In this document: in pieces, positions 1-64,000 of the stretch
How positions within the stretch are numbered: the stretch's first letter is position 1
How the letters are laid out: every line of letters starts with the position of its first letter
Source: Rubrobacter calidifluminis
GTDB lineage: Bacteria > Actinomycetota > Rubrobacteria > Rubrobacterales > Rubrobacteraceae
Direction: 5' to 3'
NCBI RefSeq assembly: GCF_028617075.1
Contig: NZ_JAQKGV010000014.1
Coordinates: forward strand, 1 to 64,000
Length of the DNA stretch: 64,000 nucleotides
Position numbers and translations under genes: made by a program
The notes under the pieces: generated by a model
What the model saw: only the letters and a program-made list of their open reading frames with translations
Told to the model about the DNA's origin: nothing
Database searches by the model: none

Positions 1-127
1 GGTAGATGCACGAACTGCCAAGGAAAAGGAGCTTTTTCACCCCGTGGCGGTGGGCGGCTTCGATGACGTTGAGCTCTATCGCGAGGTTATCGCGGATGAA
101 CCCGGCCGGGCAGGTGGCGTTGGCGAG
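1..127 (-). pseudogene. GDP-L-fucose synthase remnant (5'-truncated, runs off the window edge)
   Basis: The minus strand translates to a segment reading [18 protein letters not shown] followed by [14 protein letters not shown]. This matches the middle of GDP-4-keto-6-deoxymannose epimerase/reductase (Fcl/WcaG), an NAD(P)-dependent short-chain-type enzyme of GDP-fucose synthesis; the SSCIY motif holds the catalytic serine. Family members have about 75 residues before this point, including the Gly-rich nucleotide loop. Here the homology stops about 15 bases from the end of the response-regulator gene and I see no start codon or Rossmann loop. I therefore read it as a gene that lost its 5' end. 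The rest lies outside the window, so I cannot say whether it is otherwise intact. Confidence 0.7.
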
Positions 128-141
128 TTTCGCACCCCGCG

Positions 142-822
142 TCAGATCCCGCTGATCAGGCCGAGCTCGACGCCGCGGACGGCGGCCTGGGTGCGGTCGG
201 AGACACTGAGCTTGTTGAAGATGTGCTGCACGTGGAGCTTGACGGCGCTCACGCTGATGTAGAGCTCGTCGGCGATCTCGTTGTTGGTCTTGCCCTGCGC
301 GACGTGGTGGAGGATGTCGAGCTCCCGCCGGGTGAGCGGGCTGGTCGGCTTGGGCACTCCGCGTGCCGAAACACCCTCACGGGCGAGGCGCAGCAGGAGG
401 TTCGAAGCGAGCTCGCTGTCGAGCGGGGACCGGCCGGAGAGGACGTCCCGGATCGCGGAGACGAGGTCCGGCTCCCTGGCGTCCTTGAGGACGTAGCCGG
501 CGGCCCCGGCCTTGAGCGCCTCGAGCAGGTAGTCCGGGTCCTCGTGCACGGTGAGGATGAGGACCGGGGTCTTCGGGAGGAGGTGCTTTATCCTGCGGGT
601 CGCCTCGATCCCGTCCATGAACGGCATCCTGACGTCCATGAGGACGATGTCCGGCTTGAGGCGCTGCGCGAGCTCGACGGCCTGCCGGCCGTCGGTCGCG
701 TGCTCTTCGAGCAGCCGCACGCCGGGTATGTCCGAGAGGGCGTCGTAGAGGCTCTCGACGTAGTCCGGGCTGTCGTCGGCGATCAGGACCCTGGCCGTAC
801 GGGTCGCATTCTCATAGGCCAT
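142..822 (-). CDS. NarL/LuxR-family two-component response regulator
   Basis: 226 aa. An N-terminal receiver domain (about residues 11-125) has acidic residues D16/D17, phospho-acceptor D63 in LMDVRMP and K113 in VLKDA. A C-terminal LuxR-type helix-turn-helix (about 160-225) begins [20 protein letters not shown]. It would be a DNA-binding output switched by phosphorylation. Its ATG overlaps the end of the histidine kinase gene by 11 bases, so the two form one transcription unit and a cognate pair. Targets are unknown; the neighbouring polysaccharide genes are one possibility. Because the upstream kinase gene is frameshifted, its signal input may be impaired. Confidence 0.93.
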
Positions 823-1888
823 CCTCGCCCTCCCTGCAGGCGGGGATGGAGGCGCGCACGAGCGTCCCTTCGCTCGGCGAGCTCTCTATCTCGAGCACCC
901 CGCCGGCGAGCTCCATCCTCTCGCGCATCGCCGGGATGCCCACCCCGCCGGGACCGTCCCGCAGCACCCCCTCGAACCCGCACCCGAAGTCGCGCACGTC
1001 GAGCCTGGCCCGTCCGTCCTCGACGCGCAGCTCCACGAAGACCGGCGTCTCACCGGCGTGCTTCTCAACGTTGTGGAGCGCCTCCTGGGCGACCCGGAAG
1101 AGCGCCACCTCCACGTACCCGGCTAGGCGCTCCTCACCGATCGCCTCGCGGTAGTAGATCTCCCGGCCGTCCTCCCGCATCCGCTCGACGAGCCGGCGCA
1201 GCGCCGGGGCGAGGCCGAAGTCCTCCAGCAGCGGGGGGCGCAGGTCCTCTATGAGGTTGCGTCCGGTGTCGATCATCTCGTCGATGATCTCGCCCATCCT
1301 CCGGAAGCTGCGCTCCTCCAGCCCGGTCTGCGGGGCGCGGCGGCGGGCGAGGGTCTGCAGGCGGCGGCTCAGCGCGGTGGCGCGCTGGATGATATAGTCG
1401 TGGATCTCGTAGGCGATCTTCCGGCGCTCTTCTTCCTGCGCGAGCAGGATGCCGGCGGCGGCGCGTTCGATCAGGGGATCTTCGCCGTCGAGGTAGCGGC
1501 CCTCTAACCCCCGACCCACCAGGACACCGAGCCAGGCGGAGATCGCACGCACCCCCGCCACGCTCCCCTCGCTCCCGAGCGCGGAGCCCCCGGCGACCTC
1601 GAGCACCTTACCGCCGGATTCCGCGAGCGGCGCATAGACGGCCACGCCACTCTCGTTCTTCTCCACGAGCACATCCCCCGGCCCGAGCGCCGCGACGCGG
1701 CCGGGGTCGGGCCGGGGAGCCGACGCCCCTACCTCGCCCCTGCGCACCTCGGCCAGCACCCGGAGCCGGCCGTCCTCGCACGCGCAGATCGCCGCGCGGT
1801 CGGCCGGGACGGCCCCGCAGACGAACCCCAGCAGGTGCCGGGTCGCCGCCGAGCGGAACCGGAGGCCCCTCTCGGCAGCACCATCCAC
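812..1888 (-). CDS. Sensor histidine kinase, GAF-like and HisKA_3/HATPase part (3' part of a frameshifted gene)
   Basis: 358 aa from a GTG. After a GAF-like region (about 10-130) comes a NarX/DesK-type dimerisation domain with phospho-accepting H163 in EIHDYIIQ, then an HATPase domain with the N-box around N273 (EALHNVEKH) and glycine boxes GCGFEG and GVGIPAMRER. It would autophosphorylate and pass phosphate to the response regulator that overlaps its 3' end. The GTG is probably not the true start: this frame stays protein-like upstream (VARGRDADLFLEALDAART) and joins the PAS-coding frame starting at 2244 by a single -1 shift. The peptide AERGLRF occurs at the start of both modules. Confidence 0.85.
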   Translation of the reverse strand: MDGAAERGLRFRSAATRHLLGFVCGAVPADRAAICACEDGRLRVLAEVRRGEVGASAPRPDPGRVAALGPGDVLVEKNESGVAVYAPLAESGGKVLEVAGGSALGSEGSVAGVRAISAWLGVLVGRGLEGRYLDGEDPLIERAAAGILLAQEEERRKIAYEIHDYIIQRATALSRRLQTLARRRAPQTGLEERSFRRMGEIIDEMIDTGRNLIEDLRPPLLEDFGLAPALRRLVERMREDGREIYYREAIGEERLAGYVEVALFRVAQEALHNVEKHAGETPVFVELRVEDGRARLDVRDFGCGFEGVLRDGPGGVGIPAMRERMELAGGVLEIESSPSEGTLVRASIPACREGEDGL

Positions 1889-2244
1889 CGTACGCGCCGC
1901 GTCGAGCGCCTCCAGGAACAGATCCGCGTCTCGGCCCCGCGCGACGGGCCCGCGTGCAGCGAGAGGATGCCGACCCCGGACCCCCCCGCCGGGGAGAAGT
2001 CTAGCCAGAGGCCTTCACCCGCGGGATGTCCATCGCCGGCGTCGCGCAGGCCGAGGATCTCATGCAGGCAACTGCCGACCATCTCCTCCTGCGAGATCCC
2101 GAGCATGGAACATGCGGCCGGGTTCGCGGCGAACACCACCCCCTCGGCGGATAAGATGATCAGGCCGGCCTCACACCTCTCGAAAGCAAGCCTGTACAGG
2201 CCTTCCTGATCGTAGAAGCGAAGCCCCCTCTCTGCAACATCCAC
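1729..2244 (-). CDS. PAS domain, 5' part of the frameshifted sensor kinase
   Basis: This GTG-started frame encodes a PAS fold in its first about 100 residues (FERCEAGLIILSAEGVVF, ANPAACSMLGISQEEMVG). After LSLHAG near 1948 it degenerates into Arg/Ser/Trp-rich out-of-frame sequence, while the kinase frame becomes protein-like at the same point. On the minus strand bases 1951-1945 read G_GGC_CCG in the PAS frame, a heptamer where a -1 slip joins PAS to kinase exactly (LHAGP-VARGRD). A one-base deletion, a sequencing indel or programmed frameshifting would all give this picture. I consider the real gene to be 812-2244 with PAS, GAF and kinase modules. Confidence 0.7.
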   Translation of the reverse strand: MDVAERGLRFYDQEGLYRLAFERCEAGLIILSAEGVVFAANPAACSMLGISQEEMVGSCLHEILGLRDAGDGHPAGEGLWLDFSPAGGSGVGILSLHAGPSRGAETRICSWRRSTRRVRWMVLPRGASGSARRRPGTCWGSSAGPSRPTARRSARARTAGSGCWPRCAGAR

Positions 2245-2314
2245 GATACGCCCCCTACTTACCTGTACCGGTGATATTTTAGCAATGTTTCTGTAATAAA
2301 GGGAAGAACGATAT

Positions 2315-2514
2315 TCAGAATGCGCCCCGCCTGCCCAGGATATGGGAGACGGTGCGGGCCAGTATGACGAGGTCGAGCCAGATGGACCACCGGCGTACGT
2401 AATAGAGATCCATCGTCACCCTCCTGTCGAACTCGAGCTCGCTGCGGCCACTCACCTGCCAGAGCCCGGTTATGCCCGGCGCGACCCGCAGGATCTCGGT
2501 CTGCGCCCGGCCTA
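2315..2514 (-). pseudogene. C-terminal fragment of the IS-interrupted sugar-phosphate transferase
   Basis: The last 65 codons of a bacterial sugar transferase: ILRVAPGITGLWQVSGRS, then FDRRVTMDLYYVRRWSIWLDL and a stop at 2315. These are the conserved end of WbaP/ExoY-type undecaprenyl-phosphate glycosyl-1-phosphate transferases. If the IS630 element and one TA copy are removed, this frame joins the upstream fragment precisely (SADI-GRAQTEILR). It has no start of its own. It marks the loss of the membrane enzyme that would start assembly of an exopolysaccharide or glycan repeat unit. Confidence 0.9.
2513..2514. other. TA target-site copy, left end of the IS630 element
   Basis: IS630-family elements insert at TA and duplicate it. 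The TA at 2513-2514 and the one at 3518-3519 flank the element; collapsing them restores the sugar-transferase reading frame. Confidence 0.85.
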
Positions 2515-3517
2515 CAGCGGTAGTCAAAGCTATTGACCTGTGTGCGATCATGGAGAAATGAAATCCTACTCGGAAGACCTGCGCCAGAAGATCGTTGTTG
2601 CCGTCGAACGCGGCATGTCCAAGTCCGAGGCGGCCCGTCTTTTTTGATATGAGCCTCTCCTCGGTCAAACGTTATGTCAGGATGGCAAGCAGTGAGCAGT
2701 CTCTGGCTCCAAAGAAGAGGCCCGGCAGAACCCCAAAGGTGGACGAGAAAATCGAAAAGCTTTTGAGCGAGGATATGAAAGATCGTCCTGCTGCGACCAT
2801 CGCCCAAAGGCGCCGTTTTCTGGAGGTGATCACGGGCAAGCCTCTGAGCTACTCGACTCTCTGGCGAGTATTGAAACGTCTTGGATGGAGTCGAAAAAAG
2901 ATCGGTGGGTGCATCGGAGCGAGATGAGTTCAAAAGGGCTGCCTGGCGGGTGACAGTCGCTTCACAGATAGATCCAGAGCAGTTGGTATTTGTAGACGAA
3001 ATGGGAGCCAACACCTCGCTTTCACAGCTCTACGCCTACTCTCGGGTTGGACAGAGGGCGCAATGCTCGGTTCCTCGCAACCGTGGGAAGAACACGACGC
3101 TGCTTTCTAGCATTAGCGTAGAGGGAATGGCTCCCTCCCTTGCAGTGGCCGGTCCAACTGATCGTGCAGTGTCTGAAGCCTACTACGTCGAGAAAGTGCT
3201 CGCGCCGACTCTACGAGCTGGACAGATAGTAGTGATGGACAACCTTTCTGCTCACAAGGGGGAAAGAGTCAAGGAACTGATCGAGGAGCACGGCTGCGAA
3301 CTTCTGTACTTGCCATCCTACTCCCCGGACCTCAATCCTATTGAAGAAGCCTTCTCGAAGGTCAAGGGGCTTTTACGAAAAGCCCAAGCCCGCACCCGCG
3401 ATGCTCTGGTAGAGGCGATGGGTCGGGCACTATCTTGCTATCAGTGCTCAGGATGCACGAGGTTTCTTTGAGCACTGTGGCTACCATCAGCGGGTTCAGC
3501 TTCTATGAATAGTGCTA
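2515..3517 (+). mobile_element. IS630-family insertion sequence, 1003 bp
   Basis: The element sits between TA duplicates and carries one transposase gene on the plus strand. The ends are imperfect inverted repeats: the left end reads CAGCGGTAGTCAAAG and the right end, reverse-complemented, reads TAGCACTATTCATAG; about 16 of the first 24 positions match. It splits a minus-strand sugar transferase gene. The transposase carries three frame disruptions, so this copy is probably immobile unless a transposase is supplied in trans. Boundaries follow from restoring the interrupted gene, which makes them exact to the base apart from the TA ambiguity. Confidence 0.9.
2558..3508 (+). pseudogene. IS630-family transposase, three single-base frame disruptions
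   Basis: The reading starts at ATG 2558 (MKSYSEDLRQKIVVAVERG, a helix-turn-helix N-terminus). Continuity breaks at a T6 run (2640-2645), where EAARLF meets DMSLSSVKRY; at an A6 run (2894-2899), where LGWSRKK meets RSVGASERDEF; and near 3435, where GRALS meets AISAQDARGFFEHCG. The DDE catalytic core follows the second break: VFVDEMG (first Asp), VVMDNLSAHKGE (second Asp) and LPSYSPDLNPIEEAF (Glu). At the T6 run and near 3435 the gene has one base too many; the A6 break also moves the frame forward by one. IS630 elements can use slippage, but three sites make decay or sequencing errors likelier. Confidence 0.85.
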
Positions 3518-4771
3518 TATGTCGGCGGACTCGCGGGGCAGGTAGGGCCTGGGTCCGACGAGGCTCATCTCTCCCTTCAACACGTTGATGAGCTGCGGCA
3601 GCTCGTCCAGACTGGTGCGCCGCAGGAAGCGACCCACGCTGGTCACACGGGGGTCGTGGCGCAGTTTGTGGTAACGCAGGTACTCTTCTCTCGCCTCAGG
3701 GTCTTCACAAAGAAGTCGCTCGAGCCTCTCCTCGGCGTCCGGGACCATGGTGCGAAACTTCAGGCAGCGGAAGGCCTTCCCTCCCACCCCCATGCGCCGA
3801 TCGGAGTAGAGCACCGGGCGGCCGGACTCGAGCCAGACGAACCCGGCGAGGACGACAAACAACGGGAGCAGGACCAGGGAGCCGACGAACGCCGCGAAGA
3901 GCTCGATGGAGCGCTTCATCATCCTTCCCCCGGGCCGGAGGAGGTTGTGCCGGATCTCTACGCCGAGATCGCCGCCGAACCCCCCGGTGACGCCGAACTC
4001 TCCGAGGTTCCACGGGTCGGAGACCACGGCGACCTGCCTGAAGGAGTAGACGGCCTCCGAGATCAGACGCGCATCGGTCGTGCCGGCCAGTACGATCGTA
4101 TCCATTCCCCTTTTACGGCAGAGCGCCGCGGCCCCGGCGATCTCCTCGGGACCACTCTCGAGCCCGCTCATCACCACCGGGATGAGCCCGGTCTCCCACT
4201 CCTCACGCATCCGGCGCGCGACGCGCGAGGCGTCCTCCGGCTCCCCGACGACGAGGACCGGCTTGCCCCACAGCCCGCCCCTGCGCAGCAGCACCCGCAC
4301 CCCGGCGCGCACGAGCGGCGCGAGCACCAGGAGCCCGGCGAACCCGGCGAGGACGAACAGGCGGGAGATGTTGCTCCCTATGTGCAGGAAGTAGAAGAAG
4401 ACGACCGTGACGCCCCCCGCGACGAGGGTGGCGTGGCTCTGCCGCCGGAGGCTCTCTACGACCGATAGGCCGTAGCCGGGATAGAGCCCGGCGGCCGCCC
4501 TGAGCCCCACCCACAGGATGATTCCGGGCACGAAGACCAGGTAGGTGAGATCGCTCAGGGGCCCGAGCCCTACGAGGATGTGCACCCAGCGCGCCGAAAG
4601 CCACACCCAGACGGCGAGCAGGAGGTCCACGGAACCCAGGGAGAGCGCCGCCACGGCCCGGCGCACCGACTGGCGCCTGCGGGTGTAGAGTGCCGCCCTC
4701 TCCCCGCATGCGGGGTTGCGCAGCAGAGCGGGACCTTCGACCCCGATATCGTGGTCTGCGATCTGGCTCAG
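3515..4771 (-). pseudogene. Polyprenyl glycosylphosphotransferase (WbaP/ExoY type), N-terminal fragment cut by IS630
   Basis: A multi-TM N-terminus is followed by a CoA-binding-like linker (GKPVLVVGEPEDASRVARR) and the sugar-transferase domain: a TM near [47 protein letters not shown] and [14 protein letters not shown]. The family transfers a sugar-1-phosphate from a nucleotide sugar to undecaprenyl phosphate at the cytoplasmic face. The frame ends in the TAG made by the IS end. The first GTG is at 4666, but the frame stays protein-like upstream (ALYTRRRQSVRR) back to CTG 4771, which has GGGAGGGG 5 bases before it. A CTG start would give an intact protein of about 483 aa, closer to the family length. 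The gene is inactivated here. Confidence 0.88.
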
Positions 4772-4878
4772 AGAAACCCCTCCCTGCTAAAGCCCGTCCA
4801 ACGGTCTCCGAACCGATAACCATTCTAGGGGGAGGGGCCGACGCCCCACATTGGCCGGGTGGCCATTTCCTTCGAAGA

Positions 4879-6660
4879 TCAGATACGAATCGCAGCGAGG
4901 AAGGCTTCCTGGGGGATCTCGACGTTCCCCACCTGCTTCATCCGGCGTTTTCCGGCCTTCTGTTTCTCGAGGAGCTTGCGCTTGCGGGTGATGTCCCCGC
5001 CGTAGCACTTGGCGGTCACGTCCTTGCGGTAGGCCTTGACGGTCTCGCGCGCGATGACGCGCCGGCCGACCGCGGCCTGCACGGGCACCTCGAACTGCTG
5101 GCGCGGGATGAGCTCCTTAAGCTTCTCGACGAGCGCCCTGCCGCGCTGGTAGGCCTTCTCGCGGTGGACGATGATCGAGAGCGCATCGACCGGCTCCCCG
5201 GCGACGAGCACCCGGACCTTCACGAGGTCCGCCGCCTCGTAGCCCTTCGGCTCGTAGTCGTAGGAGGCGTACCCTTTGGTGCGGCTCTTGAGGGCGTCGA
5301 AGAAGTCCGTGAGTATCTCGGCGAGCGGCAGGTCGTAGGTGAGCTGAACCCTCTTCGCCGAGAGGTACTCCATCCCGACCGAGGTCCCGCGCCGCTCGTG
5401 GCAGAGGCCCATCACCGCCCCGACGTACTCGTTCGGACAGACGATCGTCGCCCTGACGACCGGCTCCAGGATCTCGTCGTAGTCGTCGGGGAGGTCGCTC
5501 GGGTTGGTGATCTCGAACTCTTTGCCCCCAGCGCGCACCCGGTAGCGCACGCTCGGGGAGGTCGCGATGAGGTCGAGGTCGAACTCGCGCTCGAGCCGCT
5601 CCTGCACGATCTCCATGTGCAACAGGCCCAGAAAACCGCACCGGAACCCGAAGCCGAGCCTGGAGTTCTCGGGCTCGAAGTAGAGCGAGGCGTCGTTGAG
5701 CTGCAGCTTCTCCAGCGCCCCGCGCAGCCGCTCGAAGTCGTCGGCGTCGGTCGGGTAGAGCCCGGAGAAGACCGTCGGGAGCGCCCGCTCGTAGCCGGGC
5801 AGCGGCTCCTTTGCGGGCTCGGCGGCGAGCGTGACCGTGTCCCCGACCCGGAGCGCCTCGATGTCCTTGAGCCCGGCGACGAGGTATCCGACCTCCCCCG
5901 TCCCGAGCACCTCGAGCGCCTTCGGCTTCGGCGAGTAGCAGCCGACCTCCAGAAGCTCGAACTCCTCGCCGCTGCGCATCGCCCGCACCGCATCCCCCTT
6001 CCTCAGGGAGCCGTCGAAGACGCGGGCGAGCGAGATCACGCCCCGGTAGGGGTCGTAGAGCGAGTCGAAGACGAGGGCGCGCGTCCTCTCGCAGGTGCTC
6101 TCCGGCGCCGGGATGCGCTCGACGATCGCGTCGAGCAGCTCCTCGACCCCCTCCCCGGTCTTGGCCGAGAGGCGGATGATCTCGGACTCGTCCACCCCGA
6201 TGAGGTCGACCAGCTCCCCGGTGACCGCGGCCACGTCGGCTATCGGGAGGTCGATCTTGTTTATGGCCGGGATGATCTCCAGGTCGTGCTCCAGCGCCAT
6301 GTAGAGGTTGGCGAGCGTCTGCGCCTGGATGCCCTGGCTCGCGTCCACCAGCAGCACCGCCCCCTCGCAGGCGGCGATCGCCCGCGAGACCTCGTACGCG
6401 AAGTCCACGTGCCCCGGGGTGTCGATGAGGTTGAGGGTGTAGGTCTCCCCGCCCCGGCGGTGGAGCAGCCTCACCGCCTGCGCCTTGATCGTGATGCCCC
6501 GCTCGCGTTCGATCTCCATGGTGTCGAGGATCTGATCGACCCTCTCCCTCTCGGAGACCGCGTCGGTGAGCTCGAGCAGGCGGTCGGCGAGGGTGCTCTT
6601 CCCGTGGTCTATGTGTGCGATTATGCAGAAGTTGCGCGTGTTCCGTGCGGTGCTCTCCAC
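4879..6660 (-). CDS. lepA: Elongation factor 4 (LepA GTPase)
   Basis: 593 aa. LepA is a ribosome-associated translational GTPase that back-translocates or rescues stalled ribosomes and helps 30S assembly. The G domain shows G1 [11 protein letters not shown]2 RGITIKAQ, G3 DTPGH and G4 NKIDLP in the first about 140 residues, followed by the EF-G-like domains and the LepA-specific C-terminus ([20 protein letters not shown]). I place the start at GTG 6660 ([16 protein letters not shown]); the longer frame adds 31 unlike residues that overlap the divergent rpsT promoter. The gene is divergent from rpsT. Confidence 0.96.
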
Positions 6661-6679
6661 CCGAGAGAGTCTAACACGA

Positions 6680-6708
6680 TTGCCTTCGCACCCCCGGCAT
6701 GTTACATT
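6680..6708 (+). promoter_or_regulatory. Candidate sigma-A promoter of rpsT
   Basis: TTGCCT at 6680-6685 and TACATT at 6703-6708 are separated by exactly 17 bases, upstream of rpsT and divergent from lepA. Found by reading; no start-site data. Confidence 0.5.
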
Positions 6709-6737
6709 CTTCCGGTCCGAGGTTCTCACCGGAAGAA
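6707..6737 (+). promoter_or_regulatory. 10-bp inverted repeat before the rpsT ribosome-binding site
   Basis: TTCTTCCGGT (6707-6716) and ACCGGAAGAA (6728-6737) are perfect inverted repeats with an 11-base loop; the right arm runs into the Shine-Dalgarno AAGGAGG. It could fold in mRNA and limit rpsT translation, in line with known S20 autoregulation in E. coli. If the promoter at 6680-6708 is correct, however, the left arm lies at or before the start site, which would make this a DNA operator instead. Confidence 0.45.
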
Positions 6738-6751
6738 GGAGGCAGGATACC

Positions 6752-7027
6752 ATGCCGGCACCGTCGAAGAGGGAGCGTCAGAACCGCAGGCGTTACGAGC
6801 GCAACCGCAGCGTGCGCACCCGCCTGCGCAACCTCTCCAAGCGCTTCTACCGGGCACTCGAGGCCGGGGAGGTCGAGCAGGCGCGCGCGCTGCGCGACAC
6901 CAGCCAGAAGGAGTACGCGAAGGCGACGACGAAGGGGATAATCCACCGCAACAAGGCCTCGCGCAAGCTGAGTCGCCTCGACCGCGCGCTCGCGAAGGTC
7001 TCCTCACGGGGCGAGAGGGAGGGCTAG
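6752..7027 (+). CDS. rpsT: 30S ribosomal protein S20
   Basis: 91 aa, very basic. S20 binds 16S rRNA early in 30S assembly. The ATG at 6752 follows a strong Shine-Dalgarno (AAGGAGG, 6736-6742). Family features include an N-terminal [18 protein letters not shown] and a C-terminal helix with [19 protein letters not shown]. The stop overlaps the end of the convergent holA gene by four bases, so no terminator fits between them. It is the only plus-strand gene between the window start and about 29 kb apart from the transposase. Confidence 0.95.
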
Positions 7028-7956
7028 GAGGCCCTCTCCCGGCACAGCTCGATCGTGGCGAGCTCGACCTGGAGGCGCGCCTCCAGGTCGCTTCTTCCTT
7101 TGAGCCCGCTCTCCAGGGCGAGCAGCACCGAGAGGGCGCGCTCGATGTCGGCGGGGTTCAGATTCCGGGCCTGCTCCGCGAGCTTGCGGGCGACGAACGG
7201 CGGCACCCCGAGCTGTCCGGCGAGCTCGCGCGGGGCGGCCCCCTCCTGCACGAGGTCGAGCGCCCGGCCCACCAGACGGAACTGACGTCGCATCATGTAC
7301 ACGACCCGCAGCGGCGGCTCCCCGGTGGCGAAGAGCCGGGCGAGCGCCTCGAGCGCTGGCCGTCGCCTGCCCTCGGCCAGCGCGTCGACGAAGGCGAAGA
7401 TGTTCGACTGCACGTCCGGCGGGCACAGGGCGTCGAGATCCTCCCGGCTTATCCTCTCCCCTTCCCGGTAGAGCGAGAGCTTTTCTATCTCGGAGATCAC
7501 GCGCAGCTTGTCCTCCGAGCAGCGCCGCGCGAGCTCGGCGGCGACATCCTCGGGCAGCTCCGTCCCGAGCTCCTTCGCGCGACGCGCGGCCCATCGGGCG
7601 AGCGCCCGCCCGGTCGGCTGCTTGAGCTCGTGCACCTCGCCCGCCCTCTCGACCGCAGCACGCAACCTCTCGCGGGCGCCGAGCTTCTCCCCGATGAGCA
7701 CGAGGTCGGTACCCTGCGCGGGGTTCTCGAGGTAGCGCGTGATGAGTTCCTTCTGCCTGGCGTTCCAGGCGTCGATGCCGCGTACGACGACGAGGCTCCC
7801 CTCCCCGAACAGCGGAGCGGAATTGCAGGCGGAGACCACCTCTTCCGGTGAGCGGGAGTCGGCCTCGAAGATTACAGCATCGCGCCCCTTCCGGAGCCTC
7901 TCGATGCCGCGCCGCTTGCGCTCTTCGTCGTCCCCGAGCAAAAGATAGACTCCCAC
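7024..7956 (-). CDS. holA: DNA polymerase III subunit delta
   Basis: 310 aa. HolA is the clamp-loader subunit that opens the beta sliding clamp. The N-terminus MGVYLLLGDDEERKRRGIERL and regions such as VVVRGIDAWNARQKELITRYL and LARRCSEDKLRVISEIEKLSLY match the AAA+-like delta family, and the C-terminal helical domain (MRRQFRLVGRALDLVQEG, then LGVPPFVARKLAEQARNL) is typical. The order comEA-comEC-holA with divergent or convergent rpsT is common in Gram-positive bacteria. It lies 10 bases after comEC, probably in one operon. Confidence 0.93.
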   Translation of the reverse strand: MGVYLLLGDDEERKRRGIERLRKGRDAVIFEADSRSPEEVVSACNSAPLFGEGSLVVVRGIDAWNARQKELITRYLENPAQGTDLVLIGEKLGARERLRAAVERAGEVHELKQPTGRALARWAARRAKELGTELPEDVAAELARRCSEDKLRVISEIEKLSLYREGERISREDLDALCPPDVQSNIFAFVDALAEGRRRPALEALARLFATGEPPLRVVYMMRRQFRLVGRALDLVQEGAAPRELAGQLGVPPFVARKLAEQARNLNPADIERALSVLLALESGLKGRSDLEARLQVELATIELCRERAS

Positions 7957-7966
7957 GCCCGCTATT

Positions 7967-9544
7967 CTAACCGGCCGCCCACCCGAGCAGGGCGAGCCAG
8001 AGCGCCGACCACAGGAGCGCCACCGCTCCCCACAGCTTCATCCTCCCGCGTCCGAGCGCCCCCGAGAGCGCGGCCGGCAGGCAACCGGCGTAGAGCAGCG
8101 CCTCCATCCCCACCCCGACCCCGCCCGTCGTAACCGCGGCGAAAGGCAGCGCGGAGAATCCCCCAGCCACGTGCTCGAGCAGGACGACGAGGAACCCGTT
8201 CGCGGCGTTCACCGGGTAGGCGAGCGGCGCCAGGAAGCTCCCCGAGAGCGCCCCGAGCATCCCGAGCACGAGGATCGGACCGGAGAGCGGGACGGCGAGC
8301 AGGTTCGCGAGCACCCCGGCGACCGAGACCTGCCCGAAGGAGGCGGCGAGTATGGGTGCGGTCGCGATCTGCGCGGCGAGCGAGACGGCGAGAGCCTCCC
8401 TCACCCACCGCACCCGCCCGCGGAATGCAGGTGAGAGCAGGCGCGCCAGGGGTTCGCGCAGGAGCAGGATGCCGCCGACGGCGGCGACCGAGAGCTGGAA
8501 GCCCACGCTGTAGAGGAGTCGGGGGTTGAAGGCGAGGACTAACGCGAGCATCGCACCCGTGAAGTGTAGCGGGGAGAGCTGGCGCCGGAAGGTGGGCGCC
8601 AGCAGTACGAACCCCGAGGCGACCCCGGCACGCACCGCCGAGGGCGGCGCCCCGGCGATTACTATGTACAGCCAGACGATTGCGAGCGCCGCCGGCCCCC
8701 GGGCGGCGAGAGGCAGCCCGATCAGGCGCAGCAGCACGTAGAGCGCGGCGGTGATGACCGCGACGTGCTGCCCGGAGATCGCGAGCACGTGCGCGATCCC
8801 GCTGCGCCGGAAGTCCTGCTGCAGATCCTCGGGGATTAGCGACTCGTCCCCGAGGACCATCCCCTGCACGACGGCGGCCTCGCGCGGGGCGAGCCCGTAG
8901 CCGAGCGCCTCCCGCGCGCGCCGGTGCACCTCCCCGACCCATCCCCCACCCTCCACGAGCCGCACCGAGCGGGCCTCGAGCACGGCCGAGATGCCCTTCG
9001 TCGAGAGGTAGCGCGCGTAGTCGAAGCCGTCATTCCCACTCTCGGGCGGCGAGAGGCTGCCGGTGAGGCGCACCCTGTCCCCGACCCCGGCCGAGAGGTC
9101 GCCGGCGAAGACCTCGACCCCGCCCCCGCGCAGCACCTCGCGCCCCCCGTACCACAACCGCTCGACGCGTACGTCGGCCCGGTAGCCGAAGCCCCCGCGT
9201 ACCGGCGGGGATGCCACCCGCCCGAGCACGGTCACGCCGTCGGGTTCGATGGCGGCGAAGTCCGCGAGCGGGTCGGGAGCCGAGGCGTGGAGGGCGGCCA
9301 CCCCCCACCCGGCGGCGACGAAGAGCGGGGCGAGGAGGGACATCGGGCGCCACCCTTCGGGGACGATCCCCTCCCACAGGGCGGCTCCTCCTGCCACGGC
9401 GAGGGCGGCCAGGACGAGCGCCGGGGCGAAGCGGGGGGCGGCCGTCCCGGCGACGGCGCCGCAGGAGAAGAGCAGCGCCCACAGATCCAGCCGGACCGGC
9501 GGGGAGAGGTCGAGGGGGAGATCCGGCTCAGTAAACCGTGGCAA
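7967..9544 (-). CDS. comEC: ComEC/Rec2-type DNA-uptake channel, without metallo-beta-lactamase domain
   Basis: 525 aa. An N-terminal DUF4131-like segment with TM helices (RFAPALVLAALAVAGGAALW) precedes an OB-like region (VTVLGRVASPPVRGGFGYRA) and the Competence domain, with the signature HVLAISGQHVAVITAALYVLL and many TM segments. ComEC is the inner-membrane channel for single-stranded DNA in natural transformation. Full ComEC proteins are usually 700-800 aa with a C-terminal metallo-beta-lactamase-fold domain; this one ends right after the TM block. The start is uncertain (TTG at 9544, overlapping comEA by 17 bases); no ATG gives a better choice. Confidence 0.9.
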   Translation of the reverse strand: MPRFTEPDLPLDLSPPVRLDLWALLFSCGAVAGTAAPRFAPALVLAALAVAGGAALWEGIVPEGWRPMSLLAPLFVAAGWGVAALHASAPDPLADFAAIEPDGVTVLGRVASPPVRGGFGYRADVRVERLWYGGREVLRGGGVEVFAGDLSAGVGDRVRLTGSLSPPESGNDGFDYARYLSTKGISAVLEARSVRLVEGGGWVGEVHRRAREALGYGLAPREAAVVQGMVLGDESLIPEDLQQDFRRSGIAHVLAISGQHVAVITAALYVLLRLIGLPLAARGPAALAIVWLYIVIAGAPPSAVRAGVASGFVLLAPTFRRQLSPLHFTGAMLALVLAFNPRLLYSVGFQLSVAAVGGILLLREPLARLLSPAFRGRVRWVREALAVSLAAQIATAPILAASFGQVSVAGVLANLLAVPLSGPILVLGMLGALSGSFLAPLAYPVNAANGFLVVLLEHVAGGFSALPFAAVTTGGVGVGMEALLYAGCLPAALSGALGRGRMKLWGAVALLWSALWLALLGWAAG

Positions 9545-9923
9545 AGGGCTTTATCTTCTCCAGCGTGGCCGGGCCTATCCCCGGCACCTCCTCCAGCTCG
9601 TCGAGACTCCGGAACGGCCCGTGCCCCATGCGGTACTCGATGATCGCGCGGGCCGTCGCGGGCCCGACCTCCGGCAGCTCGTCGAGCTCCTCCGGCCCCG
9701 CGGTGTTGACGTTCACAAGGAGCGGCTTCTGGGCCTCGCGGGCGGCCTGCTCGAGCGAGAGCCGGTAGACGACGTGCGGAGCACCCCCGGAGGCGTGTGA
9801 GGCGTACCAGGCCCCGCCGGCGAGCACGGCGAGGACAGCGAGGCATACGATCAGGTAGTGCCGCAGGCGGGCCGGGCGCGGTGGTTCAGCGCCCCTGGTT
9901 CCCCCTGTCTCGAAGCCCCTCAT
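9528..9923 (-). CDS. comEA: ComEA-type helix-hairpin-helix DNA receptor
   Basis: 131 aa. One N-terminal TM anchor (HYLIVCLAVLAVLAGGAWYAS) is followed by a linker and a C-terminal helix-hairpin-helix pair: VNVNTAGPEELDELPEVGPATA, then GPFRSLDELEEVPGIGPATL. ComEA binds double-stranded DNA outside the membrane and feeds ComEC. The SLBB-like region of longer ComEA proteins is missing, giving a short form. Its 3' end overlaps comEC, so the two are coupled. Together they suggest at least a partial competence machine; no pilin genes are visible here. Confidence 0.92.
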   Translation of the reverse strand: MRGFETGGTRGAEPPRPARLRHYLIVCLAVLAVLAGGAWYASHASGGAPHVVYRLSLEQAAREAQKPLLVNVNTAGPEELDELPEVGPATARAIIEYRMGHGPFRSLDELEEVPGIGPATLEKIKPFATVY

Positions 9924-9966
9924 CCTCGGTGGGTTTATCGGACGGGGGCGGGGGTCGCTTTAGCGC

Positions 9967-10926
9967 TTACCAGCCCGAGACCGCGCCCTTGGTCTGCTCG
10001 AGCGAGAGTAGCGCCTCGCGCACGGCCTCGAGCGAGGTGTAGCGGGGCTCGTAGCCGAGAAGCCGCCGGGCCTTCTCGATCGAGCAGTTCGGGCTGTGGG
10101 CGATGTGGTCCCAGGTGGCCTCGGCCGCCTCCTCCGAGACGCCGCCGCGCCACTCCTCGAACGGGACGAAGCGTAGATGCGCCTCGCGTCCGAACCACCC
10201 GGCGACGGCCTCGGCGTAGCCGCGCAGCGTGACCGCCTGCGGCGAGACGACGTGGAAGCTCTCCCCGACCGAGGCGCTCCAGGAGGAGAGTGCCCGCACG
10301 AAAGCCTGCGCCACGTCGTCGGCGTGGACGTGGTGGACGGTCTCGAGCCCCAGGTTGGGGAGCGGGAGCTCCTCGCCGCGGGCGAGGGCCCCGAAGACGG
10401 CCGGCTCGAAGTTCCCCTGCGGGTTGACGGGCACCCACCCCTCCCCGACGATGTGTCCGGGGTGCAGGACGGTCGCGGGGAGGCGGCCGCGCCGGGCCTC
10501 CGCGAGGAGGTAGGCTTCGATCCTCGCCTTGTTCGTCCCGTACTCGCCGAACGGGCGGCGTGCTTGATCCTCGGTCGTTGGAACCCGCGTGCTGTGCCCG
10601 TGCACCCAGATCGTCCCGCAGTGCAGGAAGTGTTCGACCCGCCCGCGCAGCGCCTCCGCGAGCTGCCGGGCGCTCTCGGGGGTGAAGCAGATCAGGTCGA
10701 TCACCGCGTCAGGGTCGAGGTCTCGCACGAACGCGCCGAAGTCCCCCCTGCTCTCCAGCTTCCCGCGGTCGGCCTCGACCCGCCGCACCCGCCCCCAGGC
10801 CGGGTGTTCCCTGTAGGGTTCCCTCCTCCCCCGGCTCACCGCGACGACCTCGTGCCCCTCCTCGGCGAGGCGCGGCACGAGGTAGGTGCCGATGTGACCG
10901 CTCGCTCCTACGACGACGACCCGCAT
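9967..10926 (-). CDS. NAD(P)-dependent epimerase/dehydratase family protein
   Basis: 319 aa. An extended short-chain dehydrogenase fold with N-terminal Rossmann motif MRVVVVGASGHIGTYLVPRLAEEGHEVVAVSRG. The catalytic Tyr/Lys is probably in FGEYGTNKARIEAYLL (YxxxK). The later region (HHVHADDVAQAFVRAL, then YTSLEAVREALL) is typical of nucleotide-sugar epimerase-like proteins. Substrate unknown. The start is ATG 10926 with GGAGGAGCT upstream; a longer frame would run through the tRNA-Ala gene and is rejected. It is close to, but probably separate from, the com operon. Confidence 0.88.
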   Translation of the reverse strand: MRVVVVGASGHIGTYLVPRLAEEGHEVVAVSRGRREPYREHPAWGRVRRVEADRGKLESRGDFGAFVRDLDPDAVIDLICFTPESARQLAEALRGRVEHFLHCGTIWVHGHSTRVPTTEDQARRPFGEYGTNKARIEAYLLAEARRGRLPATVLHPGHIVGEGWVPVNPQGNFEPAVFGALARGEELPLPNLGLETVHHVHADDVAQAFVRALSSWSASVGESFHVVSPQAVTLRGYAEAVAGWFGREAHLRFVPFEEWRGGVSEEAAEATWDHIAHSPNCSIEKARRLLGYEPRYTSLEAVREALLSLEQTKGAVSGW

Positions 10927-11003
10927 GCTACGAAGCTCCTCCCTCGGGTGCACACCGACCGGATGATAGAGGAGGGGAGGGGTGATTGCATGGGCGCGTG
11001 TTG

Positions 11004-11076
11004 TGGAGCCGACGGGGCTCGAACCCGTGACCTCCACGCTGCCAGCGTGGCGCTCTCCCAGCTGAGCTACGGCCCC
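11004..11076 (-). tRNA. tRNA-Ala (anticodon GGC)
   Basis: 73 nt. Acceptor stem GGGGCCG/CGGCTCC with one G-U pair, D-arm GCTCAGCTGGGAGAGC, anticodon stem CCACG/CGTGG around CTGGCAG (anticodon GGC), T-arm with GGTTCGAACCCC and discriminator A. The 3' CCA is not encoded. It lies between rsfS and the epimerase gene, in the same direction. Confidence 0.97.
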
Positions 11077-11131
11077 AAAGGTGAGGCTGGCAAAGTATAA
11101 GGGGCATCCCCCCGGGTGTCAAACGGCGGGG

Positions 11132-11533
11132 CTAGCCCTCCCAGCGCTCCTGCGGGGCGGCGCGCCAGAGGGACTCCAGCCTGTAGTAGTCGCGCGCCTC
11201 GTCGGTGAGGATGTGCACCACGACGTCGTAGAAGTCCAGGCTGATCCAGGAGGATCCCTCGTCCGTACGGCTGGAGCGCGGACGGTGGCCGGCCTCCTTC
11301 ATCCTGCCCACGACCTCCTCGGCGACCCGCCGGGTCTGGCGCTCGGTCCCGGCGCTCGCCACGACGAAGTAGTCGGTGTAGGAGACCATGCCCCGCAGGT
11401 CGATGATCGTGACGTCGTTGGCGAGCATGTCGCCCGCGGCCCTCGCCGCAGTGGTGGCCATCTCGCGGCTCATCTCCTCCGGATCCTCCCGGTAGGCCTG
11501 CTCGCGGCTGCGGGCCGGTTCGCTGCGGCTCAC
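11132..11533 (-). CDS. rsfS: Ribosomal silencing factor RsfS
   Basis: 133 aa from GTG 11533, or 113 aa from ATG 11473. RsfS (YbeB/Iojap) binds L14 and blocks subunit joining under starvation. Family motifs: DVTIIDLRGMVSYTDYFVVASAGTERQ and EGSSWISLDFYDVVVHILTDEAR. I prefer GTG 11533 because it overlaps the nadD stop as GTGA, although family homology begins near the later ATG (MSREMATTAARAAGDML). The nadD-rsfS order is widely conserved. Confidence 0.93.
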   Translation of the reverse strand: MSRSEPARSREQAYREDPEEMSREMATTAARAAGDMLANDVTIIDLRGMVSYTDYFVVASAGTERQTRRVAEEVVGRMKEAGHRPRSSRTDEGSSWISLDFYDVVVHILTDEARDYYRLESLWRAAPQERWEG

Positions 11534-12174
11534 GGCTTCTCCTTCTCCTTCAAGCTCTCTCCTTTCTTCGAACCGTCGTCCGCGTAGAGGTTCTTGCGCG
11601 CCATGATCCTGTAGACCTCCTCCGGTACCAGGTAACGTACGCTCCTCCCGCGCAGCATCCGGCGCCGGATGCCCGAGGCGGAGATGTCCACCCGCGAGCA
11701 CTCGACGGGGATGATCCTGTCGTAGTTGTTCAGCGCGTCCTCCAGGTGGCTGAGCTTCGAGAGGTCGTAGCCGGGGCGGGTGGCGGCGACCATGACCACC
11801 TCCTCGAGCAGCCGGTCAGGCTCCTTCCAGGAGAGGAGGTTGGAGACCTCGTCCGCCCCGGCGATGAAGTACCACTCGACGTGCGGGTGGCGCTCCTTGA
11901 GCAGCCGGACGGTCTCGACGCTGTACATCGGGCGCCCGGCCTCTATCTCGATGGTGTCGACCGAGAAGCGCGGGTTGGCGGCCGTCGCGGCGCGCACCAT
12001 CTCGAGCCGGTCGGCGACGCTCGCCCGCAGGCTGGAGGCCTTCTTGTGCGGCGGGATCCCGCCGGGGACGAAGACCACCTCCTCGAGATCGAGCTCGTCG
12101 GCGACCTGCTCGGCGATGATCAGGTGCCCCTGATGGATCGGGTCGAAGGTGCCGCCGAAGATGCCCTTCCTCAT
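11530..12174 (-). CDS. nadD: Nicotinate-nucleotide adenylyltransferase
   Basis: 214 aa. NadD adenylates nicotinate mononucleotide in NAD synthesis. The nucleotidyltransferase signature GIFGGTFDPIHQGHLIIA is at the N-terminus, WYFIAGADEVSNLLSW in the middle and SRVDISASGIRRRM near the end (the ISxSxxR-type substrate motif). ATG 12174 overlaps the obg stop (ATGA), so translation is coupled. A longer frame into obg is Arg/Gly-rich and is the shadow of that gene. Confidence 0.95.
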   Translation of the reverse strand: MRKGIFGGTFDPIHQGHLIIAEQVADELDLEEVVFVPGGIPPHKKASSLRASVADRLEMVRAATAANPRFSVDTIEIEAGRPMYSVETVRLLKERHPHVEWYFIAGADEVSNLLSWKEPDRLLEEVVMVAATRPGYDLSKLSHLEDALNNYDRIIPVECSRVDISASGIRRRMLRGRSVRYLVPEEVYRIMARKNLYADDGSKKGESLKEKEKP

Positions 12175-13415
12175 CTGAAGTCGAACTCCACCCCGCCGAT
12201 CCTGACCTCGTCCCCGGGCCGGGCCCCGGCCCTCCGGAGCGCGGCCACGACCCCCCGGCGCTCGAGCTGCCGCTGGAAGTGCTCGACGCCCTCCCTGCTC
12301 TCCCAGTCGGTCTTGAGCGCGAGCCGCTCTATCTCCTCCCCGGAGACCTCGTAGTACCCCTCGGAGGCGCGCTCGACCCGCAGCCCCTTCCACCGCGGGC
12401 GGAAGACCCGGTGCGCCCGCGTCCCGGCCGCGGAGGCTCCCTCCTCCCGTTCGAGGTGCGCCAGGCGCTCCCTGAAGGCCTCGCGCAGCTCCTCCACCCC
12501 CTCGCCCGAGAGGGCGGAGACCTGCAGCGCCCCGGGGAAGGCCTCGCGGAGATACCCGCGCAGCTCCTCGTCGAGCAGGTCCACCTTGTTCAGCACGGTG
12601 AGCGTCGGCTTGCGCGAGAGCCCGGCCGCGCGCAACTCGGCGAGGAGCACCTCCCGCGCCTCCTCCGGGCTCTCCCCCGCGTCCAGCACGATCGCGAGCA
12701 GCCGCGCCCGGGCCACGTGGCGCAGGAAGCGGTTGCCCAGCCCCCGCCCCTCGCTCGCCCCGGCGATGAGCCCGGGGATGTCCGCCACGACGAACGGCTG
12801 CGGGTAGCCACTCTCGTCGACCACCCCGAGCGAGGGCGTGAGCGTGGTGAAGGGGTAGTCGCCGACCTTCGGGTGCGCCGCAGAGAGCGCGCGGAGCAGC
12901 GAGGACTTCCCGGCGTTCGGCAGCCCGACGAGCCCGACGTCCGAGAGGACGCGCAGCTCCAGGCGCACCTCGCGCTCCTCCCCCGGCAGCCCCCGCTCCC
13001 GGAAGGCCGGCGCACGCCGCGTCGGGCTCTTGAACGAGGCGTTGCCCCGCCCGCCCTCGCCGCCGCGCGCCGCGACGAAACGCTCCCCCTCGCGCGAGAG
13101 GTCGGCGAGAAGGCCCGAGGAATCGTACACGAGCGTTCCGAGGGGCACCGGGAGCACCACGTCCCTGCCGCGCTCCCCGGTGCGGTTGTTGCCCGAGCCG
13201 TGCCCGCCGCGACCGGCCTTTATCACCCGGCGGTAGAGGTACGGCTCGAGCGTCGAGAGGTCCGCGGTGGCCTCGAGGATGACACTCCCGCCGTCCCCCC
13301 CGCGCCCGCCGTCGGGACCGCCGCGCGGCTTGTACTTCTCGCGGTTGAAGGAGACGCTCCCGTCCCCGCCGCGACCGCCCCGGACGACGAAGCTGACCTC
13401 GTCTACGAACTGCAA
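12171..13415 (-). CDS. obg: Obg GTPase (CgtA)
   Basis: 414 aa from TTG 13415 (QFVDEVSFVVRGGRGGDGSV). Obg is a ribosome-assembly and stress-linked GTPase. Layout: glycine-rich Obg fold (1-158), G domain (G1 GLPNAGKSSLLRALS, G3 DIPGLI, G4 NKVDLL) and a C-terminal OCT domain (YYEVSGEEIERLALKTDWESRE). It sits directly downstream of rplU-rpmA, the usual order in many bacteria, and upstream of nadD. Confidence 0.96.
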   Translation of the reverse strand: MQFVDEVSFVVRGGRGGDGSVSFNREKYKPRGGPDGGRGGDGGSVILEATADLSTLEPYLYRRVIKAGRGGHGSGNNRTGERGRDVVLPVPLGTLVYDSSGLLADLSREGERFVAARGGEGGRGNASFKSPTRRAPAFRERGLPGEEREVRLELRVLSDVGLVGLPNAGKSSLLRALSAAHPKVGDYPFTTLTPSLGVVDESGYPQPFVVADIPGLIAGASEGRGLGNRFLRHVARARLLAIVLDAGESPEEAREVLLAELRAAGLSRKPTLTVLNKVDLLDEELRGYLREAFPGALQVSALSGEGVEELREAFRERLAHLEREEGASAAGTRAHRVFRPRWKGLRVERASEGYYEVSGEEIERLALKTDWESREGVEHFQRQLERRGVVAALRRAGARPGDEVRIGGVEFDFR

Positions 13416-13443
13416 GGGGGCTACATCCCCCCCACCTTCGGGA

Positions 13444-13704
13444 TCAGACCGGCGCCTCCTCGACGACGCTCACCACGCTGCGGCCCCGCGAGCGCTCGAA
13501 GCGCACCCGGCCGTCGACTTTCGCGAACAGGGTGTCGTCCGAGCCGAGGCCCACGTTGTGCCCCGGACGCACCTTCGTCCCCCGCTGCCGGACGATGATG
13601 CTCCCGGCGGAGACGCGCTGGCCGCCGAAGGCCTTCACCCCGAGCCGCTTGCCCGCCGAGTCGCGCCCGTTGCGGGAGGAGCCTCCACCCTTCTTGTGCG
13701 CCAT
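13444..13704 (-). CDS. rpmA: 50S ribosomal protein L27
   Basis: 86 aa. L27 reaches the peptidyl-transferase centre. It starts [22 protein letters not shown] and contains [26 protein letters not shown]. The N-terminus begins directly with the AHKKGGGSS form, so it has no cleavable Firmicutes-type extension. Three bases separate it from rplU. Confidence 0.97.
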
Positions 13705-13707
13705 CTG

Positions 13708-13992
13708 CTATACCTCCGTTATCCTGATCTTCGTGAGCGACTGACGGTGGCCGGTCTTCTTCCGGTAGCCCTTCTTCGGCTTGTACTTGTAGATATGGAG
13801 CTTCTCGCCCTTGAGGTGCTCGACGATCTCGGCCTTCGCCGTGCCGCCGAACTCGTAGCTCCCCTCGCCCCCGGAGAGGCTAACCGGAAGCTCGACCACG
13901 TCCCCGACCTCGCCCGGGAGCCGCTCGACGAGCAGCTCCTGATCCTTTCGTACCCTGTACTGTTTTCCACCGCTCTTTATGACCACGAACAT
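13708..13992 (-). CDS. rplU: 50S ribosomal protein L21
   Basis: 94 aa. L21 binds 23S rRNA. ATG 13992 (MFVVIKSGGKQYRVRKDQEL); the C-terminal signature YKPKKGYRKKTGHRQSLTKIRI is complete. First gene of an rplU-rpmA-obg-nadD-rsfS operon. The longer open frame upstream belongs to the antisense/other-frame reading of rodA and is not used. Confidence 0.97.
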   Translation of the reverse strand: MFVVIKSGGKQYRVRKDQELLVERLPGEVGDVVELPVSLSGGEGSYEFGGTAKAEIVEHLKGEKLHIYKYKPKKGYRKKTGHRQSLTKIRITEV

Positions 13993-14067
13993 CTCGTTTC
14001 CTCTCTTCTCCGTGAGCTCAATCGGATGAGACCGAACCCAACGTCTCTTCGCAAGGATCGGGAGGTT

Positions 14068-14073
14068 AGTATA
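14068..14073 (-). promoter_or_regulatory. Candidate -10 box for the rplU operon
   Basis: TATACT on the minus strand, about 75 bases upstream of rplU in the gap after rodA. No convincing -35 hexamer is visible, so this is tentative. Confidence 0.35.
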
Positions 14074-14084
14074 CCAGAGAGAGC

Positions 14085-15230
14085 CTAGATCCCCTCTTCC
14101 CGGCGCGGCAGCTGGCGGGCGCGCATCGCGATGCTCTCCAGGAGCCCCACGGCCATCACGTCGACCACCAGGCTGCTGCGGCCGTAGCTTATGAACGGCA
14201 GCGGGATCCCGGCGACCGGCATGATCCCCATCGTCATCCCGATGTTCACGAAGACGTGGAACAGAAAGATCGTCGAGATGCCCGCCGCGAGCAGCACCCC
14301 GAAGCGATCGCGGGCTATCGTCGCCACCCGCAACGAACGCCAGATGAGTACGAAGAACAACCCGATGATCAGCACGCTCCCGACGAACCCGATCCTCTCC
14401 GCCAGGTTCGAGAAGATAAAGTCGGTGTGGTCCTCCGGCAGGAACCCCAGGTTCGCGAGCGTCGTCGCCCCGAGGCCCTTCCCGAAGAAGCCCCCCGAGC
14501 CTATCGCCATCCGCGACTGGCAGACCTGGTAGCTGATGCCGCTCGTGCAGTCGTGGTTGAGAAAAGCCGTGATGCGGGCGATCTGGTAGTCGGGGATGAG
14601 CCCGAGCTTCACGGCGATCCCCCCGACGACGGTCCCGACGAGGACGAGCCCCCCGAGCTGCCATATCCTCGCCCCCGCCGCGTAGGTGACCACCAGGAAG
14701 ATCGCGCCGAAGACCCCGGCCGTGCCCAGGTCGGGCTGCAGAAAGACCAGAAACGCGGGCACCGCCGTGAGTGCGAGAGCCTTCAGCAGCACGGGTAGCC
14801 TTCCGGCATTGCTCGAGGCCAGATACCCCGCGAGCACCACCACCATGAGCGGCTTGGCGAACTCCGAGGGCTGCACCTGCACCGGGCCCACATCGATCCA
14901 GCGCTGCGCTCCACCGGCCGAGACGCCGACCACCAGGACCACCGCGAGCATCGCCAGCACCACCCCGTAGATGGGGCGCAGGAAGCGCCGCCAGACACGG
15001 TAATCGACAAGCGCGAGAATTACCGCACCAGCGAGGCCGACGACGAGCCCCTGCGTCTGGCTTATCGCGTAGGCCCGCTGATCGCTCTGCCCCGCGATGT
15101 AGGCCGCCCCGATGCCCACGCCACACAGGGCCAGGCAGGTGAGCAGAAGGATCACGTCCAGCGAGCGGAGCCGGGAGGGAAGCCCCTCCGCACTCCGCTG
15201 TCCTGCACGCTGCCCGGTTATCAGGTCCAT
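14085..15230 (-). CDS. rodA: RodA/FtsW-family SEDS glycosyltransferase (rod shape)
   Basis: 381 aa, about ten TM segments. SEDS proteins polymerise lipid II glycan strands for side-wall growth. Signature regions include RWIDVGPVQVQPSEFAKPLMV, FLQPDLGTAGVF, GSGGFFGKGLGATT, LPEDHTDFIFSNLAERIGF and GIPLPFISYGRSSL. ATG 15230 overlaps mreD by 10 bases; an upstream frame of 12 extra residues is less likely. The mreBCD-rodA cluster suggests a rod-capable cell. No class B PBP (pbp2) is seen between mreD and rodA, where many genomes have one. Confidence 0.95.
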   Translation of the reverse strand: MDLITGQRAGQRSAEGLPSRLRSLDVILLLTCLALCGVGIGAAYIAGQSDQRAYAISQTQGLVVGLAGAVILALVDYRVWRRFLRPIYGVVLAMLAVVLVVGVSAGGAQRWIDVGPVQVQPSEFAKPLMVVVLAGYLASSNAGRLPVLLKALALTAVPAFLVFLQPDLGTAGVFGAIFLVVTYAAGARIWQLGGLVLVGTVVGGIAVKLGLIPDYQIARITAFLNHDCTSGISYQVCQSRMAIGSGGFFGKGLGATTLANLGFLPEDHTDFIFSNLAERIGFVGSVLIIGLFFVLIWRSLRVATIARDRFGVLLAAGISTIFLFHVFVNIGMTMGIMPVAGIPLPFISYGRSSLVVDVMAVGLLESIAMRARQLPRREEGI

Positions 15231-15733
15231 CCGATCCCCCTCACCCTGACACGCCGCAGGAGCCAAATACCGAACAGGTACGCGAGGGCACCGTTTATCA
15301 CCGCGTCCGGCAGGACGCCGAGAAGGACAAACCTCCCGAGCGGGGGTCCGTTCATCCCCGCCAGTTCGGTGCCCAGCAGATGTATGATATCGTAGGCCGC
15401 AACCGAGAAGGCCGCCCCTTGCGTCAGCAGCAGCCGCTCTATACCCTTCACCTGTACCCTCCCGAGCCTGAGCGCGATCGCCGCGGCCACCAGCCCCCCG
15501 AGGGAACCCACCCCGAAGAGCCCCTCACCCAGGGCGTCCACGAGCACCCCGCCGAAGAACCCGAGCAGGAGCCCCTGCACCTCCTCGAGCCCGAAGGCGC
15601 AGATTACGACCGCGATCAGGGTGAGGTGCGGCGAGATCGTACCGAAGGTCAGGTAAGGCCCGATTATAGCCTCGATGATCGCCGCCACCACGACGAGCAG
15701 CACGGACCGGCCGACAGAGGTGCGCTCTACCAT
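15221..15733 (-). CDS. mreD: Rod shape-determining protein MreD
   Basis: 170 aa, about five TM helices (LLVVVAAIIEAIIGPYL, LTLIAVVICAFGLEEVQGLL and others). MreD is the small integral membrane partner of MreC in the elongasome. Identified by position between mreC and rodA, hydrophobicity and the family pattern EEVQGLLLGFFGGVLVDAL. It overlaps both neighbours (7 bases with mreC, 10 with rodA). Confidence 0.9.
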   Translation of the reverse strand: MVERTSVGRSVLLVVVAAIIEAIIGPYLTFGTISPHLTLIAVVICAFGLEEVQGLLLGFFGGVLVDALGEGLFGVGSLGGLVAAAIALRLGRVQVKGIERLLLTQGAAFSVAAYDIIHLLGTELAGMNGPPLGRFVLLGVLPDAVINGALAYLFGIWLLRRVRVRGIGWT

Positions 15734-16596
15734 CCCGTGATCACCCGCACCTCCTCGAGATCGTCCGGGTGCACCGCGGGAGCCACGACGATCTTCTTGT
15801 ACTGGTTGATGTCCTGGGAGCTCACCGACTTCACCCGGCCGACCAAAAGCCCCTGCGGGAACATCAGGCGGAAGCTCCCGGCCCTACCGCTGGTGATGAC
15901 GTAGTCGCCGGGACGCACGTGCGCGCTCTGGTTGACGTAGTCGACCCCGAGATATCCTTCGTAGCTGGCCTCGAGCAACCCCTCGGGCGCGCTTCCCGAG
16001 CCGCCGGACTTCCTCGGCACGATCTCGACCCCGGCCTTGAAGCTCTGGTCGGTCACCAGTATCACCTCTGCGGTATTGGCGCTCACCTGCGCCGTCCGGC
16101 CGACGAGGATGTTGTCCCCGACCACCACCGGCTGCCCCGGTCTGACCCCATCGCTCGATCCCACGTTTATCATCACCCGGTCGGTGAACTGCCCGCCTAT
16201 CGGTGAGATCACCTGTGCCAGCGGCGCGTAGCGGTAGTTCGGACGGCTCCCTTTGAGCATCGTCCGCAGCCGGTCGTTCTGCCGGGTGAGCGCAGCCACC
16301 CGGGCAGAGAGAGCTTCGTTCTTCTGCCGCAGGCGGCGCACCTCCCGGGAGCTCGCCCGGCCACCCCCGAAGACCCCCGAGAGCGCGTCCCCGGCGGTCT
16401 TGAAGGGATGGGAGACGGCGGCGACCGCCGTGCGCCCCGGACGCAGCACCTCCGCCGCACCGAGCTGCACCGTATGCAGCGGCCCCGAGTCGCCCTCCTT
16501 CGTGTAGACCGTAAACAGCACCGCACTCGCCACCAGCAGGATGATGAACGCCGGCAGGCCGCCGGAAGAGCGGGAACGCTTGCGTCGCCCCATCAT
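15727..16596 (-). CDS. mreC: Rod shape-determining protein MreC
   Basis: 289 aa. One N-terminal TM (GGLPAFIILLVASAVLFTVYT), then a coiled coil (about residues 78-112, VRRLRQKNEALSARVAALTRQ) and the beta-rich periplasmic/extracytoplasmic domain (DRVMINVGSSDGVRPGQPVV, then VITSGRAGSFRLMFPQGLLVG). MreC scaffolds the elongasome. Three bases downstream of mreB. ATG 16596 or the next ATG could be the start. Confidence 0.94.
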   Translation of the reverse strand: MMGRRKRSRSSGGLPAFIILLVASAVLFTVYTKEGDSGPLHTVQLGAAEVLRPGRTAVAAVSHPFKTAGDALSGVFGGGRASSREVRRLRQKNEALSARVAALTRQNDRLRTMLKGSRPNYRYAPLAQVISPIGGQFTDRVMINVGSSDGVRPGQPVVVGDNILVGRTAQVSANTAEVILVTDQSFKAGVEIVPRKSGGSGSAPEGLLEASYEGYLGVDYVNQSAHVRPGDYVITSGRAGSFRLMFPQGLLVGRVKSVSSQDINQYKKIVVAPAVHPDDLEEVRVITGW

Positions 16597-16599
16597 CCC

Positions 16600-17625
16600 C
16601 TAAGCCGGGGAGAGCGCGCCGCGGTAGGAGTCTATCTCCTCCAGGTAGCGGCCGCTCCCGATCGCGACGCAGAGCAGAGGGTTCTCGGCTATGTGCACCG
16701 GGATGCCGGTCTCGCGCCGGATCCTCTCGTCCAGGTGGCGCAGGAGCGCCCCGCCGCCGGCCAGGACCATCCCCTGATCCACTATGTCCGAAGCCAGCTC
16801 CGGGGGCGTGCGGTCCAGCGTGTCGCGCACGGCGGCCACTATCGCCTCCACCGGCCCGCTTATGGCCTCCCGGATCTCCTCGCTGGTGATCACGACGCTC
16901 TTGGGCAACCCGCTGACGATATCGCGGCCCCGGATCTCGGCCGACTCCTCCTCTTCGAGCGGGAAAGCACTGCCAAGCTCCATCTTCAGCTGCTCGGCGG
17001 TCTGGCTGCCGATGATGAGCTTGTACTCCTTCTGGATGTAGCCCGAGATCGCCTCGTCTATGTCGTCCCCGGCGATCCTGATCGAGGACTTGGTCACGAT
17101 CCCCCCGAGCGAGATCACCGCGACCTCGGTCGTCCCCCCGCCGATGTCCACGATCATGTTCCCCTGGGCCTCGTTCACCGGCATCCCGGCGCCGATCGCC
17201 GCGGCGAGCGGCTCCTCGATGGTGAACGCCTGCCGGGCCCCGGCTGCCTCCGTCGCCTCCCGGACCGCCCGGAGTTCCACCCCCGTCACCCCCGACGGCA
17301 CGCAGACCACCACCCGCGGCCCCACGAGCGACTTCAGGGGCCGGCGCTTGGGCTGCGCCTTGTGGATGAAGTAGCGCAGCATCTTCTCGGTGACCTCGAA
17401 GTCCGCGATCACGCCGTCTTTGAGCGGGCGCATCGCGACTATGTTCTCTGGCGTGCGCCCGAGCATCCGCTTGGCGGCCGAACCCACCGCCACCACCCGG
17501 TCGGTCCTGGTGTCGATGGCGACCACCGAGGGTTCGGAGAGCACTATACCCTGACGCTTGACGAACACCAGCGTGTTCGCCGTCCCCAGATCCACCGCAA
17601 CGTCGCGCCCAAAGAGTCCTAACAT
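16600..17625 (-). CDS. mreB: Rod shape-determining actin MreB
   Basis: 341 aa, the usual length. Actin-fold ATPase forming filaments that guide side-wall synthesis. Phosphate-1 motif [16 protein letters not shown], phosphate-2 region [21 protein letters not shown] and adenosine motif [18 protein letters not shown]. It heads the mreBCD-rodA block, about 50 bases after radC. Confidence 0.97.
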
Positions 17626-17674
17626 ACCGCTCCCCGCCCGCTAAGGTTACCGGCCCCTCGCCCGAGAAACAACC

Positions 17675-18364
17675 TCAGAGGAGCCCCTGCTCTTTCATGC
17701 TGCAGTACCCCTCGCCCAGGATGACGTGGTCGAGAAGCTCTATCCCGACTATCCCTGCGGCCTCCACCATCCTCCTCGTGACCTCCTTGTCCTCCCTGCT
17801 GGGCTGGACGTTCCCGCTCGGGTGGTTGTGCGCCAGGATGACGCTGGCCGCGCTGGCCCTTATGGCCGGCTTGAAAACCTCCCGGGGATGGACCAGCGTC
17901 GCCGAGAGGGTTCCGACCGAGACCGTGGAGACTTCTATGACCTCGTTCTTGGAGTTGAGCAGCACGGCCACGAAGTTCTCCCGGTCCAGGTTGGCTATGC
18001 GCCCCCTCAGGAGCCCGTTCACGTCCGCCGGCGATGATATCACGGGACGGCTGCCGCTGCGAGAGACGCCGATGCGCCGCCCGAGCTCGACGGCGGCGAG
18101 CACGATGCACGCCTTGGCCTCCCCGATGCCCTTTATCCCGGTGAGCTCGTGCACCGAGGCGTCGTAGAGACCACGCAAACCTCCGGCCTCGGAGATGACG
18201 TGCCCGGCGAGCTCGACGGCGGTCTTCTCGCGGCTGCCGTTGCCGAACAGGAGCCCGAGGAGCTCGGCGTCGGAGAGCGCCCCCGGACCGGCGGCGAGCA
18301 TCCGCTCGCGCGGCCTGAGCTCCGGCGGCAGCTGCTTTATGGTATATCTCCTCTCCCCGGCCAC
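17675..18364 (-). CDS. radC: RadC-family JAB1/MPN metallopeptidase-like protein
   Basis: 229 aa. An N-terminal helix-hairpin-helix region (SVHELTGIKGIGEAKACIVLA) is followed by the MPN domain with metal motif LAHNHPSGNVQPSREDKEV; both zinc-type ligands (HxH and D) are present. The name RadC is historical and the cellular role is unclear. It sits 6 bases after maf and next to mreB, as in Bacillus (maf-radC-mreB). Confidence 0.93.
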   Translation of the reverse strand: MAGERRYTIKQLPPELRPRERMLAAGPGALSDAELLGLLFGNGSREKTAVELAGHVISEAGGLRGLYDASVHELTGIKGIGEAKACIVLAAVELGRRIGVSRSGSRPVISSPADVNGLLRGRIANLDRENFVAVLLNSKNEVIEVSTVSVGTLSATLVHPREVFKPAIRASAASVILAHNHPSGNVQPSREDKEVTRRMVEAAGIVGIELLDHVILGEGYCSMKEQGLL

Positions 18365-18370
18365 GGCTAT

Positions 18371-18949
18371 CTAGTACCAGCGCAGCCCGTGCTTTTCAAG
18401 CATCCTGAGCGTGAGCGGCAGCGGCAGCCCGACCACCGCGGTGTAGTCGCCCGAGATCCACTCGACGAAAGCCCCGGCCCTCCCCTGTATGGCGTACCCG
18501 CCGGCCTTCCCGACCCCCTCCCCGCTGGCGGCGTAGGCTTCGATCTCTCCCCGCCCGAGGGCCCGCATCCGCACGGCGGTGACGGTGTGGGCGAGCGAGA
18601 GCTCCCCATCCCCGGCGACGGCGACGGCGGTGTAGACTTCGTGCCGCCTCCCGGAGAGCAAACCGAGCATGCGAAGCACTTCCACAGCATCCTCCGCCTT
18701 GCCGAGGACGCCCTCCCCGGGCAGGTAGACCACGGTGTCCGAGCCGAGCACCACGGCCCCATCCTCCCCGGAGGACACGGCGAGCGCCTTGCCCCGGGCG
18801 TTCTCCCGCGCGGTGCGCGCCGGATCCTCGAGCTCGACCTCCTCGAAGCCGCTCTCGCGCACCTCGAAGCGGAGCCCGACGCGCTCGAGGAGCTCCGCCC
18901 GCCGGGGGGAGGCGGAGGCCAGGACCAGCCCTGGCTTCCCCCGGCTCAG
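18371..18949 (-). CDS. maf: Maf-family nucleotide pyrophosphatase, probable CTG start
   Basis: 192 aa if started at CTG 18949. Maf proteins hydrolyse non-canonical or specific NTPs. The family N-terminus [21 protein letters not shown] is intact but lies upstream of the first ATG/GTG/TTG of the frame (GTG 18862), which would delete it. Going further upstream inside ndk there is no standard start either. CTG 18949 overlaps the ndk stop as CTGA, the same geometry as ATGA coupling, and gives a typical family length. Other motifs: [21 protein letters not shown] and [19 protein letters not shown]. Confidence 0.85.
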
Positions 18950-19350
18950 GACCCGAAGAAGAGCTCGAGCTCCCGCCTGGCGCTCTCGGGGGAGTCCGAG
19001 CCGTGGACCAGGTTGTCCGGCATGCTGAGCGCCAGGTCGCCGCGGATGGTGCCGGGGGCGGCCTTCGCGGGGTCGGTCGCACCCATGAGATTGCGGACCG
19101 CCCCGATCGCCCCCTCCCCCTCCACTCGCATCGCGACGATCGGCAGGGAGGTAATGAACTCGACCAGCTCCTCGAAGAACGGCTTCTCTCGGTGCTCGGC
19201 GTAGTGCTTCTCGGCCAGCTCCCGGCTCACCCGCATCATCTTCATCTCGCGGATCACGAGCCCCTTCCGCTCCAGGCGGCCTATGATCTCGCCGACGAGG
19301 CGCCGCTCGACGCCGTCGCCCTTGATCAAAAACAGGGTCTGCTCAACCAA
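18946..19350 (-). CDS. ndk: Nucleoside diphosphate kinase
   Basis: 134 aa. Ndk moves the gamma-phosphate between NTPs and NDPs through a phospho-histidine. Catalytic His is in [28 protein letters not shown] binds nucleotide. The N-terminus reads [16 protein letters not shown], where the usual motif is LIKPDAV; the K is kept but P and A are replaced by G, a mild deviation. It is coupled to maf by overlap. Confidence 0.95.
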
Positions 19351-19384
19351 ACTTTCCTCCCTCCAGAAGAGCCCTTTTTCGGGT

Positions 19385-19864
19385 TCAGTACTCGATCTTG
19401 CCGCTGTTCTGGTTCACGCCGCAATAGGGGCAGATCTTCCAGTCGAGGTCCAGCGGCCTCTCGCACCTCATGCACGGCTTCTTGAGCTGCCAGCTGCACT
19501 CCGGGCACACCAGGTAGTCCCGCTCGACCATCGCCTGGCAGTTCGGACACAGAAGTACCCGGCTCCGGAGCTCCCGCTCGAGCACGGCGAGCTCGAGCTC
19601 GCGCTCGCGCGAGTCCAGAACGTACTCCGGCGGGCGCACGATCAGGTAAACCAGCGTCCCGACGAACGGGAAGACGATCGCCACGACCAGCCACACCAGC
19701 CGCAGAGCCCCGCGCCGGGAGGCGTCGGCGTAGGTCCAGTAGACGAGCGCCAGCCAGACGACCACGATAAAAAGCAGGATTATCTCCCCGGCCATCTTGA
19801 GCGCCGGGCTGGAGAGGAAGTTCGAGATGGCCCGGAAGGGATCCGTCTGAGCGAGCGCCATCAT
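19385..19864 (-). CDS. Membrane protein with PLDc_N-like TM pair and double zinc ribbon
   Basis: 159 aa. Two TM helices ([20 protein letters not shown] and [21 protein letters not shown], the latter followed by [10 protein letters not shown] as in PLD-nuclease N-terminal/CrgA-like anchors) are followed by a short helix and two Cys4 ribbons: [18 protein letters not shown] and [19 protein letters not shown] double zinc ribbon on a membrane anchor suggests a protein-protein adaptor. Function unknown. It starts inside the stop of the 34-aa ORF upstream (ATGA) and lies next to ndk. Confidence 0.8.
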
Positions 19865-19965
19865 CCCACGAACCTCAGCACCAGTAAGTACCCCAGAACG
19901 AACGCGGCGGCGAAGACCCCCAGGAGGAGGAGCCCGGCGGCCCTCCAGATGCTCCTACCCCTCAC
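19861..19965 (-). CDS. 34-aa single-TM small protein between folC and the zinc-ribbon gene
   Basis: A GTG-started frame, product beginning MRGRSIWRAAGLLLLGVF and ending VLRFVG. It is a positively charged N-terminus plus one hydrophobic helix. Its start overlaps the folC stop (GTG at 19965, folC TAG at 19957-19955) and its stop overlaps the ATG of the next gene (ATGA). A tight double overlap with no other way to fill the space supports a real, translated peptide, or at least a coupling cistron. No family recognised. Confidence 0.6.
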   Translation of the reverse strand: MRGRSIWRAAGLLLLGVFAAAFVLGYLLVLRFVG

Positions 19966-21193
19966 GCAGCCACCTTATCGCCGCGGCGCAGGTGTAGAGC
20001 GAGCCGGTCACCAGCACCACCCCCCCCTCGCGCCGCATCTTCTCCACCATCCGGCCCACGGCTTCTCCTACCTCCTCCACCACGACAGCCTCCTTCCCCC
20101 GGCGGTCCCTCGGGTCATGCTCGACGATCAGCCGGTGCGGGTCCGCGGCCCGCCCGCTCTCGGGCCGGGTGAGAACCAGCGCGTCGGAGGCCCCGGCCAC
20201 GGTATCAAGCATACTTGCAACTTCCTTGTCCCGCAAGCACCCGAAGACGACCCCGAGCGGCCGCCCGCCGAAGCGCGCCGCCACGGCCTCTATGGTGGCC
20301 CGGATGCCGGGCGGGTTGTGTCCCCCGTCGACGACGACCGGGACCCCCTCCCTCTCGTGCACCTCGAAGCGCCCGGGGAGCACCCCGGCGGCCCGCTCGA
20401 GCGCTTCTTTCCGCTCCCGCTCGCCGAGAGCCCTCCCGAGCACGACCTCCGCCACCCGGAGCCCGAGCGCGGCGTCCCGGGCCGCGTAGGGGGCCAGCCG
20501 GTCCCACTCCACCGCGCCGCCGGAAGCCGGAACCAGCCACGCCCCGGTCTCCCCGCACCGCTCGCGGGCCAGGCGGACGACCAGCGGGTCTCCGGTCCCG
20601 AGCACGAGCGTCCCGCCGGGCTGCACGCTCGCGAGCTTCTCGCGCGCGATCTCCTCGACGGTCTCCCCCAGGTACTCGGTGTGGTCGAGCCCGACGTTGG
20701 TCAGCACCACCACCGGCGGACGCACCACCGAGGTCGCGTCGTGGCGGGCGCCCATCCCCGCCTCGAGCACCGCCCACCCGAGCCCGGCCTCCCGGAAGAG
20801 GAGCAGCGCTCCGGCCGTCAGGATCTCGAACTGCGACGCCCCGACCCCCATCTCGTCGTCGAGGCGCATCACGCGGTCCATCACCCGGGCGAACTCCTCC
20901 TCCGAAACGTACCCCGAGGGCAACAGGATGCGCTCCGTGTAGGAGATGAGGTGCGGTGAGAGGTACGCCCCGGCGGGGTGCCCGCAGGCGGTGAGCGCCG
21001 CGGCCAGGGTGACGGTCGTCGTCCCCTTGCCGTTCGTCCCCACGACCTGCACGGTGCCGAAGTCCCTCTGCGGCTCCCCGAGCAGCGAGAGCAGCCGCTC
21101 CATGCGCTCAAGGCCGAGCGTTATCCGCTGCCGGGCGTCGAGAGCGGCGCAGACCTCGCCGTAGCCGCGGAGCTTGTTACCGGAGCTCTTCAA
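19955..21193 (-). CDS. folC: Bifunctional folylpolyglutamate/dihydrofolate synthase
   Basis: 412 aa. Mur-ligase fold enzyme adding glutamate to folates. P-loop VQVVGTNGKGTTTVTLAAALT, then HLISYTERILLPSGYVSEEEF, LTNVGLDHTEYLGETVEEIAREK and a C-terminal domain with VVVDGGHNPPGIRATIEAV and GCLRDKEVASMLDTV. It overlaps the 3' end of valS by 17 bases; the valS-folC pair is typical. Confidence 0.95.
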   Translation of the reverse strand: MKSSGNKLRGYGEVCAALDARQRITLGLERMERLLSLLGEPQRDFGTVQVVGTNGKGTTTVTLAAALTACGHPAGAYLSPHLISYTERILLPSGYVSEEEFARVMDRVMRLDDEMGVGASQFEILTAGALLLFREAGLGWAVLEAGMGARHDATSVVRPPVVVLTNVGLDHTEYLGETVEEIAREKLASVQPGGTLVLGTGDPLVVRLARERCGETGAWLVPASGGAVEWDRLAPYAARDAALGLRVAEVVLGRALGERERKEALERAAGVLPGRFEVHEREGVPVVVDGGHNPPGIRATIEAVAARFGGRPLGVVFGCLRDKEVASMLDTVAGASDALVLTRPESGRAADPHRLIVEHDPRDRRGKEAVVVEEVGEAVGRMVEKMRREGGVVLVTGSLYTCAAAIRWLREG

Positions 21194-23723
21194 GGCGCTT
21201 CGAGAGCGTCTCGAGCGTGCGGCGGTTGGTCTCGAGCTTCTCGCGCTCGCGGCCGACCACCTCGGCCGGGGCCCGCTCGACGAACTTCTCGTTCGAGAGC
21301 TTCCCCTCGGCGCGGGCGATCTCCTTCTCGACCCGCCCGATCTCCCTGCGCAGCCGCGAGAGCTCGCGCTGCCTCATCTCCTCGGAGAGCGAGAGCTCGA
21401 CGAAAGACCCGCCCGCCGGCAGCGTGGCCTTCGCCGCACCGTCCAGGCTCTCCGCCGGCCGCACCCCGGCGAGCGCGGTGAAGACCTCGGGCTCCACCCC
21501 CTCCGGGACGAGCCCCTCCAGCTCCCCGTCCACCCCGCTCTCGGCCCGGAACGCCCGGACGGCGGAGACCGCCTCCATGGTGCGCCCGAGCGCCTCCTCG
21601 GCCTCCTCGTCTTCGAGCGCCGGATCGTAGCGGGGGAACCCCTGCTCCACGAGCATCCGCTCGTGCCCGAGCAGACGGGACATCTCCTCGGTCGCGAACG
21701 GCATCACCGGGTGCAGCAGCCGCAGTATCCCGGAGAAGACCTCGCGCAGGACGCGCGGCGTCTCGGCGGAGGGCGCGACCTTGGCGATCTCGATGTACCA
21801 GTCGGCGAACTCGTGCCAGGCGAAGTCGTAGACGAGGCGCATCGCCTCGGAGAACTCGCATTCCTCGAGGAGCTCGTCGTAGCGGCGGGCGGTGCGGTTG
21901 AACGCCGAGAGGATCCAGCGATCCGAAACGGAGGGTCCCCCCTCCCCCGCCCCCTCGTACCCGGCGATGAACCGCATCATGTTCCAAAGCTTGGTTATGA
22001 AGCCGCGGCCCATCTCGGCCCGCTCGTGCGAGTAGGGGAAATCCTGCGTCGAGGACTGGTGCAAAAGCCCGAAGCGCACCGCGTCGGTCCCGTACTCCTC
22101 GAAGAGGTCCAGCGGGTCGATCGTGTTCCCCTTGGACTTGCTCATCTTCGTCCCGTCCTCGGCCAGCACGATCGAGTGGACGTTTATCTTGCGGAACGGG
22201 ATCTCCCCGCGGAACCTGAGCCCCATCATGATCATCCGGGCCACCCACAGGTACATTATCTCGCGCGCCGTCGAGAGGAGGCTCGTCGGGTAGAAGTATT
22301 TCAGCTCCTCGGTCTCCTCCGGCCAGCCGAGCGTGGCGAACGGCCAGAGCGCCGAGGAGAACCAGGTGTCGAGCACGTCCGGGTCCTGCTCGAAGCCCTC
22401 CCCCGGGGGCTCTTTGGCCGCGACCACCTCCCCGTCGGGCCCGTACCAGATCGGGATGCGGTGCCCCCACCACAGCTGCCGGGAGACGTTCCAGTCCTGG
22501 ATGTTCTTGAGCCACCGGATCGTCTCGCGCCGCCAGGAGTCGGGGTAGACCGTGATCTCACCCTTCTCGAGCGCCTCTATCGCGGGCCTCGCGAGCTCGC
22601 GCATCGAGATCCACCACTGCTCGGTGAGCCAGGGCTCGATCACGGTCCCGCACCGGTCGCAGTGCCCGACGCGGTGGGTGTGGTCCCTCACCTCCCCGAG
22701 CAGCCCCTCCTCCGCCAGCGCCCGCACGACGGCCTCGCGCGCCTCTCCGCGGTCGAGCCCGGCGAAGCGCCCGCCGTTCTCGTTGATCGTCCCGTCGGGG
22801 TTGAGGACGTTCACCGGCTCCAGCCCGAGCCGGCGTCCGATCTCGAAGTCGTTCGGGTCGTGCGCCGGGGTGACCTTCAGAACCCCCGTCCCGAAGGACG
22901 GGTCCACGTAGGGGTCGGCGAAGACCTCGATCTCCCGCCCCACGAACGGCACCGCCACCCGCCGCCCGACGAGCTCCCGGTACCGATCGTCCTCGGGGTT
23001 GACGACGAGCGCCACATCCCCGAGCATCGTCTCCGGGCGGGTCGAGAAGACCTCGGCGTAGGGCCTGCCGTCCGGGCCGGGCCCCTTACCGTCGACGAAC
23101 GGGTAGCGCAGCCCGTAGAGCTTCCCCTCGACCTCCTCGTAGTTGACCTCCAGGTCGCTGATCGCCGAGCGGTCGCGCGGGCACCAGTTGGTGATGCGCT
23201 CCCCCCGGTAGATGAACCCGGCGTTGAAGAGCTCGATGAAAGCCTCGAGCACCGCGTCGGCGTAGCGCTCGTCCATCGTGTAGCGCAGCCGCCGCCAGTC
23301 CACCGCCGCCCCGAGCCGCTCGAGCTGCCCGAGGATCCTGTGCCGCGACTCGTCGGCGAACTCCCGACACAGCTCGACGAAGCGCTCCCGCCCGACGTCC
23401 CACTTGGAGAGCCCCTCCTCGCGGGTGAGCTTGCGCTCGACGACGTTCTGCAGCGCTATCGAGGCGTGGTCCACGCCCGGCAGCCACAGCGCCTCGTACC
23501 CCTTCATCTTCGCCCGCCGGATCAGGGCGTCCTGGATCGCGCCGTTGAGCGCGTGCCCCATGTGCAGCGCCCCGGTGACGTTCGGCGGGGGCATGACTAT
23601 GCAGTAGGGCTCTCTCTCCGGGCTCGGGTCCGCCTCGAAGACCCCGGCGCGTCGCCACTCCTCGTAGACGCGCCGCTCGACCGAGGCGGGGTCGTAGGTC
23701 TTGGGGATCTCGCTCTGCTTCAA
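21177..23723 (-). CDS. valS: Valyl-tRNA synthetase
   Basis: 848 aa. Class I synthetase with HIGH motif in PPPNVTGALHMGHALNGAIQ and KMSKS motif in EDGTKMSKSKGNTIDPLDLF; editing-domain region RPETMLGDVALVVNPED; C-terminal coiled coil (MRQRELSRLRREIGRVEKEIARAEG) as expected. Start: TTG 23723 (KQSEIPKTYDPASVERRV) with GAGGAGA just upstream; the longer frame into clpX is Arg-rich and unlike ValS. It follows clpX by 11 bases. Confidence 0.95.
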   Translation of the reverse strand: MKQSEIPKTYDPASVERRVYEEWRRAGVFEADPSPEREPYCIVMPPPNVTGALHMGHALNGAIQDALIRRAKMKGYEALWLPGVDHASIALQNVVERKLTREEGLSKWDVGRERFVELCREFADESRHRILGQLERLGAAVDWRRLRYTMDERYADAVLEAFIELFNAGFIYRGERITNWCPRDRSAISDLEVNYEEVEGKLYGLRYPFVDGKGPGPDGRPYAEVFSTRPETMLGDVALVVNPEDDRYRELVGRRVAVPFVGREIEVFADPYVDPSFGTGVLKVTPAHDPNDFEIGRRLGLEPVNVLNPDGTINENGGRFAGLDRGEAREAVVRALAEEGLLGEVRDHTHRVGHCDRCGTVIEPWLTEQWWISMRELARPAIEALEKGEITVYPDSWRRETIRWLKNIQDWNVSRQLWWGHRIPIWYGPDGEVVAAKEPPGEGFEQDPDVLDTWFSSALWPFATLGWPEETEELKYFYPTSLLSTAREIMYLWVARMIMMGLRFRGEIPFRKINVHSIVLAEDGTKMSKSKGNTIDPLDLFEEYGTDAVRFGLLHQSSTQDFPYSHERAEMGRGFITKLWNMMRFIAGYEGAGEGGPSVSDRWILSAFNRTARRYDELLEECEFSEAMRLVYDFAWHEFADWYIEIAKVAPSAETPRVLREVFSGILRLLHPVMPFATEEMSRLLGHERMLVEQGFPRYDPALEDEEAEEALGRTMEAVSAVRAFRAESGVDGELEGLVPEGVEPEVFTALAGVRPAESLDGAAKATLPAGGSFVELSLSEEMRQRELSRLRREIGRVEKEIARAEGKLSNEKFVERAPAEVVGREREKLETNRRTLETLSKRLEELR

Positions 23724-23734
23724 CTCTCCTCTTC

Positions 23735-25000
23735 TTAGGCCGTCTCTTCCTCGTCGTAGGTGTACTTGGACTCGCCGGAGTGGGTCACGAGCGTGGGCTG
23801 CACCCCGTCGGTGACGGTGTCGGCGTCCACCACGCACCGCGCCACGTCCGACCGGCTCGGCAGCTCGTACATCGTCGGCAACAGGGTCGCCTCGATGATG
23901 CTCCTGAGGCCCCGCGCCCCGGTGCCGCGCTCGAGCGCCTTGCGCGCTATGGCGGCGAGCGCCTCCTCGGTGAAGGTGAGGTCGACCTTGTCGTAGCGGA
24001 AGAACTGCCGGTACTGCCTGACCAGCGCGTTCTTCGGCTCGGTGAGGATGCGCACCAGGTCTTTCTCCCCGAGACCCCGCAGCGTCGAGATGACCGGCAG
24101 CCTGCCGACGAACTCCGGGATGAGCCCGTACTTCAGAAGATCCTCCGGCTGGACGTGGCGCAGGATCTCGTCCGGGTCCTCCTTGCCGCGCGCCTCGAGG
24201 CTGCTGCCGAAGCCGATGCTCTTCTTGCCGATCCGCCGGCGGATTATCTCCTCGAGCCCGCCGAAGGCGCCGCCGCAGATGAACAGGATGTTCTTGGTGT
24301 CTATCTGCAGGAAGTCCTGGTGGGGATGCTTCCTGCCCCCCTGCGGCGGGACGCTCGCGACCGTCCCCTCCAGGATCTTCAAGAGCGCCTGCTGCACGCC
24401 CTCCCCCGAGACGTCGCGGGTTATGGAGGGGTTGTCGGCCTTGCGGGCGATCTTGTCGATCTCGTCGATGTAGATGATCCCGGTCTCCGCCTTCTTCACG
24501 TCGAAGTCGGCGGCCTGGATGAGCTTGAGCAGGATGTTCTCGACGTCCTCACCGACGTAGCCGGCCTCGGTCAGAGCGGTCGCGTCGGCTATCGCGAAGG
24601 GGACGTTGAGGATGCGGGCGAGCGTCTGGGCAAGCAGCGTCTTGCCGCTGCCGGTCGGCCCGATGAGCAGGATGTTGGACTTCTGCAGCTCGGTGCCGTC
24701 GGGCGACTCGGAGCCCATCTGGATCCTCTTGTAGTGGTTGTAGACCGCCACCGAGAGGACCTTCTTCGCCTCCTCCTGCCCGATGACGTACTCGCTCAGG
24801 ATGCGGTTTATCTCGCGGGGCTTGGGGAGGTCGTCCTCCTTGAGGACGTCTGGCGAGGAGAATTCCTCGTCTATTATCTCGTTGCAGAGCTCGATGCACT
24901 CGTCGCAGATGTAGACGCCAGGACCGGCGATAAGCTTCCTCACCTGCCGCTGGCTCTTGCCGCAGAAGGAGCACTGCAACTGGTCGGACGGGTCTCTCAT
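23735..25000 (-). CDS. clpX: ATP-dependent Clp protease ATP-binding subunit ClpX
   Basis: 421 aa. AAA+ unfoldase for ClpP. N-terminal zinc-binding domain ([14 protein letters not shown], then [10 protein letters not shown]), Walker [19 protein letters not shown], Walker [16 protein letters not shown]-type ClpP-binding loop ([14 protein letters not shown]) and [13 protein letters not shown]. Starts at ATG 25000. Downstream of clpP with a 33-base gap. Confidence 0.97.
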
Positions 25001-25033
25001 CGCATCCTCCCCAGGCTCTCGCTCGTCATGCCG

Positions 25034-25636
25034 CTAGTGACGCCGGATGATGTTGTCTATGACGCCGTACTCGACCGCCTCCTCCGGGCCCATGATGTAG
25101 TCCCGGTCGGTGTCGCGCTCGATCCGCTCGTAGGGCTGCCCGGTCCTCTCGGCGAGGATCTCGTTGAGGCGGCGCTTGGTCCTCACCAGCTCCTGCGCGT
25201 AGATCTCGACGTCGGAGGCCTGCCCGCCGATGCCCTGCGTGCTCGGCTGGTGCAGGAGTATCCGGGTGTTCGGGAGCGCGTTGCGCTTGCCCTTCGCCCC
25301 CGCGGCGAGCAGGAAGGCCCCCATCGACGCGGCCATCCCGAGCGCGGTCGTGACGACGTCGGGCTGGATGAACTGCATCGTGTCGTAGATCGCGAGCCCC
25401 GCCGTCACGCTCCCGCCGGGGGAGTTTATGTACAGGTTGATGTCCTGCTCGGGATCCTCGCTCTCCAGGTGCAACAGCTGCGCCATTATGGCGTTGGCGA
25501 CCTGGTCGTCCACCGGCGTCCCGAGGAAGATGATCCTGTCCTTCAGAAGCCGCGAGTAGATGTCCATCGCCCGCTCGCCGCGCGGGCTCTGCTCTATCAC
25601 GTAGGGGATGACCCCCTGTGGGTCGAACCTCTGCAT
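25034..25636 (-). CDS. clpP: ATP-dependent Clp protease proteolytic subunit
   Basis: 200 aa. Serine protease core; catalytic Ser in [16 protein letters not shown], His in [11 protein letters not shown] and Asp in [11 protein letters not shown]. Sequence [20 protein letters not shown] is characteristic. Between tig and clpX, the classical tig-clpP-clpX operon. No second clpP lies beside it, unlike many actinobacteria that carry clpP1-clpP2. Confidence 0.97.
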
Positions 25637-25642
25637 CTCCTC

Positions 25643-27022
25643 TTACTCCTCTCCGGTTGCGCTCTTCTCCGCGGCCCCGCCACCCTCGGCGGCGGCCTCG
25701 ACCTTCTCTTCTTCCTCTTCGGGCATCTCGGTCGGGACGGCGTTCTCCACCAAAAAATCGAGCGCCTTCTGCCGGGCGAACTCCTCCTCGAGGATCTGGT
25801 AGGTGCCGTTCCTGCGCATCGTCTCGGCGACCTCTTCCGGCTTGCGACCACCGTCCTCGGCGATGTGGCCTATCTCGTGCTCGATCTGCTCCCTGTCGGG
25901 CTCGATGCCCTCGGCCGCGACGACCGCGTCGAGCACGAGCTCCTTCTTGACCGTGTCCGCGGCGTCGTCCCGGACGCGCTCCTTCATCTCGTCCCGGCTC
26001 ACCCCGGCCATCCGGTAGTAGCTCTCGGGGTCGACCCCCTGCGCCCGGATGCTCCGCTCGAAGCTCTCGACCATCTCCTCGGCCTTGTCCTCGACCATGA
26101 CCTCGGGAACCTCGACCTCGGCCTCCTTCGCCACCGCGTCGAGCACCGCCGTGCGGAACTCGCCCTCGACCTGCCGCCGGGCGGCCTCCTCGAGCTCCTC
26201 CCGGATGGCCCCCCGCAGCTCATCGAGCGTCTCGAACTCGCTCGCCTCCTTGGCGAACTCGTCGTCGAGCGGCGGGAGCTCGCGCTCCTTGATCTCCTTG
26301 ACGTGCACCCGGAAGAGGACCGACTGCCCGCGCAGCGACTCCTCCTCGTAGTCCATCGGGAAGGTGACGGCGAACTGCTTGCGCTCCCCGGCCTTCATCC
26401 CGACGAGGTTCTTCTCGAAGTCCTCCAGGATCTCGCCGCTCCCGACTTCGAGCATGTAGTCCTCGGCCGAAGCCCCGGGCACCTCGCCCCCGGTCATCTT
26501 CTCGCCGTTGAAGTCCAGGATGACGAAGTCGCCCTCCGCGACCGGCCTGTCCTCGACCGCACCGAGCGTGGCGAACTGGCCCCGGAGCTCCTCCAGGCGC
26601 GCCTCGACGTCCTCCTCGGTTATCTCGACCTTCCTCTTGGGGACCTCGAGTCCCTTGTAACGGCCGAGCTTCGCCTCGGGGCGCACGGCCACCGTCGCGG
26701 AGAACCGGAAGCCCTCCTCCTCGTCGAGCGGCTCGTCGAAGTGGATCTCGGGCCGGTCTATCGGGCGGAGGTTCTGCTCGATGACGGCCTGCGAGTACCA
26801 GGAAGGCAGCCGGTCCTGCAGCGCCTCCATGTAGATGTAGTCGCGGCCGAGATGGCTCTCGAGCATCCGCCGGGGGGCCTTGCCCGGCCGGAAACCGGGG
26901 ACCCGCACCTTCTGGCGCAGCTCCCTGACCTTCGCCTCGACCCCCTCCCTGACCGCCTCGGGTGGAACCTCCACCTCGATCCGGACCTTGTTGTCTTCCA
27001 GTTTGGTTACGTTCGCCGTCAT
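25643..27022 (-). CDS. tig: Trigger factor
   Basis: 459 aa. Ribosome-bound chaperone and peptidyl-prolyl isomerase. Ribosome-binding motif [21 protein letters not shown] (GFRxGKxP), FKBP domain around [20 protein letters not shown] and a helical C-terminal domain ending in an acidic/Glu-Ala tail. First gene of the tig-clpP-clpX-valS-folC run; tRNA-Leu lies upstream. Confidence 0.96.
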
Positions 27023-27079
27023 TTACTCCAACTCTTCTCGTCTACAGGCCGCTTCTTCAGCTCGTCGCGTCATGCGCAG

Positions 27080-27163
27080 TGCGAGAGGCGGGATTTGAAC
27101 CCGCACGCCCGTGAAGGGCACTAGATCCTAAATCTAGCGTGTCTACCGTTCCACCACTCTCGC
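27080..27163 (-). tRNA. tRNA-Leu (anticodon UAG)
   Basis: 84 nt, class II. Acceptor GCGAGAG/CTCTCGC, TGGTGGAAC..GGTAGACACGC D-region, anticodon stem CTAGA/TCTAG around TTTAGGA (anticodon TAG), long variable arm (TGCCCTTCACGGGCG), T-arm GGGTTCAAATCCC and discriminator A. CCA is not encoded. Confidence 0.96.
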
Positions 27164-27265
27164 ACTCCCGAAAACATAAACCGCAAACGATTATAACAGC
27201 AGCCCTGCCCCCGCCCCGCCAGGCCCCATGGTTTACGCTACGGGCGCACGAAGGACGCCGGGGCC

Positions 27266-28294
27266 TCAGATCATCTTCTTCCAGTACAGGTAGAAGATCA
27301 TCGCCACCCCGAGCAGCATCATGACCCCGCTCACGATGTACATGCCATAGGGGTTGTGCTGCGCGAGGAAGTTCTCGTGGCTGAAGTTCATCCCGTAGAC
27401 GCCGGTGATGAAGGTGAGCGGGAGGAAGATGGTCGAGATGGCCGTCAGCCGCTGCATGGTCTTGTTTATCCTCTGGGTCTGCTGAGTGGTGTAGATCTCG
27501 AGAGACCCCGCGAGGTAGTCGCGCATGGTGTCGATCATGTCCACCACCCGGTCGAGGTGGTCGCGCACGTCGTCGTAGTGCATCCGGCTCTCCTCGGGGA
27601 TGAGCCGGGTGGTCGGCCGAAGCAGCACGCTTATCACGTCGCGCAGAGGCACCGCGAGCCGCCTGAGGGCCGTCAGCTCGTGCTTGAGGTGGAAGAGCGA
27701 ATCGAGCACTGGAGAGTCCGCGTCTGCCTCCTCGGCCAGAAGCCTGTCCTCTATGCCGTCGACCATCGCCGAGAGCCGGTTCATTATCGGGAGGTACTCG
27801 TCGACTACCGCGTCGAAGACCGTGTGCGCGACGTTGGCCGGCAGCGCCGAGACGAACTCGTCTCCTTTGAGCAGCCGCCTCCTCACCCGCTCGAGCTCGC
27901 GCAGGGGCCGCGGGTGGACGCACACGACGTAGTTGGGCCCCACGTACATGTCTATCTCGACGGTCTGCACCCGGCGGGTCTTCTCCGAGAGGTGGAAGGA
28001 GAAGAGCGCGATGAACAGGTAGTCGTCGTAGATGTCCACCTTGGGCAGGTGGCTCCTGGTGAAGCAGTCCTCTATCGTGAGGTCGTCGAACTCGAAGACC
28101 TCGCGCAACAGCTCGCCGTAGCGCCCGTTCTGCCCTCCCTCAACACTGTAGATGTCGCACCAGATCAGCGCCTCGGGATCGGCGAGATGCTCGGGCAGCT
28201 CGTCGATCCCGACGTCGGTCCGCAACGTCCCGGACCCGTCGAGGACCAGGATGTCGACGCTCTCGGGCAGGTTCTTGGTCTTCGTATACTCCAC
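27266..28294 (-). CDS. corA: CorA-family magnesium/divalent-cation channel
   Basis: 342 aa from GTG 28294. Large N-terminal cytoplasmic domain and two C-terminal TM helices; the pore signature YGMNF is in FITGVYGMNFSHENF, and the protein ends in the lysines of YLYWKKMI. The family forms pentameric Mg2+/Co2+ channels. The start is uncertain: no good Shine-Dalgarno precedes GTG 28294, and an upstream GTG (28345) would overlap the SGNH-hydrolase gene. The gene follows that one closely, possibly co-transcribed. Confidence 0.92.
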   Translation of the reverse strand: MEYTKTKNLPESVDILVLDGSGTLRTDVGIDELPEHLADPEALIWCDIYSVEGGQNGRYGELLREVFEFDDLTIEDCFTRSHLPKVDIYDDYLFIALFSFHLSEKTRRVQTVEIDMYVGPNYVVCVHPRPLRELERVRRRLLKGDEFVSALPANVAHTVFDAVVDEYLPIMNRLSAMVDGIEDRLLAEEADADSPVLDSLFHLKHELTALRRLAVPLRDVISVLLRPTTRLIPEESRMHYDDVRDHLDRVVDMIDTMRDYLAGSLEIYTTQQTQRINKTMQRLTAISTIFLPLTFITGVYGMNFSHENFLAQHNPYGMYIVSGVMMLLGVAMIFYLYWKKMI

Positions 28295-28307
28295 GACGTC
28301 ACAGATT

Positions 28308-29180
28308 CTACCAGCCCGCCCCCCGTCGAAACGATCGTTCTCCACCCCCTCTCTTCCTGCCGGATCCGCCGATCGCCTCCCGTACGCCGGCGGCGACGAG
28401 GGAGGCGTATAACCTGGCCCCGAGCGGCGTGAGGTGCACACCGTCGGGTGCGAAGTACTCCGGATGTCCGGCGCTCGCCGCGTGCCAGTCGACGAGCACC
28501 GCCCTGGCGGGATACCGCCTCACCCCGGCGGAGATCACGGCGTTGTTCGGGGGTATCCATGGCCTCGGCGCCGCATCGTCGACGAAGACGACCCCCCGCG
28601 CCCCATCGAGCACCCTCATGATGGTGTCGAACTCCCGGGGCGTTATGGTCCCATTGGTCCCGAGGTGCACGACGACCACCCCGCCCGTGAGCCCCCGGGA
28701 CCGCAGCCGCTCCAGAATGCCGATCGCGGGCTCGACCTGCAGGCCGACCCGCGCGTCGACCGCGACGAGGTCGGGGATGTCCCGCTCGAGATAAGGCACC
28801 GCATCCAGCATCACCGACTCACCGACGGCCACCACCGGAACGTAACCCCTGACAAAGGAACCTCTCCAACCGGAGCCGTCCCGTCCCCCCACGGCCGTCC
28901 GACCCCCTCGCGCGGTACGTAGGGTGCCCCCGGATCCCACACCACCGGTCGTGCCGCCGGGCGCGCTCGACTCCCGCGTCGAGGCCGGCACCCGCGCGGA
29001 GGTACCGCCCGTCGCCGCCTCGACCCCTGATGTCTCACCGGGACGAAACCGGTGCCCGTCACAACCGGTGGCGAGCAGCACGGCGACGAGGACACATACC
29101 ACCCCGATGCCCATACTCCACCGCACAGCACGCGCTATATGTAATCCACGCTCCCGCACGAAGACCACACCCTCTGGCAT
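28308..29180 (-). CDS. Secreted or lipid-anchored SGNH/GDSL-type hydrolase
   Basis: 290 aa. An N-terminal hydrophobic segment (WSMGIGVVCVLVAVLLATGC) ends in a lipobox-like LATGC, then a long Gly/Ser/Thr-rich linker. The C-terminal domain has SGNH blocks: block I VVAVGESVMLDAV (Ser in GES), block III VVHLGTNGTI (Asn in GTN) and block V APDGVHLTPLGARLYA (Asp and His of the triad). This arrangement resembles the extracellular domain of OatA-type acyltransferases, without the acyltransferase-3 membrane part. It could modify cell-wall O-acetyl groups; the substrate is unknown. Confidence 0.82.
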   Translation of the reverse strand: MPEGVVFVRERGLHIARAVRWSMGIGVVCVLVAVLLATGCDGHRFRPGETSGVEAATGGTSARVPASTRESSAPGGTTGGVGSGGTLRTARGGRTAVGGRDGSGWRGSFVRGYVPVVAVGESVMLDAVPYLERDIPDLVAVDARVGLQVEPAIGILERLRSRGLTGGVVVVHLGTNGTITPREFDTIMRVLDGARGVVFVDDAAPRPWIPPNNAVISAGVRRYPARAVLVDWHAASAGHPEYFAPDGVHLTPLGARLYASLVAAGVREAIGGSGRKRGGGERSFRRGAGW

Positions 29181-29185
29181 TGCCG

Positions 29186-29191
29186 TATAAT
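29186..29191 (+). promoter_or_regulatory. Candidate -10 box of the ArsR-type regulator gene
   Basis: Perfect TATAAT about 55 bases upstream of the regulator start. The -35 region is not clear, which would fit a regulated or extended promoter. The following bases CATCAAGGTATCATC are a possible but weak operator. Confidence 0.45.
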
Positions 29192-29246
29192 CATCAAGGT
29201 ATCATCGAGAGGTAGAGGTTCCAAGCATACGAACAGCGAGGTGGAG

Positions 29247-29588
29247 ATGGCAGGGGCTCACAGACGCAGGCTCTCCGACGAAGGCTTCGAGCTCGTGGCC
29301 GAGCAGTTCAAGGTCTTCGCCGAGCCGATGAGGTTGAAGCTCGTCTACGCGCTCATGGACGGCGAGAAGAAGGTATCCGAGCTGGTCGAGGAGACCGGAG
29401 GGCTGCAGGCCAACGTCTCTAAACACCTGGGGGTGTTGCTCGATGCCGGGGTCGTCAGACGGCGCAAGCAGGGTACGAGCTCCTACTACCGCATAGCGGA
29501 CGAGAAGGTCTACGAGCTTTGCGATCTTATGTGTGGCTCGGTGGAGAGTCGGCTCTCCGGCCGTCTGGAAGGTCTCGCCCTCTCCTGA
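29247..29588 (+). CDS. ArsR-family winged-helix transcriptional regulator
   Basis: 113 aa (118-residue-class ArsR fold). FKVFAEPMRLKLVYALMDGE, then VSELVEETGGLQANVSKHLGVLLDAGVVRRRKQGTSSYY show the winged helix. A C-terminal pair of cysteines in YELCDLMCGSVE could bind metal or act as a thiol switch; there is no ArsR-type CxC near the recognition helix. It faces a minus-strand sulfur/redox gene row across a shared terminator, so sulfur or thiol sensing is a reasonable guess, not shown. The start may also be GTG 29241. Confidence 0.85.
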   Translation: MAGAHRRRLSDEGFELVAEQFKVFAEPMRLKLVYALMDGEKKVSELVEETGGLQANVSKHLGVLLDAGVVRRRKQGTSSYYRIADEKVYELCDLMCGSVESRLSGRLEGLALS

Positions 29589-29608
29589 GGATTATCTGCA
29601 AGACAAGA

Positions 29609-29640
29609 AGAGGGGGCGGGTCGTAGGACCCGCCCCCTCT
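29609..29640. terminator. Bidirectional Rho-independent terminator
   Basis: A perfect 14-bp stem, AGAGGGGGCGGGTC (29609-29622) with GACCCGCCCCCTCT (29627-29640), loop GTAG. It is followed by TTTC on the plus strand and flanked by an A-rich stretch on the other side. It separates two convergent genes, so it can serve both. Confidence 0.9.
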
Positions 29641-29672
29641 TTCGTTCCAGAATCGGCCGGGGATGCCTTCTC

Positions 29673-30020
29673 TCAGGCCACACGCCCTTCGAAGGGGAAC
29701 CCCTCCTTCTTCCAGTCCTTTACGCCCCCCGAGACGTTGGCGACGTCGATACCATCCCCGGAGAGCATCTTCGCCGCCATCGCGCTGCGGCTCCCGGAGC
29801 GACAGATCGTCAGGATCCTACGTCCCTGCGGAAGATCCTGGCGGCGCTCCTGCAGCTCGCCGAGCGGGATGTGCAGCGCACCGGGGACACGTCCGGCCTC
29901 CCACTCGTCGCCCTCGCGCACGTCGAGCAGCACGGCGTCGTCGGAGGAGAGCTGCTCGTAGGCCTCGCGCGGGGAGAGGTCCGGCACCGAAGACCCGCCG
30001 CCGAAGAGCCACCCGAACAT
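29673..30020 (-). CDS. Single-domain rhodanese-like sulfurtransferase
   Basis: 115 aa. Rhodanese fold with active-site Cys in ILTICRSGSRSAMAAKML (CRSGSR loop) and the N-terminal DLSPREAYEQLSSDDAVLLDVRE. It would carry sulfur as a persulfide. Its start overlaps the stop of the thioredoxin gene by one base (position 30020), so the two are coupled. Last gene of a DUF302-glutaredoxin-thioredoxin-rhodanese unit. Confidence 0.92.
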   Translation of the reverse strand: MFGWLFGGGSSVPDLSPREAYEQLSSDDAVLLDVREGDEWEAGRVPGALHIPLGELQERRQDLPQGRRILTICRSGSRSAMAAKMLSGDGIDVANVSGGVKDWKKEGFPFEGRVA

Positions 30021-30361
30021 CAGGCGGCCTCCCCGGCGAAGCGCGCGAGCCCGAAGGCCTCCTCTATCATCCCCTTGGGCAGGGCCCCGACGACGGCCTG
30101 CGGCTGCTTACCCGGCTCGAAGAAGGCGATCGTCGGTATGCTCGATATACCGAACCTCCCCGCTGTACCGGGCTCGGCGTCGATGTTCACCTTCGCCACC
30201 TTGACCCGGCCGTCGTACTCCTCGGCGATCTTCTCCATCACCGGCGCCACCGCCCGGCAGGGAGCGCACCACTCAGCCCAGAAGTCCACGATCACGGGGA
30301 CCTCGGAGTTTATAACCTCCTCCTCGAAATTCTCTTCTCCGACCTGTACCGGAACCGCCAT
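30020..30361 (-). CDS. Thioredoxin
   Basis: 113 aa. Active site WCAPC in VIVDFWAEWCAPCRAVAPVM, cis-proline in ISSIPTIAFFEPG. Cytoplasmic dithiol reductase. ATG 30361 is chosen; the longer frame upstream overlaps the glutaredoxin gene and is unlike the family. In this setting it may reduce persulfides on the rhodanese or on redox regulators (inference). Confidence 0.94.
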   Translation of the reverse strand: MAVPVQVGEENFEEEVINSEVPVIVDFWAEWCAPCRAVAPVMEKIAEEYDGRVKVAKVNIDAEPGTAGRFGISSIPTIAFFEPGKQPQAVVGALPKGMIEEAFGLARFAGEAA

Positions 30362-30393
30362 CTCTCTCGAAAACCTCCCGTCTCTGAAAATCT

Positions 30394-30636
30394 TCACGAA
30401 GCCCGGCGGGCGAGCTCCTGGTCGATGCGCGGCCGGTCGAAACCGACGATCCACCTGCTGCCGATCTTTATCACCGGCACGCCGGTAGATCCGGTCTTGC
30501 GCGCCAGATCCCGCGCCGCCGCCGGGTCGCGCTCTATGTTCACCTCCTTGAAAGGAACCCGCCTCTCCTGCAGATATCGCTTCGCCCTCCTGCACCACGG
30601 ACAGCTCGACGTCGTGAATACGATCACCTTCGACAT
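30394..30636 (-). CDS. Glutaredoxin-like (NrdH/Grx) protein
   Basis: 80 aa. MSKVIVFTTSSCPWCRRAKRYL carries the CPWC active site; STGVPVIKIGSRWIVGFD has the cis-proline and substrate-binding region. Small thiol-disulfide carrier, with CPWC differing from the NrdH CVQC form. ATG 30636. It overlaps nothing but lies 22 bases after the DUF302 gene. Confidence 0.92.
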   Translation of the reverse strand: MSKVIVFTTSSCPWCRRAKRYLQERRVPFKEVNIERDPAAARDLARKTGSTGVPVIKIGSRWIVGFDRPRIDQELARRAS

Positions 30637-30658
30637 ACCGCTCCAGACCTCCTTAGTT

Positions 30659-31057
30659 CTAATCACCGGCGAGCTCGCCCACGACGCGCTCGAAGTCCTC
30701 CCGGACCCGCCGCGCGATCGCGTCGAGCCTCTCGTTGCCTACTACGGAGAGCATGACCTCAGGCTCTACCGCCGCAACCACCGTACGCCCATCCCGCCGG
30801 TAAACGGCCAAATTGCAAGGCAGAAGCGCCCCGAGGTCGGGCTCGACCCCCAGAGCCTCGCTCGCCAGCGGCGGGTTGCAGGCCCCGAGGATCACGTACG
30901 GCTCCCTCTCCACCCCAAGCCTCTCCTTGAGCTTCGCAGCGACGTCTATCTCACAGAGTACCCCGTAACCGGCCTCCGCCAGCAGTGCCCGCGCCCGCTT
31001 CACGACCTCCTCGAAAGGAAGCGCGGTCCTGCCAGAGATTACATACCCTTCACGCAT
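30659..31057 (-). CDS. DUF302-family protein
   Basis: 132 aa from ATG 31057, preceded by GAGGAGGA. DUF302 is a small alpha/beta fold often found near sulfur-oxidation or redox genes. Features: TALPFEEVVKRARALLAEAGYG, VLCEIDVAAKLKERLG, YVILGACNPPLASEALG and ALLPCNLAVYRRDG. Three cysteines could bind a ligand or metal. Function is not established. It is the first gene of the minus-strand unit that runs into glutaredoxin, thioredoxin and rhodanese. Confidence 0.85.
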   Translation of the reverse strand: MREGYVISGRTALPFEEVVKRARALLAEAGYGVLCEIDVAAKLKERLGVEREPYVILGACNPPLASEALGVEPDLGALLPCNLAVYRRDGRTVVAAVEPEVMLSVVGNERLDAIARRVREDFERVVGELAGD

Positions 31058-31172
31058 CACGCCCGTCCTCCTCAACAAAACATCCGCCAGAGATCGCCAT
31101 CCAGCTTTATATTACCACATAATCATAAATACACAAAAGATTCATCCCTGGTGTGGTGTTCGTATGGAGGCA

Positions 31173-31541
31173 TCAGGCGAACGCTATGTAGGCGATGAAC
31201 GCGGTTCCGAAGAGCAGGACGCCGAGGGCGACGAGGAGGTAGAGGGCGGCGGAGTCTGTGAAATATCCCTCCTGTATGTTCCTTCTGAACCTGACGAAAT
31301 GAACAAGGGCCGCGACTTCTATGAGGCCGCCGAGCGCGACCAAGGCCAGCCCGACTGCCGAAAGCCCGGATGGGGGCTGATGGACAGAGGGCAGAAGCAC
31401 GCCTGAGGTGCGGGCGATCGCGTGCAGCAGGATGCCGAATCCTATCGCGTTGAGGCCGGTGCGCACCCAGGAGAGGACGGTGCGCTCGCCCGCGAGCTCC
31501 TCGCGCCAGAGGGTCTCGCCTTCGGGGATCTCGCCGCGCAA
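31173..31541 (-). CDS. DUF202-family membrane protein (second of a tandem pair)
   Basis: 122 aa, three TM helices. The DUF202 start motif is LAGERTVLSWVRTGLNAIGFG. It starts with TTG one base after the stop of the upstream paralogue, so they are a translationally coupled pair. The role of DUF202 is unknown; the protein is related to eukaryotic VTC-associated domains. Confidence 0.85.
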   Translation of the reverse strand: MRGEIPEGETLWREELAGERTVLSWVRTGLNAIGFGILLHAIARTSGVLLPSVHQPPSGLSAVGLALVALGGLIEVAALVHFVRFRRNIQEGYFTDSAALYLLVALGVLLFGTAFIAYIAFA

Positions 31542-31542
31542 C

Positions 31543-31977
31543 CTAGCTCCCCTCCAGGAGGGCGTAGACGATGAAAGCCATGGCGAGCAGTAGGCTGCCG
31601 ACCACGACGACCATGTAGGGGGTGGCGCTGGCCAGGAAGATCCCCTCCCGGATCATGCGACGGGTGCGGAAGAACTGGAGGGAGCCGGCGATCAGGGTTA
31701 TGCAGCCCAGCGCGACCATGACGACGCCGAAGCTTTCGGAGGCGGCGGCCCCCCCGCCCGAACCGGCCACCAGCGCCCCGGCCCGCTCGACGACGAAGCC
31801 CACCGAGATCAGGCCGACCCCCGTCCTGACCCACGCGAGGAGCGTCCTTTCGTTGGCCAGATGCTCCCTTATCTCGGTGTCCCGTTTGGGGCGCTCAGCC
31901 TTCTCCTCGAAGCCCTTGCGCCGGAAGAGCCTCAAACTCCACCCCCGGATCCGCCGCGGCCAACTGCCACCTCGCAA
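31543..31977 (-). CDS. DUF202-family membrane protein (first of a tandem pair)
   Basis: 144 aa, three TM helices after a basic N-terminus. Motif LANERTLLAWVRTGVGLISVG matches its neighbour, suggesting duplication, although the rest has diverged. Together they may form a heteromeric membrane complex. The TTG start at 31977 is the earliest in frame and is uncertain. It lies just downstream of the molybdoenzyme gene in the same direction. Confidence 0.83.
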   Translation of the reverse strand: MRGGSWPRRIRGWSLRLFRRKGFEEKAERPKRDTEIREHLANERTLLAWVRTGVGLISVGFVVERAGALVAGSGGGAAASESFGVVMVALGCITLIAGSLQFFRTRRMIREGIFLASATPYMVVVVGSLLLAMAFIVYALLEGS

Positions 31978-32004
31978 AGCAATGATATCACCGGCGCATC
32001 TTCC

Positions 32005-34917
32005 TCAGTCTCTCCCGGAATGGACGAAGAACATCTCCCTCGCGGGACGGAAGGGACGGTCGAAGACCTCCGGGCGCCTGAGGCCGTTCTCGAGCGGGCC
32101 AGGCCGGGTCATCGCGAGCCAGCGGCGGTAGACCTCGAGGCTCTTCTTCGTATCCACGCAGACGTCCCCGTAGCGGTCCCCCTCGCGGGCCTTCTCGACG
32201 AAGACGGCCTGGTGCCAGCAGTGCATCCCGCTTATCGGGTCTGGATGGACCGGGAAGGTGAGGTTCTGGTGCACCCCTCCGTCCCCCCAGAAGATGCGCC
32301 TGGTGTCGGGGTCTGGGGAGTCGTAGGGGTGCGGGCCTTCAAGCTGGCGCATACTCCAGATGCCATCGCCGGTGCGTTCGATCTCGATGACCGCGCCGGA
32401 CCAGTGCTCACCTCCCGCATCCTGCCTCCTGCGCCAGCGGCCCAGGTGATGCGAGCAGGCGACGACACCCGGCGTTATCCCCTCGGTGACCCACGCGTGG
32501 TTGACGGAGTAGCCGATCTCGGTCACGACCCGTACCAGGTCCCCGGTCTCTATGCCGCGCTCCCCGGCGTCCTTCGGATGGATCCAGAGCGGGTTCTTGT
32601 TGGAGATCTCGTTGAGCCACTTGGAGTTTCCGCTTCTGGTGTGGATGAGCGTGGGCAGACGGAAGGTGGCGTTGAGGACGAGCTGCCCCTCCTTCAGGTT
32701 CTCCGGGTGGACGTGGCTCTTCTCGTAGCAGGGCGTGGCGTACTCGGGCCAGCCCCACTCGGCGAGCGTCCGGGAGAAGATCTCGAGTTTGCCGCTCCTG
32801 GTCGGGAAACCTTCGCGGGGTTCACCTTTCACCTGCACCCCGACGTGCGGCAGACGGCGTTTCTCCCTTATGACCCCCTCGCTGCGGCTCTCTTCGGTGG
32901 TGAGGGTGCCGTCCGGTTCGACGCGGGCACCCTCCACCTCCTCGGGAGAGAGGATGCGCATGTGGCGCTCGTACGTCTCGCGCTTTACCTCGAAGGCCCC
33001 GTAGCGTCTCATGTACTCGAGCGGCGTGAGCCCCTCCCCGGCGGCCTTCTCCGGCAGGCCGGGTACGGCGTTCTCGAAGATCCAGCGGTAGTACTCCTCG
33101 ACGGTGAGCTTCTCGCCGGGCCGGTAGGGGCTCTCGAAGTGTTCCCGGATGCCCAGAGACCCGTCCGGGTCTATCTTCCAGGAGAGCTCGATCCAGAACT
33201 CGTCGTCCTCCCAGACCTCGCCGGGGTTGGCTTCGTAGGTGTAGGTGATCTTCTCCCCCCGCCGCCTCGCCGCCTCGCGCAGCACGGGCTGGCGGAAGGA
33301 GATCCAGGTCCCCGAGTGGGTCTCCTGGCTCATCAGGTCGTGACGCTCCGGGCCGTGCCCCAAAGGAAGCACGTAGTCGGCGAAGTACGCCGTCTCGTTC
33401 CACGTCGGCGTCAGGGCCACGTGGCAGCCGACGTACTCCTCGTTCTGCAGGACCTCCATCCAGCTGAAGCCGTCCGGGAAGGTCCACACCGGGTTGATGA
33501 CCCGGCTGAAGTACACCTCCATCCTCCCACGCCCTTCCATGAGGAAATGCGGGATGAGGAAGCTCATCTCGTAGTTGGCGAGCGGGTATTCGTCCGGGTA
33601 GTTGAGAGAGTTCCACGCCTTCTGCGGCTCGGGGTGCTTCCAGAACTTCGGCACCCACTTGCTCCAGCCGTTCGGGTTGGTCCCACCCTTGCGGCCCCAG
33701 CTCCCGGTGAGGACGTTCAGGAAGACGAGCGCCCTGCCGGCCATCCAGCCGTGCAGGTTGGCCGCCGTCGCCGCCCGCCAGGTGTGCGAGGCGACGCGCG
33801 GCGCGGCCTCCCCGATGACCCGGGCCACCTCGACTATCTTCCCGGCCTCGACCCCGCTCTCCCTCTCGGCGTACTCGGGGGTGAAGAAGGCGTAATCTTC
33901 TTTCAAAGCCTCGATGAAGGCGTCGAAGGAGTCCTGCTCCCTCTCCGGGTGTTTGTTCTGCATGTACTCTGGCCAGCTGGTCCAGTCGCGCAGGTACTCC
34001 GCGTCGTAGAGGCCCTCGTCGAGGATGATCTCAGCCATCGCAAGGAAGAGGGCGGCCTCCGAGCCCGGGCGGGCCGGCAGCCAGTAGTCGGCCATCGCCG
34101 CCGAGTTGGAGAGGCGTGGATCGACGACGATGAGCTTCGCCCCCTTCATCTTGCCCTCGATGATGCGCTGGGCGTGCGGGTTGAAGTAGTGACCAGACTC
34201 CAGATGGGAGCTCATGAGGATAATCGCCTGGGCATTGGCGTGGTCGGGGGAGGGCCGGTCGAAACCACTCCACACCTGGTACCCGAACCGCCCGCCGGAG
34301 GAGCAGACGTTGGTGTGCGAGGTGTGGGCGTCCACGCCCCACGCCTTGAAGACGCGGTCCATGTGCTCGAGCTCGAAGCCGGGCCGGCCGACGTGGTAGA
34401 AGATCTCGTCGCGCCGCCCCTCCACGATGGCCCGGCGCACCCGCTGCGCTATGTCTTCGAGGGCTTCATCCCAGGAGACGCGCTCCCACTGTCCCGACCC
34501 GCGCGGTCCCTTCCTCCTCAAGGGGTGGAGGATACGGTCGTGGTCCTTTATCTGGTTGATGGTCGCAGGTCCTTTGGCACAGTTGCGCCCGCGGCTCCCG
34601 GGGTGCAGCGGGTGCCCCTCGAACTTGCGGACCTCGCGGCTCTCTTTGTCTATGTAGGCAAGCAGCCCGCAGGCGGCTTCGCAATTGAAACAGACGGTCG
34701 GGACGATCTGGTAGCTCTTCTTCTGTCGGCGGGTCCACCCTTTCGCCTCGTACTCCGTCCAGTCGTCCCACCGCTCGGGCGGGGGATATCCGGTGAGCGA
34801 GCTGCCCGGCGCGAGCCGGCGCACGTCCCCCCGCTCCGGCTGGTCCACGTCGGGGATGATGTGGAGCTTCGTCGCCACCCGCTCGATGAGCGGTCTTTTC
34901 GGTTCCACGCGAGTCAC
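32005..34917 (-). CDS. Molybdopterin oxidoreductase catalytic subunit (sulfur-type, SoeA/PsrA/PhsA-like)
   Basis: 970 aa. N-terminal 4Fe-4S motif CFNCEAACGLL with the fourth Cys in GRNCAKGPA (about residues 76-115), then the three Mo-bis-MGD domains; the probable Mo ligand is Cys in HTNVCSSGGRFG, as in sulfur-compound and nitrate-type enzymes. No Tat signal is present, so it should work in the cytoplasm, like the sulfite dehydrogenase SoeA and unlike periplasmic PsrA/TtrA. The partner is the fused FeS-NrfD protein upstream. Sulfite oxidation or polysulfide/thiosulfate chemistry fits the surrounding genes; exact substrate is inference. Confidence 0.85.
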   Translation of the reverse strand: MTRVEPKRPLIERVATKLHIIPDVDQPERGDVRRLAPGSSLTGYPPPERWDDWTEYEAKGWTRRQKKSYQIVPTVCFNCEAACGLLAYIDKESREVRKFEGHPLHPGSRGRNCAKGPATINQIKDHDRILHPLRRKGPRGSGQWERVSWDEALEDIAQRVRRAIVEGRRDEIFYHVGRPGFELEHMDRVFKAWGVDAHTSHTNVCSSGGRFGYQVWSGFDRPSPDHANAQAIILMSSHLESGHYFNPHAQRIIEGKMKGAKLIVVDPRLSNSAAMADYWLPARPGSEAALFLAMAEIILDEGLYDAEYLRDWTSWPEYMQNKHPEREQDSFDAFIEALKEDYAFFTPEYAERESGVEAGKIVEVARVIGEAAPRVASHTWRAATAANLHGWMAGRALVFLNVLTGSWGRKGGTNPNGWSKWVPKFWKHPEPQKAWNSLNYPDEYPLANYEMSFLIPHFLMEGRGRMEVYFSRVINPVWTFPDGFSWMEVLQNEEYVGCHVALTPTWNETAYFADYVLPLGHGPERHDLMSQETHSGTWISFRQPVLREAARRRGEKITYTYEANPGEVWEDDEFWIELSWKIDPDGSLGIREHFESPYRPGEKLTVEEYYRWIFENAVPGLPEKAAGEGLTPLEYMRRYGAFEVKRETYERHMRILSPEEVEGARVEPDGTLTTEESRSEGVIREKRRLPHVGVQVKGEPREGFPTRSGKLEIFSRTLAEWGWPEYATPCYEKSHVHPENLKEGQLVLNATFRLPTLIHTRSGNSKWLNEISNKNPLWIHPKDAGERGIETGDLVRVVTEIGYSVNHAWVTEGITPGVVACSHHLGRWRRRQDAGGEHWSGAVIEIERTGDGIWSMRQLEGPHPYDSPDPDTRRIFWGDGGVHQNLTFPVHPDPISGMHCWHQAVFVEKAREGDRYGDVCVDTKKSLEVYRRWLAMTRPGPLENGLRRPEVFDRPFRPAREMFFVHSGRD

Positions 34918-34935
34918 TCTCTCCTCCTCCTACCT

Positions 34936-36558
34936 TCAGGCCAGCGGGATGAGCTGCGGGGCCTCGACCCAGGCGTGCTCGGTCGCGAAGATCCCGGCGA
35001 GCGCGAAGACCCCGGCCGCGGCCGCGAGCACCGGGACCCCGAAGAGCGCCGAGAGCCCGACGAGCCCGAGCGGAACCAGGCTCCCCAGCCCGACCGAGAC
35101 CCCCCAGAAGAGCCTCCGGTAGCGCCCCTTGTAGATCATCTCGGCCGCGCGCGCCGCATCGCGGTCGGGGTGCCTGACGCCGAGCTCGGCCCAGAAGACC
35201 AGCAGCCCGACGAGAAGCCCCGCCGCGAGCACGGCCGAGAGCGTGCCCTGCAAAGGAGCGAGCCCCCCGACGAACAGCGAAGCGATCAGAAGGGCAGCGG
35301 CCCCGGCGACCGCGGCGTGGGTGAGCATGTGAACCGGGAGCGCCGGGCTCTGCCAGAAGCTGCGCCCCCTGGACTGGGCGAAGAGGTACGCAGTGTAGAC
35401 GGCCGTCGCCCCGGCGGCGACGACGAGCGGCCAGGCGAGCACGGCGGTCGCCTCCTGCCCCACCTCGTCCGGGAGAACCCCGAAGAAGGCGAGCGCCTCG
35501 GCGACCATCCAGAGCCCGAGCAGGGCCCCGAAGCCGGTGATGATGTACGCACCCTTTACCAGCCAGCTCCTCCACTGCGGCCGCAGCAGGACGTAGTGGA
35601 AGCGGTCCGGCCGGTCGAGGTCGAGGATGAGAAGCGCCCCGGTGGCGAGCAGGAACACGAGCCCGAGCAGCGCCCCACTCCACAGGGCCACCCCCGAGAG
35701 CGCCACCCCGAGCCCGGCGGCGAGGAACGTGATCCCGGCCGCACCGGCAGATATCGCCTTGGTCCAGACGTAGGCGGGAACCTCCCGGCCCCACATCACG
35801 CCCTTGTTCGGCTCGTCGTAGGTGCGCCGCGCCCGCTCGGGTTGGGGCTCCGGCTCGCCACGACCCGGCTTCTTCCCAAGCGGGATGATCCCCTGCAGCA
35901 CACCCCCTCCGCCGGCGTTCGGGCTGTCCGGGGCGTGATGCCCGACGCCGCGGCGCTGGTTGGACCACATGTAGTCCGACGCGACGGGGGCGTCGTCGGG
36001 GGTGAGCGCGGCCTCGTCCCCGTTTATGTAGAAGAGCTTCGGCTTCGTACCCTTCTCCGGCCTGCGGGTGGTCACCTTCTCGCGGGAGAGGAGGCGGCTG
36101 ATCTCGGTCGTCGGATCGTCCATGTCCCCGCTTATGATCGCGTGCTCCGGGCAGACGTTTACGCACGCGGGCTCGAGGCCCATGTCCACCCGGTGGGCGC
36201 AGTAGTTGCACTTGGCCGCCGTGTGGCTGTCGGGATCTATGTACAGGGCGTCGTACGGGCACGCCTGGGTGCAGGCCTTGCACCCGATGCACCGGTCGCT
36301 GTTGAAGTCCACGATCCCGTCGTCGCGGATGTACAGCGCCGTCACCGGGCAGGCTTCGACACAGGGCGCGTCCTCGCAGTGGTTGCAACGCATCACGTGG
36401 AAGGCTCGCTGGGTGTCGGGGAATTCCCCCTTCTCGATGTACTTCACCCAGGTCCGGTTCACCCCGAGCGGCACCTCGTGCTCGGCTTTGCACGCCACCG
36501 TGCACGCGTGACAGCCGATGCATTTTCGGTTGTCTATTATGAAGCCGTAGTTCGCCAA
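34936..36558 (-). CDS. Fused 4Fe-4S ferredoxin-NrfD membrane subunit of the molybdoenzyme
   Basis: 540 aa from TTG 36558 with GGAGGAGG 5 bases upstream. Residues about 1-180 carry four Cys clusters: CIGCHACTVAC, CNHCEDAPCVEAC, CIGCKACTQAC and CNYCAHRVDMG with CVNVC, as in the DmsB/PsrB family. After a linker (about 190-270), eight or so TM helices form an NrfD/PsrC-type quinone-binding anchor (LDLDRPDRFHYVLLRPQW). In most relatives these are two proteins. It would pass electrons between the catalytic subunit and the quinone pool. Eighteen bases separate it from the catalytic gene. Confidence 0.88.
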   Translation of the reverse strand: MANYGFIIDNRKCIGCHACTVACKAEHEVPLGVNRTWVKYIEKGEFPDTQRAFHVMRCNHCEDAPCVEACPVTALYIRDDGIVDFNSDRCIGCKACTQACPYDALYIDPDSHTAAKCNYCAHRVDMGLEPACVNVCPEHAIISGDMDDPTTEISRLLSREKVTTRRPEKGTKPKLFYINGDEAALTPDDAPVASDYMWSNQRRGVGHHAPDSPNAGGGGVLQGIIPLGKKPGRGEPEPQPERARRTYDEPNKGVMWGREVPAYVWTKAISAGAAGITFLAAGLGVALSGVALWSGALLGLVFLLATGALLILDLDRPDRFHYVLLRPQWRSWLVKGAYIITGFGALLGLWMVAEALAFFGVLPDEVGQEATAVLAWPLVVAAGATAVYTAYLFAQSRGRSFWQSPALPVHMLTHAAVAGAAALLIASLFVGGLAPLQGTLSAVLAAGLLVGLLVFWAELGVRHPDRDAARAAEMIYKGRYRRLFWGVSVGLGSLVPLGLVGLSALFGVPVLAAAAGVFALAGIFATEHAWVEAPQLIPLA

Positions 36559-36714
36559 GGAACCTCCTCCCGACTCATTGCGCGAAACCATGCTAGCAAC
36601 GCCCCGAGAGCCGAACCATACTCGCCCCCCGAACGAGCCATAGGCTCCTCCTATACAACCGCCTTCACCGGGGCACTATACTTCTGGCGGGTACGGATTC
36701 TCGGGGAGCAAAAG

Positions 36715-37161
36715 ATGTACGAAGAGCAGGGAACAGGCCTGAAGGTTCGCAACGGCAACCTGGAGATCGCGCGCCTGAACGCGAAGGTCGCCTCCATAAA
36801 GCTCTCCATCCGGGCTCTTCTGGGGTGGGGGGCGGCGATACTCCTGATCTCGGGGCCGCTCTCCGCGCTCACGCACCTGTGGTGGCTGGTGCTGATCTTC
36901 GGGGCGATCCTCCCGCTCGCGGTCGGGGCCGGCAGCCGCCTCTCGGGACTCGCTCAGACCAGGGCCCGCCTCGCCGCCGAGGCCGACGGCGAGAAGGAGC
37001 TCCTGCTCGCGCTCGAGCGCTGCGGGTCGCTCACGCCCGCCCGGGCGGCGATAGAGACCTCCCTGAACGTCTCCGAAGCGGACCGCCTGCTCGGCGAGCT
37101 CGCCGCGGCGGGTTACCTGGAGGTGCGCGTCGAGGATGGCAGGATCACCTACACCCTCTGA
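36715..37161 (+). CDS. Two-TM protein with C-terminal winged-helix-like segment
   Basis: 148 aa. N-terminal coiled stretch (NLEIARLNAKVASIKLSIRAL), two TM helices (LGWGAAILLISGPLSAL and LWWLVLIFGAILPLAVGAG), then a cytoplasmic tail resembling a helix-turn-helix (LERCGSLTPARAAIETSLNVSEADRLLGELAAAGYLEVRV). It looks like a membrane-tethered regulator or adaptor. It is the only plus-strand gene between the ArsR gene and the SQR gene and its end overlaps the LysR gene tail to tail by 13 bases. No known family. Confidence 0.75.
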   Translation: MYEEQGTGLKVRNGNLEIARLNAKVASIKLSIRALLGWGAAILLISGPLSALTHLWWLVLIFGAILPLAVGAGSRLSGLAQTRARLAAEADGEKELLLALERCGSLTPARAAIETSLNVSEADRLLGELAAAGYLEVRVEDGRITYTL

Positions 37162-38045
37162 GAGAGATCCCGCCGGCAGAGCCCGAGCAGGTACTCGAAG
37201 AACTTCCGCTCGGTCGGGTTCAGCTCCGCCGAAGGGTTGCGGATCATGGTGAACCGCCGCGGGATCGAGAACCCCTCCGCAACCGCCAGATGCCCGGCCT
37301 CTATCTCCAGGCGTATCGTCTCCCGCGAGAGCAGCGAGAAGCCGAGCCCGGCCTCTATCGCTTCCTTGATCGCCCCGGTGCTCCCCAGCTCCATCCGCAC
37401 GTCCAGCACGATCCCCATCTCCGAGACCGCCCGCTCTATCACCTCCCGCGTCCCCGATCCCTTCTCCCGTGAGATGAACGGCTCAGAACCGAGCTTCCCC
37501 GCCTCCACACCCTCCCGCACCCACGGATGGCCCGGCGCGACCACCACGACCAGCTCGTCCTCCAGCAGCGGCACGCTCTCGAACGCCCCCCGCACCTCAC
37601 CACCCTCTATGACGCCGAAGGCAACCGTCCCCCGTCCCACCAGCGACAAAACCTCCCTGGTGTTGCCCACGAAGAGCTCCGGCAACACCCCCGGCTCCCG
37701 CTCCCGAAACCCCCGCAGCCACGCCGGGAACAGATGCTCCCCAAGCGTCGAACTCGCCGCCACGTACAGCCGGGAATCCCTCCGGCCACGCAGCGTGTGC
37801 AATACCTCCTCCACCCCCTCCACCTCGTCCAGCGCCCGCCGCGCCTGCTCGTAGAGCAGCCTCCCGTGCTCCGTAGGTTCCACCCCCCGCCGCGAGCGCT
37901 TGAGAAGCGGCACCCGCGCCTCCCGCTCGAGCTCCGCCAGACGCTCGCTCACGCTCGGTTGTGACAGGTACATCCGCTGCGCAGCCCCCGAGACGCTCCC
38001 CTCCTCCACCGCCGCACAGAACGCCTGCAGAGACCTGAGCTTCAT
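37149..38045 (-). CDS. LysR-family transcriptional regulator
   Basis: 298 aa. N-terminal winged helix (LRSLQAFCAAVEEGSVSGAAQRMYLSQPSVSERLAELE) and a periplasmic-binding-type effector domain (LYVAASSTLGEHLFPAWLRGF). CysB/CbbR-like regulators of this fold respond to sulfur metabolites or others; the effector is unknown. It is divergent from the SQR gene, and two T-N11-A boxes lie in between, so SQR is the likely target. Confidence 0.92.
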   Translation of the reverse strand: MKLRSLQAFCAAVEEGSVSGAAQRMYLSQPSVSERLAELEREARVPLLKRSRRGVEPTEHGRLLYEQARRALDEVEGVEEVLHTLRGRRDSRLYVAASSTLGEHLFPAWLRGFREREPGVLPELFVGNTREVLSLVGRGTVAFGVIEGGEVRGAFESVPLLEDELVVVVAPGHPWVREGVEAGKLGSEPFISREKGSGTREVIERAVSEMGIVLDVRMELGSTGAIKEAIEAGLGFSLLSRETIRLEIEAGHLAVAEGFSIPRRFTMIRNPSAELNPTERKFFEYLLGLCRRDLSQRV

Positions 38046-38092
38046 GACCCCTCTCTCATTTTCGCTTTTATTTCATATATTACTATACTGAT

Positions 38093-38107
38093 ATAGGCTG
38101 AATCTAT
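38093..38107. promoter_or_regulatory. LysR-type box 1 (T-N11-A)
   Basis: ATAGGCTGAATCTAT, a dyad ATAG/CTAT containing T-N11-A, in the LysR-SQR divergent gap, close to the LysR start. Shares ATAGG...CTAT with box 2. Confidence 0.5.
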
Positions 38108-38143
38108 GGGCTGCCTCGCGACCGGTGTATCCGACTCGGAGAC

Positions 38144-38162
38144 GCATAGGTTTCTCCTATGC
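38144..38162. promoter_or_regulatory. LysR-type box 2 (perfect 7-bp dyad)
   Basis: GCATAGG-TTTCT-CCTATGC, a perfect 7-bp inverted repeat with T-N11-A. Its centre is 53 bases from that of box 1, close to five helical turns, which fits binding on the same face with DNA bending. Confidence 0.55.
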
Positions 38163-38261
38163 TTACATAATAAAATCCATTACATGTGGTGGTGGATGTC
38201 ATCGGGATGATTGCTAGCATTTCGGGGGAGGAGGCATAGAAGCCTGCAGGAAGGAGGAGTC

Positions 38262-39563
38262 ATGCCGGGAGCGAGGGGTGCGTTGCTGGCCGGTGGTGCG
38301 CTTGCGGTCGCGGCTCCGGCTGCTGCGGCCGTGGCGAGCCGGGAGCTCAAGAGCGAGGCGCGGGGGAGGGTGGTCATCGTCGGCGGGGGGACGGCCGGGC
38401 TCACGGTTGCGGCCCGTCTGGCGCGCAGGCTAAGACATCCTGAGATAACCGTTATAGAGCCCTCCGAGCGGCACATGTACCAGCCGGGCTGGACGCTGGT
38501 CGCCTCGGGGGTCTTCCCGAAGGAGCACTTCATCAGGAAAGAGGAGGACTACATCCCGCGGGGGGTCACCTGGATCCGGGAGAGGGTCGAAGGCTTCGAG
38601 CCGGAGAAGGACCAGCTCGTAACCGAGAGCGGGCGCAGGGTCGGCTACGACTACCTCGTCGTCTGTCCCGGGCACCAGCTCGACTACGACAGGATAGAGG
38701 GTCTCGACGGACATCTGGGCCGGGACGGGCTCTACAGCAACTACACCGCCGAAGGTGCACAGAAGACGTGGGAAGGCATCCGCAGCTTCCGGGGTGGGAC
38801 CGCGATCTTCGTCGAGCCCGCCAGCCCGATAAAGTGCGGTGGCGCACCGCAGAAGATCTGCTACATGGCCGACTCCTACTGGCGGCGCGCGAAGATCCGC
38901 GAGCGGGTGAACCAGCTGTTCGTGAACGGAAAGCCGGTGCTGTTCTCGTCACCGTACTACCGCGAGGCGCTCGAAGGCGTGATGAGGCGCAAGAACATAC
39001 AGACCCTCTTCAACCACAACCTCGTCGCCGTGGACCCGGAGAAGAAGGAGGCTTACTTCGAGGTCAAGGAGGGCGAGGAGACCAGGCGGGTTGCGATGTC
39101 CTACGATTTCCTGCATTTCTGCCCGCCGCAGAGCGCCCCGGACTTCATCAAGAACAGCCAGCTCGCCAACGAGGCCGGCTACGTCGAGGTGGACAAACAC
39201 ACCCTGCAGCACGTGCGCTACCCGAACGTCTTCGCGCTCGGCGACGCGAGCAGCCTCCCCACGTCGAAGACCGGCGCGGCCATACGCAAGCAGGCCCCGG
39301 TCCTGGTGTACAACCTGGTTAGGGCCATGGAGGGCGTGGACCTCAAGGTAGACTCCCACGACTACGACGGCTACAGCTCGTGCCCGCTCGTCACCGACTA
39401 CGGGAAGATGATGCTCGCAGAGTTCGACTACACCCTCAAGCCACGTCCCACCGTGCCGCCGTGGGAACACGACTCCCGCAAGGAGACCTATACGAACTGG
39501 CTCATCAAGACCCGGGCGCTGCCCGCGATGTACTGGAACGGGATGCTAAAGGGCGTCGCCTGA
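38262..39563 (+). CDS. sqr: Sulfide:quinone oxidoreductase (SQOR/HMT2-like)
   Basis: 433 aa. Hydrophobic N-terminus (LLAGGALAVAAPAAAAVASR), FAD loop VVIVGGGTAGLTVAARLARR. Redox cysteines: SPIKCGGAPQKICYMADSY and FLHFCPPQSAPDF, in the positions of SQR Cys residues. C-terminal SSCPLVTDYGKMMLAEFDY is typical of the mitochondrial/HMT2-like type. It oxidises sulfide to persulfide and reduces quinone. ATG 38262 is preceded by AAGGAGG. Its 3' end overlaps the convergent MFS gene by 18 bases. Confidence 0.88.
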   Translation: MPGARGALLAGGALAVAAPAAAAVASRELKSEARGRVVIVGGGTAGLTVAARLARRLRHPEITVIEPSERHMYQPGWTLVASGVFPKEHFIRKEEDYIPRGVTWIRERVEGFEPEKDQLVTESGRRVGYDYLVVCPGHQLDYDRIEGLDGHLGRDGLYSNYTAEGAQKTWEGIRSFRGGTAIFVEPASPIKCGGAPQKICYMADSYWRRAKIRERVNQLFVNGKPVLFSSPYYREALEGVMRRKNIQTLFNHNLVAVDPEKKEAYFEVKEGEETRRVAMSYDFLHFCPPQSAPDFIKNSQLANEAGYVEVDKHTLQHVRYPNVFALGDASSLPTSKTGAAIRKQAPVLVYNLVRAMEGVDLKVDSHDYDGYSSCPLVTDYGKMMLAEFDYTLKPRPTVPPWEHDSRKETYTNWLIKTRALPAMYWNGMLKGVA

Positions 39564-40787
39564 CCCTGGCTTCTCCTCGAGCAAGAGGGCGACCACAAAT
39601 CCCGAGAGTGCGGTGAGCGCCGCCACGAGCCCTATCGCCCACGAGAGCCCCAAAATGTCGGCGATTATCCCCGCGGCGAGTGCTCCCACCGCGTAGCCGA
39701 GATCGCGCCAGAACCTGTAGACGCTGAGGGAGCGGGCACGCCACGCGGGCCGGGAGTGGTCCGAGACGGCGGCGATGAGCGTCGGGTAGACCATCGCGGT
39801 GCCAAGTCCCATGATCAAGCTACCCACGAGCCACCACCCGAAGCCGCGGGTCGCGAGGATAATGAACATCCCCACCGCCTGAACCCAGAGGCCGCCGGCG
39901 ATGAGCCCCTTGCGCCCGATGCGGTCGCTCAAGGGGCCCGTCACGACCTGCAGCACGCCCCAGACGAACGGGTAGACGGCTTTGAGTACGCCGATGCGCT
40001 CCACGCCGAGCCCGAAGGCTGCGAAGAAGAGGGGAAACACCCCCCAGCTCATCCCGTCGTTGAGGTTGTTGACGAGCCCGGCCTGCGAGCAGGCGAAGAG
40101 GTTGCGGTCCCTGAAGGAGGTCGCAGAGAAGACCTCCTGGAAGGTCGGCTTATCTTCATCCTCCGATCCGGTCTGGCTCGCCTCCAGCCGGACGTGCTCG
40201 CGGGTGTCACGCACCAGGAATACGGAGAGCCCAAGCCCCGCGAAGACGTAGAACACTCCCAGGTAGAAGGGCTGGGGCCTGAGCGCATACGCCGAGGCGA
40301 TGTAGCCGGTGAGGAAGGCCGTTATGCCCAGGGAGGCGTAGCCGGCGAACTCGTTCATCCCGGTGGCGACCCCCCGGAAGCGGGGACCGACGAGGTCTAT
40401 CTTCATGTTGACGGTCATCGACCAGGTGAAGCCCTGGTTTATCCCGAGGAGAACGTTGGCGAAGACCACCCACCCCCATGAGGGAGCGAGCATCAGTATG
40501 AAGGGGACCGGGACGCCGAAGATCCAACCTGCTACCAGGATCTTCTTCTTGTTGAAGAGGTCCACGAGGCTGCCTACCGCGAGGTTGGAGAGGGCCTTGA
40601 CCACCCCGAAGGAGACGATGAAAGAGAGGATCGCGCTTTTGGCGACGAGCCCGAAGACCTCAGAGCCGATGAGCGGCACCACCGTACGCTCCAGGCCTAC
40701 CATCCCCCCGACGAAGGCGTTGACGAGCACCAGGAGCGAGAACTGCCCCAGGTTCTCCTTCAAGCCCAGCCGGACAGGGTCTCTCAC
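39546..40787 (-). CDS. MFS transporter
   Basis: 413 aa from GTG 40787, about 12 TM helices; typical loops GSLVDLFNKKKILVAGW and DRIGRKGLIAGGLW. Substrate unknown. A position between SQR and the ArsR-rhodanese gene suggests export or import of a sulfur anion or thiol compound (inference). The first part of a longer frame is Arg/Pro-rich and not TM-like, supporting the GTG start. Confidence 0.87.
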   Translation of the reverse strand: MRDPVRLGLKENLGQFSLLVLVNAFVGGMVGLERTVVPLIGSEVFGLVAKSAILSFIVSFGVVKALSNLAVGSLVDLFNKKKILVAGWIFGVPVPFILMLAPSWGWVVFANVLLGINQGFTWSMTVNMKIDLVGPRFRGVATGMNEFAGYASLGITAFLTGYIASAYALRPQPFYLGVFYVFAGLGLSVFLVRDTREHVRLEASQTGSEDEDKPTFQEVFSATSFRDRNLFACSQAGLVNNLNDGMSWGVFPLFFAAFGLGVERIGVLKAVYPFVWGVLQVVTGPLSDRIGRKGLIAGGLWVQAVGMFIILATRGFGWWLVGSLIMGLGTAMVYPTLIAAVSDHSRPAWRARSLSVYRFWRDLGYAVGALAAGIIADILGLSWAIGLVAALTALSGFVVALLLEEKPGSGDAL

Positions 40788-40828
40788 GAGACCCCACCGC
40801 CCCGCCGGAGCCGGCGGGCCCGGAAGCG

Positions 40829-41518
40829 TCAGCCCCAGGACGTCTCGACCGGGAAGCCGGCCGCCCGCCACTCGGGGAACCCCTCGGCAAGCCGGACCGC
40901 GCTGTAACCTCTCTCGCGCAACATCTCCACCGCCTCGTCGGAGAACACGCAGTAAGGCCCGCGGCAGTAGGCGACGATCCGCCGGTCCGGAGGCAAATCT
41001 CGCAGACATCTCTCCAGCCGCTCTTCGAGCTCCTCCACGGGTAACGAGCGAGCTCCGGCGATGTGCCCGGCCCGGTACTCTTCCTCGGGCCGTACGTCGA
41101 GCACGACCACCTCCCCTCCACGCATCATCTCCCGCAGCTCTTCCGCGCTCACCTCCTCCAGAGATGCCCGATCCTCGAGGTAGTCGCCGACGAGCCGGTC
41201 TATCTCAGCGAGGCGCTCCTCCCCGATCTCCCTGAGCATCCTCCACAGCTCGAAGACCCGCCCGTCCGCCAGCCGGTAGCGGACGTAGAGCCCCTCCCGC
41301 CGCGCCTCGACCAGCCGCGCCCGACGCAAGACCTGCAGATGCTGCGAGACGTTCGCCACAGGCAGCTCCATCTGTCGCGCGATCTCCTCGACCGTCCTCT
41401 CCCCCTGCGCCAAGAGGTCGATCATCTCCAGCCGCCTCGGGCTCGCCAGCGCTTTCCCCACCCGCGCGAACTGCTCGTAGAGCAGATCCTTGAACTCCCG
41501 GTGTTCCCTCCTGTTCAT
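40829..41518 (-). CDS. ArsR-type regulator fused to a rhodanese domain
   Basis: 229 aa. Residues 1-105 are an ArsR winged helix (FARVGKALASPRRLEMIDLLAQGERTVEEIARQMELPVANVSQHLQVLR). Residues 115-225 are a rhodanese domain with active Cys in IVAYCRGPYCVFSDEA. There is also a Cys three residues on, giving CRGPYC. A sulfurtransferase linked to a repressor would let the protein sense persulfide directly. An inverted repeat just upstream of the start is a likely auto-operator. MFS downstream is 41 bases away. Confidence 0.93.
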   Translation of the reverse strand: MNRREHREFKDLLYEQFARVGKALASPRRLEMIDLLAQGERTVEEIARQMELPVANVSQHLQVLRRARLVEARREGLYVRYRLADGRVFELWRMLREIGEERLAEIDRLVGDYLEDRASLEEVSAEELREMMRGGEVVVLDVRPEEEYRAGHIAGARSLPVEELEERLERCLRDLPPDRRIVAYCRGPYCVFSDEAVEMLRERGYSAVRLAEGFPEWRAAGFPVETSWG

Positions 41519-41519
41519 G

Positions 41520-41541
41520 TATTCAACATAATAATTGAATA
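41520..41541. promoter_or_regulatory. Operator-like inverted repeat before the ArsR-rhodanese gene
   Basis: TATTCAA-CATAATAA-TTGAATA, a perfect 7-bp inverted repeat with an 8-base spacer, immediately upstream of ATG 41518. AT-rich in a GC-rich genome and like the operators of BigR/SqrR-type ArsR regulators. I did not see this motif again in the other sulfur promoters I read. Confidence 0.65.
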
Positions 41542-41577
41542 AAAGACGCGCGTCAAGGGAGGAGGTGGTTCCGGGGG

Positions 41578-42693
41578 CTACGAGCGGAGGGAGCGCCAGT
41601 TTTCGAAGGCTCGCTCGAAGGCGGGTGCGATCTCTGTGGAGGGTCCCTCGAGCGTCACCCTGGCGCGGCCCTGGGGCGGGAGGCCGTCCGGGTAGCGCAG
41701 CGAGATATGGCTGTAACGTCCTGAGCCGTGGCCGACGAAGCATTCCGGTGCGGGGAGGTGGGTCTCCGGGGAGTCGAGGATGCCGAAGCGTTCGAGTATC
41801 GCATCGGCTGCGGTGCGTCCCGCGGCGGCGGCTCCGTCGGCGGTACGGGGCAGCGCGGTGGCTGCGGCGTCCCCGATCACGAAGAGGTTCTCCTCGGTGG
41901 TCTCGAAGGATCGGGAGATCTCGACCAGGGGTCCATCACCTGGCAGGTGCGCGAGTAGCGGAGACCTCCGGTGCGGGGGTACGACGAGCGCGAGATCGAA
42001 GCGGAGGTCGCGTCCGTCGGCGGATCGGAGGGCTCCCTCCCCGAGCGAGGTGAGGTCGGGTTCGAAGCCGGTGAGGATCTCCACCCCTTCGGCGGAGCAG
42101 GAGGAGCGGAGGAAATCCGTCATCTTCTGTCCGAGCGACTGCAGGGGCTCCTCCTCGGGGGTCGTCAGCACGACCCTCACCGGGCGGGAGGTACCGCGGT
42201 AGAGGTTCGCGAGCTGCATCGCCATCCCGTAGGGCGCCGGAGGACACCGGTAGGGCAGAGAAGAGATCACGACCGCAACCACCCCGCCTTCGAGGTCCCG
42301 GATCGCTTCCGAAGCACGCTGTGCCCCTTCGGGGTCCCAGAAGCCGAAAACACGGGAGGAGGAAGGAAGAGCCTCGAGGTCGAGCGCGAGCCCCGGCGCG
42401 GCCACGACGGCGTCGGCTCCGATCTCTTCATCCTCGAGCCTTACCCCGCTCCCCGAGACACCCCGGGCCTCGCCGTAGACGACCTCGACCCCCTCGAGCG
42501 CGAGAGGAGCCCTCCAGCGCGAAGCCGGCCCCTCGCCGAGCAGGGTGGGGATCGTACCGGGCAGGTAGAGCGGACCACCCGGTCGCTCGACGAGCACTAC
42601 TTCTACCCCTGAGGACGTACGCCTCCGCAGGCGCCGCGCCGCGGCCACGCCCCCCGGCCCCGCTCCGAGTATCACGACCCTCCGTCCGGACAT
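41578..42693 (-). CDS. FAD/NAD(P)-dependent oxidoreductase, SQR/flavocytochrome c-like
   Basis: 371 aa. N-terminal FAD loop VVILGAGPGGVAAARRLRRR; mid-protein SSLPYRCPPAPYGMAMQLANLY, the motif of sulfide:quinone and flavocytochrome-c sulfide dehydrogenase-like proteins, with its redox Cys; C-terminal FVIGDAAATALPRTADG. It may oxidise sulfide or a related thiol; the second Cys expected in SQR is not clear. Divergent from the TetR gene, with a 93-base promoter gap holding TATGATCATA (42740-42749). Confidence 0.82.
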   Translation of the reverse strand: MSGRRVVILGAGPGGVAAARRLRRRTSSGVEVVLVERPGGPLYLPGTIPTLLGEGPASRWRAPLALEGVEVVYGEARGVSGSGVRLEDEEIGADAVVAAPGLALDLEALPSSSRVFGFWDPEGAQRASEAIRDLEGGVVAVVISSLPYRCPPAPYGMAMQLANLYRGTSRPVRVVLTTPEEEPLQSLGQKMTDFLRSSCSAEGVEILTGFEPDLTSLGEGALRSADGRDLRFDLALVVPPHRRSPLLAHLPGDGPLVEISRSFETTEENLFVIGDAAATALPRTADGAAAAGRTAADAILERFGILDSPETHLPAPECFVGHGSGRYSHISLRYPDGLPPQGRARVTLEGPSTEIAPAFERAFENWRSLRS

Positions 42694-42786
42694 CCCTCAC
42701 GTCCCTTCAAGATGCGGCCCCGAACACCTTACTGTCACGTATGATCATATACTGATGGTTCATTCCACGCGAGAGGAAGAGGTGAG

Positions 42787-43335
42787 ATGAGCGATCGGCT
42801 GGAGGAGCGGCGGACGAGCAGGCGCAGGCAGATCCTGGAGGCGGCGTGCCGCTGCTTCGCCCGCAGGGGGTTTCGCGAGACGGCGATGCTGGACATATGC
42901 CGGGAGGCGAACCTGAGCATAGGCACGATCTACCGTTACTTCCCGGACAAAGAGGCGCTCATACTCGCGGTGGCCGAGTTCGTCTGCGGCAGGGACACGC
43001 TCGTCCTGGAGAAGGCTACCGGTGGAACGGACGGGGCGGAGGGAGCCTGCGGGAGCGTTCAGGGCATGGAGAAGAACCTGCGTGGGCGGGATCCCAGGTG
43101 GCTGGGCCGGTTGAGGATCGAGCTGTGGGCGGAGTCGCTGCACAATCCTCCGGTGCGGGCGCTGGTCAGGCGGTGCATGGAGCGCATGCTGGACAGTATC
43201 GGCGAGGGACCCTCCGGCGAGGATCCACACGAAACCCTGGCCCTGCTCCAGGGGCTCATCATCCAGCGCGAGATCCTGGGTGGCGCGGGGACACGCCCAC
43301 GTTCCAGTCGGGAGTATATCCGGGTGGAGGGGTAG
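42787..43335 (+). CDS. TetR-family transcriptional regulator
   Basis: 182 aa. TetR helix-turn-helix in RRQILEAACRCFARRGFRETAMLDICREANLSIGTIYRYFPDKEALI. The ligand domain is unassigned. It starts with ATG 42787 with GAGGAAGAGGTG upstream. The divergent SQR-like gene is a natural target. The 123-base gap after it (43336-43458) holds no gene that I can see. Confidence 0.9.
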   Translation: MSDRLEERRTSRRRQILEAACRCFARRGFRETAMLDICREANLSIGTIYRYFPDKEALILAVAEFVCGRDTLVLEKATGGTDGAEGACGSVQGMEKNLRGRDPRWLGRLRIELWAESLHNPPVRALVRRCMERMLDSIGEGPSGEDPHETLALLQGLIIQREILGGAGTRPRSSREYIRVEG

Positions 43336-43458
43336 GTTCGGACCGCATTCGAAGCCGGAGACCCGCCGCCCGGAAGCACGGCGGTGTAACATCAGCAGCC
43401 GGGATGGCTGGGTGGTCGGAGCCGGAGGCTCCGGGAGGACCAGGGTCCGCGAGGAAGA

Positions 43459-44202
43459 ATGACGGGGCTGGAAACATCGGGCAGTCTCCGGGAAGCGGAG
43501 TGGCGCAGGGTCATGGAGGCCGCCACCGGGATGGGATTCGGGCTGAGTCGCAGACATCACGAGCGTGGAGAGCCCGTGTACCGGGACGAAGAGCCGGCCG
43601 ACGGCCTGTACGTGATCACCACGGGTGCCGTCATGGTGACCCGGGAACATTCTGGAGGCAAGGAGGCCACGGTCAGGATACTCGGCCCCTGGGATCACTT
43701 CGGGCACGCCCTCTTCCCGGAGGGGACAGCCGGAGATCTCCCCGTACAGACCCACGCCAGGGTATGTTCCGGACGGTGTGAGGTAGTCAAAATCCCCAGG
43801 ATATTCCTGCGCAAAGCCTGCAGCGTTCGGCCCGGGCTGGTCCTGAGCCTGGTGACGCTCGACAACCTCAGGCTCGCCGAGCAGCAAGAGATGAGCAGGT
43901 GCCTGCTGCCACGGCGCGTGAGGAGCAGGCTGCTGGAGCTCTTTCCCATACTGATCAGCAAGTTCGGTGCAGCGTGCGAGGATCCGGAGTACATGGAGAT
44001 AGTGCTCCATCTGACCCACCACGACCTGGCCGGAATGGTCTCCGCGAGCCGGGAGTCCGTCACGGTGGCGCTCGCGGAGCTGTGCAGGGAGGGGGTGGTC
44101 CGCACCTCCAGGGGACGCCTGCAGGTCCGGCTCTCCCGGCTGCAGGGGTTCCCGCGCGAACCCGCCCCCACTCCCCCGGCCACGGGCGATGGCATAGAAT
44201 GA
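43459..44202 (+). CDS. Crp/Fnr-family transcriptional regulator
   Basis: 247 aa. Cyclic-nucleotide-like beta-roll (HHERGEPVYRDEEPADGLYVITTGAVMVTREHSGGKEATVRILGPWD) and a C-terminal winged helix (LTHHDLAGMVSASRESVTVALAELCREGVVRTSRGRLQV). There is no N-terminal Cys cluster, so it is not an Fnr iron-sulfur sensor; several Cys lie elsewhere. Just upstream of the Lon-like gene, 21 bases apart, so possibly its regulator. Confidence 0.9.
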   Translation: MTGLETSGSLREAEWRRVMEAATGMGFGLSRRHHERGEPVYRDEEPADGLYVITTGAVMVTREHSGGKEATVRILGPWDHFGHALFPEGTAGDLPVQTHARVCSGRCEVVKIPRIFLRKACSVRPGLVLSLVTLDNLRLAEQQEMSRCLLPRRVRSRLLELFPILISKFGAACEDPEYMEIVLHLTHHDLAGMVSASRESVTVALAELCREGVVRTSRGRLQVRLSRLQGFPREPAPTPPATGDGIE

Positions 44203-44223
44203 CGTAGGGAGAGAAGAGGAGGT

Positions 44224-46647
44224 ATGCGCCAGTTGAAGGACGGGCTTGAACCATCGAGGCTCTACCATCACTGTGATCCCGAGAGCCTGCCCTTCACGAC
44301 GACCGAGGAGCTCGATGACCTCGACGGCGGGATGGGCCAGCCGCGGGCGGTGGAGGCCGTCCGCTTCGGCATCGGGATAGACCGGCCCGGGTACAACATC
44401 TACGCCCTCGGTCCGCCCGGAACGGGCAAGCACACGCTGGTCAGGCACTTCCTCGAAAAGGAGGCCGGGAAGAGATCGGCCCCCTCCGACTGGGTCTACG
44501 TCCACAACTTCGAGCACCCCTACAGGCCGCGGGCGATAGAGCTACCTCCAGGGATGGGGGTGCGGCTGCGCCGGGACATGGAGCAGCTCGTCGAGGAGCT
44601 CAGGCCGTCGCTCTCGAGCGCCTTCGAAGGCGAGGAATATCAGGCCCGCCGCCGGGCGATAGAGGAGGAGTTCTCCGAGCGTTCCAACCGCGCCTTCGCC
44701 GAGCTGAGGAGGAAGGCACAGGAGAGAGGGCTCGCGCTCCTGCAGACCCCGATGGGATGGGTCTTCGCACCGCTGAGGGAGGGACAGGTGCTCTCCCCGC
44801 AGCAGATCCAGCAGCTCCCCGAGGAGGAGCAGCAGCGCCTGGAGCAGGAGGTGGAAGAGCTGCAGCAGGAGCTGCAACGGGTGCTCTCCGAGGAGATCCC
44901 GCGCTGGCAGCGTGAGATGCAGCGGAGGCTGAGGGAGCTCAACCGGGAGGTGACCAACTTCGCGGTGGGCGCGCGGATAGAAGAGCTCAAGGAGGAGTAC
45001 GCCTCCTTCGAGGCGGTGAGGCGCTACCTCGAGGAAGTGCGCCGCGACATCGTCCAGAACGCGCAGGAGATCCTCTCCCCCGGACAGGGGCACGAGGACG
45101 GGGAGAGGCAGCAGGAGCAAATGCACGTCCCGGCCGCCCGCCGCTACCAGGTCAACGTGCTGGTCGACCGCAGCAGGCTCGAAGAGGCTCCCGTCGTCTA
45201 CGAGGACAACCCTACCTACCAGAACCTGCTCGGGCGGGTGGAGTACATGGCCAGGATGGGCGCGCTGGTGACGGACTTCAACATGATCCGGCCCGGCGCG
45301 CTGCACCGGGCCAACGGGGGGTATCTGATCCTCGACGCCCGCCGGCTGCTCACGCAGCCCTTCGCCTGGGAGGGGCTCAAGCGGGCGCTGCGCTCCCGGC
45401 TCTTGCGCATAGAGTCGCCGGGGCAGATGGTCGGGCTCATCAGCACGATCTCGCTCGAGCCCGAGCCCATCCCGCTCGACGTGAAGGTGGTCCTCCTCGG
45501 GGACCGTCTGCTCTATTACCTGCTCTCCGCGCTCGACCCGGAGTTCGGTCAGCTCTTCAAGGTCGCAGCGGACTTCGACGAGGAGGTGGACCGAAGTGAG
45601 GAGAACAACCTCCTGTACTCACGGCTCATCGCCTCCATCGCCCGGCGGGAGGGTCTGATGCCCTTCGACCGCACCGGGGTGGCACGGGTGATAGAGCACG
45701 CCTCCCGCATGGTCGGCGACTCGCGCAAACTCCTGGTGCACGTCGAGAGCCTCGCCGACGTCCTGCGCGAGGCCGACTACTGGGCGCGCCAGAACGGGAA
45801 CGGCGCGGTCACCGCCGCCGACGTCCAGAAGGCCATAGACGCCCGCACCTACCGCTCGGACCGGCTGCGCGAGAAGGTGCAGGAGCAGATCCTGCGCGGC
45901 ACCCTTCTGATAGACACCGAGGGCGAGCGCGTCGGGCAGGTCAACGGGCTCTCGGTGATAGAGCTCGGCGGCTTCGCCTTCGGGCGTCCGAGCAGGATCT
46001 CGGCCCGCATCCGCATGGGGCGCGGCGAGGTCGTGGACATCGAGCGCGAGGTGAAGCTCTCCGGTCCCATCCACTCCAAGGGCGTCATGATCCTGGCCGG
46101 CTTCCTCGGGGGGCGCTACGCCACCCGCCGCCCGCTCTCACTCTCGGCGAGCCTGGTCTTCGAGCAATCCTACGGCGGCGTGGAGGGAGACTCGGCCTCC
46201 TCCGCCGAGCTCTACGCGCTGCTCTCCGCGATAGCCGGGCTGCCGGTGAAGCAATCGCTCGCGGTCACCGGGTCGGTGAACCAGCACGGCGACGTGCAGG
46301 CCATAGGCGGGGTCAACGAGAAGATAGAGGGCTTCTTCGACATCTGCCGCATGCGTGGCCTCAACGGGGAGCAGGGCGTCCTGATCCCGGCCTCCAACGT
46401 CGACAACCTGATGCTGCGGCGCGACGTGGTCGAGGCGGTCGAGCGCGGAGATTTCCACATCTACCCGGTGGAGACGATCGATGAGGGGATCGAGCTTCTG
46501 ACCGGGGTTCCGGCCGGGGAACCGGACGAGGAGGGCAACTATCCGGAGGACACGGTGAACGGCATGGTGGAACGAAGACTGGCCGAACTCGGGGAGAGGA
46601 TGCGGGCTCTGGCCCGGCAGTCCTCCCGGGAGGAGAACGATGGCTGA
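44224..46647 (+). CDS. LonB-type ATP-dependent protease (AAA_32 family)
   Basis: 807 aa. N-terminal region with P-loop GPPGTGKHTLVRHFL (Walker A; H instead of the usual S/T right after K, with T following) then a coiled coil rich in Glu/Gln (about 195-245), AAA part with HRANGGYLILDARRLL, and a C-terminal Lon protease domain with catalytic S657 (GDSASSAEL) and K700 (GVNEKIEGF), 43 residues apart as in E. coli Lon. Length and order match the LonB/YcbZ-like AAA_32 family, not classical Lon. It starts with ATG after AGAGGAGG and overlaps the next gene by 8 bases. Confidence 0.93.
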   Translation: MRQLKDGLEPSRLYHHCDPESLPFTTTEELDDLDGGMGQPRAVEAVRFGIGIDRPGYNIYALGPPGTGKHTLVRHFLEKEAGKRSAPSDWVYVHNFEHPYRPRAIELPPGMGVRLRRDMEQLVEELRPSLSSAFEGEEYQARRRAIEEEFSERSNRAFAELRRKAQERGLALLQTPMGWVFAPLREGQVLSPQQIQQLPEEEQQRLEQEVEELQQELQRVLSEEIPRWQREMQRRLRELNREVTNFAVGARIEELKEEYASFEAVRRYLEEVRRDIVQNAQEILSPGQGHEDGERQQEQMHVPAARRYQVNVLVDRSRLEEAPVVYEDNPTYQNLLGRVEYMARMGALVTDFNMIRPGALHRANGGYLILDARRLLTQPFAWEGLKRALRSRLLRIESPGQMVGLISTISLEPEPIPLDVKVVLLGDRLLYYLLSALDPEFGQLFKVAADFDEEVDRSEENNLLYSRLIASIARREGLMPFDRTGVARVIEHASRMVGDSRKLLVHVESLADVLREADYWARQNGNGAVTAADVQKAIDARTYRSDRLREKVQEQILRGTLLIDTEGERVGQVNGLSVIELGGFAFGRPSRISARIRMGRGEVVDIEREVKLSGPIHSKGVMILAGFLGGRYATRRPLSLSASLVFEQSYGGVEGDSASSAELYALLSAIAGLPVKQSLAVTGSVNQHGDVQAIGGVNEKIEGFFDICRMRGLNGEQGVLIPASNVDNLMLRRDVVEAVERGDFHIYPVETIDEGIELLTGVPAGEPDEEGNYPEDTVNGMVERRLAELGERMRALARQSSREENDG

Positions 46648-47434
46648 GCGCCACCCGCTCGCACGGCGGGTCGTCGTGGTCCTCGACGCCTCGCCGGAGA
46701 ACCCCTCCCTGCTCGAGGCAGCAGCAGATCTGGCCCGCCGCCTGCAGAGCGAGCTTCTGGCGACCTTCGTCGAGGATGCGAACCTGATGCGGTTGACGGA
46801 GCTGCCGTTCTTGAGGGCCGTGGACCCGTTCTCGGGCGCGGCGCGGGAGCTGAACAGCTCCACGATGGAGCGGGCGGTGCGGGCCTACGCCACCCGCGCC
46901 GAGGAGACGCTCAGCCGCATCGCCGCCGGCACGCGTATCAGATGGTCGTTCAGCACCGTGCAGGGTACGGGCTTCTCGGGCGTGCTCTCCTCGGCCTCGG
47001 ACTCGGATCTGGTGATCCTGGGGGGCACATCCGGTGCGGCGACCCTCTTCTCGCACGAACCTCCCCCCCACCGTCCCGGCCCGGTGCTCGTCCTGCGCGG
47101 CCGGCTCCGCCCGGGAGCCCCGGTCGTGGTGCTCTACCCGGGGCCCGAGACCGGCTCTCAGCCTCTGCAGGCGGCGACGTTCCTGGCGGAGGTCTGGGAT
47201 TCCCCGCTCGTCCTGCTCGCCCCGCAGGAGGTGGACACACGCCTCCCTTCCGGCCTCTCCGAACGACTGCAGGTGAGGCTCAGGAGCCTCCAGGAAGCCG
47301 ATGCCACTTCGATCCTGGAGGCGATCCGGGAAGAGGGCGATGGAGCCCTGCTCGTCCTGCCCGTGGGCACGGACCCGAAACTCCTGCGCGAGCTCCTGGA
47401 GTCCGGCCGCTGCCCGGTCATGATCGTTCCCTGA
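46640..47434 (+). CDS. Universal-stress-protein-like two-domain protein
   Basis: 264 aa. The N-terminus RRVVVVLDASPENPSLLEAAADLARRLQSELLATFVED has the UspA-type alpha/beta start, and a second half begins RPGAPVVVLYPG, suggesting two related halves. The ATP-binding G-2x-G-9x-G motif is not clear. Coupled to the Lon-like gene by overlap, so probably a protease partner or stress factor. Its end overlaps the convergent YeeE gene by 17 bases. Confidence 0.72.
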   Translation: MAERHPLARRVVVVLDASPENPSLLEAAADLARRLQSELLATFVEDANLMRLTELPFLRAVDPFSGAARELNSSTMERAVRAYATRAEETLSRIAAGTRIRWSFSTVQGTGFSGVLSSASDSDLVILGGTSGAATLFSHEPPPHRPGPVLVLRGRLRPGAPVVVLYPGPETGSQPLQAATFLAEVWDSPLVLLAPQEVDTRLPSGLSERLQVRLRSLQEADATSILEAIREEGDGALLVLPVGTDPKLLRELLESGRCPVMIVP

Positions 47435-47885
47435 ACCTGCCGCGCACCTGGAAGGTCTCCCGCCGGGATGAGCCTTCCCCCTCGAAGAGGATCGCGTGGA
47501 GCGCCATCCCGGCGAGCATGGCGGCGACGAAGGTGAAAACCGGCCACACCCCGCTCACGAGAGCCACCACCGCAGGCCCCGGGCAGAAGCCCCCGATCCC
47601 CCATCCGATGCCGAAGACGGCCGCGCCCCCGATGAGCCTGCCGTCGATGGCCTTCTTCTCCGGAAGCTCGAAGCTCTGCGCGAAGACAGGCCGCCCCCGG
47701 CGTATCGTCAGGCGGAAGGCGAAAAACGTCACGATCACCGCCCCGCCCATGACGAACGCGAGCGTGGGGTTCCAGCGCCCGGCGACGTCCAAAAACCCGA
47801 TCACCCGGGCCGGGTTCGTCATCCCGGAGACCGCGAGACCGAGCCCGAAGACAAGCCCGCTGAGAAATACCGCGAGGTTCCTCAT
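47418..47885 (-). CDS. YeeE/YedE-family membrane protein, second half (PmpB-like)
   Basis: 155 aa, about four TM helices. Signature GIGWGIGGFCPGPAVVALVSG and a conserved Cys in GGFCPG; also FGLGLAVSGMTNPARVIGFLDV. YeeE/YedE proteins import thiosulfate or related sulfur compounds. Two half-size proteins together make one transporter, as in PmpA/PmpB. It follows the first half by about 10 bases. Confidence 0.87.
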   Translation of the reverse strand: MRNLAVFLSGLVFGLGLAVSGMTNPARVIGFLDVAGRWNPTLAFVMGGAVIVTFFAFRLTIRRGRPVFAQSFELPEKKAIDGRLIGGAAVFGIGWGIGGFCPGPAVVALVSGVWPVFTFVAAMLAGMALHAILFEGEGSSRRETFQVRGRFRERS

Positions 47886-47895
47886 GCCGCCCACC

Positions 47896-48315
47896 CTAGA
47901 GAACGTGGCGCGTGACGAAGACCGTGATCATGGCGACGACCATGAAGACGAGCGTCGCACAGATCGAACGCCGGGAGAGCCGCGCCATCCCGCACACCCC
48001 GTGCCCGCTGGTGCACCCCGATCCGAGCCGGGTCCCGAAACCCACCAGGAGCCCCGCGACGACCATCGCCGGCACCGACGCCTGCAGCTGGACCCGCATC
48101 CCCCCACCGAATACCTCGTAGATCACCCCACCGGCCAGAAGCCCGGCCACGAAAGCGGCCCGCCAGCCACCCCTCCATCCCAAAGGCCTCAAAAGCCCCC
48201 CAACAATGCCGCTTATCCCCGCAATACGCCCCTCGAAGAGCATCAAAAGAGTCGCCGAAACCCCGATGAGAATACCCCCGACGAGCCCATCGACGGGCGC
48301 GAAACCTCCCATCAT
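47896..48315 (-). CDS. YeeE/YedE-family membrane protein, first half (PmpA-like)
   Basis: 139 aa from ATG 48315, with GGAG 5 bases upstream; longer starts exist. Signature LVGFGTRLGSGCTSGHGVCGMARLSRRS with conserved Cys residues used for sulfur passage in YeeE. About four TM helices. It pairs with the following gene and is divergent from the CstB-like gene, so import and oxidation of persulfide or thiosulfate may be coordinated. Confidence 0.88.
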   Translation of the reverse strand: MMGGFAPVDGLVGGILIGVSATLLMLFEGRIAGISGIVGGLLRPLGWRGGWRAAFVAGLLAGGVIYEVFGGGMRVQLQASVPAMVVAGLLVGFGTRLGSGCTSGHGVCGMARLSRRSICATLVFMVVAMITVFVTRHVL

Positions 48316-48467
48316 CCAGTCTCCTTCCAAAACTCTCTTCCACATCGAATAAGAATATAGGCAAATACTCGAAAATACAGGTGACGCGTGCAGCATTGCT
48401 GTATGCCGGTTTGATTTACTACATAGTGATATGATTCAGTTGGAACGGGAGATGAACGGAGGAGAAG

Positions 48468-49874
48468 ATGCTCTTTGAGAGGGTCTACGACGAGGATCTC
48501 GCGCAGGCGAGTTACCTCATCGGGTGTCAGGCGAGTGGCGAAGCGGTGGTGGTGGACCCGAGGCGGGATATCGGGGTCTACCTGGAGATGGCGGAGAAGA
48601 ACGGCCTGCGCATCGTGGCGGTGACCGAGACGCACATCCACGCCGACTATCTCTCGGGCTCACGTGAGCTTGCCGAGGCGACGGGGGCCACGCTGTACCT
48701 CTCGGACGAGGGGGACGAAGACTGGAAGTATGGCTTCGGCGACGAGAAGCTGCATGATGGGGACGAGATAAAGCTCGGCAACATCACCATACGGACGGTG
48801 CACACTCCCGGGCACACGCCGGAGCACGTCTCGTTTCTGGTCACGGACGGGGCGCTGACCGACGAGCCGGGATATCTGCTCAGCGGCGACTTCGTATTCG
48901 TAGGGGATCTCGGGCGGCCCGACCTGCTGGAGGAGGCTGCGGGCATCGCCAACACGCGCGAGAAGGGCGCCCGGGAGATGTTCGCGAGCCTCCGGGACAG
49001 GTTCATGCCGCTGGCCGATTACGTGCAGGTCCACCCCGGGCATGGGGCGGGGAGCGCGTGCGGGAAGGCGCTCGGCTCCGTTCCGAGCAGCACGGTCGGC
49101 TACGAGAAGCTGTTCTCGTGGTGGAGGCGGTATGTGGAGTCGGGCGACGAGGACGGTTTCGTCGAGGCGCTGCTCGAAGGCCAGCCGGACGCGCCGGCCT
49201 ATTTCGGGAGGATGAAGCGTCAGAACAAGGAGGGGCCCGCGCTGCTCGGCGAGCTCCCGCAGCTCGAGCGCTACGACGCGGCGGAGCTCGCCCGGCGGCT
49301 AAGGAACGGCGAGATGCTCCTGATAGACACGCGTCCTCTGGAGGAGTACTACCGGGAAGCGATCGTAGGGGCGATCGTCGTCCCCGGCGGGGAGCATCTG
49401 GCGACCGCCGCCGGGTGGGTCATAGATCCCGAGCGGGACGACAGGCCGATCGCGCTCCTCGCCCGGGACGGGGAGGACGCAGAAGAGATGCGGGACCACC
49501 TCATCCGGGTCGGGATAGACAACGTCCGGGGATATGTGACGAGCACAGAAGGGCTTCCCAAGGAACCCGTCAAGCTCGTCACCCCGGAAGAGCTGGAGAA
49601 GATGGATGGAGGGGCCTCGGTCCTCGACGTGAGGGCCAGGAGCGAGTACACGGAAGGGCACATCCCCGGGGCGATCCAGACGCACGTCGGGAGGGTAAGG
49701 TGGAAGCTCAACGAACTGCCCCCGGGTCGCCCGCTCGTCGTACACTGCCAGTCCGGGAGGCGCGCGGCCATAGCCGCGAGCACGCTGCGACTGCACAATG
49801 TGGATGGGGTGCTCGAGCTCGAGGGCAGCTACGAGGGGTGGGCCGGAGCCCGGAAGGAGACCAGGACGGTCTAG
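48468..49874 (+). CDS. CstB-like persulfide dioxygenase with pseudo-rhodanese and rhodanese domains
   Basis: 468 aa. N-terminal metallo-beta-lactamase domain (about 1-245) with VTETHIHADYLSGSRELAE, TPGHTPEHVSF and LSGDFVFVGDLGRPDL; the HxHxD motif and ETHE1-like ligands are present. A middle rhodanese-like domain (about 265-350) lacks the active Cys (IALLARDGEDAEEM). The C-terminal rhodanese has Cys in VVHCQSGRRAAIAA. This is the layout of CstB, which turns persulfides into thiosulfate. It starts with ATG after GGAGGAG and is transcribed away from the YeeE pair. Confidence 0.9.
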   Translation: MLFERVYDEDLAQASYLIGCQASGEAVVVDPRRDIGVYLEMAEKNGLRIVAVTETHIHADYLSGSRELAEATGATLYLSDEGDEDWKYGFGDEKLHDGDEIKLGNITIRTVHTPGHTPEHVSFLVTDGALTDEPGYLLSGDFVFVGDLGRPDLLEEAAGIANTREKGAREMFASLRDRFMPLADYVQVHPGHGAGSACGKALGSVPSSTVGYEKLFSWWRRYVESGDEDGFVEALLEGQPDAPAYFGRMKRQNKEGPALLGELPQLERYDAAELARRLRNGEMLLIDTRPLEEYYREAIVGAIVVPGGEHLATAAGWVIDPERDDRPIALLARDGEDAEEMRDHLIRVGIDNVRGYVTSTEGLPKEPVKLVTPEELEKMDGGASVLDVRARSEYTEGHIPGAIQTHVGRVRWKLNELPPGRPLVVHCQSGRRAAIAASTLRLHNVDGVLELEGSYEGWAGARKETRTV

Positions 49875-49980
49875 GCGCACACGCCGAGGACGAGCACCCG
49901 GCACGGCCCGTACAGCGACGCTATGATAAGTTGCGGGACAGGTCTTCGGAAGAGGAAGCCTAGATCACGGAGGAGCCGGG

Positions 49981-52900
49981 ATGCTCGCCAAACGGAAACT
50001 TCTCGATGAGCTGATCTCGCACGCCCGGGGGCAGCTTCCGCGGGAGGATCTCCCGCAGGCCGGACGGTTCATAAGGCAGTACTACGAGTGGGCTTCCCCC
50101 GAAGACCTAAGGGAGCATCCGCCCCTGGACCTCTACGGGGCGGCGGTCGCACACTGGAAGTTCGCCGGCCGCCGCAAACCCGGGGAGACCAGGGTACGCG
50201 TGTACAATCCCCGATTCGAGGACGACGGCTGGCAGTGCACCCACACCGTCGTCGAGATAGTCGCCGACGACATGCCCTTCCTCGTCGACTCCGTCCGAAT
50301 GGAGGTGAACAGGCAGGGCTTCTCCGTCCACCTCATCCTGCACCCCATCATGCGGGTGCTGCGGGACGAGGAGGGCCGGCTGCTGGAGATCCTGGGACCA
50401 GAAGAGAAGAGCGAGGGCGCCATTCCAGAGTCGATCATGCACGTGGAAGTCGACCGGCACACCTCACCCGAGGCGCTGGAGTCCCTGCGCAGCGGCCTGT
50501 CCCGCGTGCTTTCGGACGTCAGGGCGGCGGTGGAGGACTGGCCCGCGATGCGCGAGAAGGTGCGCGAAGCGGCGGAGAGCCTGAAGAGCGGAGAACCGCC
50601 CGCGACCCCCGAAGAGGTCGAGGAGGCCCATGCGTTCCTGGAGTGGCTCGACGCCGACAACTTCACCTTCCTGGGTTACAGGGAGTACGGGGCGAAAGGA
50701 GAGGCCATCGAAGGCTCCGGGCTCGGCATCCTGCGCGAGGGACGGGAAGGCAACCCGGACAGCCTGCCCGCCGTGGAGGGACGGCATCCCGGCCTCATGA
50801 CGCTCACCAAAGCGAGCTCGCGTGCGACGGTCCATCGGCCCTCGTACATGGACTATGTGGGCGTGAGGATCTTCGACGGGGACGGCCGGGTGATCGGGGA
50901 GCGGCGCTTCCTCGGGCTCTACACCTTCTCCGCCTACAGCGCGAGCGCGATGGAGATCCCGATCATACGCCGCAAGGTGCGGGAGGTGTTGCGGAGGGCG
51001 GGCTTCCCTCCGGCGAGCCACAACGAGAAGGATCTGGTGGAGATCCTGGAGACCTACCCCCGCGACGAGCTCTTCCAGATCTCCACGGAAGAACTCTTCG
51101 AGATCTCGATAGGCATCCTGCACCTGCAGGAGCGGCAGCGGGTGCGCATGTTCGCCCGGCGCGAGGAGTTCGGTCGTTTCTTCTCGTGTCTGGTCTTCGT
51201 GCCCCGGGATCGATACAACACCACGACCCGCCAGCGGATGCAGGAAATCCTCAAGGAGGCCTTCGGGGGCACGCACGTCGAGTACGACGTCAGGCTCTCG
51301 GAGTCGGTCCTGGCGCGGCTGCACTTCATCGTCTACACCCCGCCGGGCAGAGAGGTCCCGGAGTACGATCCGCAGGAGACAGAAGAACGCCTCGCCGGCG
51401 CCGTACGCTCGTGGACGGACGACCTCTACGACGCCCTCGTCGAGCAGTGCGGCGAGGAGGAGGGGGTGGAGCTGTTCCGCCGCTACCGGGACGCCTTCCC
51501 GCCCGGCTACCGGGCGGGATTCCTCGCCCGCGCCGCCGTGGGCGACATCCGCAGCATCGAAGATCTCGCCTCCGAAGAGGACATTGGGATGAGCCTCTAC
51601 CACCCGCTGGAGGAACCCGATGACTTCCTCGGATTCAAGCTCTTCAAGAAGGGCGAGCAGATCCCGCTCTCCCGGGTGATGCCGCTACTCGAGAACATGG
51701 GGGTGGAGGTCGTCGACGAGAGGCCGCACCGGGTGGAGCCCGCGGGCGAAGAGCAGGTCTGGATCCACGACTTCGGCCTCGTGCACCGATCCGGCGAGGA
51801 TCTGAGGTCCGCCCGGACCAAGCGGCTCTTCCAGGAGTGCTTCGCGCGCGTCCTGCGCGGGGAGGCCGAGAACGACGGGCTCAACCGGCTGGTGCTCCTC
51901 GCCGGGCTCTCGTGGCGCGAGATCTCGATGCTCAGGGCCTACTGCAAGTATCTACGCCAGACGGGGACCACCTTCAGCCAGCGCTACATGGAGGACACCC
52001 TGGCGGACAACCCGCACGTCGCCCGGCTCCTCGTCTCCCTCTTCGAGCACCGCTTCGACCCGGAGGATGCGACAAGGGAGGAGGCGGCGGCGAGGCTCCA
52101 GGAACGGATAGAGGAAGAGCTCGAGGAGGTCGCGAGCCTCGACGAGGACCGCATCCTGCGCAGTTTTCTGCACCTCATCCTTGCGACCCTACGCACCAAC
52201 TACTTCCAGAAGGACGCCGCGGGCAAAGAGAGATCTTACCTCTCTTTCAAGTTCGATCCCTCGCGCGTCCCGGACCTCCCGCTCCCGAGGCCGCGCTTCG
52301 AGATCTTCGTCTACTCGCCCCGCATGGAGGGGGTCCACCTGCGCGGCGGTGAGGTCGCCCGGGGCGGCATCCGGCACTCCGACCGCCGGGAGGACTTCCG
52401 CACCGAGATCCTCGGGCTGATGAAGGCCCAGATGGTCAAGAACGCCGTCATAGTCCCGGTCGGGGCCAAGGGAGGTTTCGTCGTCAAGCGACCACCCGAC
52501 GACGGCGACCGGGACGCGATGCGGCGCGAGGCCGTCGAATGCTACAGCACGCTCATACGGGGCATGCTCGACCTCACCGACAACCTCTCCGACGGCCGGG
52601 TCGTCCCGCCCCCCGACGTGGTGCGCTACGACGGCGACGACACCTACCTCGTCGTTGCGGCGGACAAGGGCACGGCGACCTTCTCGGACATCGCCAACGA
52701 GATCTCCCGGGAGTACGGCTTCTGGCTCGGCGACGCCTTCGCCTCCGGCGGCAAGACCGGCTACGACCACAAGGAGATGGGGATCACGGCGAAAGGTGCG
52801 TGGGAGTCGGTCAAGCGCCACTTCCGCGAGCTGGGCAAGGACATCCAGAGGGAAGACTTCACCGTGGTCGGCATCGGGGACATGTCGGGGGACGTCTTCG

Positions 52901-54774
52901 GCAACGGCATGCTCCAGAGCGAGCACATCTGCCTGGTCGGGGCCTTCGACCACCGGCACATCTTCCTCGACCCCGACCCGGACCCGGAGCGCAGCTACGC
53001 CGAGCGCAAACGCCTCTTCGAGATGCCCCGCTCCTCGTGGGACGACTACGACCGCTCGGTCATCTCCGAGGGCGGAGGCGTCTTCCCGAGGACGGCCAAG
53101 TCCATCCCCCTCTCCCCCGAAACCCGGAGGCTCCTCGGGGTCGAAGAGGAACGCCTGACCCCGAACGAGGTGATAAGCGCCCTGCTCAGGGCCGAGGTGG
53201 ACCTGCTCTTCAACGGCGGGATAGGCACCTACGTAAAGGCCTCCGACGAGACCAACGCCGAGGTCGGAGACCGCTCCAATGACGCGGTGCGGGTCGACGC
53301 CCGCGAGCTCAGGTGCCGAGTCGTCGGGGAGGGCGGCAACCTGGGCTTCACCCAGCGCGGGAGGATCGAATACGCGCTCGCGGGCGGCAGGATCTACATG
53401 GATGCCATAGACAACTCCGCCGGAGTGGACACCTCCGACCACGAGGTGAACATAAAGATCCTGCTCGACTCGGTGGTCGAGGCCGGAGACATGACCGAGA
53501 AGCAGCGCAACGATCTCCTCGCCGGGATGACCGACGAGGTGGCCCGGCTCGTGCTCCTGCACAACTACCGCCAGACGCAGGCGATAAACAACTCGCTCGC
53601 CCAGGCTGCCTCGATGGCCGATGTGCACGCCCGCTATATCCGGGCGCTGGATTCGTCCGGAAGGCTGGACCGGAAGCTCGAGTTCCTACCTGACGACGAG
53701 GAGATAGCAGAGCGCCGCTCCCACGGACTCGGGTTGACCGCACCCGAGATCGCGATCGTTCTTTCCTACACCAAGCTCACACTTTACCAGGACATCCTGG
53801 CTTCCGAGTTGCCGGACGACCCCCACCTCATGCAGGAGCTGGAGGAGTACTTCCCCACCCAACTGCGCGAGCGATTCAGGGAACGGATGCGCCGCCACCG
53901 GCTGCGCCGCGAGATCATCGCGACCAGCCTGGTGAACGGCATGGTCAACCGCTGCGGCACCACCTTCGCCTACCGGCTCGGCGACGAAACCGGAGCGTCC
54001 CCGGCAGAGATCGCCCGCGCGTACGTGGCGGCCCGGGAGATCTTCGACACGGACCGGGTGTGGGAGGAGATAGAGGCGCTGGACAACGTCGTCGGGACCG
54101 GGATCCAGACGCGGATGTTCCTCGACGTCAGACGGCTGGTCGAGCGCGCGACGCGCTGGCTCTTGCGCAACCGGCGCCCCCTGGACATCAACCAGACGGT
54201 GCGCAGGTTCTCCGGCGGCGTCTCGGAGCTCTACGAACGTGTGCCGGAGCTGATGCCGAGCGAGGAGCGGGTAGAGCTGGAGCGGGAGGTCGAGGAGCTG
54301 CGCGGCGCAGGTGTCCCGGAATACCTGGCCAGGAGAGTGGCCATCTCGAACGTGATGTCCTCCGCGCTGGACATAGTAGACGCGGCCTCGGAGCACGACG
54401 AGTCGGTGTCGGACGTCGCCTCGGCCTACCTCACCCTCGGCGACCGGCTGAGGCTGCACTGGCTGCGCAGGCACATAGAGATCCTACCCCGAGACAACCG
54501 CTGGCGGACCCTCGCGCGAGCAGCGCTGCGCGACGACCTCTACCTGCAGCAGGCGATGCTGACCGCCGCTGTCCTCTCCGATACACCGAAGAGCCTGCCC
54601 GCTCCGCAGAGGGTCGATCGCTGGATAGAGACTAATCGGGAGCCGGTGGAGAGAACCCTGCAGGTACTGCGGGACATAAACTCGAGCGGCACCTTCGACC
54701 TCTCGACGCTGCCGGTGGCGCTGCGCGAGGTGCGCAACATGATCACGTCCTCGGGTTCCACGCCTCGTGCCTGA
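49981..54774 (+). CDS. gdh: NAD-specific glutamate dehydrogenase, large (about 180 kDa) type
   Basis: 1597 aa. Oxidatively deaminates glutamate to 2-oxoglutarate. The large N-terminal part with ACT-like regions ([36 protein letters not shown]) precedes the dehydrogenase core ([39 protein letters not shown], then [19 protein letters not shown]). The C-terminal helical domain ends near 54774. Start ATG 49981 after GGAGCCGGG. One of the longest genes here; likely monocistronic after a 106-base gap. Confidence 0.96.
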   Translation: [1597 protein letters not shown]

Positions 54775-54810
54775 GCATCCATCCGCCTCCTGGTTTAATA
54801 TCTGTCCGGG

Positions 54811-54990
54811 ATGTCTCTGCCAGGCATGACAGTGGTGCCAACCTACGCGGCGATCGTCGCGACGGTCGCCGTGATCGTCACCCTGATCGCGCTCTACACC
54901 ACCATCTCATCCCTCGTCGACGTTGCGCGCGGCGCCCCCGGGCGGGAAGACCACACGGAGGAGGCGGACGGTCAACCCACGGAGGAGTAG
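54811..54990 (+). CDS. 59-aa single-TM small protein
   Basis: ATG 54811 to TAG 54990; product starts MSLPGMTVVPTYAAIVATV and ends EEADGQPTEE. One strongly hydrophobic helix (about 12-36) followed by an acidic tail. Sits 36 bases after the glutamate dehydrogenase gene. A clear TM pattern and a coherent frame support coding; there is no strong Shine-Dalgarno. No family recognised. Confidence 0.5.
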   Translation: MSLPGMTVVPTYAAIVATVAVIVTLIALYTTISSLVDVARGAPGREDHTEEADGQPTEE

Positions 54991-55003
54991 AAAGAAGGGC
55001 GCG

Positions 55004-55795
55004 CTAACCCTCCGGCCAAAGCCGGATGATGTCTCCACGATCCCCTCGGTGGCTGGCGAGGCGTCCGTCGAGCAGGCGCAGTAGCGTCCGGCGCACCTCC
55101 CGGCGGTTTTTGTGGTACGCCGCCCTGAACCCCAGCATCGGGAGCGCAAACGCCGGTATCACGCCCAGAAAGTAGACCGCATCCTGGAATCCCCCCATAA
55201 CCGGCAGGACCGCGAGCGTCGCACCGACGATCCCGCCGAGGGATAGCAGGTGACCGCGCTGCCCCTGCAGCGTGGCGATGACGCTCAACCGACTCCAGCC
55301 ATCAGGCAGACGTTCGGCCCGCACCTCGACACGACCCGCTCCGCAGAAAGTCCTCCCTCTGCTCCCGGCCCCTCCGGCGGCTGAGCCCTCCGCGGCCTCC
55401 TCCCCCGGCTCCCAGACCGAGCCGGTGTCACTCCGGTAGGAGGCGTGCAGACCTTCCGCAGCCAGTGCTCCCTCGACAATCTCTAGCACCTCTTCCACCG
55501 GGCGCTCCACCTCCCGCACAACGCGCACGGCCCCGGGACCGTAGAGCCTTCGAGCCAGCGAGGGAGCCTCGGCGACCGGCCCGGTGCCGAGTTCACCCAG
55601 CGCCCTCCTGACATCCTCTTCCCGGATTCCGGCGGTGGCAGCAACCCGGACCACGACGTCCAAGGGAACCTCGGGCGAGACCTCGAGCATCGCCCTGCCG
55701 CGGGCCGCGTTCAGCTCGGCCGCCCGGCGCAGCACGACCTCCACCTCCGCAGGCCTCAGACCCTTCGGTCCGAACTCGCGTCGCTGCAGCGCCAC
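55004..55795 (-). CDS. Hypothetical membrane protein coupled to pgsA
   Basis: 263 aa from GTG 55795, whose G overlaps the pgsA TAG. N-terminal 160 residues soluble and rich in helix (PAEVEVVLRRAAELNAARGR, EEDVRRALGELGTG), followed by a Gly-rich linker and two TM helices (LLSLGGIVGATLAVLPVMGG and DAVYFLGVIPAFALPMLGF). Ends in a short basic helix. It looks like a lipid/envelope-linked protein because of pgsA; no family recognised. The longer frame upstream lies inside pgsA and is rejected. Confidence 0.72.
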   Translation of the reverse strand: MALQRREFGPKGLRPAEVEVVLRRAAELNAARGRAMLEVSPEVPLDVVVRVAATAGIREEDVRRALGELGTGPVAEAPSLARRLYGPGAVRVVREVERPVEEVLEIVEGALAAEGLHASYRSDTGSVWEPGEEAAEGSAAGGAGSRGRTFCGAGRVEVRAERLPDGWSRLSVIATLQGQRGHLLSLGGIVGATLAVLPVMGGFQDAVYFLGVIPAFALPMLGFRAAYHKNRREVRRTLLRLLDGRLASHRGDRGDIIRLWPEG

Positions 55796-56361
55796 TACAG
55801 CCTCTGATCCCTGCGAGCCTGCACGGAGAGGATCCTGGGAGCATCCCTGAGGTAGGACCATCCTGAGAGCAGCGTCAGGATCACCGCGGCGAACATCACC
55901 CACCAGCCCACCTGCGTAAGGGTCCGCCACGGTCCGATATGCGCGTAGGCCAGGAGCAAAAGAAAGACACCGAGGCTCTGCGCGTTCATCTTGGCCTTCC
56001 CCCAGCTGTTCGCTGCTATGACCTCTCCCCCCTCCAGAGCCGCCATCCTGAAACCGGTGACCGCAAACTCCCGGATGACCATCACCGCGGCCATCCAGGA
56101 CTCCATGAGGCTCTTGTCGACCAGCACGAAGAACACGGAGGAGATGAGGGCCTTGTCTGCTATGGAGTCCATGAGCTTGCCGAAGCCGGTGACCTTGTTG
56201 CTCCGGCGCGCCGCGATGCCATCGAAGTAGTCGGTCAGGAGGGCTCCGACGTACAAGATCAGCGCGATGGTCCGCGCGAAGGGGAACGGCAGGTACAGAG
56301 CCACCATGACGGGCACCACCGCCACCAGTCGTGCCAGAGTGAGCTGGTTCGCAAAGGTCAT
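55795..56361 (-). CDS. pgsA: CDP-diacylglycerol-glycerol-3-phosphate 3-phosphatidyltransferase
   Basis: 188 aa, multi-TM. CDP-alcohol phosphotransferase motif DYFDGIAARRSNKVTGFGKLMDSIADK has all D/G/A/R residues of D-x2-DG-x2-AR-x8-G-x3-D-x3-D. Makes phosphatidylglycerol phosphate in the membrane. ATG 56361. Followed directly by the coupled hypothetical membrane gene. Confidence 0.93.
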   Translation of the reverse strand: MTFANQLTLARLVAVVPVMVALYLPFPFARTIALILYVGALLTDYFDGIAARRSNKVTGFGKLMDSIADKALISSVFFVLVDKSLMESWMAAVMVIREFAVTGFRMAALEGGEVIAANSWGKAKMNAQSLGVFLLLLAYAHIGPWRTLTQVGWWVMFAAVILTLLSGWSYLRDAPRILSVQARRDQRL

Positions 56362-56440
56362 CCTCTCGCTCCCTCGAAGAACCCTCCTGAAAGCTGGTGC
56401 AAACTTAGCACCTCACGGCCCGGCTCTCAAGGAGTCCTCC

Positions 56441-57823
56441 CTACTCCGCGGCCTGATAGTCCCGAATCTGGGCGACCGTGGGATGCGCGAAGTACTCGAG
56501 CGCCCAGTCGAAGGCCTGCCTGACCCGGCCCTGCGGGCTGTCGAGACGCACCAGGTAGGCTCCGCGCCAGAACAGCGAGGCCAGCCGGCCGCTGAACTTG
56601 ACCCCGAAGACGTCATTGACGGCGAAGTGGCTCCCGAGGTCTATGAGCTGTCCCTGCGAACGATACTTGAACGGCTTGAGCTCCCGGCCGTCGATCGCGG
56701 CGAGGATGTTCTTGGCCAGGTGCTTGCCCTCCTTGACCGCCGCCTGGGCGTTCGGCGGCACGAAACCGTCGTCAGGGTTGGGGATGGTCGCGTTGTCTCC
56801 GAGCGCCCAGACGTTCCTGAACCCCTCGACCCGCAGATACTCGTCGACCTTTATACCCTTGGTTCTCTGCACCAGCGGTAGCCCGAGCCTCTCGACCAGC
56901 GAGTTCGGCCGGGCACCGGCGGTCCAGATCACGTTCTGGGTGTGTATCTCTCGCCCGTCCTTCAGACGCACACAGTCTTCGGTGACCTCCTCGGCCATGG
57001 CGTTGGTCATGACCTCTATGTTGCGGGCGGCGAGCTGGCCCCGCGCGACCCGCCGCAGCCCGGCGTCGAGCTCGGGGAGGATGTTCGGCAGCGCGTCGAG
57101 GAGCATTATCCTGAACCGGTTGGGGTTGACGTTCGGGTACTCCTGGGCGAGCACCTCGTGGATGAGGACGTGCAGCTGTGCTGCCGTCTCGACACCGGTC
57201 GCCCCAGCCCCGATGACGACGAAGGTGAGCGCGCTCTCCGGCAGCTCGTCCCCCTCGAGCACGGCCTGCTCGAAGCGCTCTATTACCCGGTTGCGGATGC
57301 GTACAGCGTCGCTTATCCCCTTCATCGGCAGAGCATGCTCCTCGACACCCGGGATCCCGAAGAAGTTGGGCTCGGCTCCGAGTGCGAAGACCAGATGGTC
57401 GTAGGGGAATTGGTGCCCGTCGGCGGTCACGGTCTTCTTCTCGAAGTTCACGTCTTCGATCTCCGCCCGGCGGAAGCTGGCCCCCAGGCGGATCAGAGTC
57501 CTCCGCAGGGGCTGTGCGATGTTTCTCACGCCGACGTCACTCGATACGACGCCGGGTACCATCGGCCAGAACGTGAGGTAGTTCTCGCGGGAGATAACCA
57601 TCACGCCGATGTCGTCCCGCTTGCGGGTCAGCTCACAGATGCTCTTGGCGACGTTATATCCGCCGAAACCCCCACCCAGGATCAGAACCCGATTCTCGAA
57701 GTCTGCAAAGCGCGGCTTCTCCCATGGAGCGTAGCGAGGTTCGGAGCTCAACGCCCACTTCAGACCGCCCGCAGCCAGAGCCATACCACCCAGAGCAAGC
57801 CCTCCCTTCAAAAGGTTGTTCAT
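56441..57823 (-). CDS. ndh: Type II NADH:quinone dehydrogenase
   Basis: 460 aa. FAD loop VLILGGGFGGYNVAKSI, then NAD site VVIGAGATGVETAAQL. WALGDNATIPNPDDGFVPPNAQAAVKEGKHLA is the family signature. A hydrophobic N-terminus (GLALGGMALAAGGLKWAL) likely anchors it to the membrane. It oxidises NADH without proton pumping; together with SQR proteins it feeds quinone. ATG 57823. Confidence 0.92.
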   Translation of the reverse strand: MNNLLKGGLALGGMALAAGGLKWALSSEPRYAPWEKPRFADFENRVLILGGGFGGYNVAKSICELTRKRDDIGVMVISRENYLTFWPMVPGVVSSDVGVRNIAQPLRRTLIRLGASFRRAEIEDVNFEKKTVTADGHQFPYDHLVFALGAEPNFFGIPGVEEHALPMKGISDAVRIRNRVIERFEQAVLEGDELPESALTFVVIGAGATGVETAAQLHVLIHEVLAQEYPNVNPNRFRIMLLDALPNILPELDAGLRRVARGQLAARNIEVMTNAMAEEVTEDCVRLKDGREIHTQNVIWTAGARPNSLVERLGLPLVQRTKGIKVDEYLRVEGFRNVWALGDNATIPNPDDGFVPPNAQAAVKEGKHLAKNILAAIDGRELKPFKYRSQGQLIDLGSHFAVNDVFGVKFSGRLASLFWRGAYLVRLDSPQGRVRQAFDWALEYFAHPTVAQIRDYQAAE

Positions 57824-57912
57824 AGGTCGAAACCCTCCAGATCTACTAGACGCCAAGACCACCGCTCGCGCGCGGTAGCCAATTCTAACTCCGGGAAGAT
57901 TCAGCCGCAGTA

Positions 57913-58317
57913 TCAGGCCTCACCCACAGCGACGCGCACGACCCTCTCTCTCGGGCCGTCGAACTCGGCGAGGAAAACACCCTGCCAGCGCCCGAGCTCG
58001 GGCTCGCCGCCACTGACGGTGAGATACTGGCTCGTCCCGAAGAGGCTGGTGAGAAAGTGCGAGTCGCTGTTGCCCTCTGCGTGCCGAAAGTTCACCTCAA
58101 GCGCCCCAAGCAACGCCCGGCAGGCCGCGGCGAGATCCTCGGGAACGTCGGGGTCGTAATCTTCGTTCAGCGTGACCGCGGCCGTGGTGTGCCCGGAGGA
58201 GACGATGCAGAACCCCTCCTCGACACCGGACTGCCGCACCGCCCGCCGCACCTCGTCGGTTATGGAGACGAGCTGGTAGCGGCGGCTCGTACGCACCGGG
58301 ATCCTGGTCGTCTTCAA
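57913..58317 (-). CDS. YjbQ/UPF0047-family protein
   Basis: 134 aa. Conserved signatures GFCIVSSGHTTAAVTLNEDYDPDVPEDL and HAEGNSDSHFLTSLFGTSQYLTVSGG (His residues probably bind metal). The family has a secondary thiamine-phosphate synthase-like activity in E. coli; true role unclear. ATG 58317 with GAGGTTT upstream. Between ndh and the alkA-like gene. Confidence 0.9.
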   Translation of the reverse strand: MKTTRIPVRTSRRYQLVSITDEVRRAVRQSGVEEGFCIVSSGHTTAAVTLNEDYDPDVPEDLAAACRALLGALEVNFRHAEGNSDSHFLTSLFGTSQYLTVSGGEPELGRWQGVFLAEFDGPRERVVRVAVGEA

Positions 58318-58334
58318 ACCGAGAAACCTCCCAC

Positions 58335-58997
58335 TTATCTCATCATCTCCTCACAGGAAGGAGGTAGAACTTCCATCTCGAGCGACTCCCAGAGGTAGAG
58401 GGAGGCGAGCGTCCTGTACGGTCGCCAGGGGTGGGCGATCTTCTCCAGCTGCGTGAGATCCGGCAGCCCCGTGAGCCCGTAGGCCCGCATCACGGCCCGG
58501 CGGATCCCCAGATCACCTACCGGCAGCACGTCGGGCCGGTGCAGGTGGAAGATCAGGAACATGTCCGCGCTCCAGCGCCCCAGGCCTTTCACCTCCGTAA
58601 TGCGGGCACGCACCTCCTCGTCCGGAACCCGCTCGAGCTCCACGAAGTCCAGCCGGCCGTCGATCACTCGCCGCGCGAGATCCTTGAGATAGACGATCTT
58701 GCGTCCGGAGATCCCGCAGGCCGCCAGCTCCTCCGCCGAACGCTCGAGCACTTCTCCCGGCGTCGGTACCCGCCCCCCGAAGAGCGCGGTGACCCTGACG
58801 TAGATGCTCTTCGCCGCCCGGGTAGAGAGCTGCTGCCCGATTATGGAGCGCAGTAGAGAACCGAAGGCGTCCTCCGGACGCCCCCGCCGGCGGGCCTCCT
58901 CACCGAGCGGCCCGATGGCCCGCACCAGACGTGACATCACCGGATCCCGGAGCCCGCACAGGTGGGCGAAGCCCGGCGAGGCCGGCCCGCCTTCCAA
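58335..58997 (-). CDS. alkA: DNA-3-methyladenine glycosylase (AlkA-like, HhH-GPD)
   Basis: 220 aa. HhH-GPD core: SLLRSIIGQQLSTRAAKSIYVRV, then EVKGLGRWSADMFLIFHLHRPDVLPVGDLGIRRA with catalytic Asp in VGDLGIRR. Removes alkylated bases. I chose TTG 58997 (EGGPASPGFAHL) with AGGAGAG just upstream; the longer frame through the upstream gene is rejected. Nine bases separate it from the MIP18-type gene. Confidence 0.9.
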   Translation of the reverse strand: MEGGPASPGFAHLCGLRDPVMSRLVRAIGPLGEEARRRGRPEDAFGSLLRSIIGQQLSTRAAKSIYVRVTALFGGRVPTPGEVLERSAEELAACGISGRKIVYLKDLARRVIDGRLDFVELERVPDEEVRARITEVKGLGRWSADMFLIFHLHRPDVLPVGDLGIRRAVMRAYGLTGLPDLTQLEKIAHPWRPYRTLASLYLWESLEMEVLPPSCEEMMR

Positions 58998-59005
58998 AAC
59001 CTCTC

Positions 59006-59308
59006 CTACCGGCCGAAGAAGAGCTTGGCGGCGGGGCTCATCATGTCCGGGTTCCAGAGGGGATCGAAGGTGAGCTGGGCGTTTACCGTCTCCACACCCT
59101 CTATGGAGAGCACCTCGTTCTCTACCTGCTCCTGGATCATGTCCCCAACCGGACACATCGGGCTCGTCAGAGAAAATACCACGTCCACGTGCCGCCCCTC
59201 GTCGTGGATCCCGATGTCGTAGACGAGCCCGAGCTCGACGAGATCCATCCCGAGCTCCGGGTCTATGACGTTCCTGAGCTGATCCCTCACACGCTCTTCG
59301 GTAAGCAC
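59006..59308 (-). CDS. MIP18/DUF59-family Fe-S assembly protein (PaaD/SufT-like)
   Basis: 100 aa. RNVIDPELGMDLVELGLVYDIGIHDEGRHVDVVFSLTSPMCPVGDM with the conserved Cys in MCPVGDM. DUF59 proteins help iron-sulfur cluster delivery. ATG 59308. Could serve the iron-sulfur enzymes of the sulfur island, but this is inference. Confidence 0.9.
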   Translation of the reverse strand: MLTEERVRDQLRNVIDPELGMDLVELGLVYDIGIHDEGRHVDVVFSLTSPMCPVGDMIQEQVENEVLSIEGVETVNAQLTFDPLWNPDMMSPAAKLFFGR

Positions 59309-59388
59309 CTTGCCTTCACCTCTCGATAGCCAGCTTCGCGGCTAATTGTAATGTCAGCAGGCCCCTTTTCCAGCATTACCGCATCCCG

Positions 59389-59413
59389 TATAATGTAATC
59401 ATCGGACGATTAC
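59389..59413 (+). promoter_or_regulatory. Lipase promoter -10 and adjacent inverted repeat
   Basis: TATAAT (59389-59394) is followed at once by GTAATC (59395-59400), seven bases and GATTAC (59408-59413), a 6-bp inverted repeat at the expected transcription start. It may be a repressor site. Confidence 0.5.
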
Positions 59414-59433
59414 TTTCTGGATGGAGGAGGGAG

Positions 59434-60270
59434 ATGCGGGGAACGAGGAATTTTTTGTGGGGTGCTCTTTCGGTAGCCTTCGCGGTTCTGGTCACGCTGT
59501 CCTTCGTGCAGGGCACGGTCTGGGCGGCAACTCCTTCCGCGGGGTTCCTCAAGCGGCAGGGGCCGGCACCGCCAGGAGCGAACGAACCTGGGTGTCACCC
59601 GAGCCCCCGGCACCCCGAGCCGGTGGTGCTCGTTCCGGGGACGTTCGAGAGCATGGCGCAGAACTGGGCGAAGCTCTCCCCGGAGCTTGCGGCGCGCGGT
59701 TACTGCGTATACTCGCTGAACTACGGGGTGACGGCGGCGGGGTACTCGACAGGGCCTATACAGCAGTCGGCGAGCGAGCTGCGGAGCTTCGTCAACCACG
59801 TGCTCCGTCTGACGGGGGCGCGCAAGGTGGACATCGTGGGGCACAGCCAGGGCGGGATGATGCCCCGCTACTACATCAAGTTCCTCGGCGGGGCGAAGAA
59901 GGTGGACGACCTGGTCGCGCTCACCCCATCGAACCACGGGACGAAGAACCCGGGAGCCTTTACCACCGGTCTGCTCGGTTGCGTAGCCTGCCGGCAGCAG
60001 ATGTGGGGCTCGCCGTTCCTGCGCAGGCTCAACAGCGGGGACGAGACGCCGGGAGGTGTCTCCTACACGGTGATCACGACCAGATACGACGATGTGGTGG
60101 TTCCGTACACCTCGGCCTTTCTGAAGGGGCCGGCTTCGCGGGTCTCGAACATAACCATCCAGGACTACTACCCGCTCGACACCTCGGACCACCTCCTGAT
60201 TCCCTACGACGAGAGAGCCTACACCTTCATCTTCGACGCGCTCTCCCACCCGGGACCGGCGAGGCCCTGA
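59434..60270 (+). CDS. Secreted triacylglycerol lipase (alpha/beta hydrolase)
   Basis: 278 aa. Signal peptide (about 1-28, LWGALSVAFAVLVTLSFVQ...TVWAA). Nucleophile elbow GHSQGG in KVDIVGHSQGGMMPRYYIKFL; probable acid and base in the DDVV/SDHL regions (TRYDDVVVPYTS, DTSDHLLIPYDE). VVLVPGTFESMAQNWAKLSPELAARGYCVYSLNYG is typical of class 2 lipase-like enzymes. It may use extracellular lipids. ATG 59434 with GGAGGAGGGAG upstream. Confidence 0.9.
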   Translation: MRGTRNFLWGALSVAFAVLVTLSFVQGTVWAATPSAGFLKRQGPAPPGANEPGCHPSPRHPEPVVLVPGTFESMAQNWAKLSPELAARGYCVYSLNYGVTAAGYSTGPIQQSASELRSFVNHVLRLTGARKVDIVGHSQGGMMPRYYIKFLGGAKKVDDLVALTPSNHGTKNPGAFTTGLLGCVACRQQMWGSPFLRRLNSGDETPGGVSYTVITTRYDDVVVPYTSAFLKGPASRVSNITIQDYYPLDTSDHLLIPYDERAYTFIFDALSHPGPARP

Positions 60271-60294
60271 CCAGGGGCAACCCCGGTCAGGGCC
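60263..60294. terminator. Bidirectional hairpin between lipase and ino1
   Basis: GGCCCTGACC-A-GGGG-CAA-CCCC-GGTCAGGGCC forms a long, nearly perfect stem across the end of the lipase gene. There is no T-run, so the termination strength is uncertain. The two genes converge here. Confidence 0.7.
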
Positions 60295-60318
60295 CGTATC
60301 AACGAACCACGCCGGGGC

Positions 60319-61635
60319 TCAGTCCTCGTAGTAGTCGAGGCCCGTGTGGTGGATGACCTCTTCGCCCATGATCGTGCGCAGGGTATTCTTCAGCTTCATG
60401 AGCTGGATGAAGAGGTCGTGCTCCGGGTAGAGCTCCGGCGGGACCATCGGGCTCTTGAAGTAGAACGAGAGCCACTCCTGGATGCCGCCCATCGAAGCCC
60501 GCTGCGCGAGGTCGAGGAAGAGTGCCAGGTCGAGCACGATCGGGGCCGCCAGGATCGAGTCGCGGGCGAGGAAGTTGATCTTTATCTGCATCGGGTAGCC
60601 GAGCCACCCGAAGATGTCTATGTTGTCCCAGCCCTCCTTCGCATCACCCCGCGGCGGGTAGTAGTTGATCTTGACCAGGTGGGAGAGTTTGCCGTAGAGC
60701 TCGGGGTAGACGTCGGGCTGAAGGATGTAGTCGAGGACCGAGAGCTTCGAGACTTCCTTGCTCTTGAGGTTCTCCGGAGCGTCGAGCACCTCCCCGTCGC
60801 GGTTGCCGAGGATGTTGGTCGAGAACCAGCCCTCCATCCCGAGCATCCTGGCCTTGATACCGGGAGCCACCACCGTCTTCATCCAGGTCTGTCCGGTCTT
60901 GTAGTCCTTCCCCGCTATCGGAACACCCCGCTCGGTGGCGAGCTGCACCAGAGCCGGAATGTCTACCGCGAGAGAGGGCGAACCATTGGCATAGGGCACC
61001 CCCTCCATGATCGCCGCGTAGGCGTAGATCATCGCCGGAGAGATGGCTGGGCTGGACTCATCGAGTCCCCTCTCGAAGGCCTCCACGGTGGTGTGGACGT
61101 CCTGCACCTGCAGGTAGGCCTCGGTCGAGGCACAGCTGATCATCACCACCCGTTCAAGCCCGTTCTCCCGCTTGAAGCGCCTTATGTCCTCCCTCACCTG
61201 CTCGGCAGCCTCCCTGAGAGAGGAGTAGCGCTTCCTGTGCGTCGCCTCAAGCCTCCCCACGTAACGCTCGTCGAAGACCGCCGGCCATGGTCTCACCCGC
61301 TTGAGCTCGTCCCGCACTGTGTTGAGATGCTCTTTCTCCAGCACCCCCGCGACCACGGCAGCCTCATAGGCGTCGTCAGGGAATGCATCCCACCCGCCGA
61401 AGACGAGATCCCCCAACTCCGCCAGCGGCACGAACTCCTTTATCTTCGGGTTCCGTTCCTCGGTGCGCTTGCCGAGCCTGATCGTGCCAAGCTGCGTCAG
61501 AGAGCCAACCGGATCACCAAACCCTTTCTTTATCAGCTCGACCCCCGCCATGAACGTCGTCGCCACCGCACCCATCCCGGGCATCAAAACTCCGAGCCTG
61601 CCCTCCGCAGGACTTATCTTCCTCGCTGCACCCAT
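60319..61635 (-). CDS. ino1: Inositol-3-phosphate synthase
   Basis: 438 aa. Converts glucose-6-phosphate to inositol-3-phosphate with NAD+. GVLMPGMGAVATTFMAGVELIKKG is the NAD-binding start and FGGWDAFPDDAYEAAVVAGVL, GKDYKTGQTWMKTVVAPGIKARML, SNILGNRDGEVL-like (STNILGNRDGEVL) and VKINYYPPRGDAKEGWDNID are family motifs. ATG 61635 after AGGAGGGTCC. Divergent from the IPCT/DIPPS gene, which uses its product; the two form a di-myo-inositol-phosphate pathway. Confidence 0.95.
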   Translation of the reverse strand: MGAARKISPAEGRLGVLMPGMGAVATTFMAGVELIKKGFGDPVGSLTQLGTIRLGKRTEERNPKIKEFVPLAELGDLVFGGWDAFPDDAYEAAVVAGVLEKEHLNTVRDELKRVRPWPAVFDERYVGRLEATHRKRYSSLREAAEQVREDIRRFKRENGLERVVMISCASTEAYLQVQDVHTTVEAFERGLDESSPAISPAMIYAYAAIMEGVPYANGSPSLAVDIPALVQLATERGVPIAGKDYKTGQTWMKTVVAPGIKARMLGMEGWFSTNILGNRDGEVLDAPENLKSKEVSKLSVLDYILQPDVYPELYGKLSHLVKINYYPPRGDAKEGWDNIDIFGWLGYPMQIKINFLARDSILAAPIVLDLALFLDLAQRASMGGIQEWLSFYFKSPMVPPELYPEHDLFIQLMKLKNTLRTIMGEEVIHHTGLDYYED

Positions 61636-61687
61636 GGACCCTCCTTTCTGTATGCATACCCGACACCACAGAACCTGACGACCTCTG

Positions 61688-61693
61688 AGTATA
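61688..61693 (-). promoter_or_regulatory. Candidate -10 box of ino1
   Basis: TATACT on the minus strand, 53 bases before ino1. No strong -35 seen at 17 bases. Confidence 0.35.
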
Positions 61694-61758
61694 CCGCAAA
61701 CAACTCTTTATAAGCTTTCGTTCTTTTTACGCCAACAAAGATTGTTCAGATGTAATGA

Positions 61759-61787
61759 TTGAAAGATCACGTGTTGCGAGTTAACAT
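61759..61787 (+). promoter_or_regulatory. Candidate promoter of the IPCT/DIPPS gene
   Basis: TTGAAA (61759-61764) and TAACAT (61782-61787) separated by exactly 17 bases, on the plus strand, in the divergent gap with ino1. Confidence 0.5.
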
Positions 61788-61901
61788 TGGAGCAACTTTC
61801 TGAGCGGTGGATTGCCTGGCACCGGACCCGGCCCGGATATGTTTTTCCGGGCGGATCTCTTCTTGCGTGTCTGGCGGGCTTTTGGAGCCGGAGGTGTGAG
61901 G

Positions 61902-63185
61902 ATGATGGTGCAGGAGACTGAAACCGGCGCGGCTGTACTCGCTGCGGGCTTCGGGGAGAGGATGCGGGACTGTGGCAGACCCAAGCCGCTCGTGCGGGTG
62001 GGTGGTCTGACGCTTCTGGAGAGGACCGTGCGCACGCTGAGGGCGGGTGGGCTCGAGGGGCCGGTGGTCGTCGTGGTGGGCTACCGGGCCGAGGAGGTTT
62101 CGCGGTTCTGCGAGGAGAGAGATCTCGCGGTGAGGGTGGTCGAGAACCCGGACTATCCGCGGGGCAACGGGACGTCGGTACTGGCTGCGATTGATCATCT
62201 ACCGGAGAGGTTCGTGGTCTCCATGGTGGATCACGTACATAGTCCGGAGGCAGTGCGCAGGCTTCTCGTCCAGCGGGGGGAGTTCGTTGCGGCGGTGGAC
62301 AGTCGGCCGCTGTTTGCGGATCCTGCCGAGGCCACCCGGGTAAGGCTGCGGGGCGGGGGCGTGGTCGACTTTGGTAAGGGGCTTACGCCCTACGACGCGC
62401 TGGATGCGGGGCTGTTTTTGTGCTCCCGCAGTGTACTGCAGAAGCTCTCCGGCGAGGAGGATGGACCGCTCTCCTGGAACGAGCTGAAACGGAGGTGGCT
62501 TGCACAGGGAGGACGGATAGAGGCAGTAGACCTCGACGGAGCGCCGTGGACTGACGTGGACACGCCGGCCGACATCGAGCGGGCGCTGGAAGCCATCCTG
62601 AGCTGGGCCGCATCCGGCAATGACGGCTTCGTCTCGCGACACTTCAATCGCAGGCTGAGTCGCCGGGTGACCCGCCGGCTGCTCGGCACCCCGGTAGCGC
62701 CGGATCACGTGAGCCTGGCCAGCTTCGCGCTGGCCGCGGCGGGGGCGTTCTCGATCTTGCGTGGCCGGATGAGGCTCGGGGGGGCGCTGGTACAGCTATC
62801 TTCGGTGGTGGACGGCTGCGACGGGGAACTCGCCCGGGCCCGGCTCGAGTCCTCCCCGAGAGGGGGCGTGCTCGACGCAGTCCTGGACCGCTGGTCGGAT
62901 GCTCTCGTGATCTCCGCGCTCGCCGCACGCCGAAGGTCAGCGCAAATCCTCGGCTATCCGGCGCTCGCCGGAGCGTTGCTCGTACCGTACACCAGGGCCC
63001 GCTGGGAGGCGACCATCGGCAAAATACCGCGCAGTTTCACGGGCCTCGGCGCGACCCGCGACGTGCGGCTGGCGATCCTCGCTCTCGGCGCACTCCTCGG
63101 GCGTCCTGCTCCCGCCCTCGGTGCCGTCGCTCTCCTCTCCAACGTCGAAGTGGTACGCCGGCTGGCCGGACTACCGGGCTTCTGA
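61902..63185 (+). CDS. Bifunctional inositol-1-phosphate cytidylyltransferase/di-myo-inositol-phosphate-phosphate synthase
   Basis: 427 aa from ATG 61902 with GGAGG upstream (a longer TTG frame exists). N-terminal nucleotidyltransferase (VLAAGFGERMRDCGRPKPLVRVGG, VVGYRAEEVSRFCEE, ...MVDHVHSPE...). C-terminal CDP-alcohol phosphotransferase with DGCDGELARARLESSPRGGV, where D-x2-DG-x2-AR-x8-G-x3-D-x3-D is intact, plus TM helices. The fused enzyme activates inositol-1-phosphate with CTP and condenses it with another to give phosphorylated di-myo-inositol phosphate. A separate phosphatase is not seen. Known as a heat-stress solute pathway in Rubrobacter. Confidence 0.92.
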   Translation: MMVQETETGAAVLAAGFGERMRDCGRPKPLVRVGGLTLLERTVRTLRAGGLEGPVVVVVGYRAEEVSRFCEERDLAVRVVENPDYPRGNGTSVLAAIDHLPERFVVSMVDHVHSPEAVRRLLVQRGEFVAAVDSRPLFADPAEATRVRLRGGGVVDFGKGLTPYDALDAGLFLCSRSVLQKLSGEEDGPLSWNELKRRWLAQGGRIEAVDLDGAPWTDVDTPADIERALEAILSWAASGNDGFVSRHFNRRLSRRVTRRLLGTPVAPDHVSLASFALAAAGAFSILRGRMRLGGALVQLSSVVDGCDGELARARLESSPRGGVLDAVLDRWSDALVISALAARRRSAQILGYPALAGALLVPYTRARWEATIGKIPRSFTGLGATRDVRLAILALGALLGRPAPALGAVALLSNVEVVRRLAGLPGF

Positions 63186-63203
63186 GCTCCCGCGAACGGC
63201 GAG

Positions 63204-63212
63204 TTATCCACC
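63204..63212 (+). other. Near-consensus DnaA box (TTATCCACC)
   Basis: One mismatch to TTATCCACA, 11 bases before the palindrome with two perfect boxes. Confidence 0.55.
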
Positions 63213-63218
63213 GTCTGG

Positions 63219-63252
63219 CCATCTTATCCACAACATGTTGTGGATAAGATGG
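63219..63252. repeat. Perfect 34-bp palindrome of two inverted DnaA boxes
   Basis: Each arm reads CCATCTTATCCACAACA on its own strand. It contains TTATCCACA (63224-63232) and its reverse complement TGTGGATAA (63239-63247). It lies between the convergent IPCT/DIPPS and Nudix genes, with no T-run, so a plain terminator seems a poor explanation. It could be a DnaA-titration or replication-control site, or a cruciform/terminator. Confidence 0.75.
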
Positions 63253-63269
63253 GCGGGCACGTCCACCCT

Positions 63270-63911
63270 TCAATCGGGCTTCCAGCCCAATCGGACGAGC
63301 AACCCGGCGGTCATCGCCGCCGTCGCCCCCCATATGTTGTGATCACCGACCGAGAAGACGGGAACCTCGTACTCGCGCCCGTCGCGCCGCCAGACTATCT
63401 CCCGGAAGGTCTCGGGAGCCATCAGTACCTCGAGCGGGACGGTGAACACCTCCTGGACCTCACCGGGCGAGGAGAGAGAGTACTCCGCACCTTTGGGCAA
63501 CAGGCCGACGTAGGGGCTGACCAGGAAACCCGAGGCCGGGATGTACATCTTCTCCAGCCTCCCGAGAACCTCGACCCGGGAGGGGTCGAGCAACACCTCC
63601 TCGTGAGACTCGCGCAGCGCGGTCTCCATAAGAGAGGAATCCCTCGGCTCGAACCGGCCGCCCGGAAACGAGATCTGACCGGCATGGTTGCGCAGGCCCT
63701 CCTTTCGCAGGGTGTAGATGATCCTCTTCTCACCGCGGACCACCGGAATGAGCACGGCGGCCTCCCGCACGCGTGCCCCCGCGGGGGGCACCCTCGGTCG
63801 GCGCTTTCCCGTCTCGAGGTCACGCGGAGAGAACCTCTCGTACACCTCGCGCCAGTTGGGCAGCGGTCGGGATACAGCCTCGCGCAGACGCCTATCAAAC
63901 CCGTCCTCCAT
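63270..63911 (-). CDS. Nudix hydrolase, CoA-pyrophosphatase type
   Basis: 213 aa. Nudix box in GGRFEPRDSSLMETALRESHEEVLLD (G-x5-E-x7-REx2EE type), followed by LGRLEKMYIPASGFLVSPYVGLLP of the NudL/CoAse group. It would cut pyrophosphate bonds in CoA or nucleotide derivatives. ATG 63911 is the probable start; the same frame stays open to the window edge (63986 region), so a longer start cannot be excluded. Upstream bases 63912-64000 hold no feature I can identify. Confidence 0.88.
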   Translation of the reverse strand: MEDGFDRRLREAVSRPLPNWREVYERFSPRDLETGKRRPRVPPAGARVREAAVLIPVVRGEKRIIYTLRKEGLRNHAGQISFPGGRFEPRDSSLMETALRESHEEVLLDPSRVEVLGRLEKMYIPASGFLVSPYVGLLPKGAEYSLSSPGEVQEVFTVPLEVLMAPETFREIVWRRDGREYEVPVFSVGDHNIWGATAAMTAGLLVRLGWKPD

Positions 63912-64000
63912 AGGGCTAAATATAGCCCATGGGCCCTCCCAGCGGCGAAACCTGACCATCCGGGACCAACCATCGGGCACACGCAAAACCGTCGTCGGGT

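Follow-up and report, generated by a model that had tools for sequence, protein, structure and literature searches.

The palindrome at positions 63219-63252 of a 64,000-nucleotide stretch of Rubrobacter calidifluminis DNA (hereafter the window) is best explained as a regulatory DNA site that the Rubrobacteraceae conserve in essentially one copy, and not as a gene end signal. Our favoured explanation, to which we give a probability of about 45%, is that it represents a control site for DnaA that overlaps with one for NrdR, an arrangement that would probably make either DnaA activity or a promoter nearby responsive to dATP.

Anatomy of the element

A first-pass annotation of the window, made from the letters alone, described a perfect 34-bp palindrome of DnaA boxes between convergent genes, and this description is borne out. 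The palindrome, CCATCTTATCCACAACATGTTGTGGATAAGATGG, consists of two 17-bp arms without a mismatch. It lies between a plus-strand gene that ends at 63185 and a minus-strand gene that ends at 63270. These neighbours, given here for context only, encode a MobA-like NTP transferase/CDP-alcohol phosphatidyltransferase fusion (61812-63185; Pfam PF12804 and PF01066) and a NUDIX hydrolase (63270-63986, start uncertain; PF00293). The two exact DnaA boxes (TTATCCACA) that had been reported in inverted arrangement are indeed there: box II at 63224-63232 on the plus strand and box I at 63239-63247, which is on the minus strand here and, once the element is read in its own direction, points against boxes II and III. 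They are separated by the six-base spacer ACATGT (63233-63238), which reads ANATNT family-wide. The near-consensus box that had been noticed 11 bases away is box III, TTATCCACC, at 63204-63212 on the plus strand and oriented as box II. The gap between boxes III and II is 11 bases in the window (63212 to 63224) and 12 in most relatives; their start-to-start distance is 21 bp, or two helical turns, in most genomes and 20 in that of the window.

Conservation is confined to the inner 24 bp of the palindrome (63224-63247), a core that can be written TTATCCACA-ANATNT-TGTGGATAA. The 5 bp at the outer end of either arm (CCATC/GATGG) are peculiar to the window's genome. A 16-mer that resembles an NrdR box, CCACAACATGTTGTGG (63228-63243), spans the spacer and reaches 5 bp into each of boxes I and II.

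Copy number within the genome

The window's own genome (3.09 Mb in 54 contigs) was searched throughout for exact TTATCCACA. It holds 25 copies: 19 around dnaA/oriC on another contig, C9 (four at C9:39737-39781 and 15 at C9:42088-42460), two in the palindrome and four isolated singles. When one mismatch is allowed, there are 207 matches to the DnaA box as against 95 for a reversed control pattern. The palindrome is the sole clustered exact-box site outside the dnaA/oriC region, and the clustering exceeds chance expectation. It had been considered beforehand that the palindrome might recur at many gene ends, but the genome-wide count finds it only once. That neither dnaA nor dnaN is nearby, which had spoken against an oriC, also holds: the oriC reading is rejected because oriC lies on C9, next to dnaA, with many boxes. 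The four boxes at C9:39737-39781 (L002-L005), upstream of dnaA, form an inverted array of their own (-> -> <- <-) with 3-bp gaps.

Conservation in the Rubrobacteraceae and beyond

Conservation in other Rubrobacter, which had been proposed as a check, extends throughout the family. With up to three mismatches, the core is present in 37 of 39 Rubrobacteraceae genomes and in all 22 of those that are at least 90% complete, with one copy per genome save for two genomes that carry an extra three-mismatch match. A search of the 39 family genomes for inverted pairs of exact boxes lying 0-25 bp apart finds them at the dnaA/oriC region, to which the N6 pair elsewhere must be added; in those closed genomes whose pairs were listed in full, no further inverted pair was seen away from oriC.

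Outside the family, the core with one mismatch occurs in only five genomes of a sample of 396 from the phylum. Across 84,980 species the exact core is found on 32 contigs, 19 of them from Rubrobacteraceae, and a search of viral contigs for the exact core found none. The 13 remaining contigs, which were read by eye, carry the exact hybrid palindrome mostly in AT-rich genomes and among mixed neighbours; one palindrome is situated upstream of an NrdD-like gene and one at dnaA-dnaN. An exact hybrid palindrome stands at 1412-1435 of a Peptostreptococcaceae MAG contig (L246), upstream of a gene whose start resembles that of the anaerobic reductase NrdD.

Alignment of 36 oriented copies from the family reveals a conserved block of about 74 bp, AG-TTATCCACA-ANATNT-TGTGGATAA-N8-(AA)CG-GTGGATAA-nTG-...-TGTAACAAG-NNN-TTAAC, on both sides of which conservation drops to background. 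Within these copies it is the sequence itself that is conserved, and not pairing alone. Of the 36 relatives, 34 have an exact box I, and TTAT on its side is invariant in all 36 though it lies outside the NrdR 16-mer. About a third of the relatives differ in the first two or three bases of box II. Box III is found in 35 of the 36, either as TTATCCACC/T/G or as TTATCCCCC/T, the latter being a poor DnaA box present in eight genomes. It is missing only in G016, a Rubrobacter taiwanensis genome (locus L141, contig L237), where TTATCCACT stands instead and shares one base with box I. G008 and G012 carry symmetric substitutions (TTATCCACG..CGTGGATCA and TTATACGCA..TGCGGATAA) that preserve the dyad.

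The invariant spacer and the NrdR box

The four fixed positions of ANATNT (A, AT, T) are identical in 36 of 36 relatives; they formed part of the mismatch search, but not of the pair search that left the spacer free, and the latter recovered ANATNT as well. A pair of DnaA boxes has no need of a fixed spacer, and the spacers of the oriC N5 pairs in the same genomes vary. The invariant spacer is not a DnaA feature, and a plain reading of the element as two DnaA boxes is therefore insufficient. The first-pass annotation had overlooked both this invariance and the match of the spacer to NrdR boxes, of which ANATNT is the centre. NrdR is the best candidate for the protein that reads it.

An NrdR matrix was built exclusively from the family's nrdRJ promoters (60 boxes from 30 promoters, L092-L121), in which two conserved NrdR boxes, AAAATGTGGTGT and CCAGATGTGGTGT, lie 14-15 bp apart, some 30-70 bp before nrdR, and nrdJ follows nrdR. 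The 16-mer of the window, CCACAACATGTTGTGG, obtains 16.6 bits with this matrix, and the element's 16-mer in general (CCACAANATNTTGTGG) obtains 14.7-16.6 bits in 34 of 36 genomes, a range reached by a single one of the 899,100 background windows; the score on the arms is partly forced, since the matrix is symmetrised, mixes half-sites and takes its columns as independent. The training boxes themselves average 18.4 bits, with a minimum of 12.0. To remove the contribution that the DnaA arms force, the arms were held fixed and all 4096 spacers were scored: the observed spacers rank 6, 9, 11, 12 and 16. Evidence that is independent of the arm score comes from the four spacer positions and from a partner box. 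About 20 genomes of several genera bear, on the far side, a weaker NrdR-like box at a distance of exactly 24 or 25 bp, where it is a top secondary match of the matrix near the element.

According to the literature, it is the form of NrdR carrying both dATP and ATP that binds DNA, and NrdR is reported to require a pair of boxes. Box spacings of 14-17 and 24-27 bp are tolerated (PMC12051234). A second NrdR-like box at either of these distances is absent in the window's genus, and it is lost in lineages g9 and g10 too. There is no ribonucleotide reductase gene near the element, whose neighbours are of the NUDIX, transferase and SufT-like kinds, and nrdRJ is located elsewhere. A generic NrdR pattern, ACANNANATNTNNTGT, yields scattered matches across the window's genome and no additional nrd operator. 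A link between DnaA and ribonucleotide reduction is known from E. coli, where DnaA regulates two reductases (PMC11317965).

Near-identical hybrid palindromes also occur upstream of nrdR in two other actinobacterial families (f54 and f6; L087, L088 and L089). In L087 and L088 they are divergent from a lexA-like gene; here the overlap of DnaA and NrdR boxes falls within a normal nrd operator. Many of the family's nrdRJ promoters have a TTAAC-N6-TTAAG direct repeat upstream of their NrdR boxes. Locus L091 (G346) carries two NrdR-type palindromes, ACACGACATGTTGTGT and CCACAACATGTTGTTG, 16 bp apart and upstream of a tRNA-like sequence, with no reductase gene seen in the surroundings.

Gene surroundings

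NUDIX, inositol-phosphate-synthase, SufT-like (PF01883) and HhH-GPD genes recur around the site across the family, and the locus is thus related by descent family-wide. The immediate neighbours differ between lineages. In at least nine genomes the SufT-like gene follows the site directly, and in four the gene that follows is inositol-phosphate synthase; the window's genus, g9 and G016 have the site between two convergent gene ends. Among five genomes with the convergent layout (G000, which is that of the window, G027, G014, G015 and G016), the 24-bp palindrome is about 95% identical (92-100%), whereas identity in the flanks is close to what chance would give, with 34% over 48 bases on the left and 31% over 30 bases on the right. 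This disparity indicates purifying selection on the site where no promoter role is possible. Moreover, since the core is kept amid random flanks, both upstream of genes and between convergent ends, it is neither a terminator nor a simple operator.

A further motif, TGTAACAAGnnnTTAAC, is found downstream of the palindrome; the lineages that conserve it are mainly those in which a gene comes next. Its reading as a site of the MtrA/OmpR type (GTAAC-N6-TTAAC, an 11-bp direct repeat) is kept only as a lead because the motif (TGTAACAAG) is lost in the window's genus. In most genera (for example at L127, L126 and L080), TGTAACAAG-NNN-TTAAC stands beside the palindrome with its 11-bp period, and TTTGTAACA is conserved upstream of the oriC boxes (L041, L042 and L056). 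Both look like half-sites of the MtrA/OmpR family; that of Corynebacterium glutamicum MtrA is RTAACa (PMC6265350). Two GGATAA repeats were considered as a promoter with -35/-10 spacing and rejected, each matching at four of six positions by eye and the scan calling no promoter.

Chromosomal position

Six closed chromosomes have the site at a distance from oriC of 0.382-0.428 of their length, in G028 on the opposite arm. The GC skew switches at about 0.45-0.55 in the three closed chromosomes sampled, beyond the site, which is thus ter-proximal yet not at the terminus. GC skew had been proposed earlier as a way of placing the palindrome relative to oriC. The distance does prove to be conserved, but this constancy is unspecific: the control gene recA, at 0.448-0.508, is about equally constant (a range of 0.06 vs 0.046 for the site), so that gene order alone may explain it, and we do not count it as evidence. 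The distance of nrdR from oriC is looser (0.11-0.26). An actinobacterial dif pattern, with up to three mismatches allowed, has no match in seven genomes, namely the six closed Rubrobacteraceae chromosomes and that of the window.

Alternative explanations

The element may instead be a site for DnaA alone, of the DARS or datA type, at which DnaA bound to the inverted pair and box III would be reactivated or inactivated, and the conserved spacer would reflect DNA shape. Exact consensus boxes in DARS-like orientations, a single intergenic copy kept even between convergent genes, and the invariant TTAT on the left, outside the NrdR 16-mer, all agree with this. However, the spacings of 6 and 12 differ from the 5 and 3 of both E. 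coli DARS cores, three boxes would titrate little beside the 19 at dnaA/oriC, and the reading explains neither why ANATNT is invariant when the oriC N5 spacers vary nor why a partner lies 24/25 bp away. We consider it unlikely. Another reading is an ordinary operator, at a promoter of the SufT-like/HhH-GPD (AlkA-like) block that NrdR and/or DnaA would regulate and that would survive as a relic where other genes have intervened. It would account for the genomes in which the site directly precedes the SufT-like or the inositol-phosphate-synthase gene, for the downstream TGTAACAAGnnnTTAAC being kept mainly where a gene follows, and for the two NrdR-like boxes of some 20 genomes. This possibility is doubtful, since conservation ends with the 74-bp block, beyond which there is only background and no constant promoter ahead of the gene, and since three genera keep a convergent-end site that is 92-100% identical amid random flanks, which is unlike a relic.

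A bidirectional transcription terminator, or an RNA hairpin, between convergent genes appears highly improbable. A 15-bp stem closed by a 4-nt loop is predicted for the transcript (-40.4 kcal/mol, z -5.7), but any perfect palindrome folds, and the conservation concerns sequence rather than just pairing. The terminator was rejected because the element is single-copy, because the scan called no T-tract at it and because most relatives carry it upstream of genes. Preservation of the dyad by the symmetric substitutions in G008 and G012 would suit the operator of another dimeric protein, or a recombination site such as dif, with a half-site that happens to coincide with a DnaA box. The half-site would then have to equal the genome's own oriC box at nine of nine positions by coincidence, and we regard this as quite improbable. 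The dif version was rejected on two grounds: the element is devoid of Xer-type/dif arms, and its position (0.38-0.43) falls short of the skew switch in all three of the chromosomes that were sampled.

A proposed mode of action

TTAT outside the NrdR 16-mer requires DnaA, while the spacer requires something else. This led us to favour an overlapping DnaA/NrdR site. Judged from its sequence, the element is very likely to be bound by DnaA, and binding by NrdR is more likely than not. As at the DARS cores of E. coli, DnaA would sit head-to-head on the inverted pair, boxes I and II; its binding to box III would be weaker. NrdR carrying dATP plus ATP would recognise the overlapping 16-mer and shut DnaA out, occupancy by the two proteins being probably mutually exclusive. 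The deoxynucleotide pool would thereby set whether DnaA is engaged at the locus, and the site may in this way tie the timing of chromosome copying to nucleotide supply.

In the window's genus, where the site lies between gene ends, the non-promoter context suggests that it would act on DnaA itself, through its exchange, its activity or a local complex. In most other genera the site is also upstream of the SufT-like (PF01883) or the inositol-phosphate-synthase gene; this layout allows for a neighbouring-promoter output, and the site may control a promoter there. Replication control as the output of the element is proposed tentatively, at somewhat less than even odds. A stronger version is speculative and, in our estimation, rather unlikely: the element would be a checkpoint site where NrdR, as a dATP sensor, contends with DnaA for one palindrome, and the nucleotide pool would gate DnaA reactivation or sequestration away from oriC, at one site per genome of the family.

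DnaA control of the DARS/datA type has been worked out in E. coli relatives. The element offers a 24-74 bp target with which to test for DnaA reactivation sites outside the Proteobacteria, in a deep-branching actinobacterial lineage, and it lends itself to testing whether the supply of deoxynucleotides bears directly on control of the initiator.

Comparison with known systems

Read from the MG1655 sequence, the core of DARS1 is TTATCCACT-N5-TGTGGATAA-N3-TGTGTATTA and that of DARS2 is TTATTCACC-N5-TGTGGATAG-N3-TGTGAAGAA. In both, box I faces the other way from boxes II and III and the spacing is equal (PMC5742627). The element likewise has three boxes of which the first is reversed relative to the other two (box III being weak in 8 of 36 relatives and absent in G016), and it is non-coding, away from oriC and conserved in sequence across the family; its chromosomal position is roughly kept as well, a constancy that recA shares. 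It differs by its spacings of 6 and 11-12 (5 and 3 in the E. coli cores), by a box III that is often weak and by the overlapping NrdR-like box. We do not class it as a DARS because the spacings differ; a functional resemblance is possible. The likeness to datA/DARS-type sites put forward in the first-pass annotation thus stands as regards single copy, family-wide conservation and the box orientations of the DARS core, but not as regards spacings, the weak box III and the small titration capacity.

With datA and with the clusters of Bacillus subtilis and Streptomyces coelicolor, the element shares DnaA boxes that are intergenic and outside oriC. Those sites are described as larger clusters that serve in DnaA inactivation or in repressing untimely initiation (PMC5742627, PMC4585315), whereas the element has three boxes and is ter-proximal rather than oriC-proximal. 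Two exact boxes and one near-box, set against 19 exact boxes at dnaA/oriC, do not make a titration cluster. E. coli DnaA favours tandem boxes 2-3 bp apart (PMC11317965), and the element has none.

NrdR operators resemble the element in its 16-bp palindrome centred on ANATNT and, in about 20 relatives, in a partner at 24-25 bp, a spacing that NrdR tolerates. Unlike them, it adjoins no reductase gene, has lost the partner in the window's genus and has arms extended to full DnaA boxes. Finally, a triple of boxes at the oriC of the Rubrobacteraceae (-> N5 <- N11 <-) shows the same orientations as the element and a similar spacing; oriC has variable spacers and about 15 boxes, whereas the element has N6 and a fixed spacer.
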